The notes beneath the pieces were generated by a model. It worked only from the letters and a program-made list of their open reading frames with translations. It did no database searches and was not told the DNA's origin. Below, one piece after another: positions 1 to 46,605 of a DNA stretch of 46,605 bases. Made by a program: the position numbers and the translations under genes. The first letter of the stretch is position 1. Each line of letters begins with the position of its first letter. The DNA comes from an uncultured Bacteroidales bacterium (GTDB taxonomy: Bacteria > Bacteroidota > Bacteroidia > Bacteroidales > Paludibacteraceae): contig CACZOA010000083.1 in the NCBI GenBank assembly GCA_902782665.1, positions 1 through 46,605 of the forward strand. Reading direction: 5' to 3'.

Positions 1-77
1 CAGAGTGGTCGAATGAGCCGGTCTTGAAAACCGGTGTACTCGTAAGGGTACCGGGGGTTCGAATCCCTCTCTCTCCG
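1..77 (+). tRNA. tRNA-Ser (anticodon UGA), 5' end missing
   Basis: The sequence folds as a class II tRNA whose first bases lie outside the window. The anticodon stem CCGGT/ACCGG closes the loop CTTGAAA, giving anticodon TGA (serine). A long variable arm (GTACTC-GTAA-GGGTAC) follows, then a T arm with TTCGAAT. The acceptor 3' strand TCTCTCC ends at 76, with discriminator G at 77. CCA is not encoded. The missing 5' side should read GGAGAGA. Confidence 0.93.
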
Positions 78-80
78 CTG

Positions 81-106
81 AAGCTTGTTTAACACAAGCT
101 TTTTTT
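81..106 (+). terminator. Rho-independent terminator after tRNA-Ser
   Basis: A perfect 8-bp stem AAGCTTGT/ACAAGCTT (81-88 with 94-101) has a 5-nt loop and is followed by a run of T. It starts 3 bases after the tRNA, so it should end the tRNA transcript. Confidence 0.85.
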
Positions 107-172
107 GTTTTAAACCATTTTATAATCTGAACCGACAATATAAGAATCCCAACAACAAAGGCTCAAAATCAA

Positions 173-190
173 ATACCCAAATTTGGGTAT
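173..190. promoter_or_regulatory. 18-bp perfect palindrome, candidate operator
   Basis: ATACCCAAA/TTTGGGTAT is a perfect inverted repeat with no spacer. Its centre (181.5) lies about 44 bp upstream of the start site expected from the -7 box at 213-220. That is close to the usual place for a class II activator of the CRP/FNR type, though a repressor site is equally possible. Which protein binds is unknown; the regulator encoded directly downstream is one candidate. Confidence 0.6.
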
Positions 191-212
191 CATATAATTT
201 TCCGAAAACCGC

Positions 213-220
213 TATCTTTG
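213..220 (+). promoter_or_regulatory. Bacteroidota -7 promoter box (TATCTTTG)
   Basis: TATCTTTG matches the Bacteroidota TAnnTTTG -7 element and lies 19 bases before the ATG at 240. No TTTG sits at the ideal 19-20 bp spacing upstream, so the -33 half is weak. This suits a promoter that needs an activator. Confidence 0.7.
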
Positions 221-239
221 CATAAAAATAAAGTGGATT

Positions 240-1226
240 ATGAAGGCGTTGAAAATGTACGAAGCAGGAGACAAGATGATCAGTCTCATACGCGACAACT
301 ACAATATCCTACAGTCGCTAAACTCGTTTGGCATATCTCTTGGATTTGGAGACAAAACCGTAGATGAGACATGTCGAGCCAATAAGGTCGACACTTCTAC
401 TTTCCTTGCTGTGGTAAACTTCACCATAAACGGAACTAACGAATATGACCTTAGCAAATTATCCGCCTCCACGCTGCTCCACTATCTTGCTGCAGGTCAC
501 CGCTACTACCTGGATTATCAATTACCATTCGTGCGACGTGAGTTGGCCGATGCGATAAACGACAACTTTGACTTTGATGACTCTGGCCACAACAACGACA
601 ACGTAGGAGAACTAATCCTACAACTCTACGATCAGTACTCCCGTGAAATTCATAAGCACATGAATTATGAGGAAAAGACATTATTCCCATACATTGAGAA
701 ACTGTTGCAGGGAGAAGCCTCTACTACATATAATATAGACACGTTCGCTAAACATCACACAGAGGCGGACAAGAGTCTTAAAGAGCTAAAAAGTCTTATC
801 ATCAAATACCTTCCGACAGATGCGGCAAACAGCAACCGTCTGACTTCAGCTCTATATTTCATCTACAACAACGAGGATTGGCTTGCAAACCACCAAGAGG
901 TAGAGGACAAGATTTTCGTTCCGCTGATCCGTAAGATAGAAAACGATCTGAAATCTGCCCGCATAAGCAATGCGATTTCAGTTTTTGCCAACGCTGACCC
1001 AGAAACATCCAATGAAACAATTTCAGAACGAGAGAAAGAGGTCATCGTGGCTGTTGTCCAGGGCATGAGCAACAAGGAGATCGCCGACCATCTTTGCATA
1101 TCAGTAAACACGGCTATCACCCATAGAAAGAATATCGCAAGAAAACTGCAGATCCATAGTCCAGCCGGTTTGACTATCTATGCCATCGTAAATGGTTTGG
1201 TGGATATAGATGCGTTGAAGAAATAA
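240..1226 (+). CDS. ScdA_N/hemerythrin-like protein with C-terminal LuxR helix-turn-helix
   Basis: 328 aa. Residues about 14-60 resemble the ScdA_N domain (DUF542) of the YtfE/RIC iron-sulfur repair proteins, but the usual cysteine pair is replaced by SLGFG. Residues about 78-235 form a hemerythrin-like four-helix bundle. Likely di-iron ligands are H87, H140-x3-E144, H173 and H218-x3-E222, spaced as in YtfE. Residues about 260-320 are a LuxR/GerE helix-turn-helix (SEREKEVIVAVVQGMSNKEI). The inferred role is a cytosolic di-iron sensor of NO, O2 or iron-sulfur damage that acts directly on transcription, rather than a repair enzyme. A promoter box lies at 213-220 and a palindrome at 173-190. The gene converges on ribF with a 6-bp gap. 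The domain calls are firm; the ligand sensed is not known. Confidence 0.88.
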   Translation: MKALKMYEAGDKMISLIRDNYNILQSLNSFGISLGFGDKTVDETCRANKVDTSTFLAVVNFTINGTNEYDLSKLSASTLLHYLAAGHRYYLDYQLPFVRRELADAINDNFDFDDSGHNNDNVGELILQLYDQYSREIHKHMNYEEKTLFPYIEKLLQGEASTTYNIDTFAKHHTEADKSLKELKSLIIKYLPTDAANSNRLTSALYFIYNNEDWLANHQEVEDKIFVPLIRKIENDLKSARISNAISVFANADPETSNETISEREKEVIVAVVQGMSNKEIADHLCISVNTAITHRKNIARKLQIHSPAGLTIYAIVNGLVDIDALKK

Positions 1227-1232
1227 TGAATG

Positions 1233-2153
1233 CTAAATTTGCATTTTGGATTTCGCTGTAACTTCGTCTCTTTTCAATTGCGTCTTCAATTCCTCAACGG
1301 AATCAAACTTTACGCTATCCCTGATTCTGTCGACAAAACTCACATTCACATCTTTCCCATAAATATCACCAGAGAAATCAAAAAGATAAGCTTCAACACT
1401 TATTTTTCCTGTGTTGACGGTGGGGCGTGAGCCTATGTAGAGCATCGCATCATAGACATAAGACTCAACTGTAACTCTTGTAGCATAAACTCCATCTTTT
1501 GGAAGCATACGACAATCATCATAAGCGATATTTGCAGTTGGGAACCCTATTGTCCTGCCAAGGTGAAAACCCTCCACCACATTTCCTGTCAATGAATATT
1601 CTCTGCCTAACAATTTCGCCGCTTTCGCAACGTTTCCTTCAGAGATCGTTTTTCTCACCGCCGATGAGCTGACATTTAATCCGTCGATCACCAAAGGAGA
1701 CGATTGTACCACTTCAATACCAATCTCTTTTCCAAACTCAACATAATCCTCAAATTTCTCACTGCGATTATGTCCGAAACGATGATCGTAGCCAATCATA
1801 AGGCAACGAACATTCAGTCTGTCGTGTAGCAGACGCATAAACTCCTGCGCAGAAAGCAGAGAAAGTTCCTGTGTAAATTCCGTCAACACCACATAATCGA
1901 CTCCCGTCTCCTTCAACAGAGCTATTTTTTCATCTGTGGTCGTAAGCAGAGATGGAATATAATCCGAATGCAGCACCTGACGAGGATGAGTTCGGAAAGT
2001 CAGCACAGCGGTTGCAAGGCCTCTTTTTTTCGCACAATCCGACAATTCAGACACCAAATAACGATGGCCAAGATGCACACCGTCGAAAAAACCGATTGTG
2101 AGAGCCAATGGTTGTTCGATTTTGGAATTGAATATGTCGATTACGTTTGTCAT
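1233..2153 (-). CDS. ribF: Bifunctional riboflavin kinase/FAD synthetase
   Basis: 306 aa, the usual length for RibF. It phosphorylates riboflavin to FMN and adenylylates FMN to FAD in the cytosol. The N-terminal FAD synthetase domain has the nucleotidyltransferase motif GFFDGVHLGH (21-30), TFRTHPRQ near 52-59, and SSSAVRK near 162-168. The C-terminal flavokinase domain begins near residue 184 and carries GFPTAN (203-208) and VEAYLFDF. It is the last gene of a minus-strand run aroQ-pyk-ribF, 65 bp after pyk. That gap is filled by a REP-like element. Confidence 0.95.
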   Translation of the reverse strand: MTNVIDIFNSKIEQPLALTIGFFDGVHLGHRYLVSELSDCAKKRGLATAVLTFRTHPRQVLHSDYIPSLLTTTDEKIALLKETGVDYVVLTEFTQELSLLSAQEFMRLLHDRLNVRCLMIGYDHRFGHNRSEKFEDYVEFGKEIGIEVVQSSPLVIDGLNVSSSAVRKTISEGNVAKAAKLLGREYSLTGNVVEGFHLGRTIGFPTANIAYDDCRMLPKDGVYATRVTVESYVYDAMLYIGSRPTVNTGKISVEAYLFDFSGDIYGKDVNVSFVDRIRDSVKFDSVEELKTQLKRDEVTAKSKMQI

Positions 2154-2157
2154 ATTA

Positions 2158-2216
2158 TATTAAGTGGGCAGGTATGTATTATATTAAAAGTGGGCAGGTT
2201 AGAAACCTGCCCCTAC
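2158..2216 (-). repeat. REP-like element: GTAG foot, palindrome, trailing half copy (GGGCAGGTT type)
   Basis: Read on the minus strand, GTAG (2216-2213) is followed by GGGCAGGTT-TCT-AACCTGCCC (2212-2192), a perfect 9-bp stem. A second copy of only the right half, ACCTGCCCACTT (2173-2162), follows 26 bp on. The element begins 2 bases after the pyk stop codon TAG and fills most of the pyk-ribF gap. A GTAG foot before a palindrome is the hallmark of REP sequences mobilised by RAYT transposases. No such transposase is in the window. Confidence 0.7.
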
Positions 2217-2218
2217 CC

Positions 2219-3676
2219 CTAAAAATTCGGAAGGAGATATCCTTTTTGGTTAGCAAAGATATTATCAATGCTGTTGATTTCAAGGAATGTATTTCCACCG
2301 CCCTCTTGACTTCCGCTGATATAAACGACACGGTCGTCGAATCTCAAGAATCCGTCTTCTATCAGCAATTTAAGAGCCGCAAAGAAATAATGGCGATTAT
2401 CCTCTCTTGGAGCAAGATAGATCGGAATAACTCCGTAAGACAACGCCAACTGACGTATTAGTCGTTCTTTATAACATATCGCCAACACTGTGATGTCACC
2501 ACGGTAGGCTGCGATGAAACGTGCGGTACGTCCTGTTATACTATCTGTCACAATCGCTTTAGTGTGAAGCAATTCGGCTGAACGGGCAGCCTGCTCTGTA
2601 AGATATGAAGTGATATCATCAGGACCTGTTGCCAACGGTACTTTGATATCATTGTCTTTCAACTTTGTCTTCTCAGACTCCTCTGCGATCTTGCTCATTG
2701 TAGAGACCGCCTCAACCGGATATTTGCCGTATGCAGTCTCACCGCTTAGCATCAATGCGTCTGTGCGGTAGAAGATCGCATTTGCGATATCAGTCACCTC
2801 TGCACGAGTCGGACGAGGATTCTTGATCATTGAGTGAAGCATCTGAGTAGCCACAATCACCGGTTTACGCGCCACTACACACTTACGTATAAGCACCCGC
2901 TGGATTCCTGGTATTTTCTCCTGTGGCACCTCAATACCCAAGTCGCCACGGGCAATCATCACACCATAGGCAGCTTCAAGTATTTCATCTATATTGTCAA
3001 CTCCCTCCTGATTCTCAATCTTTGCGATTATTTTGATAGGGCTGTTATGTTCATCGAGAATCTGCTGGATATCAAGGACATCCTGTTTTGAGCGGACGAA
3101 AGAATGAGCGATGAAATCGACATCATTCTCAATTGCGAAAAGAATATTATGTTTGTCTCTCTCAGTGAGCGACGGAAGATTAATTCTCACTCCTGGCACA
3201 TTCACACTCTTACGTGATCCAAGTTCACCCTCATTCTGAGCCTCGCAAGTAAGACAAGTGTCATTCTTGCTCAACACCATGACATCTATCTCTCCGTCAT
3301 CAAAAAGGATATGGTCGCCGACCTTCACATCCTTCACAAAGTCGGGATATGTCACGTAAACCTCTCCTGGTCTGCTCTTTTTTGCAGCGTCTCCAGCAAT
3401 CTTTATTATATCGCCACTCTTGATCTGGATCTTTTCATTACCAACCTCGCCTTCAATAATAGTAGTACGTACCTCTGGACCCTTTGTGTCCATAAGGATA
3501 CCGATTTCAGGCGAAACAGCTCGCACATTATTGATGATGCTGAGGAATCCCTCGTCACTAAGGTGGGCTGAGTTCATTCTCACCACATTCATTCCGTTCT
3601 CCCACAACTGACGGATAAAATCGACGTCGCAACGCTTGTCGGAAACAGTGGCTATGATTTTAGTTTTTTTTGCCAT
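2219..3676 (-). CDS. pyk: Pyruvate kinase
   Basis: 485 aa, normal length. It catalyses phosphoenolpyruvate + ADP to pyruvate + ATP, the last step of glycolysis. Visible motifs are DTKGPEVRT (63-71), the catalytic lysine and metal ligand in KIEN (K219, E221), ARGDLG (D245) and the ATQML region. The usual N-F-S-H near residue 35 reads N-S-A-H. The regulatory C-terminal domain is complete. It lies 15 bp after aroQ, so the two are probably cotranscribed. The stop codon TAG lies 2 bases from the GTAG foot of the REP-like element downstream. Confidence 0.97.
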   Translation of the reverse strand: MAKKTKIIATVSDKRCDVDFIRQLWENGMNVVRMNSAHLSDEGFLSIINNVRAVSPEIGILMDTKGPEVRTTIIEGEVGNEKIQIKSGDIIKIAGDAAKKSRPGEVYVTYPDFVKDVKVGDHILFDDGEIDVMVLSKNDTCLTCEAQNEGELGSRKSVNVPGVRINLPSLTERDKHNILFAIENDVDFIAHSFVRSKQDVLDIQQILDEHNSPIKIIAKIENQEGVDNIDEILEAAYGVMIARGDLGIEVPQEKIPGIQRVLIRKCVVARKPVIVATQMLHSMIKNPRPTRAEVTDIANAIFYRTDALMLSGETAYGKYPVEAVSTMSKIAEESEKTKLKDNDIKVPLATGPDDITSYLTEQAARSAELLHTKAIVTDSITGRTARFIAAYRGDITVLAICYKERLIRQLALSYGVIPIYLAPREDNRHYFFAALKLLIEDGFLRFDDRVVYISGSQEGGGNTFLEINSIDNIFANQKGYLLPNF

Positions 3677-3691
3677 TTTCTGATGATGGGG

Positions 3692-4138
3692 TTATTCTTT
3701 GTCTTCTTCCTTCGATTTGTTATACTCTATCAGAGCCTCAATAGCAAGTCTGTATGAATCCATACCGAATCCAAGGATTGTACCCCAGCATGCAGCAGTA
3801 AGGAATGACTTATGACGAAACTCCTCTCTCTTGTGTGTATTGGAGATATGCACCTCAATCACGGGACATTTGATGGCACGGATCGCATCTGGAATAGCCA
3901 CAGAAGTGTGAGTATAAGCACCCGCATTCAGCACAATTCCGTCTGATATAAATCCAGTCTCTTGAATAGTGTCGATAAGTTCTCCCTCAACATTCGACTG
4001 ATAATACTCGATGTTTACATCAGGATAACGTGATTTCAACACATCCAAATAGTCTTCAAACGACTGACTTCCGTAAATTGTTGGTTCTCTCTTGCCCAAA
4101 AGATTAAGATTGGGTCCATTGATAATAATGATATTCAT
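3692..4138 (-). CDS. aroQ: 3-dehydroquinate dehydratase, type II
   Basis: 148 aa with the start chosen here. It dehydrates 3-dehydroquinate to 3-dehydroshikimate in the shikimate pathway and belongs to the dodecameric type II family. The start motif INGPNLNLLGKREPTIYG carries R17 and the catalytic Y22. N71, H77, H97 and R108 are in place. An upstream ATG at 4171 in the same frame is rejected because the -7 box (4176-4169) puts the transcript start near 4162, inside that extension. Starting at 4138 also gives the family's standard N-terminus. It is the first gene of the aroQ-pyk-ribF run and divergent from xerD. Confidence 0.95.
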   Translation of the reverse strand: MNIIIINGPNLNLLGKREPTIYGSQSFEDYLDVLKSRYPDVNIEYYQSNVEGELIDTIQETGFISDGIVLNAGAYTHTSVAIPDAIRAIKCPVIEVHISNTHKREEFRHKSFLTAACWGTILGFGMDSYRLAIEALIEYNKSKEEDKE

Positions 4139-4168
4139 TCCTTGTTTATGATGTGTTACAAAACGTCG

Positions 4169-4199
4169 CAAAATTACTCTTTTTTATCCAAGTGACAAA
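4169..4199 (-). promoter_or_regulatory. Promoter of aroQ-pyk-ribF
   Basis: On the minus strand TTTG (4199-4196) and TAATTTTG (4176-4169) are separated by exactly 19 bp, a full Bacteroidota promoter. The predicted start site falls about 25 bases before the aroQ ATG at 4138. Confidence 0.85.
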
Positions 4200-4208
4200 A
4201 AATCATCT

Positions 4209-4216
4209 TATATTTG
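4209..4216 (+). promoter_or_regulatory. -7 promoter box of xerD (TATATTTG)
   Basis: TATATTTG matches TAnnTTTG and lies 16 bases before the xerD ATG at 4232, so the leader would be very short. No clear TTTG box is seen at 19 bp. The box sits back to back with the aroQ promoter. Confidence 0.6.
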
Positions 4217-4231
4217 TGAAAAATATTGTTT

Positions 4232-5143
4232 ATGAATATAGATAAATTTCGTCATATTCCTATGGTGCGCGACTATGAGCAATACCTTATTGTCGAGCGG
4301 TCTCTAAGTGGCAACACAAAAGATGCGTACCTCGAGGATCTGGCGAAATTGCTTTCATATTTCACGACGGAAAACATAGAGGCAGAAAACGCGACTCTCA
4401 CTGATCTGGAATGCTTCGTGACATCGTTGGTAGAATTGGGAATTTCCGCCCGTTCACAAGCAAGAATAATATCCGGAATCAAATCATTCTATAAATTTCT
4501 CATTCTTGAAGACGCGATATCTGACGACCCTACTGAACTGCTTGAATGTCCATCGCTCGGTCGTCATCTTCCGGAAGTTCTTTCCATTGAGGAGATAGAC
4601 GCAATTGAAGCCCAGATAGACACTTCCACCCCTACCGGCAGACGCAATCTTGCGATCATAGAGATGCTCTACAGCTGCGGATTACGTGTGAGTGAGCTTT
4701 CCAACCTGAAAATCTCCAACCTCGCTCTTGAACAGGAGTTTATATGTGTCTTCGGAAAGGGAGACAAACAACGTCTGGTGCCAATTGGAGAAAGCAGTAT
4801 AGACATTGTGAAAGATTGGATAAACGACCGTATGGAGATGGATAATGTGAAAGACAGTGAACGAGACTACCTGTTTCTTTCCAACCGAGGCAAACACATC
4901 TCACGCATAACTATTTTTGTGTTAATCAAAGATTTGGCAGAAAAAGCCGGCATAACAAAAAACATCAGTCCACACACTTTCCGCCACTCATTTGCCACTC
5001 ACCTGCTAGAAGGAGGAGCTGACCTGCGTAGCATTCAGGAGATGCTTGGACATGAGTCGATTCTGACTACAGAAATATACACGCATATCAATGTTGACCA
5101 TCTGCGCGACCAGATCATGCAGTATCATCCGCACTGCAAATAA
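4232..5143 (+). CDS. xerD: Tyrosine recombinase XerD
   Basis: 303 aa. This is the site-specific recombinase that, with XerC, resolves chromosome dimers at dif. The N-terminal SAM-like core-binding domain covers residues about 10-90. The catalytic domain shows R152 (GLRVSEL), K176, H248-x2-R251 (HTFRHSFATHLLEGG), H274 (LGHES) and the nucleophile Y283, the full R-K-H-R-H-Y set. The ATG at 4232 is preferred over a TTG at 4226. The protein has no phage or integron context and its length is that of the housekeeping enzyme. XerC is a possible alternative name. Confidence 0.9.
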   Translation: MNIDKFRHIPMVRDYEQYLIVERSLSGNTKDAYLEDLAKLLSYFTTENIEAENATLTDLECFVTSLVELGISARSQARIISGIKSFYKFLILEDAISDDPTELLECPSLGRHLPEVLSIEEIDAIEAQIDTSTPTGRRNLAIIEMLYSCGLRVSELSNLKISNLALEQEFICVFGKGDKQRLVPIGESSIDIVKDWINDRMEMDNVKDSERDYLFLSNRGKHISRITIFVLIKDLAEKAGITKNISPHTFRHSFATHLLEGGADLRSIQEMLGHESILTTEIYTHINVDHLRDQIMQYHPHCK

Positions 5144-5157
5144 TGTGATAACGATAA

Positions 5158-5302
5158 AAACGAGACAGAACAAAAATCATTAACTATCTTGAAGGAAACA
5201 GCGTTGAAGAACTGACAAATGCATTTCTATGATGCCGTAGATGATTATCTTGCATTTGTAAAGAAAGGAAAAGCAAATTACAATGATGAGATGATGTCGT
5301 GA
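5158..5302 (+). pseudogene. Decayed HicB-like antitoxin fragment
   Basis: Frame 5158-5226 reads KIINYLEGNSVEELTNAF. Skipping one extra base at about 5227, it continues as YDAVDDYLAFVKKGKAN to a stop at 5300-5302. Joined, this matches the conserved centre of HicB antitoxins, which reads like (E)GNSVEEL-x-x-AF-x-DAVDDYL. There is no start region, no DNA-binding C-terminus and no hicA neighbour. I therefore read it as a gene remnant with a one-base insertion. The identification rests on motif recall only. Confidence 0.5.
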
Positions 5303-5347
5303 TCAAATAAATTCTGTTTCATAGGCACCAGATAATGTAAAATAAAT

Positions 5348-5355
5348 TATCTTTG
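5348..5355 (+). promoter_or_regulatory. -7 promoter box of the TPR gene (TATCTTTG)
   Basis: TATCTTTG followed by CGAC is a strong match to the Bacteroidota -7 element. It lies 26 bases before the ATG at 5382. No good TTTG box is seen upstream. Confidence 0.7.
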
Positions 5356-5381
5356 CGACACCATCTTACGACAAAGACTAA

Positions 5382-6566
5382 ATGGCTATGAGACAAACAA
5401 TTTTGTATATATTTCTACTGATATTTGTATCAGCGACGTCGGCACAAACGATATTCCGCATACAGGACGAGACACAGCTTCTACATCTGCCAGAACTGAA
5501 TGATGACTATTTCAAATCTGCAGACGCATCGATAGAAGATCTTATGGACATCACCGACCGTATGCCTGGCAATTCGTCTGCCTACATGCAGCTATGCTAT
5601 AAGTTGAAACGCGAAGAACGACACGATGAGGCTGTAGACGCAATCAAACAGGCGATGCGTGCCAACCCTACCAATAAAGATCTCATCAACCTGGCCGGAG
5701 CAATTCTTTTGCACAACCATCAATATGAAGATCTCGAAAAAATATGTCAGATTGCGTTGAGCCGAGATCCGAAACTTGCGGATGCCTACAATATTCTTGG
5801 CATTATAGCCCAAGAGAAAGGAGAGAACGCCAAGGCGATCTACCATTTCAACCATGCTCTGAAAATCAAGAAGAAAAAGTACAATGCCATAAAATTCAAC
5901 CTTGCCAACGCAGAACGCTCATCGAAAAACTACGAAGAGGCTATCAAACTGTATCAGAAAAGTTTGAAAAAATTCATGGCAGATAAGAATTTCGTATCCG
6001 CTAAAAACTTCCGTTTCTACCAACCGACAAAGGCCTGGGTCTACAACAATATCGGACTCACATTGACATTAGCCGGAGAGTACAGCAGTGCACTGACAGA
6101 ATATCGCAAGTCACTGAAATACAGCAAAAATCCAGCACGTACCTATAACGGAATGGCATGTACTCATTATGAACTCGGACAAGTCGACTCTTGCATCAAA
6201 TATCTCAACATGGCAATTGAAGCAGCCCCTAAATACGCGTCGCCATACAAGAATCTCGGCAATGTCTATTACGAGCAAGGCAAATTCAACAAGGCTCTTC
6301 CTTTATACGAGAAAGCTTATGAACTCGACAAAGACGACGAATGGTTGCTGTGCAAACTCGCGTCTACGCACAAGAACTTAAAACAATATGAAAATGCCAT
6401 CGACTTTTTCTCAAAAGCAATTCTGATCGACAAAACAGATCATGAGGCATACTACCAGATAGGACTATGCTATCACCGTCTCGAAGACAATTCTAAAGCC
6501 CAAGAATATTTTAGAAAAGCAGAAAAATTAGGCAGCAATACTGCCAAAGGATGGGTCAGAAAATAA
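5382..6566 (+). CDS. Secreted tetratricopeptide repeat protein
   Basis: 394 aa. A signal peptide covers residues 1-21 (hydrophobic IFLLIFVSATSAQ, cleavage after SAQ). From residue about 69 to the end there are roughly nine TPR units with the A-Y-N-x-G...A-x-x-x-Y-x-x-A-L pattern, for example YNILGIIAQEKGENAKAIYHF and YKNLGNVYYEQGKFNKALPLY. TPR arrays are protein-binding scaffolds, so this one probably acts in the periplasm as an assembly or adaptor protein. The partner is unknown. A second in-frame ATG at 5388 is also possible. The gene has its own promoter and stands alone. Confidence 0.85.
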   Translation: MAMRQTILYIFLLIFVSATSAQTIFRIQDETQLLHLPELNDDYFKSADASIEDLMDITDRMPGNSSAYMQLCYKLKREERHDEAVDAIKQAMRANPTNKDLINLAGAILLHNHQYEDLEKICQIALSRDPKLADAYNILGIIAQEKGENAKAIYHFNHALKIKKKKYNAIKFNLANAERSSKNYEEAIKLYQKSLKKFMADKNFVSAKNFRFYQPTKAWVYNNIGLTLTLAGEYSSALTEYRKSLKYSKNPARTYNGMACTHYELGQVDSCIKYLNMAIEAAPKYASPYKNLGNVYYEQGKFNKALPLYEKAYELDKDDEWLLCKLASTHKNLKQYENAIDFFSKAILIDKTDHEAYYQIGLCYHRLEDNSKAQEYFRKAEKLGSNTAKGWVRK

Positions 6567-6628
6567 AGAAAAAAAAGAGAAAATCAATCAAAGAAAGAGA
6601 ACCTAGCCGTTAATTTTCATCTTATTCT

Positions 6629-6659
6629 TTTGCATTTAAACATATATCGCTTACCTTTG
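6629..6659 (+). promoter_or_regulatory. Promoter of the TetR gene
   Basis: TTTG (6629-6632) and TACCTTTG (6652-6659) are 19 bp apart, the ideal Bacteroidota spacing. The start site would be near 6666, which excludes the longer reading frame that begins upstream at a TTG. Confidence 0.85.
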
Positions 6660-6671
6660 CGACAAATTTGT

Positions 6672-6687
6672 TTAACAATTCTGTTAA
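6672..6687. promoter_or_regulatory. Candidate TetR operator
   Basis: TTAACA-ATTC-TGTTAA is an inverted repeat with perfect 6-bp arms. It lies between the predicted start site and the ATG of the TetR gene and touches the A of that ATG. The position fits self-repression. This is inference from symmetry and place. Confidence 0.45.
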
Positions 6688-7310
6688 TGGCAGAAAAAGA
6701 AGATAAAATGAACGTGGAGAAAGCGATTCTCGACGCTGCTACAGAAGAATTCCTCAGCAAAGGTTTTTCTGGTGCGCGTACCGTGGCTATAGCTGAAAAA
6801 GCAGGAGTCACACACGCAATGCTCCACTATTATTTCCGCACTAAAGAGAAACTTTTCGAGTGTATTATAGACACCGTGATCAAAGAGCTGATTGACTCCG
6901 TGACCGAAGCCTACAAACGTCAGGATGCATCTCTAAGTTTCGAAGACCGAGTGGTGGCAGTGATGAACGCGCACCTCGACTTCATCATCGCCAAGCCTCA
7001 GCTTCCATCTTTTCTGTTTATGGAAATATTCCCGTCGACAGAAAACTTCAAGTTGATCAAAGAGAAAGCGTCATCCGCTTTAGGTTCACTCAACACTCAA
7101 TTAAAAGAGACTCTTGAAAGTGCCAACAACAACGAAGAGATTGACAACATTTCTCTTCCCATGCTTATTTCCGATGTGGTGACGCTCAACGCAGCCACCG
7201 CCATATCATCCCAACTCGCCTCAAAAATCCTGAATATCACAAAAGAGGAATATGTGGCAATGAGAAAACAGGAAAATGAGATTTTGATTAGAAAAAGGCT
7301 AAAGAAGTAG
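6687..7310 (+). CDS. TetR/AcrR family transcriptional regulator
   Basis: 207 aa. The N-terminal helix-turn-helix covers residues about 10-55, with ILDAATEEFLSKGFSGARTV, IAEKAGVTHAMLHYYFRTKEKLF and the typical Y-F-x-T/S-K-E turn. The C-terminal helical part should bind a small ligand, which is unknown. The start at 6687 is chosen because the promoter at 6629-6659 puts the transcript start after the upstream in-frame TTG, and because TetR proteins begin close to their HTH. The activase gene follows after 37 bp but has its own -7 box. Regulation of that gene is a guess from adjacency. Confidence 0.9.
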   Translation: MAEKEDKMNVEKAILDAATEEFLSKGFSGARTVAIAEKAGVTHAMLHYYFRTKEKLFECIIDTVIKELIDSVTEAYKRQDASLSFEDRVVAVMNAHLDFIIAKPQLPSFLFMEIFPSTENFKLIKEKASSALGSLNTQLKETLESANNNEEIDNISLPMLISDVVTLNAATAISSQLASKILNITKEEYVAMRKQENEILIRKRLKK

Positions 7311-7320
7311 CAAAAAATAG

Positions 7321-7328
7321 TACTTTTG
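7321..7328 (+). promoter_or_regulatory. -7 promoter box of the activase gene (TACTTTTG)
   Basis: TACTTTTG followed by CGAC matches TAnnTTTG and lies 19 bases before the ATG at 7348, just after the TetR stop codon. No TTTG is seen at 19 bp upstream. Confidence 0.6.
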
Positions 7329-7347
7329 CGACTGAAATTATTTTGAT

Positions 7348-10300
7348 ATGCAGATTAAAAAAATAAATGTCGGACTTGATGCAGGTAGCACAACACTGAA
7401 AATTGTGGCCACCAATGATGAGAATGAAGTATTATTCACAGATTACAACCGACATAACGCAGATATACCCAAAGCTCTTGCTGATTCGCTTGAACGATTA
7501 AAAGCGAAAATCGGTGCAGACGCTACAGTCCGATTCCAGGCGACAGGTAGTGCAGGAATGGGATTGTGCGAACGTCTTGGATTACCTTTTATTCAGGAAG
7601 TTGTAGCAGCGACAGAAGTTGTACTGAAAAAATACCCTGAGACAAAAACGCTTGTTGATATTGGAGGAGAAGACACTAAAATGATCTTCTTCAACCACAA
7701 TATGCAGGCTGACATCCGTATGAACGGCAACTGTGCAGGTGGTACAGGAGCATTCATCGACCAGATGGCAATGATCCTTGGCGTATCTGTAGCAGAGTTG
7801 AGCGACATGGCTCTACGTGCGAAAGCGATACATCCTATCGCAAGCCGTTGTGGTGTATTCTCAAAGACTGACATTCAGAATCTGATAGCTCTTAATGTTT
7901 GCCGTGAAGAGATCGCAGCAAGCATCTTCAATGCTGTTGCGACGCAGGTGCTCTCCACTCTGTCTCGTGGTATGGATATTCTCCCTAAAGTATTCTTGTG
8001 TGGAGGTCCGTTCGCATATATTCCTGCATTGAGGGACATCTTCCAAAAGAAGATGGGCATGACTGATGATGACGTCATCTACTCAGAATACTCTAATGTA
8101 ATCCCTGCTCTCGGTGCAAGTCTTTCTATCAAAGACGACATACCATTCAAGAGTCTAAACGATTACATAACTCTTCTTAACAATTCAGACAAGACTGCGA
8201 TCAAACTGAAGCAATCTGGTCTGCAGCCGCTATTCACGTCTCAAAAAGAGAGAGAGGCTTGGGAAGACGAGAAGAGTCAAAATAAGATCGAAAACATTGC
8301 CATCGCCGATGTTAAAAACGATGTCTGCTACATAGGTATCGACTCAGGCAGCACCACAACAAAAGTTGTGGCGATGGATGAAGACGAAAAAATTTTCTTC
8401 ACTTTCTACAAGAAAAGTTCAGGCCGTCCGTTGGAGACTGTATTAGAAGGTCTACAAAAATTGGAGGCTGAGGCAAAATCCGCAGGCAAAAAGCTCATCG
8501 TCAAAGCAGCATGTTCTACTGGATATGGCGAAGATTTGATAAAGACCGCCTACGGTCTTGACTACGGCATGGTGGAGACTATCGCCCACTACACTGCCGC
8601 TCACAAACTGAATCCAAACGTATCGTTCATCCTCGACATCGGTGGTCAGGACATGAAAGCCATCTTCGTGGAGAACGGCACAATAAACAAGCTTGAAATC
8701 AACGAGGCTTGTTCAAGCGGATGCGGATCATTCATCGACAGTTTCGCAGCATCTCTTGGATACCCTATCGAACAATTCGTAGAGAAGGCTCTGCAGAGTA
8801 CAAACCCACAGGATTTGGGAACACGTTGCACCGTCTTCATGAACTCAAAAGTGCGTCAATGCGTACGTGAAGGTGCCACAATCGAAGACATCTCCGCAGG
8901 TTTGGCTTATTCTGTAGTAGGCAACTGTCTATATAAAGTATTGAAACTTAAAGACGTAAGTGAATTAGGCAACCATATTGTGCTTCAAGGAGGAACGATG
9001 CGCAACAAAGCTGTTGTGAGAGCGTTCGAGAATAGCATAAAGAAGACGGTGGCTGTATCCAACTATCCAGAACTGATGGGTGCGTATGGAGCGGCACTGT
9101 ATGCCAAACACATGGGAGCAGACAACCGTCGTGAATTGTCGGCAATGGCAGAAGCTTGTGAATACACAGTTGAGCCATTCAGATGTGTAGGTTGCGAAAA
9201 CAACTGCCACGTCTTGAAAAATATATTCGCCAACGGAAAAGTTTTCTACTCTGGCAACAAATGCGAGAAAGTCTACACAAACAAAGGTGAAGACGAGAGA
9301 GTAAGCGGATTCAACATGAGTCTCTACAAAAGCGAGTTGGCATTCAAGAAAAACATCCGTCTCGACAGCAAAGCGACTCCGAAACTGACAATCGGTATTC
9401 CTCGAGTGCTTGGCATGTTTGAAGACTACCAGTTTTGGTACACCCTATTCACATTATGCGGAATCAAAGTGGTAACAAGTCCACGCTCATCATTCAAAAT
9501 GTATGAGAAGGGACTAAACACAATCATGGCAGACAACATCTGTTTCCCTGCCAAACTCGTGCATGGCCACATCTTCGACCTGATGGAAAAAAAGGTCGAC
9601 AGAATATTCTATCCATACGTGATTTATGAAAAGAGAGATGGCAAGCATGAGAACAACACATACAACTGCCCTATTGTGGCAGGATATAGTGACGTGATCA
9701 AATCAGCCATCGATCCTGCCGAGAAAAGCAATATTCCAGTGGATAGTCCCGTCGTCTCCTTTAAGGATGAAAAACTTTTGAAAAAGGCTTTGAAATCATA
9801 TCTGAAGGAGATTTTAGGAAAAGACTTTTCAGAAAAGACGTTTAAGGAGGCGTTCATCGCGGCTATCAACGCAGAGAACACATTTGAAAATACCTTAGCA
9901 GAAAAGGCCCAGCAAGCGCTTCTAAAAGCAAAGCAAAACGACCGTATGGTGATTCTGCTTGCCGGCCGACCATATCACAACGATCCGCTCATCCAACACA
10001 AAGTGTCGGAAATCATGACATCATTCGGCATTGATGTGGTGACGGAAGATGTGGCGAGAGGTGTGGAGGATTCAACAAAAGACACCCACATCATTCCACA
10101 GTGGAGTTACATGAACCGCATCATGCGTGCGGCAAAAATGGTGGCTGAAAGCAAAGACAACATCCATTTCGTGCAGCTGACAAACTTCGGTTGCGGTCCG
10201 GACGCATTCATACTTGACGAAGTAGGAGACGTATTGCGTCGCTATGGGAAAAACCACACGATTCTTAAAGTAGACGACGTGAATAATGCCGGATCTCTAC

Positions 10301-11607
10301 GTTTGAGAATCCGCAGTTTGGTGGAAAGCATCAAATTCAAACGACACAAAGATGCCATAAAGAAAGAATTCAAGACGACACCAGAATTCACCGTACTCGA
10401 CAAGAAGAGAAAGGTGTTGTTGCCATATTTTTCGGAATTCCACACACCTATCATGCCACCAATGTTTGAGTTGATGGGATATGATGTAGAGTGCTTGCCC
10501 CCTGGCACGCCTGAAAGTGCAAAAGCAGGTTTGCAATATGCCAACAATGAGGTTTGCTATCCAGCCACACTTGTAGTGGGAGACGTAATAACAGCACTGC
10601 GAAGTGGCAAATACGACCTAAACAACATAGCATTCGCCATTACACAGACAGGAGGTCAGTGTCGTGCGACGAACTACATAGCATTAATAAAGAAAGCTTT
10701 GTTAGCAGCTGGATATGACAATATCCCTGTGGTGTCTATTTCGGTGATGAACACAATCAACGAGCAGAGTGGATTTACGCCAAACATCCAAAAAGCCATC
10801 CACCCAATTCTCTACTCTGTCCTGTTTGTCGAGGCAATTGCAAAGATGTACTATGCCACAGCTGTAAGAGAAAAAGAGGAAGGCAAGGCAAAATCTTTGA
10901 AAGACAAGTATATAGAAAAATACATCGCCATTTCAAAGGATGGGGACAAAAGAGCCACGCTAAAACTTTTGCGTGAGGCGGCCATTGAATTCAACGCTGC
11001 GGCATCAGACAAAAAAGTGCCACGCATCGGAGTTGTCGGAGAGATCTTCATCAAATACAACAGTTTTGGAAACCAGCATGTAGTGGATTGGTTGGTGAGC
11101 GAAGGTATCGAGCCAGTTATCCCAAGCATAATAGAGTTTTTCAGCCAATACTTCCCTAACGCGAAGTTCAACAGGAAAAACAATCTTGAGAAAGTGTCGA
11201 TCTGGCGACGCATGATCAACAACGTATTGGAGAAGAAACTTGTCAGCATGCTAAACGAATTTGACAAAGCAGCGTCAGCATTCAGATACTACGAGAAGAG
11301 TGCGGATATCAACCACGAGATGGAAAATGCGGCCAAGATCGTTTGTCCAGCGGCACAGTTTGGAGAAGGATGGTTGATTCCAGCCGAGTTTGTTTCGTTT
11401 GCCCAACGAGGCATCAACGCAGCCGTCAGCCTACAGCCATTCGGATGTATCGCCAACCATGTGATAAGCAAGGGAGTGGAGAGAAAAGTGAAGAAACTCT
11501 ACCCAGATATGAATCTGTTGTTCCTTGATTTCGACGGTGGTGTAAGTGAAGTGAACGTGCTCAACCGTCTGCACTTCCTGGCAAGACAGGTGAAAATGAT
11601 GAATTAG
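7348..11607 (+). CDS. Giant acyl-CoA dehydratase activase-related protein (two BcrAD/BadFG ATPase domains)
   Basis: 1419 aa. It has two ASKHA ATPase domains of the 2-hydroxyglutaryl-CoA dehydratase activator type. Domain 1 (about 6-265) starts VGLDAGSTTLKIV and has C129 (NCAGGTGAF) and C168 (SRCGVF). Domain 2 (about 327-590) starts YIGIDSGSTTTKVV and has C455/C459 (ACSSGCGSF) and C494 (TRCTVF). The cysteines are those that hold the bridging 4Fe-4S cluster in HgdC. A C-x2-C-x3-C cluster (613, 616, 620) plus C639 follows. A DUF2229 region spans about 680-900, and HgdB-like sequence (AGRPYHNDPLIQHKV) follows. Such fused proteins are common in anaerobes; their substrate is unproven. ATP-driven electron transfer is inferred from the family. 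Confidence 0.88.
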   Translation: MQIKKINVGLDAGSTTLKIVATNDENEVLFTDYNRHNADIPKALADSLERLKAKIGADATVRFQATGSAGMGLCERLGLPFIQEVVAATEVVLKKYPETKTLVDIGGEDTKMIFFNHNMQADIRMNGNCAGGTGAFIDQMAMILGVSVAELSDMALRAKAIHPIASRCGVFSKTDIQNLIALNVCREEIAASIFNAVATQVLSTLSRGMDILPKVFLCGGPFAYIPALRDIFQKKMGMTDDDVIYSEYSNVIPALGASLSIKDDIPFKSLNDYITLLNNSDKTAIKLKQSGLQPLFTSQKEREAWEDEKSQNKIENIAIADVKNDVCYIGIDSGSTTTKVVAMDEDEKIFFTFYKKSSGRPLETVLEGLQKLEAEAKSAGKKLIVKAACSTGYGEDLIKTAYGLDYGMVETIAHYTAAHKLNPNVSFILDIGGQDMKAIFVENGTINKLEINEACSSGCGSFIDSFAASLGYPIEQFVEKALQSTNPQDLGTRCTVFMNSKVRQCVREGATIEDISAGLAYSVVGNCLYKVLKLKDVSELGNHIVLQGGTMRNKAVVRAFENSIKKTVAVSNYPELMGAYGAALYAKHMGADNRRELSAMAEACEYTVEPFRCVGCENNCHVLKNIFANGKVFYSGNKCEKVYTNKGEDERVSGFNMSLYKSELAFKKNIRLDSKATPKLTIGIPRVLGMFEDYQFWYTLFTLCGIKVVTSPRSSFKMYEKGLNTIMADNICFPAKLVHGHIFDLMEKKVDRIFYPYVIYEKRDGKHENNTYNCPIVAGYSDVIKSAIDPAEKSNIPVDSPVVSFKDEKLLKKALKSYLKEILGKDFSEKTFKEAFIAAINAENTFENTLAEKAQQALLKAKQNDRMVILLAGRPYHNDPLIQHKVSEIMTSFGIDVVTEDVARGVEDSTKDTHIIPQWSYMNRIMRAAKMVAESKDNIHFVQLTNFGCGPDAFILDEVGDVLRRYGKNHTILKVDDVNNAGSLRLRIRSLVESIKFKRHKDAIKKEFKTTPEFTVLDKKRKVLLPYFSEFHTPIMPPMFELMGYDVECLPPGTPESAKAGLQYANNEVCYPATLVVGDVITALRSGKYDLNNIAFAITQTGGQCRATNYIALIKKALLAAGYDNIPVVSISVMNTINEQSGFTPNIQKAIHPILYSVLFVEAIAKMYYATAVREKEEGKAKSLKDKYIEKYIAISKDGDKRATLKLLREAAIEFNAAASDKKVPRIGVVGEIFIKYNSFGNQHVVDWLVSEGIEPVIPSIIEFFSQYFPNAKFNRKNNLEKVSIWRRMINNVLEKKLVSMLNEFDKAASAFRYYEKSADINHEMENAAKIVCPAAQFGEGWLIPAEFVSFAQRGINAAVSLQPFGCIANHVISKGVERKVKKLYPDMNLLFLDFDGGVSEVNVLNRLHFLARQVKMMN

Positions 11608-11624
11608 AAATGCTAAACACAAAC

Positions 11625-11656
11625 AAATAAAGACGGATTATTCCGTCTTTATTTAT
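11625..11656 (+). terminator. Terminator after the activase gene
   Basis: AAATAAAGACGGA (11625-11637) pairs perfectly with TCCGTCTTTATTT (11642-11654) around a 4-nt loop. The T-rich 3' arm serves as the U tract. It begins 18 bases after the stop codon. Confidence 0.88.
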
Positions 11657-11852
11657 GTTCCATTGCCAAAGCACACATACATATATATCTACCTGATTAT
11701 CAATATCGTAGTATTAGCTCCGCAATTTATATTGCAGTCACAATATTTTACTTAGGCAAATAGTAAAATAGGATAATTGCGTCTAACATATCCATAAATA
11801 TTTAATTTTCATGCCCATTATGATTCTCTTACAAATAAATCCGTTCCTTTCT

Positions 11853-11883
11853 TTTGTTTTGCCAAATATTGCTTTTAACTTTG
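11853..11883 (+). promoter_or_regulatory. Promoter of the fibre/protease operon
   Basis: TTTG (11853-11856) and TAACTTTG (11876-11883) are 19 bp apart, an ideal Bacteroidota promoter. The predicted start near 11890 leaves about 265 nt of untranslated leader before the ATG at 12155. Confidence 0.75.
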
Positions 11884-11889
11884 TGTATG

Positions 11890-12154
11890 CAAATCAAGAT
11901 GGATATTAGATAATGAATGCGAGATAAATGACTAATGCGAATTTTTATACGTAGATGTTATTTAATTAGTATGATGTTATTTAATTAAAAAACATTCATT
12001 TAGAGTAGAGAGTTTTAGAGTAGTCCAAATGAATGAATGTTTTCTCTAATAAACACCAAGTGTTTGCGAGCATATGAGGAAGAACTGGGGAGAGTTCTTT
12101 CTTCCTACGTGTGTTTTTATGTTATTTTGAACTCTCCATGAAAACTTTTTATCT
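11890..12154 (+). other. Long structured 5' leader
   Basis: No reading frame of note lies in the gene-free stretch 11608-12154. Apart from the terminator and promoter, the leader holds a 15-bp direct repeat (11954-11968 and 11973-11987) and a hairpin with a perfect 12-bp stem (11989-12000 with 12032-12043). The hairpin loop contains TTTAGAGTAG twice. An imperfect hairpin lies at 12077-12106. Together they suggest RNA-level control of the operon or mRNA stabilisation. No known riboswitch is recognised. Confidence 0.5.
11954..11987 (+). repeat. Tandem direct repeat GATGTTATTTAATTA x2
   Basis: The 15-mer GATGTTATTTAATTA occurs at 11954-11968 and again at 11973-11987, a 19-bp period. It sits inside the predicted leader, just before the 12-bp hairpin. 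Confidence 0.8.
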
Positions 12155-13435
12155 ATGTTATTTTCAAAATTATTGAAGGCAGGTGCAGCAGCATCCCTAG
12201 TGTTGACATGTGCAGGAGTAAACGCACAGTCATGGGTTTCTAATTCTACTTACGGTTTGTACGTTAGTCCACAAACAGGAACTAAAGGCAACGTTGCAAT
12301 CGGTGTGGCAGCAGCAAAAAGCTACCAAGGCAACAGACTAACAATCAAGGCAGACTCTGCGAAGAACGGTCTAAGAATCTACGATTACAATGGCAACACA
12401 AAACTGCTACAAGGATCAAACGGTGGTTTGACTGTAGGTGCAGCATCTGCAGCACCTGCTAATGGACTTTATGTTGCTGGAGCAAGTAATCTAAGAAGCA
12501 GTTTGACAGTTGCTGGAGCTTCAACATTCTCTTCAGCCACATTCAACAGCGGTGTGACAGCAAAGAGTGGTTTGATCGTATCATCAGGATTGGCAAAGTT
12601 CGATGGTCCTGTTTCTATGAACAGCACAATGGTAGCAAGCGGAGCTGCCACATTCAACAGCGGTGCGACAATAATCGGAACTACTCAATTAGCAGGTTCT
12701 CTAAATGTTACAGACGCAGCAACATTAAGCAAAACATTGAATGTTGCAGGTAAGACTACACTTAAATCAGTTGAAGCTACAGGCGTAGCAAATTTTAAGG
12801 GTTCATTACGTGCACTAAGTACTTTTGAGGCTGAAGGTTTTGCTAGATTTAATGATGGAGCTATTGTAAAAGGAGGTTTGTCTGCTTCTTTGACTGACCA
12901 CCCAGGATATCCAGGATCAATCACTATAGGAGGAACAGAAAAAGCTACTATTAAAGCAACTGAATTCTGTGGTTACAAGCCAGCATGTCCAAAGGATTTG
13001 TATTTCGATGCTAAAAATTATATTTTCCTAAACGGAAATGTTGGTATCGGAGTAGAGGATCCACAAGCTAAACTACACGTTGACGGCAAAATTCTATGTT
13101 CTGGTGAGATCGAGGTTGCAGATTTGAACTCAAATTCAATCAATGTTAACTCATTGAACGCAAAGGACATACAGATGGATATGCACGGAGCTGCCGACTA
13201 CGTATTTGATGAGAACTACGATTTGAAGTCACTTTCAGAGGTTGAGAGCTACGTTAACGAGCACAAGCACCTTCCTGGTATGCCATCAGCAGCAGAGATG
13301 GATGCAAACGGCGTAAGCGTATCTAAGATGAGCAACCTTCTTTTGGAGAAGGTAGAGGAGTTGACTCTACATATGATCAAGCTTGAGAAGGAGAATGCTG
13401 CATTGAAGGCAAAAGTTGAATCTTTAAGCAAGTAA
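12155..13435 (+). CDS. Secreted fibre-like repeat protein with TMF/tail-fibre-type C-terminus
   Basis: 426 aa. A signal peptide ends at VNAQ (residue 25). Residues about 80-240 are degenerate short repeats rich in A, S, T, G and N (for example ATFNSGVTAKSGLIVSSG and ATFNSGATIIGTTQLAGS), which suggests a beta-helical or trimeric fibre shaft. NVGIGVEDPQAKLHVDG near residue 297 and the C-terminus (VFDENYDLKSLSEVESYVNE, HKHLPGMPSA, then a coiled coil to the end) match the C-terminal module common in Bacteroidota tail-fibre/TMF-family surface proteins. No T9SS sorting domain is visible. The protease gene begins 4 bp after the stop, so the two are cotranscribed. The role as a surface fibre is inferred. 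Confidence 0.75.
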   Translation: MLFSKLLKAGAAASLVLTCAGVNAQSWVSNSTYGLYVSPQTGTKGNVAIGVAAAKSYQGNRLTIKADSAKNGLRIYDYNGNTKLLQGSNGGLTVGAASAAPANGLYVAGASNLRSSLTVAGASTFSSATFNSGVTAKSGLIVSSGLAKFDGPVSMNSTMVASGAATFNSGATIIGTTQLAGSLNVTDAATLSKTLNVAGKTTLKSVEATGVANFKGSLRALSTFEAEGFARFNDGAIVKGGLSASLTDHPGYPGSITIGGTEKATIKATEFCGYKPACPKDLYFDAKNYIFLNGNVGIGVEDPQAKLHVDGKILCSGEIEVADLNSNSINVNSLNAKDIQMDMHGAADYVFDENYDLKSLSEVESYVNEHKHLPGMPSAAEMDANGVSVSKMSNLLLEKVEELTLHMIKLEKENAALKAKVESLSK

Positions 13436-13439
13436 GAAT

Positions 13440-15197
13440 ATGAGAAAAAAATATTTACTGACCTTGCTTTTAGCATTCTTCTCTTTCCTATCAGCCATGG
13501 CTGCGGTAAGTCTTGAAGAAGCGAAGGCAAAGGTTAAAGATTATGCGAAGAACACGCTGATGCTGGATGAGTATGAACTATACGTAAACACTTCTAACAT
13601 TTCAAAAGTAAACGTATTATTCAGAGATCCTATTTCAGTCCCTTCTGCAAGTTGGGTGTTCTTCTTGGATGAGCAACCCAAAGCGAACTGGGAGCATAAC
13701 GCAAGTATAATATTCATTTCAAAGAGTTCAGGAAATGTAACCAGAACAAAAGTGTCTTTTTTCCCAGAAGACCTTAGAAACTGGACAAAAGACTCAGCTC
13801 AGAACAAAATATCTAAAAGATCAAATAGTTTTGAGGAAAACGCCGCAACTCCCGAACATCTTTCATTTGATTCAAATGGACTTTTGCTTCCAAATCAGTT
13901 TACTAAAACAACTAAAAGTTGCAACAACGCATATGCACTTATTATAAGTGGAGGTATTTCTTCTTCAAGTAATCATAGCAGATACTGGAACGATTGTTCT
14001 TTGTTTTATCAAATTCTTGTCGATGTATATGGTTACGATAGAAATAAAATCTATGTGATTATGGCAGATGGCACCAGCAGTTCTGAAGACTTGCATTTGT
14101 CAGCTACCGGAGGATATATGTCATCCCCCCTTGATTTGAATGGCGATGGCATAAACGACATTCAGCGTTCTGCAACAAGAGATAACATTTCATGGGCATT
14201 TGATCAATTGGCTTCAAGAATGACAAGCAATGACAACTTGTTCATTTTCACTACTGATCATGGTGCTTCAAGTGGAAACTTGTGTTTATGGGGAGAACAA
14301 ATGTCTCCTGACCAGATGTTGACACAAATGCAAAAGCTTAACAACTATAAAAGCATTTCTGTATGTATGGAACAATGTTTTAGTGGAGCTTTTGTAAATC
14401 CATTGAGCAATATGAGCAGACTTACAATTTGCACTGCTGCAAATGCAACTGAAACATCTTGCGGTGCAACATATATTGATCCATTTGTTTACCATTGGGC
14501 AATGGCAGTATCCAAGAAAGAAGCTGCTGACACAGACAACGACTCGAATATATCAATGTTAGAAGCATTTAGATATGCAAGAAACGCAGATGAATGCTAT
14601 GAGCACCCTCAGTACTGGTCTGATGGTTGTCTGGGAGAACGTCAATATTTGGATGGTCCTTTGGTTGACACACGATCTATAAGCGGCACAACGACCAGCA
14701 ATATTGTAAGAAGAGCAACCGTCAAAATCACGTCAACAACAAAGATCTCTAGAGCCGATGTTGGTTACCAATCATACGGCAAGATCTTCCTGAAGAGTGG
14801 TTTTAAGGTTTCTAACGGAGGTAAATTCAAAGGCACAATACTTGCATGTAATTCGTCAAATACAACAAGCAACAATCTACGTTCTGCTGACGTATATGAT
14901 GATTACGACAACGAGGAGTTCGAATTCAATCCTGAAATCACTGATATCGACGACGAGATTTCAGAAGTTGGTGGCATTGAGGTCTATCCTAACCCAACAG
15001 ATGGAATGCTTTACATTCGTTCTGGCAGCACAATTAACAAGGTTATTGTAGCTGACATGACAGGAAAGGTTATCATAGATGTAAATGGTGGATCAGACGA
15101 GGTTGAACTTGATCTATCATCAAATGCTAAAGGCATCTACGTGTTGAAAGTTGTTTCTGAGAACGACAGCATTGTTGAAAAGATAGTGTTGGAATAA
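13440..15197 (+). CDS. Secreted clan CD cysteine protease (legumain/C13-like) with T9SS sorting domain
   Basis: 585 aa. A signal peptide covers residues about 1-21. A possible propeptide runs to about 150. The catalytic domain (about 163-385) begins YALIISGG. It has the clan CD dyad H274 (TTDHGA) and C313 (MEQCFSGAF), each after a hydrophobic strand. LNGDGINDI and DTDNDSNIS look like calcium-binding loops. Residues about 440-470 (GYQSYGKIFLKSGFKV) resemble the domain often placed before T9SS tails. Residues 512-585 are a type A sorting domain (VYPNPTDG ... KGIYVLKVV). It is therefore probably surface-attached. Caspase-like C14 is an alternative family. The fibre protein encoded 4 bp upstream is a natural candidate substrate or partner. 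Confidence 0.85.
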   Translation: MRKKYLLTLLLAFFSFLSAMAAVSLEEAKAKVKDYAKNTLMLDEYELYVNTSNISKVNVLFRDPISVPSASWVFFLDEQPKANWEHNASIIFISKSSGNVTRTKVSFFPEDLRNWTKDSAQNKISKRSNSFEENAATPEHLSFDSNGLLLPNQFTKTTKSCNNAYALIISGGISSSSNHSRYWNDCSLFYQILVDVYGYDRNKIYVIMADGTSSSEDLHLSATGGYMSSPLDLNGDGINDIQRSATRDNISWAFDQLASRMTSNDNLFIFTTDHGASSGNLCLWGEQMSPDQMLTQMQKLNNYKSISVCMEQCFSGAFVNPLSNMSRLTICTAANATETSCGATYIDPFVYHWAMAVSKKEAADTDNDSNISMLEAFRYARNADECYEHPQYWSDGCLGERQYLDGPLVDTRSISGTTTSNIVRRATVKITSTTKISRADVGYQSYGKIFLKSGFKVSNGGKFKGTILACNSSNTTSNNLRSADVYDDYDNEEFEFNPEITDIDDEISEVGGIEVYPNPTDGMLYIRSGSTINKVIVADMTGKVIIDVNGGSDEVELDLSSNAKGIYVLKVVSENDSIVEKIVLE

Positions 15198-15232
15198 TCA
15201 ACAGCTTTTAATATAAACTCTCTTAAAAGAAG

Positions 15233-15266
15233 TCGCTTGCAGCGTAATACTGCAAGCGATTTTTTA
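15233..15266 (+). terminator. Terminator of the fibre/protease operon
   Basis: TCGCTTGCA (15233-15241) pairs perfectly with TGCAAGCGA (15251-15259) and is followed by TTTTTTATT. It lies 36 bases after the protease stop. Confidence 0.9.
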
Positions 15267-15291
15267 TTCTATCACACATGTCAAAATAAAA

Positions 15292-15315
15292 AGAGACGCA
15301 CGTCCATGCGTCTCT
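15292..15315 (-). repeat. REP-like palindrome acting as dnaE terminator (AGACGCA type)
   Basis: AGAGACGCA (15292-15300) pairs with TGCGTCTCT (15307-15315). Read on the minus strand it follows the dnaE stop by 24 bases, starts ATAG-AGACGCATGG and is followed by TTTTTATTTT. The palindrome is thus a plausible rho-independent terminator. The core is the same as in the elements at 19386-19437 and 32427-32470, but the foot is ATAG instead of GTAG and no trailing half copy is present. Confidence 0.7.
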
Positions 15316-15339
15316 ATATTTATCTTCGTTTTTTATCCA

Positions 15340-18300
15340 TTATCCTGCCTTGGCAAATGGATCTCCAATCAGTTTGAAATCAAGTCCTGAATGGATTGGG
15401 GCATCATTTTCCTCTTCCTCCACAATCTCACCGTCGCCATCAACAATCACTTCCGGAGCCGGAGCATCATCATCCGCTGCCTCACTTATCTCTACAGAAG
15501 TGGAGGTTGACGTAGCCGCTTTCTTCCTGTATTCCTCCAAGAAATCCATCAACTGTCGTGAGATGAGAATCCTATGCATTGTCTTGAAATCAAGACGTGT
15601 ATGTATGCCTTCATTGGTTTGTATCAAATCGATATTGAACGTTGATCCATTATCATCTGGCAACAAGAATTGACTTACTCCCTTGATAAAATCCTCAGTC
15701 AACGCTTTTTCTTCCAACACAAGACTCAAATGCATCTTCAACACCTCTTTCGCCTCACTCATCAGTTTGAAATCATTGTATGTGATACGTACCTGATCTG
15801 GTCGGAAACGGTCTTGTCCGATAGTGGCAGAGAATACGACACAGTTGTTAACCTGCAGATAGTTGACCATACCCACGTCTCTACCCCACAACGCTATCTC
15901 CTTCGCTCCTGAGTAATCCTCTATCTTAAGGATGACTCCTGGCGTTCCTTTCTGCGACGTCTTATGCGTGATGGCGGTGATGATTCCTCCAGCCACAATC
16001 TTATTGCGTCCCTGTATCTTCTCAATATCTTCAAGCTCGGTGACGCGGGTGTTGCAGATATACTTCAACAGGATATAATAGTCGTCGAGAGGATGGGCCG
16101 ACAGATAGATTCCCACCAAGTCTTTCTCTTTCTGCAGACGTTCCAACGCTGTCCACTTCTCGAATTTTGGCAACGGTGGCAATGCGATAGACTGCGACAC
16201 TTCCATGTCATCAAACAGTGAGTTGCGAGACGAATTGTTGGCAAGTTTCACCTTCTTTCCAAAGTCTGCAAGCACCACACTGAACTGTATCTCCTTGTTG
16301 TTGAAAGAGAAGAAATGCTCACGCTCGATTCCTTTCAATGAGTCGAACGCTCCCGACATAGCAAGACATTCCAAATCCTTTGCTCCACAGTTGACACGGC
16401 TTACAAAATCATAGATATCTGTGTATTTGCCATTCTTTTCTCGCTCTGCGATCAACTCTTCCACCACAGCACGAGACATTCCTTTTATTCCTTGCAGACC
16501 GAAACGGATATTGCCGTTGGCGTTGGTGCTGAAGAAACTGTCGGATTCATTCACGTCGGGGCTCAACACCTCTATTCCCATACGCTTGCACTCGTCCATA
16601 AACTTACGCACATCCTCAATCTTATCCATTGAACGGGTAAGGTTGGCGGCCATATAGTCGGCTGGATAATGTGCTTTAAGATATGCAGTCTGGTATGCCA
16701 CCCAAGAATAGCAAGTGGCGTGGGATTTGTTGAAGGCATATTTTGCGAACTCCTCCCAGTCTCGCCAGATTTTATCCAACGTGTTGGCGTCGTGACCATT
16801 CTCCACTCCCTGCTTCATGAACTTTGCCTTCAGCTCGTTCATCTTCTCAATCAGTTTCTTACCCATAGCCTTACGCAAGGCATCACTCTCTCCACGAGTG
16901 AAGTTGGCAAGCTGACGGGAAAGAAGCATCACCTGCTCCTGGTACACAGTGACTCCATAAGTATCTTTCAAGTACTTTTCCATACATGGGATATCGTACT
17001 CGATCTTCTCTTTTCCTAACTTACGATTAATAAACTTAGGGATATACTGAAGCGGACCTGGACGATACAATGCGTTCATGGCGATCAAGTCTTCAAACAC
17101 AGTAGGCTGAAGCTCACGCAAATACTTTTGCATACCAGCCGACTCAAACTGGAATGTTCCGATTGTGTCACCACGCGAATAGAGTTCGTAAGTCTCTTTA
17201 TCATCGATTGGAATCTTGTCTATATCAAGATCTATTCCATGTGATTTCTTTATATTCTTCAAAGCCTCCTTGATGATCGAAAGAGTTTTCAAACCCAAGA
17301 AGTCCATCTTGATCAGTCCGACCGACTCAATCACATGTCCGTCGTACTGAGTAACCATCACCTTAGTTTTGGTTTCCTTATCCTCCACAGTTGAGATTGG
17401 AGCCCAGTTGGTTAGGTCGCCAGCTCCGATGATCACACCACAAGCATGGATACCTGTCTGGCGGATAGTATTTTCAAGTTGCGACGCATAGATAAGAGTC
17501 GACTTAATCTGCTCATCATTTCCCTCAACCGCATCACGCATCTCCGGCACATATTTGAAACAGTTTTTCAAATTCACCTTCGGCACTTTTCCTGTTTTAG
17601 GATCAGCAAGACTATCATCGAATGCGTCTGGCACCCATTTCTTCATCTGGTTGGAAAGGCTCAACGGCACATCCTGCACACGAGCGACGTCGGCAATGGA
17701 ACTCTTCGTCGCCATTGTTCCGTATGTGATGATATGCGCCACCTTCTCTTTTCCATATTTTTCTGTAACCCAATCAAGGACCTTACCACGACCATCATCA
17801 TCGAAGTCGACATCGATATCGGGCAATGAGATACGGTCCGGATTCAAGAAACGCTCAAATAGAAGGTCATATTTCAGAGGATCGACGTCGGTGATCTTCA
17901 AGCAGTATGCCACCACCGAACCAGCGGCGGATCCACGTCCCGGTCCCACACTGACACCCAACTCTTCACGTGCGGCGCGAATATAGTCCATCACAATCAA
18001 GAAGTAGCCTGGGAATCCCATCGTCTTCATGATATGAAGTTCAAACACGATACGCTCGGTCTGCTCTTCAGTCAGATTTTCTCCGTAACGCATGTGAGCA
18101 CCCTCCCACGCAAGTTTGTTAAGATAGTCGGCTTCGAGTTTGATACGGTAAAGTTTGTCGTATCCACCGAGTTTTTTGATTTTCTTCTCCGCGTCTTCCT
18201 GACTCAACACAACATTATGGTTCTCATCCTGAGTGAATTCATCAAACAGGTCTTTCTCAGTGATGCGTTGACGGTACTCCTCCTCCGTTCCGAAATCCTC

Positions 18301-19341
18301 TGGAATTGGAAACTTAGGCATGATAGGGTCAGACTCGATACTGTAGACTTCAACTTTGTCTGCGACTTCAAGAGTGTTTTCAAGAGCTTCAGGAATATCA
18401 CTGAAGATTTCAGCCATTTCATCGGGAGTTTTCAGCCACTCCTGCTTAGTATATGTCATACGCTGCGGATCGCTCAACAGTTTTCCCGTCGACAAGCATA
18501 CCAATCTTTCATGGGCCTCAGAGTGTTCCTCCTCCACGAAATGCACGTCGTTGGTGCAGACCACCTTAATGCCAAGTTTCCGTGCGATAGCCACCAGTTG
18601 CGGATTCACTCTCTGCTCAGCCTCATACACACTTGTGTTGCCATTAGGTTTATCCGTCTTATGACGTTGGATTTCTATGTAGTAGTCGTCGCCAAACAGA
18701 TCCTTGAACCATTTAGCAGTAGCCTCAGCAGCTTCCAGATCATCAGACATGATCTTCTTTGGAAGTTCACCTCCCAGACATGCGGAGCAGACAATCAGAT
18801 CCTCATGATACTGCACAAGCAGATCCTTGTCGATACGAGGACGGTTGTAATAACCGTCGACCCAAGCCTTGGATACGATTTTACAAAGATTCTGATAACC
18901 ATGCTTATTTTTGGCAATCAAGATCAAGTGCCAACCGCTGGAGTCAGCAATAATACTTTTGCCAGCCTCATCAATACGGAATGTATTGTCGTGATCAGTG
19001 TGTTTTCTACGTGCGCAATAACACTCGCAACCGATAATCGGTTTGAAAATCTTATTCTTCAGTTTGGCGATCTCCTCCGTAGCGGCGGCTTTAGCCTCAT
19101 CTGTAGATTCCGGATTATCCAAGATAGCCTGTTGTTCACCAATAGCACCTTTAGTTTTCTTGTTTACCTTGATCGCATAGTCTGTCAACTCCTTGATACC
19201 AAACATGTTGCCATGGTCTGTCAAAGCCATAGCATTCATGCCTGTTCTCAGACATTTGTCAATCAAGTCAGGCACCTTGCTCATTCCATCCAAAATAGAA
19301 TAATGAGAATGGACATGAAGGTGAACGAATTTATTTTCCAT
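15340..19341 (-). CDS. dnaE: DNA polymerase III alpha subunit
   Basis: 1333 aa. This is the replicative polymerase. The N-terminal PHP domain keeps its metal-site look (HLHVHSHYS at 7-15, TDHGN at 41-45, NDVHF), which in the family can mean an active proofreading site. The catalytic aspartates lie in PDIDVDFDDDGR (D510, D512) after GPGRGSAAGS. Further on come the helix-hairpin-helix region and an OB fold (about 1060-1160). A charged stretch near 60-100 (AILDNPESTDEAKAAATEEI) looks like a lineage-specific insert. The C-terminus is acidic (EIVEEEENDAP). The start is at the usual MENKFVHLHVHS. It lies 102 bp downstream of the DUF1566-type gene. Confidence 0.97.
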   Translation of the reverse strand: MENKFVHLHVHSHYSILDGMSKVPDLIDKCLRTGMNAMALTDHGNMFGIKELTDYAIKVNKKTKGAIGEQQAILDNPESTDEAKAAATEEIAKLKNKIFKPIIGCECYCARRKHTDHDNTFRIDEAGKSIIADSSGWHLILIAKNKHGYQNLCKIVSKAWVDGYYNRPRIDKDLLVQYHEDLIVCSACLGGELPKKIMSDDLEAAEATAKWFKDLFGDDYYIEIQRHKTDKPNGNTSVYEAEQRVNPQLVAIARKLGIKVVCTNDVHFVEEEHSEAHERLVCLSTGKLLSDPQRMTYTKQEWLKTPDEMAEIFSDIPEALENTLEVADKVEVYSIESDPIMPKFPIPEDFGTEEEYRQRITEKDLFDEFTQDENHNVVLSQEDAEKKIKKLGGYDKLYRIKLEADYLNKLAWEGAHMRYGENLTEEQTERIVFELHIMKTMGFPGYFLIVMDYIRAAREELGVSVGPGRGSAAGSVVAYCLKITDVDPLKYDLLFERFLNPDRISLPDIDVDFDDDGRGKVLDWVTEKYGKEKVAHIITYGTMATKSSIADVARVQDVPLSLSNQMKKWVPDAFDDSLADPKTGKVPKVNLKNCFKYVPEMRDAVEGNDEQIKSTLIYASQLENTIRQTGIHACGVIIGAGDLTNWAPISTVEDKETKTKVMVTQYDGHVIESVGLIKMDFLGLKTLSIIKEALKNIKKSHGIDLDIDKIPIDDKETYELYSRGDTIGTFQFESAGMQKYLRELQPTVFEDLIAMNALYRPGPLQYIPKFINRKLGKEKIEYDIPCMEKYLKDTYGVTVYQEQVMLLSRQLANFTRGESDALRKAMGKKLIEKMNELKAKFMKQGVENGHDANTLDKIWRDWEEFAKYAFNKSHATCYSWVAYQTAYLKAHYPADYMAANLTRSMDKIEDVRKFMDECKRMGIEVLSPDVNESDSFFSTNANGNIRFGLQGIKGMSRAVVEELIAEREKNGKYTDIYDFVSRVNCGAKDLECLAMSGAFDSLKGIEREHFFSFNNKEIQFSVVLADFGKKVKLANNSSRNSLFDDMEVSQSIALPPLPKFEKWTALERLQKEKDLVGIYLSAHPLDDYYILLKYICNTRVTELEDIEKIQGRNKIVAGGIITAITHKTSQKGTPGVILKIEDYSGAKEIALWGRDVGMVNYLQVNNCVVFSATIGQDRFRPDQVRITYNDFKLMSEAKEVLKMHLSLVLEEKALTEDFIKGVSQFLLPDDNGSTFNIDLIQTNEGIHTRLDFKTMHRILISRQLMDFLEEYRKKAATSTSTSVEISEAADDDAPAPEVIVDGDGEIVEEEENDAPIHSGLDFKLIGDPFAKAG

Positions 19342-19385
19342 CTATTATTATTTACGAAAACGTATATATTTTTTATAAACTTCAT

Positions 19386-19437
19386 GAGACGCACGGCATC
19401 ACGGGGATCGATTAGACGCACGACCGTGCGTCTCTAC
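19386..19437 (-). repeat. REP-like element: GTAG foot, palindrome, trailing half copy (AGACGCACG type)
   Basis: On the minus strand GTAG (19437-19434) leads into AGACGCACG-GT-CGTGCGTCT (19433-19414). After 17 bases a second right half, CCGTGCGTCTC (19396-19386), follows. The foot starts 6 bases after the stop codon of the gene at 19444. The layout matches the elements at 2158-2216 and 32427-32470. Confidence 0.8.
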
Positions 19438-19443
19438 GGGCGA

Positions 19444-20502
19444 TTAATCCTCTATACGGATTGTGCGGACGGCTCTGACACGGTCGGCACTGCTTTTCGA
19501 ACTGCGTCCGACGATGTTGTTCTTAAAATTTATTGCCCAGGCAAACACATAATCATACTCCGTGCTGCTCCAATACCACGCGTTGGCCATGCTCACACCA
19601 CCCTCCGCCTTCAGTCTGCGGTTGATTCGCTGGATATCATCCTTAATAGTACGCAACTGGCCTTCACTAGGCAGATACCAGTCTGTTTTGCCAGCCGCAG
19701 TATAAGCTTTGGCAGCCTGAGCCGCATACTCTGCATTATCCATCGTTTCCTCTATATAATTGCAGATAGCCGCAGTGTTTTCTGCTCCTTGCATATCAAA
19801 ATTAGCCTCATGCCACTCACGCGTAGTGTACGGGAATTTGCCATTGATATCCACTCTGTCAGCTCCCCACGAATAGTTTTTTCCAAAGCCGACATCAGTC
19901 ATGGCAAGGATATAGCCATATTCATAGTCTTCCGACACATAGAAAAGGATTCCTCCCTCTTCCTCTATATAATCTCCAATCTGATATGTGTCAAGTCGAC
20001 GCACATCCGGATCCGACTTGGTAGCCACCATCATACGCCAATAGTCGTCATCCCTGGTCGCGAACGTAAGCGTAACAAAATGAGAGTTGTCTTTCGTCTT
20101 CAGCATCACCATTTCATTACCGTTGCGATAGAAAGTTTTAGTGCGAGTCTGTAATACCAAACGATATTTCGACAGATTCTTATTGATGAATCTGTCCGCA
20201 TTAAACTTTGTAGTGGTCATGACAACATTGCAAAGACGCTTCCAAGAACGTTCAAAAGAGATCTTATAATCAATGCCATAAGTCCACTCCAACGCAGACA
20301 CATTATTGTCACCAAGTTTCTCTGGAGACACAGCAAGCCATCCCTTACGGTTTAGCATATGATCCACATCAACAAAACTCTTTTTCTTACGAGCCTTGTT
20401 GAGTTCAGAAACTGTGATAAAATCCACTGTTTCAGCCAATGCCACAGATACCTCTGTGAGCATCAAAATACACAATAATACCCTAATTATATACATACCC
20501 AT
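19444..20502 (-). CDS. Secreted protein with C-terminal DUF1566/Lcl-like domain
   Basis: 352 aa. A signal peptide covers residues about 1-24 (LLCILMLTEVSVALAE). Residues about 30-165 form a unique domain I do not recognise. From about 173 (YQIGDYIEEEGGILFYVSED) to the end it follows the DUF1566/FISUMP fold. Typical phrases are TDWYLPSEGQLRTI, WYWSSTEYDYVFAWAINF and a terminal DRVRAVRTI. These domains are C-type-lectin-like and found on secreted Bacteroidota proteins; what this one binds is unknown. A second ATG six bases in (20496) is possible. TATCTTTG lies just upstream. The stop is followed by a REP-like element. Confidence 0.7.
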   Translation of the reverse strand: MGMYIIRVLLCILMLTEVSVALAETVDFITVSELNKARKKKSFVDVDHMLNRKGWLAVSPEKLGDNNVSALEWTYGIDYKISFERSWKRLCNVVMTTTKFNADRFINKNLSKYRLVLQTRTKTFYRNGNEMVMLKTKDNSHFVTLTFATRDDDYWRMMVATKSDPDVRRLDTYQIGDYIEEEGGILFYVSEDYEYGYILAMTDVGFGKNYSWGADRVDINGKFPYTTREWHEANFDMQGAENTAAICNYIEETMDNAEYAAQAAKAYTAAGKTDWYLPSEGQLRTIKDDIQRINRRLKAEGGVSMANAWYWSSTEYDYVFAWAINFKNNIVGRSSKSSADRVRAVRTIRIED

Positions 20503-20515
20503 TTCTCCTATCCTA

Positions 20516-20523
20516 CAAAGATA
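20516..20523 (-). promoter_or_regulatory. -7 promoter box (TATCTTTG) of the DUF1566-type gene
   Basis: TATCTTTG on the minus strand ends 13 bases before the ATG at 20502, so the leader is very short. A TTTG lies upstream at 14 bp spacing, shorter than ideal. Confidence 0.6.
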
Positions 20524-20657
20524 AAACTAAAGGTGTGCAAAACGAGGGATTAGGCAGAAAAAAAATGAATAATATTATGATTTAACACGAATTATCTCAG
20601 ATTGTCCAAAAGTCAATTTGTTTTGTCATTCGTATATCATACCTCGCAAACATATTC

Positions 20658-23582
20658 TCATCCGAACCTTCTCATTATTTCGGCATAAGCAATATTGATC
20701 TCAGCCATCTTCTTTACGCATTCAACATTATTGGCATTTTTGGGCAGATCCGGATGATATTTTTTTGCCAAGATTCGGTATACATTCTTAACCTGTTCTT
20801 TAGTTGAGTCAACAGGTATTCCAAGTACAGAGAAATATTTTGCATCTGCATGGGAAATATTGGAGATATTGTCTTTGGTATTTTTCTCTGAATTCTGCGA
20901 TTGACGGGATTTCTTCGATTGATTAGAAGACTCCGTCTGCTTTGACTTATCAGATGAAGCTTTTTCACTGCGTAACGGTCCATATCGGCGACATAGTCTA
21001 TCAATCTGTTTGCTTTTGAGTTTCAACCCCACCATCACTTTGTTCAAAAGATCCCATTCCTCATCTATAATACCGTCATCTGTAGCAGCGATTTTGAACA
21101 GAAGTTGCATCAATTCAATATGCTTTTTCTTATAAGAATGATTCAAAACAAGTATAACATCATTTATGTCTATCTGTAAATATCTACTCTGTTCAACTAA
21201 AGCGACAAGATTATCACTCATGCCTATAGACGATTGGAAAGACCTAATGAGTCTCTTATGTCTTTCACCAAACGAAGGGCTAAGTCCAACCACTTTAGCT
21301 ATCAACATAGCCAACAACAAATGTTCTTTTGAAACATGTTTATCATCATCAATTTGCTTTTTCTCCCCGTCTTCATGCTTATGGGGAGAGACTTTCTTAG
21401 CATCTGAATAGTTAGTTTGTTTAGTATTTTCAGATTTTTCAGTATTTTCGGATTTTTCTTTGCTCTTATTTTTATGTTCTACCCAACGTTTTCTAACATA
21501 TATCAATACAAAAGTGAACAGGACAGCATAAAACACTCTCTTCCATCCATGATTCGTTGATCCGCCACAAAAATTAGTTGATTTTAAAGCAAATGTTCTT
21601 ATGGTCGTATTATACACTGCATCGTCCCCATCAAATTCGAAAGTTATTTCTTTAGTTGTCAATATTCTAGGATCAACAAGGCCTGATTCCGCATCTTCAA
21701 GAACGTTTTGTCCATATTGATCTTTGACAGACAACAATTTAAGTTGTTTGTCATCTTGTCCATACACCTTTAATCGAATCGGATATTCTTTATCAACCTG
21801 TATTTTGTCCCTAGAAATACGAGCACGACCTTTTTCGACAATCTGCCCCGTCTCCCCATCTCGAAAAACATATACTTGCCTTACTGCAGGAGCATCGAAA
21901 GTTTCTCTTACAAACTCATAATCGTTTTTATATCCCTCATAATCACTGCTGTATTTCTTAAATTGGGGTCCATGCCTTCTACGATCATATTCTGAATTTT
22001 CATATGCATTAGAAGTGCTGTAATTGATAGTTAAACGTTCTCGAGTCCATACCCAGAAATAGTTTAAATGATACAATTCTTCATCTCCCTTAGTGATTGT
22101 ATCAACAGAAAACCTGATTATGTTTTCAGATAGTTTAGCAATAATCTCAATGTTTTCTCCGTATGGCACAAAATAAATTTTACGACTATCGTTTTTAATC
22201 GTCAAGCTCTGCAAAGTATCCCATTTACTCATCCAAGTCTGTCCGTAATGGATTTTACCATAATGGATACCTCCTATTTCTGGCATCAAAACCGTATTCG
22301 GATATCTATGAGACTTGTTGGCCGTAAACAAATCTTCCTTTTTCTCATATGTATCATACGCCTCCACAGCTTGTATCTCACCATCATATAAATCTTCTTC
22401 AACAATCTCTTCAGCAGGATGTACTGCTAAATGATCGTTTTCTACTTGTGTACGTTGATGCAAATCACTATATGACAAACCATTGTTTTGATAGATGGCT
22501 TCTATTTTCTTTTTTAACTGACATTTTAGTTCACGATCATCATCTCCAGTCTCAATCACACAAAACAATTCATTGTCATCCTGAATTTTTATATTGGTAA
22601 ATGATTGCGAAAAAGGCCAACTATGATCACTTGTCACAACAGAGAATCCTTTCAAATACACTTCATAAGAATCATTCTTATCTATAAACAAAGTGCATTC
22701 ACCCATAGCATCCGTGCTAATGACACTCTCCCTTTTTGTTTTTTTAGAAACAAGCAATAACTCTGCATAAGGCAAAGGATTTTCATATTCGTCATTTAAT
22801 TTCAAATTGATTTTTCTAAACTCACAATCATGACGGAATGATGTCCACCAGCCAAATTTATTCAAGTTTGCCACATAGCTGTCTCCATTGCGGTGTGCAT
22901 AAGTTTCGAACGTCCATCTGCAATTAGTCTCGTCAAAATGCCACATCGACAAAGAATCTGGTTTGACAACCTGGTAATCAGGCAATTTGAACGAGGCCGT
23001 AAAATATCCATCCTTTTTCAAATTTATGTCACCGCCATATTCGTCTCTGAAAAAAGACTCATACATATCCACTCTGAATGATACAACTCCATCGTCGATA
23101 TCACCAATCAATCCATCTCCCGGCAATATGGTTCCAAAGTTTTTAGGTTCAATCTCCCACTTGAACAACAAAGTCGACCAATAGACAAGACGTCCATATT
23201 CAACACGCAATTGGTCGTTATATATTTTAACCTTAACATTTCCGGAATCCTGAGTCGTGATCCTATCATAATAATAGAGACTTGTGTCTGTCCACATTTT
23301 TGCCGAAAACGCTTCTTTTATAGTTGTATCTGTAAAAGAATCTAATTTGACAACCGCAAGAGTATACCTGTTCTTTTTATAACGGACGGCCATGTTTGGT
23401 CTATACAGATCGTGAGATAAAGTGAATATATTATTTCTCGGGCACTTTAGATTTCCAAAATCACATATCATTTTATCTCCTTGGAAGTTTGATTGATTAG
23501 ATATTTTTATTTTAACGGTCCTTTCACATGACGAAAACAAAATGGCACACAACAAGAACAATAATCTAAATATGACTTTCAT
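20658..23582 (-). CDS. Lipoprotein-like transmembrane protein with cytosolic TerB and DnaJ domains
   Basis: 974 aa. Residues 1-19 are a lipoprotein signal with lipobox LFSSC (C19). Residues about 20-670 are a large beta-rich periplasmic region that includes a carboxypeptidase-regulatory-like segment (about 257-312, PLPYAELLLVSKKTKRESVI). One membrane helix (about 680-697, VFYAVLFTFVLIYV) is followed by RKRW, so the C-terminus is cytosolic. A charged linker leads to a TerB/DjlA-like helical domain (about 752-868, IAATDDGIIDEEWDLL). A second linker precedes a J domain (about 915-974) with the HPD motif at 943-945 (YHPDLP). The J domain should recruit DnaK. DjlA shares the membrane-TerB-J order but lacks the huge outer part. 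I know of no name for this protein. Confidence 0.8.
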   Translation of the reverse strand: MKVIFRLLFLLCAILFSSCERTVKIKISNQSNFQGDKMICDFGNLKCPRNNIFTLSHDLYRPNMAVRYKKNRYTLAVVKLDSFTDTTIKEAFSAKMWTDTSLYYYDRITTQDSGNVKVKIYNDQLRVEYGRLVYWSTLLFKWEIEPKNFGTILPGDGLIGDIDDGVVSFRVDMYESFFRDEYGGDINLKKDGYFTASFKLPDYQVVKPDSLSMWHFDETNCRWTFETYAHRNGDSYVANLNKFGWWTSFRHDCEFRKINLKLNDEYENPLPYAELLLVSKKTKRESVISTDAMGECTLFIDKNDSYEVYLKGFSVVTSDHSWPFSQSFTNIKIQDDNELFCVIETGDDDRELKCQLKKKIEAIYQNNGLSYSDLHQRTQVENDHLAVHPAEEIVEEDLYDGEIQAVEAYDTYEKKEDLFTANKSHRYPNTVLMPEIGGIHYGKIHYGQTWMSKWDTLQSLTIKNDSRKIYFVPYGENIEIIAKLSENIIRFSVDTITKGDEELYHLNYFWVWTRERLTINYSTSNAYENSEYDRRRHGPQFKKYSSDYEGYKNDYEFVRETFDAPAVRQVYVFRDGETGQIVEKGRARISRDKIQVDKEYPIRLKVYGQDDKQLKLLSVKDQYGQNVLEDAESGLVDPRILTTKEITFEFDGDDAVYNTTIRTFALKSTNFCGGSTNHGWKRVFYAVLFTFVLIYVRKRWVEHKNKSKEKSENTEKSENTKQTNYSDAKKVSPHKHEDGEKKQIDDDKHVSKEHLLLAMLIAKVVGLSPSFGERHKRLIRSFQSSIGMSDNLVALVEQSRYLQIDINDVILVLNHSYKKKHIELMQLLFKIAATDDGIIDEEWDLLNKVMVGLKLKSKQIDRLCRRYGPLRSEKASSDKSKQTESSNQSKKSRQSQNSEKNTKDNISNISHADAKYFSVLGIPVDSTKEQVKNVYRILAKKYHPDLPKNANNVECVKKMAEINIAYAEIMRRFG

Positions 23583-23623
23583 AAAGTTATTTTTTACCGA
23601 GATATTTGCAAATAATTATATGA

Positions 23624-23654
23624 CAAAGATAAAAAATAATGAAAAAAAAACAAT
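23624..23654 (-). promoter_or_regulatory. Promoter of the TerB/J-domain gene
   Basis: On the minus strand ATTG (23654-23651, one mismatch to TTTG) and TATCTTTG (23631-23624) are 19 bp apart. The leader to the ATG at 23582 would be about 35 nt. Confidence 0.7.
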
Positions 23655-23757
23655 AATTCTCACGTCTCCATCCGTGACAAACGTACCAAACCACATATCC
23701 ATAAATATTTGTCAAGCATTTATCTGTATTCGAAAATTCCTTGAATTATGATTTTTT

Positions 23758-23765
23758 TATTTTTG
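23758..23765 (+). promoter_or_regulatory. Possible -7 box of the GH43 gene (TATTTTTG)
   Basis: TATTTTTG matches TAnnTTTG but lies in a T-rich run and has no good TTTG partner. It is 91 bases before the ATG. The leader also holds TGGACACA twice (near 23784 and 23811). This is a weak call. Confidence 0.3.
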
Positions 23766-23856
23766 GTTTCGGAAATCTTCGGTGGACACATCCTGATCAA
23801 ATCAGAATCAATGGACACAAATTATTATCGGAATCTATTACCATACATAACAGACC

Positions 23857-26136
23857 ATGAAGAAAACACTACTATCTATCGTTGCTTCAGTTGCAACTTT
23901 TTTCGGTGCCACACTCCAATCCTTGGGTGTCTCCGTATCTAATCCGCTCATCTACTCAGATGTGCCAGACCCTTCCGTCATCCGTGATGGAAACAAATAT
24001 TATATGGTGAGCACAACTATGCACTGTGCTCCTGGTGTCCCTATCATGATGTCGGAAGATTTGTCGAATTGGCGTACCGTCAACTACGCTTATCAGACTC
24101 TTGACAATGGCGACAACCAAAGTCTTAACGGCGGCAAACATGCTTACGGAAAGGGTTCGTGGGCATCTTCGCTTCGTAAGCATAAAGGCAAATACTATAT
24201 TCTTACTCCATCGTATACTACTGGAAAAACTCATCTTTTTTCAACTGATGATATCGAAAACGGAACTTGGGATGAGGTCCGTCTTCCTTTCTATCACGAC
24301 CCTTCTCTATTCTTCGACGACGATGATCGTGCTTACATCATCTTTGGTAGCGGTGAATTCAAAATGGTAGAGCTCAACAGCGATCTAAAAGGTGTGAAAA
24401 ATGGAGAGACAAAACTGAATATTCCTATCGACCAAACAACCGGAACAAACGGTTATATCGTTAAATGTGAGGGTGCTCACATGGAGAAAGTGGATGGCAA
24501 ATATTATCTTTTCGCCATCTCTTGGCCGAATGGCAAATGCCGTACCGAATTGGTCTTCAGATCTAGCAGTCTGACTGGAAACTATGAGGGCAAGATTGCT
24601 TTGCAGGAGAACGGTGTGGCTCAGGGAGGTATTTTCGACACTCCAGAAGGCAAGTGGTATGCGATGTTGTTCCGCGACTCAGGTGGTGTGGGACGTATTC
24701 CTTGGCTTATCCCTGTCACTTGGCGGAACGGTTGGCCAACAATGGGTAATCAGGCAGCTCGTTCCGTCGACTTGCCAAACGCAGTGGAACCAGCTTACAG
24801 CATGGCGACTTGTGATGATTTCGAATCAACTACACTGCCTCTTGAATGGCAGTGGAACCATAATCCTGACGATGCTCATTGGTCATTGTCAGCACGTCCA
24901 GGATATTTGCGTATCACAACTGGACGTACAGACAAAAGTCTTTACTGGGCTAAAAACACATTGACACAAAAGACTTTCGGACCTAAATGTTCAGGTCGTG
25001 TGGCTCTTGATGTGAAAGGTATGAAAGACGGTGATGTGGCAGGACTTGTCGCACTTCAAGATTCATTCGGTTTTGTAGGTGTGGAGAAACAGTGGGGCAA
25101 ACTAAACATCGTCCAGAACAAAACTGTGGTCAGAAATGCATCAGTACCGTTTGAAGGTGAAACTGTATATTTGAGAATCGATTTTGATTTCACAAAAGAC
25201 AGAGCTTATTTCTATTATAGCACAGACAATCAGAAATGGAATGCCATCGGAAAAGACATTCCTCTTCCATACACTCTTGGTATGTTTGCAGGATATAAAT
25301 TCGGATTGTTCAATTACGCAACGTCGCAAGCAGGAGGATATGCAGATTTTGATTGGTTCAAAGTTGGAGAAGATGTATACGACGAGATTTATCTTGGACA
25401 GATCAAAGAGCCCGAGGTAGTAGGTCCATACAATGAAGTGGCAGCCAATATTCCCGGCGTAGTGGAGGCAGAAAACTATAACACTGGTGGAAACAACGTC
25501 TCATACTACGATAAAGACAGAAGCAATCGTGGTGGTGAGTATAGAAAAGACGGTGTAGACGTTTACGCTTCAGATGAAGCTAACGGTTTTGCGATAGGAT
25601 ATTGTGAAGAAGAGGAGTGGATGAACTACACAGTCAATGTCGCAGAAGAGGGAGAGTACACAGTCTCGGTAAGAGCAAGTGAAGAGGGAGAAGTCGAGGC
25701 TGGCACCGTCCACGCATCTCTTTCTAATGAGGCAGGCGACGCAATTGACATAGAGGTTGGCAGCACAGGATCATGGGATGTGTATGACGAATACGTCCAG
25801 AAGAACAGGATTTCCCTTCCTGCTGGTGAATCAACAATCAAATTGACAATCAAGAAATCATGGGTCAACATCGATCGCCTGACTTTCACCAAATATGATC
25901 CTTCAGATGTGGATCTCACAGAGGCTGACAAAATCGTGGTGGTAACATCACCGTCTTCAATCAAGATCATCGGTATTGAGGGCGATTTCAAGGCAGAAAT
26001 AATCAACGCAGAAGGAAAAACAGTGTGTGTGTCAGACAAGACAGAGATTTCCACATCAGGAATCACATCCGGTGTCTACACAATCAGAATCACAACTGAC
26101 AGCAACGTTGTCTGCAAAAAATTGACTTTGAAATAA
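23857..26136 (+). CDS. Secreted GH43 glycosidase with CBM6 and T9SS-type C-terminus
   Basis: 759 aa. A signal peptide covers residues about 1-26. The GH43 five-bladed propeller domain (about 27-310) has the three family acids: base D38 (VPDPSVIRD), D148 (FYHDPSLFF) and acid E205 (VKCEGAHM). The segment HCAPGVPIMMSEDLSNW is typical of beta-xylosidase/arabinofuranosidase-like members. A beta-sandwich of the xylosidase C-terminal type follows (about 318-520), then a CBM6 (about 525-690, PGVVEAENYNTGG ... WMNYTVNV) and a tail (about 690-759) with the look of a T9SS sorting domain (SGVYTIRITTDSNVVCKKL). It probably cleaves xylan or arabinan side chains at the cell surface; the exact substrate cannot be read off. 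No SusC/SusD pair lies beside it. Confidence 0.88.
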   Translation: MKKTLLSIVASVATFFGATLQSLGVSVSNPLIYSDVPDPSVIRDGNKYYMVSTTMHCAPGVPIMMSEDLSNWRTVNYAYQTLDNGDNQSLNGGKHAYGKGSWASSLRKHKGKYYILTPSYTTGKTHLFSTDDIENGTWDEVRLPFYHDPSLFFDDDDRAYIIFGSGEFKMVELNSDLKGVKNGETKLNIPIDQTTGTNGYIVKCEGAHMEKVDGKYYLFAISWPNGKCRTELVFRSSSLTGNYEGKIALQENGVAQGGIFDTPEGKWYAMLFRDSGGVGRIPWLIPVTWRNGWPTMGNQAARSVDLPNAVEPAYSMATCDDFESTTLPLEWQWNHNPDDAHWSLSARPGYLRITTGRTDKSLYWAKNTLTQKTFGPKCSGRVALDVKGMKDGDVAGLVALQDSFGFVGVEKQWGKLNIVQNKTVVRNASVPFEGETVYLRIDFDFTKDRAYFYYSTDNQKWNAIGKDIPLPYTLGMFAGYKFGLFNYATSQAGGYADFDWFKVGEDVYDEIYLGQIKEPEVVGPYNEVAANIPGVVEAENYNTGGNNVSYYDKDRSNRGGEYRKDGVDVYASDEANGFAIGYCEEEEWMNYTVNVAEEGEYTVSVRASEEGEVEAGTVHASLSNEAGDAIDIEVGSTGSWDVYDEYVQKNRISLPAGESTIKLTIKKSWVNIDRLTFTKYDPSDVDLTEADKIVVVTSPSSIKIIGIEGDFKAEIINAEGKTVCVSDKTEISTSGITSGVYTIRITTDSNVVCKKLTLK

Positions 26137-26183
26137 CATTAAACCCACGCACGGGCATCCGTGTAATTCAGAATATGCGTGTA

Positions 26184-26219
26184 AAAAAGCCGTGGCGAAA
26201 ATCATCGCCACGGCTTTTT
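26184..26219. terminator. Bidirectional terminator between GH43 and FISUMP genes
   Basis: AAAAAGCCGTGGCGA (26184-26198) pairs perfectly with TCGCCACGGCTTTTT (26205-26219) around a 6-nt loop. A and T runs on the two sides let it serve both convergent genes. Confidence 0.93.
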
Positions 26220-26241
26220 AAATATAAAACCAACCTTGATA

Positions 26242-27171
26242 TTATTTCAAAACTGGACGGATCAACACGCCATCATAACGTGTGTGCATCCAATGAAGTC
26301 TATGTGTTTCGTCAGAAGTAAACATTAGGAAACTTACTCCATAGGAATCATTTACATTACTGAATCCAGATGTCCAGTAGTAGCCATCGCCTATATATGG
26401 AATAGAACTCTGATTAGGCTTCAACACACCGACTGCAGGCAAGAAGATAGAATTACCATTAGGACCTGTAACTTTGCATCCTTTCATTCCATCAACAGTA
26501 ACAAACTCCCATGTACATTTTTCTACAAGTTCTTTTGATTCAGCCTCAGTTGGCATTCTCCAACATGATCCCCAGTTTACAGTTGCCGCATCATGTTCAG
26601 GAGTAAGAATACTGTCGGCTGTCATAATACCTTTCTCAATCAATTCTGTTGCAGTCCATCCAGAAAAGTCATAAGTATCGTCAAATGGAGTCACCTCTCC
26701 CCAAGAGTAGTGTGTTCCCATATCAGTTGACTTTGTAGCTCCCAAATTCATAGAAGCCCATTTTACAGAAAGTCCCAAATCTACTGCATTGGTATCTTCT
26801 TTGCATTCCCCTCCACATGCAGCCAATTTCTGCTTCAATGTCTCTATTTCTGAGTTCTTTTTGTTAATCTCGTTATACAACCAAGAAATAGAGTCTCTTC
26901 TCGATTCATTTTCTTTCGCGCTCTCCTGCAGTTTCGAAATGATTCCAGAAAGAGCATCCAAAAGATATTCAGGATCGTTAAGTCTCTTCTCACAGGCAGT
27001 GTCAGGTGCAGGTGTTGCCAATCTTGATTTTCCAAGGGAAAAATTAATTTCTTCTACATCAGCCACATCATAGCCATAAGCAGTACCATCATTCTGATGC
27101 ACATAAATGTTTTGAGCAAACAATGCTGAACTCATCAGAGTAGCGCCAACAATTGTAAATAGTTTTTTCAT
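26242..27171 (-). CDS. Secreted FISUMP-domain protein with coiled coil
   Basis: 309 aa. The signal peptide ends at LFAQ (residue 20). Residues 21-45 form a short strand segment typical of Bacteroidota secreted proteins (YVHQNDGTAYGYDVADVEEINF). Residues about 75-118 are a coiled coil. From about 129 (AVDLGLSVKWASMNLGATKS) to the end is the FISUMP domain named after Fibrobacter succinogenes major paralogues, with HYSWGEVTP, SCWRMPTEAE and a final GVLIRPVLK. Its function is unknown, with a C-type-lectin-like surface role likely. It follows the small T9SS gene by 32 bp and is probably cotranscribed with it. Confidence 0.8.
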   Translation of the reverse strand: MKKLFTIVGATLMSSALFAQNIYVHQNDGTAYGYDVADVEEINFSLGKSRLATPAPDTACEKRLNDPEYLLDALSGIISKLQESAKENESRRDSISWLYNEINKKNSEIETLKQKLAACGGECKEDTNAVDLGLSVKWASMNLGATKSTDMGTHYSWGEVTPFDDTYDFSGWTATELIEKGIMTADSILTPEHDAATVNWGSCWRMPTEAESKELVEKCTWEFVTVDGMKGCKVTGPNGNSIFLPAVGVLKPNQSSIPYIGDGYYWTSGFSNVNDSYGVSFLMFTSDETHRLHWMHTRYDGVLIRPVLK

Positions 27172-27203
27172 ATTATTTTAGTTTTTCACGACTTCGTTAT
27201 CTT

Positions 27204-27683
27204 TCACTTTTTTATAAACTTAACCTGTGTTGAATCCACTTTCAACACATATAGACCTTGAGCCAAGCCCTCAACATCTATTTCCAAACCAACTTGCTTT
27301 TTCACAACCACACCGTTCATATCGATTATCTCGACCTGTGAATTTTCATCAATTCCAGTAAGATAAATCATCTTCTCAACAGGGTTGGGATATACAGCAA
27401 TCTGCAACGGAGCAGCTTTCTTTTCATCCACATTCGTGATGAATCTGTCAAATTTAATGGATTCATAACCCTTTAATGTGTCATTTCCTGTTATGATGTT
27501 GAACGTCGGGAGTCTTGAATCTACCGGACTCCTCAAAACAGGCTTAATACGCAAATCTTCCGAAATCACAAAAAAATCTGAATTACCATCAGATCTAATT
27601 CCTTTGACTTTCCATCCATTATCCTCAGCTGACACTGACAACGAGAATAATAACGCCAAAACGCTTAGAGTAAAATTTTTCAT
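27204..27683 (-). CDS. Small secreted protein consisting mostly of a T9SS sorting domain
   Basis: 159 aa. The signal peptide covers residues 1-19 (LLFSLSVSA). Residues 20-90 are a short segment with a GYESIKF phrase resembling the N-terminal segment of its neighbour. Residues about 93-159 are a type A T9SS sorting domain (VYPNPVEKMIYL ... QGLYVLKV ... KFIKK). There is hardly room for a cargo domain. It may be a small surface subunit that partners the FISUMP protein encoded 32 bp downstream. The function is unknown. Confidence 0.75.
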   Translation of the reverse strand: MKNFTLSVLALLFSLSVSAEDNGWKVKGIRSDGNSDFFVISEDLRIKPVLRSPVDSRLPTFNIITGNDTLKGYESIKFDRFITNVDEKKAAPLQIAVYPNPVEKMIYLTGIDENSQVEIIDMNGVVVKKQVGLEIDVEGLAQGLYVLKVDSTQVKFIKK

Positions 27684-27721
27684 AAATTATTTTATATCTA
27701 TATTTGCAACATTTCCATTTG

Positions 27722-27729
27722 CAAAGATA
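27722..27729 (-). promoter_or_regulatory. -7 promoter box (TATCTTTG) of the small T9SS/FISUMP pair
   Basis: TATCTTTG on the minus strand lies 38 bases before the ATG at 27683. No clear TTTG box is seen at 19-20 bp. Confidence 0.65.
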
Positions 27730-27825
27730 TATAATTGTCACTCAATTCATTCAAGATAAATCGCTTTTAACTTTATTTTAACATTCTATGAAGATCTAAG
27801 ATTATTATATTATCTACTAATAAAA

Positions 27826-27860
27826 AGGATTGTTAAGGGATTCATGCCCTTAACAATCCT
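27826..27860 (-). terminator. Terminator of the MuiA-like gene pair
   Basis: A perfect 14-bp stem AGGATTGTTAAGGG/CCCTTAACAATCCT (27826-27839 with 27847-27860) is followed on the minus strand by TTTTTATT. It lies 80 bases after the stop at 27941. Confidence 0.93.
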
Positions 27861-27940
27861 CTATCTGTGTGATAATTTCCTTTAATAAATTTAATCTGCT
27901 TCTAAGATAATCCTTGTCGAGACGACTACTTTTTCAACAT

Positions 27941-29815
27941 TTACTCCACCGTGATATCAGATCTCTTCGATTTCACTGAATAAGAGAATTTCAGTTCCTT
28001 CTTTTCTCCTGGTTTCAGATTAAGTTTCCAAGTAAGTTTACCCTCCTTCTCGTCTACCTCGGCTCCACCATTATCAACCAAAACGACCTTGATATCATCC
28101 ACTGTAGAGACAGGGAACTGATCCTCCACCGTCACCTTAACAGACTCCGTCTTATTGTTTTTCACTGTGATCTTCCATTCACGCTCAATCTTGTCGGATG
28201 TCTTAATCAGATTCTTCGACGAGTATGTACGCATATCCTTTCTGTCGACAGCAAGATCCTTATCTTTTCCGATTGACAGATTCAACGTGTCTTCTGTCTG
28301 ACGGGCATTGATGAAGCTCTCGCCCATATACATATTGTTCAAGAATAGTTTGACAGTACCGTCGAGCAGATCCAAACGCTTCCAATTAGGAATAGATGCC
28401 ACCAAATAGACATCCTTCGACAATTTAGGCACCGCATAATAGTTATACTCCGCATCGACAGACATATCCTTCACCACAACCTCATGATCAGCACCGTCGT
28501 CAGGGATAGTATTCTTTCCTCCAATTGTTGCGACGGAATTGCGGATGACCATCTGCGGTATATTCGATTCCATATCACTGCTCATGGCTGACCTTGCAAG
28601 GCTCACTCTGTGCTGTCCGATATAATTTACAAAATGCTGATCGATATTAGAATCGCTGACCTTTGATGATCCGCTCTCCATACGCACGTTTCTGATCATT
28701 ACGTTCTGACCTTTTGCCTTGCAGGATGTAGAATGGTATCCAGAATAGCTGAAATTGACATCATTGTAGACAGGGACCAGCAACTCATAGTAACCATTCT
28801 CATCCGACTGTGTCTTGCGATCATCGTCGTCACAAGTGATCAAAGCCCCCTTCAACGGGCCTCTCCAATCACGCACCACACCCATCACCTTCACATATGG
28901 ATTACCATTGTCATTAGTATGGGTTGGTCTTTCATAATATCTGCCGTCAGGGACGACGTATCTGCCCAATTCCGGTTTCTCATTGCTCACACTCGGATCA
29001 TTCTGGGAAAGTTTCACCTGTACATTATTCCACTTCTCTTTTGTGGCCTGGCTTACGTATGCCTTCTGCACCAAATGAAGTTTGGTGTCATTCCTTGCGA
29101 TACGAGCCTCGTAGAATGGCATCCACGCCGCATTCTTCACAAAATAGTTGATCTCCAAATCACAATTTGAGGCAGTTGGCGACTCCAGTTTGACCAGAAG
29201 AAAACTCATTGGCTCCATCTGTTTGTCATACAACAGATTCACCTTCTGCTCATTCAACGTGAGTTCATCCTGATACTTCTTCATCTGCTTCTGGTAGCCA
29301 TACTGCAGTTTGATGATCTCATTCAAGTCGTTACGCACGTATGATGCCACGCCCTGCAATGTAGGAGCAGTAAAACCATTGTCACCACCAATATTATTGC
29401 TTTTCAACACTAGGTCACGCTCCCTGTCAAGCACCTCGCTCTTACCCTGCAACATATCAATTGAATCACGCAATACATTTGCTCTTTTCGTCAATGTTGC
29501 CACCTCATTGCCTATCTGTTTCTGTCCGGGCACCTCCACGTCATAACTAATTGAGGAAAGTACCACATTTCCTCCCTTCACACCGACCTGCACGGAATTC
29601 TGTTCCAACAACGGAGTCAGCAACGGGATTTTCACCTCCGTCACCCCACTCTTGACATTCACTTTAGCAGTACGCGTCACCATGGCACCAGTGGCATACA
29701 CCATCACCTCTTTGATTTTCGACTGCGTCTCCACAGGGGCAGCAGATGCTGTCATTATGCCTAAAGAGAGGCAACCTGCCAATATAGTTTGAAATTTCAT
29801 ATATATCGTTTTCAT
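27941..29815 (-). CDS. MuiA-like DUF4140/DUF4139 protein with one inserted regulatory-like domain
   Basis: 624 aa. A signal peptide covers residues about 1-26. The DUF4140 N-terminal domain (about 33-130, VMVYATGAMVTRTAKV) is followed by a coiled region to about 200. The DUF4139 domain is split into about 205-300 (FVKNAAWMPFYEARI) and about 400-624. The insert (about 308-378, VMGVVRDWRGPLKGALITC) is a carboxypeptidase-regulatory-like beta sandwich of the kind found at the N-termini of SusC proteins. The family was named for a mucoidy inhibitor; its molecular role is unsettled. The gene starts 3 bp after its paralogue, so the two form one operon. A second in-frame start lies at 29800. Confidence 0.83.
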   Translation of the reverse strand: MKTIYMKFQTILAGCLSLGIMTASAAPVETQSKIKEVMVYATGAMVTRTAKVNVKSGVTEVKIPLLTPLLEQNSVQVGVKGGNVVLSSISYDVEVPGQKQIGNEVATLTKRANVLRDSIDMLQGKSEVLDRERDLVLKSNNIGGDNGFTAPTLQGVASYVRNDLNEIIKLQYGYQKQMKKYQDELTLNEQKVNLLYDKQMEPMSFLLVKLESPTASNCDLEINYFVKNAAWMPFYEARIARNDTKLHLVQKAYVSQATKEKWNNVQVKLSQNDPSVSNEKPELGRYVVPDGRYYERPTHTNDNGNPYVKVMGVVRDWRGPLKGALITCDDDDRKTQSDENGYYELLVPVYNDVNFSYSGYHSTSCKAKGQNVMIRNVRMESGSSKVSDSNIDQHFVNYIGQHRVSLARSAMSSDMESNIPQMVIRNSVATIGGKNTIPDDGADHEVVVKDMSVDAEYNYYAVPKLSKDVYLVASIPNWKRLDLLDGTVKLFLNNMYMGESFINARQTEDTLNLSIGKDKDLAVDRKDMRTYSSKNLIKTSDKIEREWKITVKNNKTESVKVTVEDQFPVSTVDDIKVVLVDNGGAEVDEKEGKLTWKLNLKPGEKKELKFSYSVKSKRSDITVE

Positions 29816-29818
29816 AGT

Positions 29819-32227
29819 TTATAAATCGTCATCCTCCATCAGTTTCTCAAAAAGATCCTCATCTTTTACAGTCACCTCATAGTTTACATTCAGTTCACGT
29901 TTCTCTCCCGGAGCAAGATGAAGATTCCACTTTAATCTGCCCTCATTCTGAGTCACAACCGCACCACTCGATTCCAGCAGATTAACCTTCACATCCGATT
30001 TTGTCGAAACAGGAATCTGATCCTCAACAACTACGTCCACAGCTGTCTCCTTGTTGTTCTTCACCACAATCAACCAGTTACGTGTCACCTTCTTGGATGT
30101 CTTCAAAAGATTATTACGTTCTTTAGTAGCCTTCAAAGAACGTTCCACACCTATGTTTTTCTCAACACCAACCGAAAAATGCAGAGTGTCTTGAATCTCT
30201 ATCGGTGTCCAATAAGAGTCTCCGACGTAGGTATTGTCCAAGAAGACTCGTAGTTTACCCTTCTGCAGCTCATAGTCGCGCCATTTTGGCACCTCTGCAA
30301 GCATATAGACATTTGGTGTGATCTTTGGAGCAGCATAATAGCTGAACTTTGCAGGAATGCTCAGTTTGCTCAACGTCGCCTCATGTTCTGATCCGTCCGA
30401 CGGGATTGAGTTAAGTGTAGTGGCTTCTGCCGTGTAATCCTGCAGTTTGGAGAATTTAGACAAATATAATTCTGAACCTACAGCACCTTTTTTTGTGATG
30501 ATAAAAACTACTCCACCGCTTGCTCGTGATCCATAAATAGATGTTGCTGAAGCATCTTTCAAGACCTCCATAGAAAGGATATCATCTGGATTGATTGAAG
30601 CCAACGGATTTGAAGTGCCATCACCCATTGGCACTCCGTCGACAACATACAATGGTTCGGCACCAGACAACGAAGGTACTCCACGCACACGTACAGAAGA
30701 AGCTTCTCCCGGTTGACCAGATGAAGATGTCACTTTAACACCAGACACTCGACCTGCCAAAGCCTGGTCAACTGATGTGGCAACTCTCTTAACAACATTC
30801 TTTTGGATTCCATATCCAACCTCAACAGCAATTTCGTCCAACATCTCTTCACTCAAAGTCACATTCAAAATAGAAGATGTCTTATTCGTGATTTTTCTAG
30901 TTTGAGTCTCATATCCAGCATACGAGAATTCCAACACAGCACCCAGCGGCACAACAATCTCATAGTTTCCATCCATATCAGTGTTGGTTTCATTAGTTGT
31001 ACCTTTTACAACCACATTCGCAAAAGGAAGAGGTTCCTTTGCATCTCTCACCACACCTTTTATTCTCACATTATTTCCATAGATGGCGGAAGCATCCTCG
31101 TTCATAACGACATTCATCATCACGACATTGTCGCCACGTACACTCTTGTCCACTGTCTTATGGCTGGAATGAGTGAATTTCAAAATGCTGTTTTCAGGAA
31201 CCAATATCTCGTAGAAACCAGAAGCGTCAGTTTGTGCTGAGACATTTGCGCTTAAGCAATTCACCAAAACACCGTCAATACTGCCTCGATTATCACGCAC
31301 CGTACCCATCACCTTAACCATCTTCCTTTCCGTCGATGCAGAAGAAGATCCGCTGTAGCTCTTAGGAAGAGTGTAGCGTTTCAGTTCAGGACGTGCATTG
31401 TTGCTGGATGGATTAGTTGTGGTGACGGTCATCTTCACGTCGTTCCAATCCTCTTTGGTTTTTTGAAGCACCATCACTTTTTTTGTCACATCAATCGATG
31501 GATTGTTCTCCGAGATACGCAGTTCAAAGAAAGGAGTCCACTTCGCCTGATCCACGACATAAGAGAAATCAAGGATTGTCTCAGCCGACGATTTTGCGAC
31601 CAAAGTGACGTAAAGCGCAGCCTTAGGGATCATTGCCCTCTCATCCAAAAGTTTGATCTGCTGACTAAGGTTCCGCTTCTCCAAATCCAAACGTTTCTGG
31701 CATTGGTCATAGCCAAGTTGGAGGTCGACAATCTCAGACAGATCCTTACGTAGGAAAGCAGCGACGTCGCTCAACCTATTTGCGTCGAAACCTTTATCGC
31801 CACCGATATTGTTATTGTCCAACAAGACAATACGTTCTTGATCCAACACATTTTTGTAGGAATGTATCAAATCGATAGAATCGGTGAGAATCGTCGTCCT
31901 CTTCACGAGCGAATCATTAATCTTCGCAACGGAATCACGGTTAGGCATCTCCATCTCCACGTCTACCTTACCCAAAGAGATATCGGCATTGGTCACCCCG
32001 ACCTGAATCGATTTCTGATTGAACATAGGGCTGAGCATAGGCACCTTCACCACCGTCACACCGGCAGGTATTTTCACATGTGCTTTACGGCTCACCAAAG
32101 CCCCCTGTTTATATACAGTCACCTTCTCGATCGTCGACTTGACGGTCAGTGTGTCCGCAAAAAGGTTCTGCGTCACAAAACAGGAGACAATTAAAAGCAA
32201 AAGGGTAATTATTTGTTTTTTGAGCAT
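29819..32227 (-). CDS. MuiA-like DUF4140/DUF4139 protein with an inserted SusC-type TonB plug domain
   Basis: 802 aa. A signal peptide covers residues 1-24. DUF4140 covers about 30-130 and DUF4139 part one about 200-300 (VVDQAKWTPFFELRI). Two carboxypeptidase-regulatory-like domains follow (about 302-376 and 386-460, the second PLPFANVVVKGT). Next comes a complete TonB receptor plug (about 475-580: LAGRVSGVKVTSSSGQPGEA, RVRGVPSL, PLYVVDGVP, LKDASATSIYGSRASGG). The frame then returns to DUF4139 (about 590-785), aligning with the paralogue downstream. There is no beta barrel. The frame is unbroken, so this is a true nested fusion. The plug may dock on an outer-membrane barrel or on TonB; that is inference. 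Confidence 0.88.
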   Translation of the reverse strand: MLKKQIITLLLLIVSCFVTQNLFADTLTVKSTIEKVTVYKQGALVSRKAHVKIPAGVTVVKVPMLSPMFNQKSIQVGVTNADISLGKVDVEMEMPNRDSVAKINDSLVKRTTILTDSIDLIHSYKNVLDQERIVLLDNNNIGGDKGFDANRLSDVAAFLRKDLSEIVDLQLGYDQCQKRLDLEKRNLSQQIKLLDERAMIPKAALYVTLVAKSSAETILDFSYVVDQAKWTPFFELRISENNPSIDVTKKVMVLQKTKEDWNDVKMTVTTTNPSSNNARPELKRYTLPKSYSGSSSASTERKMVKVMGTVRDNRGSIDGVLVNCLSANVSAQTDASGFYEILVPENSILKFTHSSHKTVDKSVRGDNVVMMNVVMNEDASAIYGNNVRIKGVVRDAKEPLPFANVVVKGTTNETNTDMDGNYEIVVPLGAVLEFSYAGYETQTRKITNKTSSILNVTLSEEMLDEIAVEVGYGIQKNVVKRVATSVDQALAGRVSGVKVTSSSGQPGEASSVRVRGVPSLSGAEPLYVVDGVPMGDGTSNPLASINPDDILSMEVLKDASATSIYGSRASGGVVFIITKKGAVGSELYLSKFSKLQDYTAEATTLNSIPSDGSEHEATLSKLSIPAKFSYYAAPKITPNVYMLAEVPKWRDYELQKGKLRVFLDNTYVGDSYWTPIEIQDTLHFSVGVEKNIGVERSLKATKERNNLLKTSKKVTRNWLIVVKNNKETAVDVVVEDQIPVSTKSDVKVNLLESSGAVVTQNEGRLKWNLHLAPGEKRELNVNYEVTVKDEDLFEKLMEDDDL

Positions 32228-32250
32228 ATATTTTGAATTAGTTCGACACG

Positions 32251-32258
32251 CAAATATA
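32251..32258 (-). promoter_or_regulatory. -7 promoter box (TATATTTG) of the MuiA-like pair
   Basis: TATATTTG followed by CG on the minus strand lies 23 bases before the ATG at 32227. No clear TTTG box is present. Confidence 0.6.
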
Positions 32259-32379
32259 ATAAAATAAAGAGCGGGGTTACGTAAAAACGTATTTATTTTT
32301 CATCAAACAGACAGATAGAGATTCTTATCGAATGAAAATCAACGACATCATGTATACCCTATTGATATATGTACATAAA

Positions 32380-32418
32380 AAAACGGATGTGCATACCAAT
32401 GAGATGCACATCCGTTTT
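32380..32418 (-). terminator. Terminator after the phospholipase C-like gene
   Basis: A 15-bp perfect stem AAAACGGATGTGCAT/ATGCACATCCGTTTT (32380-32394 with 32404-32418) with a 9-nt loop. On the minus strand the 3' arm runs into TTTTTTT. It lies downstream of the REP-like element. Confidence 0.9.
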
Positions 32419-32426
32419 ATTCATAT

Positions 32427-32470
32427 GAGACGCACGTCCGTTCCTGAGACGCACGTCCGTGCGTCTCTAC
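32427..32470 (-). repeat. REP-like element: GTAG foot, palindrome, trailing half copy (AGACGCACG type)
   Basis: On the minus strand GTAG (32470-32467) leads into GAGACGCACG-GA-CGTGCGTCTC, a perfect 10-bp stem (32467-32446). A second right half, ACGGACGTGCGTCTC (32441-32427), follows. The foot begins 3 bases after the stop codon of the gene at 32474. It is nearly identical in plan to the element at 19386-19437. Confidence 0.85.
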
Positions 32471-32473
32471 AAG

Positions 32474-33436
32474 TTATTCTTTCAACCAGTTTCTGTATTT
32501 GATCCACACATGTAGCCAGATACGTGCGATGGAATCAATTGCGTCGGAGAAAATCATCTTATTGTAAGCGTCAAACTTCTGACCCCATTCAGTAAGTTCT
32601 GTGAATTCCGTGAAATTCTGATTTGTCGAGAAACTTCCTGGGACCAAGAATCTAGAAAACAAGTATGAATATTGCGACACTCCACTCATATAATCCCAAG
32701 TGCTGGAGTTTCCACTACCCCATCCATGGACATACTGACGTGTTGTGATCTCATCCTTTACATCTTGCAAAAACTGAGTTTCTTTCAATGGCAGAGGATA
32801 TCCGTCTGGATCGTAAAAGAAACGGTTGTTATCAGTGTCGATCTTATAAGATTTCTTTATCTGGTCTTCCCACTTCTTTTCAATTACCCCATGCATACCT
32901 TTTTCATCGCTGAACGGACGGTTGTCACAATGGAACGGCATGTGGCAGTCGGCTACATAATGGCTCAGGATAAAGAAACGCATTGCGATATGATTGTTGG
33001 TAGTTGTGATCGGGCAACCACGGTCTTCCTTCTGCAGCATCTTGAAATTGTCGACGATGCTGTGTGCGATAGACTCGCAACGGTCTGCACAATTACCCTT
33101 GACAATAGTATAAGATTTTCCGTAAAGAGGCGACAACTTCTTCATCATAGAACTGATGGAATGAGTGCCAGGCATGTTTCGGAACGACGTGTAATTGCCA
33201 TTCGGTTCATATTTGACAATATGGCTGGTGCTCATATCTTTGAAGACATCGTCAGGATACCATGCTCCCTCAATCACAAAATCCCTGTAGTTTCTAAACC
33301 ATTTCCACAAAGTTTTAGCATGTTGACGAACATCATCCGACACACCTTTCACAACTGCATCATCAGTAGTAGTAGCGATCACTTCAAGTCTCTTTATAGC
33401 CATAAAGGCCAACCATGCATGTGAGTATTTTTTCAT
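32474..33436 (-). CDS. Zinc-dependent phospholipase C/S1-P1 nuclease-like protein
   Basis: 320 aa. All-helical metal-site pattern of the phospholipase C/P1 nuclease superfamily: H6 (SHAWLAF), W59-Y-P-D62, H72, H159-x3-D163 (LSHYVADCHMPFHCD) with H165 and H169, and H182-x3-E186. The family cleaves phosphodiester bonds using three zinc ions. Unusually, no signal peptide precedes the first histidine; the mature-type N-terminus sits right at the start. A cytosolic place or non-classical export is possible, or the catalytic use differs. It is a single gene with its own -7 box and a downstream REP-like element and terminator. Confidence 0.72.
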   Translation of the reverse strand: MKKYSHAWLAFMAIKRLEVIATTTDDAVVKGVSDDVRQHAKTLWKWFRNYRDFVIEGAWYPDDVFKDMSTSHIVKYEPNGNYTSFRNMPGTHSISSMMKKLSPLYGKSYTIVKGNCADRCESIAHSIVDNFKMLQKEDRGCPITTTNNHIAMRFFILSHYVADCHMPFHCDNRPFSDEKGMHGVIEKKWEDQIKKSYKIDTDNNRFFYDPDGYPLPLKETQFLQDVKDEITTRQYVHGWGSGNSSTWDYMSGVSQYSYLFSRFLVPGSFSTNQNFTEFTELTEWGQKFDAYNKMIFSDAIDSIARIWLHVWIKYRNWLKE

Positions 33437-33462
33437 ATTCGATTATTCTGGATCAATTTTCA

Positions 33463-33470
33463 CAAAGATA
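33463..33470 (-). promoter_or_regulatory. -7 promoter box (TATCTTTG) of the phospholipase C-like gene
   Basis: TATCTTTG on the minus strand lies 26 bases before the ATG at 33436. No clear TTTG box is seen upstream. Confidence 0.65.
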
Positions 33471-33639
33471 CGCAAAATAAATAAATGTTATCGGGTTCTC
33501 GAATATTTAAGGAAAAAGGTAATTACGACATCCCATGATTTAAACGACTTATAACCTAAAATCATGCTAAACATCTCTGATACATACATCATTTATTTTC
33601 CTATGTGTCTATCAATTATAGCATACGTGATTTGATATA

Positions 33640-33679
33640 AATAAGAAAAGACGAGAATAAATCTCGTCTTTCCTTATTT
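33640..33679. terminator. Terminator after the DUF3467 gene
   Basis: AAGACGAGA (33648-33656) pairs with TCTCGTCTT (33662-33670), extended by AAATAAG/CTTATTTT across a small internal mismatch. A- and T-rich flanks mean it could act in both directions. Beyond it, 33471-33639 shows nothing I can interpret. Confidence 0.85.
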
Positions 33680-33710
33680 TGAATTTCACATTACAAATTT
33701 TGCATTTCCA

Positions 33711-34067
33711 CTATGCCTCTCCAGTACCGTTGAAGCCCATAAATGAAGGAGGAATAGAACCATTGTCATTGCCATTTCCACGAGGAGCTATAGGTTGGAT
33801 ATTGATTTCGCCAAAATCCTGCTCATATTTTGCGATATTGTCCTGCAAAGCACGAAGGAGACGTTTTGCCTGAATAGGAGACATTATCACACGGCTCTTT
33901 ATTTTAGCCTTCTGCTGTCCAGGTATAGTCTTGGCAAAGTCCAAAAGGAATTCTGTCTGAGAGTGTCCTACAAGGGCAAAATTGGCATATACACCCTCTG
34001 CTATATCTTCTGTGATTTCAACAGGGAAACCACGACGCTGTTCTTTATCGTTGTTTTCGTTGTCCAT
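33711..34067 (-). CDS. DUF3467 family protein
   Basis: 118 aa. It matches the small DUF3467 family (EDIAEGVYANFALVGHSQTEFLLDFA, then RVIMSPIQAKRLLRALQDNI). The tail is flexible and rich in glycine and asparagine. Members are widespread in Bacteroidota and often lie next to rpoC, as here, but the function is not known. It has its own promoter and is separated from rpoC by a terminator, so linkage to the polymerase operon is positional rather than transcriptional. Confidence 0.88.
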   Translation of the reverse strand: MDNENNDKEQRRGFPVEITEDIAEGVYANFALVGHSQTEFLLDFAKTIPGQQKAKIKSRVIMSPIQAKRLLRALQDNIAKYEQDFGEINIQPIAPRGNGNDNGSIPPSFMGFNGTGEA

Positions 34068-34090
34068 ATTCTTAGTTTTTTGATTTTAGG

Positions 34091-34122
34091 CAAAATTACA
34101 ATTTAAAAATTATTCTCACAAA
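34091..34122 (-). promoter_or_regulatory. Promoter of the DUF3467 gene
   Basis: On the minus strand TTTG (34122-34119) and TAATTTTG (34098-34091) are 20 bp apart. The ATG at 34067 follows 23 bases after the -7 box. Confidence 0.8.
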
Positions 34123-34193
34123 TTTGTTTTTGGACATACAATTAGCAAATCGCATTATAATACACACGAAATAATCCATGACAATGTAAAAAC

Positions 34194-34225
34194 AAAACAG
34201 ACCGCAATTTCTTACGGTCTGTTTT
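34194..34225 (-). terminator. Terminator of the rpoBC operon
   Basis: AAAACAGACCG (34194-34204) pairs perfectly with CGGTCTGTTTT (34215-34225). On the minus strand the stem runs into TTTTGTTTTT. It lies 43 bases after the rpoC stop. Confidence 0.93.
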
Positions 34226-34268
34226 ATTAGTATATAGATTCACACATTCACGTGTGTTTCCATTTGCA

Positions 34269-37200
34269 TTATTCGTTCTCAGAAGGGAACTCTACAGCAA
34301 AATCACCATCTTCATAGTCGTAAGATGACTTAGCGTATGCCTTCTCCATCTCATCCTTTGGTCCGACGATGATTGACTGCCACTTAGAAAGACCTGTACC
34401 TGCTGGGATCAAGTGACCGCAGATAACGTTCTCCTTCATACCCTCAAGGTTATCAGTCTTACCACGAAGAGCAGCATCGTTAAGCACCTTAGTTGTCTGC
34501 TGGAATGATGCAGACGACATGAAGCTACGAGTCTGAAGAGCAGCACCTGTGATACCCTGAAGAATCTGAGTAGCAGTTGCAGGGATAGCGTCACGAACTG
34601 TGACTGTCTTCAAGTCACGACGTTTAAGCATACTGTTCTCAGCACGAAGATTACGAGCTGTAACAACCTGACCTGGCTTGAAGTTTGTAGAACCACCTGC
34701 GTCGACAACGATCTTCTTATCGAACAACTTGTCGTTCTCCTCCATAAACTCGATCTTGTCAATCAAGTCGTTCTCCAAGAACAATGTATCACCTGGATCA
34801 GAAATCTGAACCTTACGCATCATCTGACGTACGATAACCTCGAAGTGCTTGTCGTTGATACCTACACCCTGTAGACGGTACACATCCTGAACCTCGTTCA
34901 CAATATATTCCTGAACAGCTGTAGGACCTAGGATTGCAAGGATATCTGATGGACAGATTGCACCGTCAGAGATTGCATTTCCTGCACGTACATAATCACC
35001 CTCCTGTACCAAGATCTGCTTAGACAAAGAAACTAGATATTTCTTAACCTCACCGAACTTAGATGTAACGGAGATTTCACGGTTACCTCTCTTGATCTTA
35101 CCAAATGATACCTCACCATCGATTTCAGCAACGATAGCTGGATTAGATGGGTTACGAGCCTCGAACAACTCCTGTACTCGTGGAAGACCTCCTGTGATAT
35201 CGCCTGCCTTACTTGAAGATCTTGGGATCTTAACCAAAAGCTGACCTTTCTTCAAACGATCACCCTCAGACACAACGACTGTAGCGCCCACTGGCAAGTT
35301 GTATGACTTCTCGATGCTACCGTCCTCATTAACGATATTACATACAGGAGACTTAGTCTTATCCTTAGATTCGATGATAACCTTCTCCTCGTGACCTGTT
35401 GTCTCGTCATGATCCGAACGGCATGTAACACCCTCGATCAAGCTCTCGAACTCTACCTTACCAGCAACCTCAGTTACGATAACGGCATTGTATGGGTCCC
35501 ACTCACAGATCAAATCATCCACGTGAACCTCCTGACCACTCTTGAAGAATAGTTTAGATCCATATGGGATTTCTGCACGAGTAAGCTCAATCTTTGTTGT
35601 TGGGTTGATGATTCTTGCCTCACCAAGACGTCCGACAACAACCTGAACTGGCTGGTCGTTCTCATCTGTAGTGTCGACTGTCTTCAACTCCTCAAACTCG
35701 ATGATACCATCATATTTAGATCTGAATCCATTGTTTGTAGCGACGTTACCGGCAACACCACCGACGTGGAATGTACGAAGTGTCAACTGAGTTCCTGGCT
35801 CACCGATTGACTGAGCTGCGATAACTCCGACTGCCTCACCTTCCTGAACCATACGGCCAGTAGCCAAGTTACGTCCATAACATTTAGCACAAACACCTCT
35901 CTTAGACTCACAAGTAAGCACTGAACGGATCTCAACTTTCTCGATCTTAGCAGCATTGATTGCAGCCACCTGATCCTCTCTGATCTCCTGTCCTGCCATC
36001 ACGATAACCTCACCAGTAGCTGGGTTGACAACATCGTGAACTGACACACGTCCTAGGATTCTCTCGCCCAATGAAGCAACAACCTCATCATTCTTCTTGA
36101 TATCTGTGCAGACAAGTCCACGCAATGTTCCACAATCCTCTTCATTGATGATCACATCGTGAGATACGTCAACAAGACGACGTGTCAAGTAACCTGCGTC
36201 GGCAGTCTTCAAGGCTGTATCGGCAAGACCCTTACGAGCACCGTGAGTAGAGATAAAGTACTCAAGGACTGACAAACCTTCCTTAAAGTTAGAAAGGATA
36301 GGGTTCTCAATGATCTGGCCACCAACGGCTCCAGATTTCTGAGGCTTGGCCATCAAACCACGCATACCAGAAAGCTGACGAATCTGCTCCTTAGATCCAC
36401 GGGCTCCTGAATCAAGCATCATGTATACTGAGTTGAATCCCTGATCGTCCTTCTTAATTGTATCCATCAAGACATCAGCCAACTTCTTGTTAACCTCTGT
36501 CCAAATGTTAATGATATTATTGTATCGCTCATTTGGAGTGATAAGACCCATGTTATAGTTAGCCATGATCTCCTCTACCTGAGCGTAACCCTCATTGATA
36601 AACTGCTCTTTCTCCTTAGGGATGATAACGTTCTCAAGGTTAAATGACAAACAACCCTTGAAGGCCATGTAGTAACCTAGATTCTTGATATCATCCAAGA
36701 ACTGAGCTGTACGAGCAACTCCACAAGTCTTGATTACCTTGCTGATAATGCTCTTCAAAGACTTCTTAGTGATAAGGTCGTTGATGAAACCTACAGCCTT
36801 TGGAACATTCTGGTTGAAGATTAGCTTACCTACAGTAGTCTGAATCATGTGACGGATTGGAGTACCATTCTCGTCTACATCATCCACGATAACATGGATT
36901 GGAGCGTGAAGGTCAACCTTCTGCTCGTTGTAAGCCACCTGAGCCTCTTCCATACCGTAGAACTTCAATCCCTCACCCTTAGTACCTGGACGTTCCTTAG
37001 TGATGTAGTAAAGTCCAAGAACCATGTCCTGTGCTGGCACTGTGATAGGTGCACCATTAGCAGGATTAAGGATATTGTGAGATCCAAGCATCAACATCTG
37101 TGCCTCAAGGATAGCCTCATTACCTAGTGGCAAGTGAACGGCCATCTGGTCACCATCGAAGTCGGCGTTGAACGCTGTACATGCAAGTGGGTGCAACTGG

Positions 37201-38576
37201 ATTGCCTTACCCTCGATCATCTTAGGCTGGAATGCCTGGATACCAAGACGGTGCAAAGTAGGGGCACGGTTCAATAGCACTGGGTGACCCTTCATCACGT
37301 ACTCAAGGATATCCCAAACGATTGGATCCTTGCGGTCGACAATCTTCTTTGCTGACTTAACTGTCTTTACAATACCACGCTCAATAAGCTTACGGATGAT
37401 AAATGGTTTGTAAAGCTCAGCTGCCATATATTTAGGAAGACCACACTCGTGCATCTTCAACTCTGGTCCAACGACGATTACGGAACGAGCTGAGTAGTCA
37501 ACACGCTTACCCAACAAGTTCTGACGGAAACGACCCTGCTTACCCTTCAAACTGTCTGACAAAGACTTCAATGCTCTGTTAGCCTCAGACTTAACGGCTG
37601 TTGCCTTCTTAGAGTTGTCGAACAATGAATCGACAGCCTCCTGCAACATACGCTTCTCATTACGAAGGATAACCTCTGGTGCGTGGATCTCGATCAATCT
37701 CTTAAGACGGTTGTTACGGATGATAACTCGTCTGTAAAGATCATTCAAATCCGAAGTTGCGAAACGTCCACCATCCAATGGAACCAAAGGACGCAATTCA
37801 GGCGGAATAACAGGGACAACCTTAACGATCATCCACTCAGGACGGCTCTTTCCGTGAGATGCACGGAATGCCTCTACCACCTGAAGACGCTTCAAAGCCT
37901 CGTTCTTTCTCTGCTGAGATGTCTCCTGGCTTGCCTTGTTTCTCAATTCGTATGATAGAGAATCCAAGTCAACCTCCTTTAGCATGTCGTAAACAGCCTC
38001 GGCACCCATCTTAGCGATAAACTTGTTAGGATCTGAATCTTCTAGATGAAGGTTCTCTACAGGAAGTTTATCCATCAAATCAAGGTATTCCTCCTCTGTC
38101 AAAAGCTGACGAGTTGTGACACCCTCGCTTGCCAAAATACCTGGCTGCAACACAACATACTTCTCATAGTAGATGATTGCATCAAGAGTCTTTGAAGGAA
38201 GACCAAGAAGATAACCGATTTTATTAGGAGTTGATCTGAAATACCAGTTGTGAGCAACAGGCACAACCAAATGGATGTGACCCATTCTTTCACGGCGAAC
38301 TTTCTTCTCAGTCACCTCTACACCACAACGGTCGCAGACAATACCTTTATATCTGATTCTCTTATACTTTCCACAGTGGCACTCAAAATCCTTTACTGGA
38401 CCAAAGATCTTCTCGCAGAACAAACCGTCTCTTTCTGGCTTGTAAGTACGATAGTTGATAGTCTCAGGCTTTAGTACCTCACCGCTAGACTGCTCCAAGA
38501 TTTCCTCTGGAGAAGCAAGAGCGATAGAAATTCTTGAGAATGTATTTTTTACTTTATTATCTTTTCTGAAAGCCAT
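34269..38576 (-). CDS. rpoC: DNA-directed RNA polymerase subunit beta'
   Basis: 1435 aa. This is the catalytic clamp subunit of RNA polymerase. The N-terminal zinc site is seen in [20 protein letters not shown], and the active-site magnesium loop in [13 protein letters not shown]. The second zinc site ([13 protein letters not shown]) lies in the C-terminal half. Length is normal for Bacteroidota. It starts 12 bp after rpoB and is cotranscribed with it. Confidence 0.99.
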
Positions 38577-38588
38577 ATCTTCTACAAT

Positions 38589-41500
38589 TTAATCCAAAGT
38601 AATACTCAAGCCCAAACCTCTCAACTCGTGTAACAACACGTTTAGAGACTCTGGAATACCTGGTGTTGGCATTGGCTCACCCTTAACGATAGCCTCGTAA
38701 GCACGAGCACGGCCCTTAACGTCATCAGACTTAATAGTTAGGATTTCCTGCAATACGTGAGAAGCACCGAATGCCTCGATTGCCCAGACCTCCATCTCTC
38801 CAAAACGCTGACCACCGAACTGAGCCTTACCTCCAAGAGGCTGCTGAGTAATCAATGAGTAAGGTCCGATTGAACGAGCATGCATCTTATCGTCGACCAT
38901 GTGACCAAGCTTAAGCATATAGATCACACCTACTGTTGCAGGCTGGTCGAAACGCTCTCCTGTTCCACCGTCGTACAAATATGTCTTACCATATCTTGGA
39001 AGACCTGCTTTGTCTGTCCACTCATTCAAATCATCTAGAGAAGCACCATCGAAGATAGGAGTAGCGAACTTAACACCAAGCTTCAAACCTGCCCAACCAA
39101 GCACAGTCTCGAAGATCTGTCCAAGGTTCATACGAGAAGGCACACCTAGTGGGTTTAGACAGATGTCGACTGGTGTACCGTCTGCCAAGAAAGGCATATC
39201 CTCCTGACGGACGATTCTTGATACGATACCCTTGTTACCGTGACGTCCGGCCATCTTGTCACCTACACGAATCTTACGCTTCTTAGCGATGTAAACCTTA
39301 ACCAACTGCATAATGCCGTTTGGAAGTTCATCACCGATATTGATTGCAAACTTGTCTCTCTTAACACCAGCCTCAAGTTCCTTGTGCTGAGCCAAGTAGT
39401 TAGAGATAAGCTCGCTGATCATTCTGTTTGTCTTCTCATCCTCTGTCCAATCATTCCAGTGGATAGAATTGTAGTCGATGCTGTTGAATAGTTTGTTTGT
39501 GAAGACGTCGCCCTTACCGATTACCTCGATATCCATACAATCCTTAACACCCTTAGATGTCTTACCCTTTGTAAGGACAAGAAGCTTGTCTACCAAAATC
39601 TTCTTCAACTCTGCAGCTGCCTGCTCGAATTTAGCATCTACTGCCTCCAAAAGTTCCTTATCAGACTGTCTTGACTTACGGTTCTTGATAGCACGAGCGA
39701 ATGTTCTCTTGCCGATAACAACACCGTGAAGTGATGGAGTAGCCTTCAAAGAAGCATCCTTAACGTCACCAGCCTTGTCACCAAAGATAGCGCGAAGCAA
39801 CTTCTCTTCTGGAGAAGGATCCGACTCACCCTTAGGAGTGATCTTACCGATGATGATATCACCTGGCTCTACTGGAGCACCGATACGGATAACACCATTC
39901 TCGTCAAGATTACGAGTAGCCTCCTCACTGACATTTGGAATATCAGCAGTCAACTCCTCCATACCACGCTTAGTCTCACGAACCTCTAGAGTATCCTCCT
40001 CAACGTGAACTGATGTAAACATATCCCATTTTACAACCTTCTCGTTGATAACGATAGCATCCTCATAGTTGTAACCCTTCCAAGGCATGAATGCAACTAG
40101 CAAGTTCTTTCCGATTGCAAGTTCACCATTATCTGTAGAGTATCCCTGTGTAAGGATCTGGCCCTTAGTCACACGGTCGCCACGGCGAACAAGCGGACGC
40201 AAGTCAATTGTAGTATTCTGGTTAGTTCTTCTGAACTTAGGCAGTTTATATTCTTTAACCGCAGAAACGAAGCTTGTGAATTCCTCCTCTTCTGAACGGT
40301 CATACTTAATCTTAATAACAGATGCGTCTACATATTCAACGACACCATCACCCTCAGCAGAAATCTGAGTACGAGAATCTCTTGCAAGCTGTGCCTCAAT
40401 ACCAGTTCCTACGATAGGAGACTCAGTAGTCAACAATGGAACAGCCTGGCGCATCATGTTAGATCCCATCAACGCACGGTTGGCGTCATCATGCTCGATA
40501 AATGGAATCAAAGATGCAGCGATAGACGCAATCTGGTTTGGAGCGATATCCATCAACTCAAGCTCAGTAGGATCCACAACTGGGAAGTCACCCTGACGAC
40601 GAGCCTTAACCTTGTCTGTCAAGAAATTACCGTTCTCATCGATTTGAGCGTTACCCTGACCGATGATCTTTCCTTCCTCTTCCTCAGCTGTCATGTACTC
40701 GATACCAGTCTCAGACATATCTGCGATACCGTTATTGATCTTACGGTAAGGAGTAGCGATAAATCCAAGATCATTGATCTTAGCGTGTACACACAATGAA
40801 GAAATCAAACCGATGTTTGGACCTTCTGGAGTCTCGATAGGACATAGACGACCATAGTGAGTATAGTGAACGTCACGCACCTCAAATCCGGCTCTATCAC
40901 GAGACAAACCACCAGGACCAAGGGCAGATAGACGACGTTTGTGAGTGATCTCAGCCAATGGGTTAGTCTGATCCATAAACTGAGAAAGGGCGTTAGTTCC
41001 AAAGAAGCTATTGATCACCGAAGTGATAGTCTTAGCGTTGATCAAATCAATTGGAGTGAACACCTCATTGTCGCGAACGTTCATTCTCTCACGGATTGTA
41101 CGAGCCATACGTGCAAGACCTACACCGAACTGGTTGTAAAGCTGCTCACCTACAGTACGTACACGTCTGTTGCTCAAGTGGTCGATATCATCAACCTCAG
41201 CCTTAGAGTTGATAAGCTCGATTAGATACTTGATGATCTCAATGATATCCTCCTTAGTCAACACCTTAATAGTAGGGTCGATAGAAAGGTCAAGCTTCTT
41301 GTTGATTCTGTAACGACCTACATCACCCAAATCATATCTCTTTTCAGAGAAGAACAAGTTCTGGATGATTTCGCGAGCTGCAGCGTCATCAGCAGGCTCA
41401 GCGTTACGCAACTGACGATATATATAATTGACAGCTTCCTTCTCAGAGTTAGTATCATCCTTCTGCAAAGTGTTGAAGATGATGCTGTAGTCAGAAGAAG

Positions 41501-42401
41501 AAACGTCTTCCTTATGCAATAGAATAGTAGAACAACCAGACTCAAGGATAGCGTCAATATTCTCTTCCTCAAGGATAGTCTCACGCTCAATAAGGACCTT
41601 GTTTCTTTCGACAGAGATAACCTCACCAGTATCCTCATCTACAAAGTCCTCTGTCCATGCCTTCAAGACACGAGCAGCAAGCTTTCTACCGATATATTTG
41701 TTAATAGTCTTAGCCTTTACCTCAACCTCTTCAGCAAGCCCGAAAATTTCAAGAATATCCTTATCGCTTTCGAAACCAATTGCACGCAACAAAGTAGTCA
41801 CAGGCAATTTCTTCTTACGGTCGATGTAAGCATACATTACGTTATTGATATCTGTAGCAAATTCAATCCAAGAACCCTTGAATGGAATGATACGAGCAGA
41901 ATACAACTTAGTACCATTAGCATGCATGCTCTGACCGAAGAATACACCTGGAGATCTGTGCAACTGAGACACAACAACGCGCTCAGCACCATTGATAACG
42001 AAAGTGCCTTTCTCCGTCATGTACGGAATATTTCCAAGATAAACATCTTGAATAATAGTCTCAAAATCTTCGTGCTCAGGATCTGTACAATACAATTTCA
42101 ATTTAGCCTTCAAAGGCACATTGTATGTAAGACCGCGCTCAATACATTCGTCAATACTATATTTGCATGGATCGATGTAATAATCCAAAAACTCTAATAC
42201 GAAGTTATTTCGAGTGTCTGCAATAGGGAAATTCTCAGAGAAAACTTTATACATTCCCTCATTCTTTCTCTGCTCAGGTGGAGTATCAATCTGGAAAAAC
42301 TCCTTGAAGGATTTCAACTGAACCTCAAGGAAATCAGGATATTCCATCTGGTTTTTTACAGATGCGAAACTAACCCTCTTATTATTTAACTGTTGAGACA
42401 T
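38589..42401 (-). CDS. rpoB: DNA-directed RNA polymerase subunit beta
   Basis: 1270 aa, normal length. This is the second large RNA polymerase subunit. The rifampicin-binding region reads [20 protein letters not shown] and then [16 protein letters not shown], with the sensitive-type D, H and S residues at the classic positions. The C-terminus (GLGLSITLD) is complete. It follows rplL after 97 bp that contain a strong hairpin with a T run, probably an attenuator. Confidence 0.99.
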
Positions 42402-42438
42402 TTTGCTGATGTTTTAATGAAGTAAAATTGTTAAGACA

Positions 42439-42476
42439 CAAAAAAGTTTAGAACCACACCTCCGTGGTTCTAAACT
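42439..42476 (-). terminator. Attenuator hairpin between rplL and rpoB
   Basis: A perfect 13-bp stem AGTTTAGAACCAC/GTGGTTCTAAACT (42445-42457 with 42464-42476) has a 6-nt loop that reads GGAGGT on the minus strand, and is followed there by TTTTTTGTG. It has the full form of a rho-independent terminator but stands inside the ribosomal protein/polymerase operon. It probably ends part of the transcripts, as the rplL-rpoB attenuator does in E. coli. Confidence 0.85.
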
Positions 42477-42498
42477 ATAAACCTGAAATCAGGCGATA

Positions 42499-42873
42499 TT
42501 ACTTAAGCTCAACTTCAGCACCAGCCTCTTCTAGAGTCTTCTTCAATGACTCAGCCTCGTCCTTAGCAACGCCTTCCTTAACTGTAGCTGGAGCACCGTC
42601 TACGATCTCCTTAGCCTCCTTAAGACCAAGACCGCAAGACTCCTTAACAGCCTTTACAACCTGAAGCTTGTTAGCGCCTGCTGACTTCAAAACTACGTCG
42701 AATGAAGACTTCTCCTCAGCTGCTGCTGCACCTGCTGCAGGACCTGCTGCTACTGCTACTGCAGCTGCAGCTGGCTCGATACCGTACTCGTTCTTCAAGA
42801 TCTCAGCCAACTCGTTTACTTCCTTAACTGTCAAGTTAACCAACTGTTCTGCAAATGCTTTCAAATCTGCCAT
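42499..42873 (-). CDS. rplL: 50S ribosomal protein L7/L12
   Basis: 124 aa. This is the stalk protein of the large ribosomal subunit that recruits translation factors. The N-terminal dimerisation helix pair, the alanine/glycine hinge (about 35-52) and the C-terminal domain ([35 protein letters not shown]) are all present. It follows rplJ by 36 bp. Confidence 0.99.
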
Positions 42874-42909
42874 TTTATTTCTTTTTTTAAGATTGTTTGA
42901 ATTAAAAAA

Positions 42910-43428
42910 TTATTTCTCTGCAAGTGTCTTAAGAACACCATGCAATGTGTTTGCGCCTGACTGCAAAGAAGAAATAACATTCTTCGCAGGAGATTGCAAC
43001 AAAGCGATAACGTCGCCAATAAGTTCGTTCTTGCTCTTGATGCTTACCAATGCCTCAAGCTGATCAGCTCCATAGAAACTCTCCTCAACGAAAGCACCCT
43101 TCAATACAGGCTTCTTCAAAGGATTGTTTGATGAGAAACTCTTAATCAACTTTGCTGGTGCATTACCAGTGTTAGTAAACATAATAGCAGATGATCCCTT
43201 TAGAGATGGATACAACTGAGAAAAATCAGTGTCCTTCTGATCAAGAGCCTTCTTCATCAATGTGTTCTTAACAACAACCAACTTGATCTGCTGCTCAAAA
43301 CATGCGCGACGAAGTGCACTTGTCTGCTCTGCATTAAGATCCGACGCATCAGCAACATAAAAATGACTATACTCAGATAGAGTATTAGACAACTGCTCAA
43401 TTACAGCTACTTTATCTTCCTTTTTCAT
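42910..43428 (-). CDS. rplJ: 50S ribosomal protein L10
   Basis: 172 aa, normal length. It anchors the L7/L12 stalk on the large subunit. The N-terminal rRNA-binding domain (KEDKVAVIEQLSNTLSEYSH, VKNTLMKKALDQKD) and the C-terminal helix for L7/L12 are visible. The gap to rplA is only 14 bp, so no long L10 autoregulatory leader of the E. coli kind precedes it. Confidence 0.98.
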   Translation of the reverse strand: MKKEDKVAVIEQLSNTLSEYSHFYVADASDLNAEQTSALRRACFEQQIKLVVVKNTLMKKALDQKDTDFSQLYPSLKGSSAIMFTNTGNAPAKLIKSFSSNNPLKKPVLKGAFVEESFYGADQLEALVSIKSKNELIGDVIALLQSPAKNVISSLQSGANTLHGVLKTLAEK

Positions 43429-43442
43429 GTCTGATCTTAATA

Positions 43443-44141
43443 TTAAATTTCATCAATTGTTCTAGGATCAATCTTGATACCCTGACTCATTGTGCTTGAA
43501 AGATAGATGCTCTTCACGTAAGTTCCCTTTGCTGAAGATGGCTTCAACTTCATAATTGTTGCCAAGAACTCCTTCGCATTTCCATAGATCTGGTCTGGAG
43601 TGAAAGAAACCTTACCGATTGAAGTGTGGACGATACCAAACTTATCAACCTTGAAATCAATCTTTCCCTGCTTTACTTCCTTAACTGCTTTTGCTACATC
43701 ATTAGTAACTGTACCACTCTTTGGATTTGGCATCAAACCACGAGGTCCAAGCACACGTCCTAGAGCACCAATTTTACCCATGATGGAAGGCATTGTAATC
43801 ATAACATCAAAGTCTGTCCAACCACCCTTGATCTTCTCAATGAACTCGTCAAGACCAACATAGTCAGCACCAGCTTCTTTAGCTGCAGCTTCAACGTCTG
43901 ATGTACACAATACAAGTACTCTTATCTGCTTTCCAGTTCCGTTTGGCAATGACACAACGCCTCTAACCATCTGATTAGCCTTACGTGGGTCAACACCTAG
44001 ACGGACATCAATATCAACTGAAGCATCAAACTTAGTTGTAGTGATTTCCTTTACTAAAGCAGAAGCCTCCTTTAGAGAGTAAGATTTTCCTTCTTCAATC
44101 TTCTCTGCAGCTAACTTTTGATTTTTTGTAAGTTTACTCAT
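43443..44141 (-). CDS. rplA: 50S ribosomal protein L1
   Basis: 232 aa, normal length. It forms the L1 stalk of the large subunit near the E site. Typical segments are [38 protein letters not shown] and [18 protein letters not shown]. In many bacteria L1 represses the rplKA mRNA; I do not see a clear operator here. It follows rplK by 11 bp. Confidence 0.99.
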
Positions 44142-44152
44142 TTGATAGAAGA

Positions 44153-44596
44153 TTAATTATTACCGGGAAAATCTCCCTTTACTGAAATACCCATACTTCT
44201 AGCTGTACCAGCAACCATAGACATAGCCGACTCCACAGTAAAACAATTCAAATCTTTCATCTTGTCTTCTGCGATAACCTTCACCTGATCCCAAGTGATC
44301 TCAGCTATCTTCTTTCTGTTTGGCTCAGCAGATCCACTCTTTTGCTTAGTCAACTCCTTCAACTGAATTGCTACTGGAGGAGTCTTGATTACAAAATCAA
44401 AAGACTTATCAGCATAGTAAGTGATGACTACAGGCAAAACCTTTCCTGCTTTATCCTGAGTTCTAGCATTAAACTGCTTACAGAAATCCATAATGTTAAT
44501 ACCCTTAGAACCTAGAGCAGGTCCTACTGGTGGTGATGGATTAGCTGCGCCACCCTTAATCTGCAATTTGATAAGTCCAGCAACTTCTTTAGCCAT
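44153..44596 (-). CDS. rplK: 50S ribosomal protein L11
   Basis: 147 aa, normal length. It binds 23S rRNA at the GTPase-associated centre. It carries [20 protein letters not shown] and [16 protein letters not shown], and the C-terminal rRNA-binding domain with GTARSMGI. It follows nusG by 38 bp. Confidence 0.99.
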
Positions 44597-44634
44597 TGTT
44601 TTTTAATTATAATTAGTTAAGAACAATCACAAGA

Positions 44635-45180
44635 TTATTCTTTTTCAACTTGTGAAAAGTCAAGTTCCAACGGAGTCTTACGTCCGAAAATCTTAACCAT
44701 TACTTTCAGTTTCTGCCTTTCTGCATTCACCTCTTCGATGGTGCCACTAAAACCAGTAAAAGGACCATCATTCACCTTAACACTCTCTCCTATGATAAAG
44801 TCGTAAGATGCCTCGTTACCAAAATCAGGAACCTCTTCCATCTTAGATAGAATTCTGTTCACCTCATTCTGACGTAAAGAAACATACTCATCTCTTTTCT
44901 TAGGATTATCAGTCAAAAAACCGATAACATTAGGAGTGTTGCTAAGTGTATGAGGAACCTCACCAACCAAAGCAGCTTCTACAAGAACGTATCCAGGTAG
45001 ATACATTCTCTCTATTATCTTCTTCTTTGCACCCATTACCTTCTCAGTTGGAACCACAACCTGTGAAACATATTTTCCAAGATTAGTGTTCTTGATCTCT
45101 TTTTCAAGATAATCGCGTACAGACTTTTCTTTTCCACTAATGGCACGCAAAACGTACCACTTCTTTTCAATTTCAGCCAT
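44635..45180 (-). CDS. nusG: Transcription termination/antitermination factor NusG
   Basis: 181 aa, normal length. It binds RNA polymerase through the NGN domain (about 5-110, [20 protein letters not shown] and [11 protein letters not shown]) and couples it to Rho or S10 through the C-terminal KOW domain ([20 protein letters not shown]). It follows secE by 24 bp. Confidence 0.98.
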
Positions 45181-45204
45181 GGTATAACTTATAAAAGATA
45201 ACGA

Positions 45205-45393
45205 TTACAGAAGACTATAGATAAAATTCATCGCTTTGTCGAAGCAAAAATCCATTACCCAAACGACCCCTGCAATCAATAGGGAAGCAACTAAAACAAC
45301 TACTGCGCTAGAGGTCACCTCGGACAAAGTAGGCCACGAAACTTTATTAACAAGCTCGTCTTTAGATTCTTCAAGATAATTTACTAATTTCAT
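45205..45393 (-). CDS. secE: Preprotein translocase subunit SecE
   Basis: 62 aa with the start chosen here (MKLVNYLEESKDELVNKVSW). It is the small clamp of the SecYEG channel. A single membrane helix lies at about 29-52 (SAVVVLVASLLIAGVVWVMD), preceded by the conserved KVSWPT motif. A longer reading frame runs upstream to 45438, but it would overlap the tRNA-Trp gene, so the ATG at 45393, 15 bp after the tRNA, is right. Confidence 0.95.
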   Translation of the reverse strand: MKLVNYLEESKDELVNKVSWPTLSEVTSSAVVVLVASLLIAGVVWVMDFCFDKAMNFIYSLL

Positions 45394-45408
45394 CTTAATC
45401 TCTTTTAG

Positions 45409-45481
45409 CACGGAATGAGAGGCTCGAACTCCCGACACCTGGTTTTGGAGACCAGTGCTCTACCAACTGAGCTAATTCCGT
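45409..45481 (-). tRNA. tRNA-Trp (anticodon CCA)
   Basis: 73 nt. The acceptor stem is ACGGAAT/ATTCCGT with discriminator G. The D arm reads AGCTCAGTTGGTAGAGC. The anticodon stem CTGGT/ACCAG closes the loop CTCCAAA (anticodon CCA), and the T arm has TTCGAGC. The 3' CCA is not encoded. It lies between tuf and secE, the usual place in bacteria. Confidence 0.97.
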
Positions 45482-45487
45482 ATATAT

Positions 45488-45513
45488 AGTTCCCTTGCCG
45501 AAGCAAGAGAACT
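45488..45513 (-). other. Hairpin with C(UUCG)G tetraloop between tuf and tRNA-Trp
   Basis: On the minus strand AGTTCTCTTGC-TTCG-GCAAGGGAACT forms an 11-position stem with one mismatch and the extra-stable C(UUCG)G loop. No T run follows, only TATATATA. It is therefore more likely a processing or stabilising structure at the 3' end of tuf mRNA than a terminator. Confidence 0.7.
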
Positions 45514-45520
45514 AATTTTA

Positions 45521-46605
45521 TTAGTCAAGAATTGCAGTGATCTGACCAGAACCTACTGTTCTACCACCCTCACGGATAGCGAAACGAAGTCCCTCTGAAC
45601 ATGCAACTGGGTTGATCAACTTAACCTTGATCTCCAAGTTATCACCTGGCATAACCATTTCAGTTCCTTCTGGTAGAGTGATCTCACCAGTTACGTCCAA
45701 TGTACGGATGTAGAACTGAGGACGGTACTTGTTGTGGAATGGAGTGTGACGACCACCTTCCTCTTTCTTCAAGATATAAACTGAAGCCTTGAACTCAGAG
45801 TGAGGAGTTACAGAACCTGGCTTACAGATTACCATACCTCTCTTGATCTGATCCTTATCGATACCACGAAGCAACAAACCTACGTTGTCACCAGCCTCTC
45901 CCTGATCAAGAAGCTTACGGAACATCTCAACACCTGTAATTGTAGAAGTCAACTTCTCAGCACCAAGACCAATGATCTCAACTGGATCACCTACGTGAAC
46001 GATACCTGTCTCAACACGACCTGTAGCAACTGTACCACGACCTGTGATTGAGAATACGTCCTCGATTGGCATCAAGAATGGCTTATCAACATCACGCTTA
46101 GGAAGCTCGATCCAAGTATCAACAGCATCCATAAGCTCCATAATCTTCTCCTCCCACTCAGGAACACCGTTAAGTGCACCTAGTGCAGAACCCTTGATGA
46201 ATGGAGTGTTGTCACCATCGAACTCGTAGAATGAAAGAAGCTCACGCATCTCCATCTCAACTAGCTCTAGCATCTCTGGGTCATCAACCATATCACACTT
46301 GTTCATGAATACAACAAGTCTTGGTACGTTTACCTGACGAGCCAAAAGGATGTGCTCACGAGTCTGAGGCATAGGACCATCAGTTGCAGCAACTACGATG
46401 ATAGCACCGTCCATCTGAGCAGCACCAGTAACCATGTTCTTTACGTAGTCAGCGTGACCTGGACAGTCAACGTGTGCATAGTGACGGTTAGCAGTCTGGT
46501 ACTCAACGTGTGCAGTGTTGATAGTGATACCACGCTCTTTCTCCTCAGGAGCATTATCAATTGAATCAAAAGATCTCAACTCTGAAAGACCCTTCTTAGC
46601 CAATA
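45521..46605 (-). CDS. tuf: Elongation factor Tu, 5' end cut by the window edge
   Basis: The frame stays open to the right edge, so about 34 N-terminal residues, including the P-loop GHVDHGKTT, lie outside. EF-Tu brings aminoacyl-tRNA to the ribosome. Visible are the switch I region ([15 protein letters not shown]), [20 protein letters not shown], the guanine motif NKCD, domain 2 ([13 protein letters not shown]) and the complete C-terminus. The apparent [10 protein letters not shown] start is an internal TTG (leucine) codon, not the real start. Confidence 0.98.

Follow-up and report, generated by a model that had tools for sequence, protein, structure and literature searches.

Plug domains are taught as gates inside barrels. 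SusC/RagA transporters (TIGR04056, PF07715, PF13715) carry an NTE domain, a Ton box, a plug and a 31-residue signature in that order, and in BT1763 the Ton box, DEVVVTG, is placed after the NTE (PMC7782687). The isolated FepA plug behaved as unfolded, according to a review (PMC11658791). NTE-like domains also occur outside transporters: in PMC12204202, a CP domain of this kind is implicated in TonB interaction and discussed in the T9SS-linked lipoprotein PorE, where it is proposed to hint at TolA/TonB-like force transduction; PorE has other host domains, and the passages on it mention no plug. The MuiA family (TIGR02231) is built differently, with DUF4140 followed by DUF4139, and in Pseudomonas MuiA (mucoidy inhibitor) is stated to have effects on swarming and biofilm (PMC7603352).

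Here, we analyze a 46,605-nucleotide stretch of DNA (hereafter the window) from an uncultured Bacteroidales bacterium of the family Paludibacteraceae, and describe a MuiA protein that differs from its family in having two NTE-like domains and a SusC-type plug inserted in its DUF4139 loop. The open-licence PMC literature (subscription journals lay outside the search) yielded no paper on DUF4139 together with a plug domain, in agreement with an earlier sequence-only reading of this DNA that knew of no functional description. DUF4139 alone appeared there only with papers unrelated by title, and neither plug domains with macroglobulin and SusC nor TonB boxes with macroglobulin returned any paper in the same literature. 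Domain-architecture databases probably list such proteins, and we do not claim that the architecture as such is unseen.

A SusC-type plug within DUF4139

The gene encoding this protein, the longer of two tandem muiA paralogues (Table 1), runs on the minus strand from 32227 down to 29819 with zero internal stops; the plus strand of the same stretch has many stops. The whole protein scores 224.1 bits against TIGR02231 (curated cut-off 112.6) and has the DUF4140-then-DUF4139 order in Pfam, which places it in the MuiA family. DUF4139 spans residues 219–786 (Pfam, 1.4e-43) and encloses the NTE domains and the plug, and the whole-genome search splits its profile at the insert into the two parts listed. 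CarbopepD_reg_2 matches two stretches, the better of them at 4.1e-24, and the first NTE domain has a counterpart in the short paralogue by alignment. The Plug match reaches 66.9 bits (2.6e-18; cut-off 23.9) and the SusC signature TIGR04057 52 bits (cut-off 46.2).

Table 1. Features of the muiA pair in the window (positions are those of the window)
Feature	Residues	Positions	Strand	Basis
muiA-plug gene, long paralogue, 802 aa		29819..32227	minus	ORF translation and Pfam/NCBIfam
Signal-like N-terminal segment	1-24	32156..32227	minus	read by eye from sequence
DUF4140 (PF13600)	36-132	31832..32122	minus	Pfam, 1e-10
Two long helices	97-140 and 149-197	31637..31939	minus	structure model
DUF4139 first part (profile 1-74)	about 219-304	31316..31573	minus	whole-genome profile search
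NTE/CarbopepD_reg domain 1	about 303-380	31088..31321	minus	limits by alignment and model
NTE/CarbopepD_reg domain 2, SusC type	389-467	30827..31063	minus	Pfam and structure match
Ton-box-like DEIAV (context LDEIAVEVGYG)	464-468	30824..30838	minus	alignment, by eye
Plug (PF07715; profile 17-107)	478-573	30509..30796	minus	Pfam
Exchanged-tract core, 99% nt identical to G002	501-540	30608..30727	minus	sliding identity map
SusC/RagA 31-aa signature (TIGR04057)	549-579	30491..30583	minus	NCBIfam
DUF4139 second part (profile 85-202)		29870..30421	minus	whole-genome profile search
Short tandem paralogue, 624 aa, DUF4140 + DUF4139 + one NTE-like domain		27941..29815	minus	Pfam

The insert has its parts in the order of a SusC transporter and differs in lacking the barrel. 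Against TIGR04056 the protein scores 227.8 bits, under the cut-off of 368.25, with its best stretch covering profile positions 2–210 of 981, and there is no barrel family among its Pfam matches; DUF4139 resumes past the plug. The sequence-only reading had described an unbroken 802-residue frame that re-enters DUF4139, without naming the strand, and a SusC-type plug that lacks a barrel. Both descriptions hold in the translation and in the Pfam and NCBIfam scans, and the three SusC-type motifs that it quoted are present in the frame. Its description of the plug as complete does not quite hold: the match starts only at position 17 of the 107-position profile, and in comparison with the resident SusC and with G006 about 14 residues of the plug's first part are missing between the Ton-box region and the core (G and L numbers are our handles for genomes and loci).

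The full-length structure model has a mean pLDDT of 67.9, with block means of 21–28 for residues 461–520 and 51–60 for residues 521–580; in a model of the insert alone the NTE lies mostly at 79–93, the first half of the plug at 22–36 and the second half at 50–61. The underlying alignments were shallow, with 15 sequences for the full length and 7 for the insert, so that a poorly modelled plug is no proof of disorder. Foldseek placed the SusC NTE 9hfj at the top for the insert model (TM 0.87 by target length) and also returned RagA and SusC chains over 57–58 columns at 2.3–2.9 Å and 50–61% identity with a weak E of about 0.01, columns that presumably correspond to the second half of the plug. 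In the N-terminal part, the two long helices may form a coiled-coil hairpin.

Spread of plug-bearing MuiA and of other barrel-less plugs

An assembly join or frameshift artefact is excluded by the recurrence of this layout in separately assembled genomes: 24 genomes of the host family, the window's included, carry a plug-bearing MuiA copy beside a short plug-less paralogue (the copy of G008 is a contig-end fragment with the plug end only, and the short neighbour in G377 is cut by a contig end). Eight of the 24 loci also exist under separate public names, and several relatives of the host are rumen or gut MAGs. These copies were drawn from a DUF4139 search of the host family in which 104 of 358 genomes matched and copies with a long or split DUF4139 were fetched. 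A plug HMM that we built matches 23 of the 24 (all but the G008 fragment) and, in addition, G057 and three genomes of the family f47, which shares the host's class and which we take to be Flavobacteriaceae.

DUF4139 occurs in 69 of 299 f47 genomes. Among 43 DUF4139 loci (40 fetched and 3 earlier), 38 matched the plug, namely 37 from f47 and L186 from another family, a proportion that is no rate because the f47 loci were picked for long or split DUF4139 spans; the five plug-less loci have shorter spans. Ten of 30 loci from a search of relatives (L004–L033) carry a plug, nine of them without an NTE-like domain by eye, the tenth (L008) being a short frame. Plugs were further matched in 5 of 27 middle-span DUF4139 loci of a phylum sample, one as a first-half remnant only, in 5 of 10 further loci of the host's own family, and in none of 3 short-span loci. 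Several copies with only an NTE end in a Ton box followed by remnants such as 'LxGRVAGVxIRG' (by eye). The same DUF4139 loop therefore holds nothing, an NTE, an NTE and Ton box, an NTE, Ton box and plug, or a plug alone, and the plug graft in MuiA is genuine, widespread in the phylum and plastic. The combination of DUF4139 and plug in one chain, proposed earlier as a matter for a database search, thus recurs with whole, half or remnant plugs, and the window is no singular oddity. In two f47 loci, L182 (G905) and L183 (G1066), the muiA frame stops within or near the plug.

Barrel-less plugs of SusC type also occur in other non-transporter envelope proteins, at other sites within them. Macroglobulin-type proteins of genera g27 and g4 carry one at ten loci (L133, L134 and L137–L144; genomes G382, G378, G060, G375, G383, G374, G384, G373, G377 and G011). 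These ten plugs form one group in the plug tree, one of the ten proteins matches the loose Ton-box pattern described below, and in the two that were Pfam-scanned (L133 and L144) the plug lies just before the A2M domain. Besides its MuiA, G057 has plugs in a macroglobulin (L229), in a YfbK/vWA protein with NTE and plug (L227) and in a 414-residue protein, each after a Ton-like stretch. The last two genes (L227:2370-4724 for YfbK/vWA and L227:299-1540) lie 0.8 kb apart and share a nearly identical Ton-like stretch and plug, and the 414-residue protein is without an obvious signal segment.

M56/BlaR1-type proteins of f47 hold the second half of the plug only. The three that were Pfam-scanned (L220, L222 and L223) include two above the Plug cut-off and one below; the half-plug is C-terminal in two, and two copies lie further in for one. 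L220, L222, L223, L225 and L226 each show an M56/BlaR1-like protein with a half-plug of about 50 residues at its end or inside, in L222 as two in tandem. Macroglobulins from G003 and G006, and a DUF2135 protein from G007, have an NTE and Ton box but no plug. A single 565-residue frame of G701 (L224:1011-2705) joins an NTE, a plug and a SusD-like stretch, with the barrel absent. A match on contig C11 was rejected as a further plug host: at this locus (L102, G000 contig 11) three adjoining genes share a similar Cys-rich N-terminus, and the two that were scanned are TonB_C proteins with two TonB_C stretches each and no plug.

Ton box, exchange and constraint

The window's LDEIAVEVGYG, which has an A where V is usual, compares with DEIVVAGYG in G006 and resembles the SusC forms LDDVVVEVGYG (G383) and MDEVVVEVGYG (G376 and G371). 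Across 35 plug-bearing MuiA rows of f47 the five Ton-box columns have a mean consensus of 0.86. Every other region in the comparison scores lower: DUF4139-C 0.66, the NTE-like domain 0.65, the second half of the plug 0.62 and its first half 0.30 (at an occupancy of 0.66). Among 44 plug-less copies, 29 have a Ton-box motif, itself defined with examples already in view, behind the NTE, against a mean of 0.5 and at most 3 in shuffles; the 44 were taken as NTE-bearing by eye and size, with 24 of 40 and 12 of 40 rows of two batches left out. The motif in these copies suggests TonB docking.

Counts in the window's own clade depend on how the motif is defined, as the patterns are crude, post hoc and chosen after seeing examples. 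The loose pattern matched 8 of 23 MuiA rows and 15 of 31 real SusC rows, and the strict pattern, the one applied to the plug-less copies, 3 of 23 and 8 of 31. Ton boxes at the SusC loci L103–L130 vary (LEELVVTGYG, LKEVTVTGDYG and MDEVVVEVGYG among others), more than the textbook DEVVVxGYG, so that the loose pattern misses many SusC rows. We considered that the Ton box might be eroded in most of the clade and rejected this, because the pattern used misses half of the real SusC rows as well. Read by eye, 16 of the 23 copies have a Ton-like stretch, often like that of SusC proteins of the same group, G012 is ambiguous, and six (G007, G060, G372, G373, G383 and G384) have none. The earlier suggestion of a TonB docking module gains indirect support from these copies and from the wide retention of the Ton box after the NTE, and is weakened by the six without one. 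Elsewhere, plug forms that have no NTE-like domain keep the second half, mostly without a Ton box, so that the half-plug may serve some separate purpose.

The insert matches the N-terminus of SusC. The best PDB matches for residues 382–586 are SusC homologues, and an alignment to the resident SusC covers the NTE, Ton box and plug with 80% identity. In a tree of 67 plugs, built on few columns and with many weakly supported forks, MuiA rows are interleaved with SusC rows of the same genera. Constraining the 23 MuiA plugs to one clade cost 102.6 log units and was rejected (p-AU 0.00114) in a test run after the tree was already known and with six long or unlike rows removed beforehand. Grouping the MuiA plugs of f47 as a single clade could not be rejected (p 0.094), in a set whose row SusC_L203 is actually the G057 macroglobulin (in the same place as in L229).

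Third codon positions separate shared DNA from shared protein. Over 644 MuiA-by-SusC plug comparisons, the high pairs included, third-position identity averaged 0.382 (sd 0.079); the MuiA plugs of G007 and G361 reach 0.77 and 0.69 with their own SusC, and those of G384 and G060 reach 0.79 and 0.77 with a SusC of G383. In these four copies the likeness to SusC reflects DNA exchange rather than convergence. Most other MuiA plugs lie nearer the background, and a recent copy from the window's own SusC is not supported: third-position identity is only 0.52, and the nearest plug found is that of the G002 MuiA.

A sliding map points to exchange among MuiA genes as well. Against G006 the flanks of the window's gene are mostly 92–100% identical and the first part of the plug 68%; against G002 the MuiA flanks are 62–90% identical and residues 501–540, the core of the exchanged tract, 99% (Table 1). 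The corresponding dS between window and G002 is 0.15 in the plug core and 1.4–1.7 in the flanks, and the reverse holds between G001 and G002 (0.07 in the N-terminal part, 0.15 in DUF4139-C and 1.08 in the plug core). A second mosaic stretch at residues 221–280 (31388–31567) shares 82–84% identity with G006 and G003, between which there is no difference in this stretch, with neighbouring windows of the map at 94–97%; exchange is therefore not confined to the plug. Together these patterns show repeated exchange of DNA, both between MuiA and SusC plugs and from one MuiA gene to another.

Constraint on the plug was compared by Nei-Gojobori counts on hand-picked near pairs, some of which share a row and some of which may hide exchange. 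On this basis pooled omega is 0.48 (0.36–0.63) for MuiA plugs, 0.58 (0.37–0.89) for A2M plugs and 0.073 (0.06–0.09) for SusC plugs, and 0.116 (0.08–0.16) for the second part of DUF4139 in six of the seven MuiA pairs. Indel blocks number 15 in 7 MuiA pairs, 8 in 4 A2M pairs and 0 in 9 SusC pairs. By these counts the MuiA plug without a barrel is weakly constrained and has often changed in length without loss of frame, and an omega below 1 means that it is not free of selection. The open frame itself does not speak for the plug, since DUF4139 continues downstream of it.

Possible roles of the insert and its neighbourhood

We favor, at a probability of about 60%, a reading in which an N-terminal SusC piece (NTE domain, Ton box and plug) was placed by recombination in an insertion-tolerant loop of DUF4139, with the NTE and Ton box as a docking tag. 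Transfer would have run from SusC to MuiA. A plug without a barrel would gate nothing; the NTE and Ton box, the part of the loop that selection seems most often to keep, would dock TonB or another partner of the NTE, and the plug would be a renewable appendage beside them. Docking through NTE and Ton box is likely the retained function wherever the two are retained. For the window's own protein TonB docking is extrapolated from the wider family, and its sequence allows such docking rather than proving it. The high omega and many indels, the presence in this loop of plugs with parts deleted or reduced to remnants, and the repeated exchange would suit a pure passenger, drawn into a tolerant loop by homology between the MuiA NTE-like domain and the SusC NTE, with a functionless plug whose frame is open only because the second half of DUF4139 lies downstream. 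We hold this to be unlikely: pooled omega stays below 1 across its bootstrap interval, the Ton box and second plug half persist across many f47 genera, the Ton box is also found in other plug-less copies, and plugs that lack an NTE, as in G057 and others, show that NTE homology is not the sole route.

That several Bacteroidota envelope proteins share the half-plug (PLYxVDG ... LKDxxATxxYGSRxxxGVVxITTK, a consensus read by eye) as an independent protein-interaction domain is, in our estimate, distinctly improbable. In its favour, where MuiA proteins of other lineages carry the half-plug they mostly have neither a Ton box nor a complete first half, M56/BlaR1-type proteins carry it C-terminally or close to that end, and the Foldseek matches to RagA/SusC presumably run through the second half; the E-value of those matches, a pLDDT of only 50–61, an omega of about 0.5 in the window's clade and a Plug score below cut-off in one of the three scanned M56 proteins count against it. 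The sequence-only reading had also imagined a plug that acts from the periplasm on an outer-membrane receptor (SusC barrel, SusD) by occluding, regulating or mimicking it, which we consider very improbable. MuiA plugs are similar to the SusC plugs found in the same genus group, as mimicry would require, yet in four copies shared DNA explains the likeness, several lineages have lost loops and the first half, and the plug is not constrained in the manner of a fitted one (omega 0.48 versus 0.07 in SusC), which leaves gating, occlusion and regulation unsupported.

If the docking-tag reading holds, it may extend beyond MuiA. We propose, tentatively and at less than even odds, a class of Bacteroidota TonB clients other than transporters, in which MuiA, alpha-2-macroglobulin and vWA proteins with a SusC-derived NTE and/or Ton box (the plug being optional) would be pulled on or positioned by TonB, and in which exchange of the module with resident SusC in some lineages would keep client and transporter tags alike. 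Across many genera of the phylum a different protein houses the N-terminal portion of a SusC transporter, apparently exchanged like a cassette, which raises the questions of whether TonB acts on non-transporters in Bacteroidota and whether a plug or half-plug can work free-standing. In such genomes, counts of PF07715 or of the SusC signature overcount TonB-dependent transporters.

The short paralogue lies 3 bp downstream of the muiA-plug gene. Its NTE-like domain scores 30.9 bits against PF13715, just below the cut-off of 32.2; Pfam finds no Plug match in its 624 residues, and by eye the window's copy has no Ton box. An LAGC lipobox-like start is frequent in the short paralogue and its orthologues and less regular in the long one (by eye), and the two members of the pair might differ in anchoring. 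No long near-identical repeats were reported in 27900–33500, where the listed repeat families are of 20–30 nt, and invertible or repeat-driven switching at the locus was rejected on this ground. A promoter scan found 28 candidates against 16.8 expected and adds nothing firm. Just past the muiA pair, a small protein (27204–27683) and a GH43 enzyme (23857–26136) carry Por_Secre_tail type IX sorting tails.
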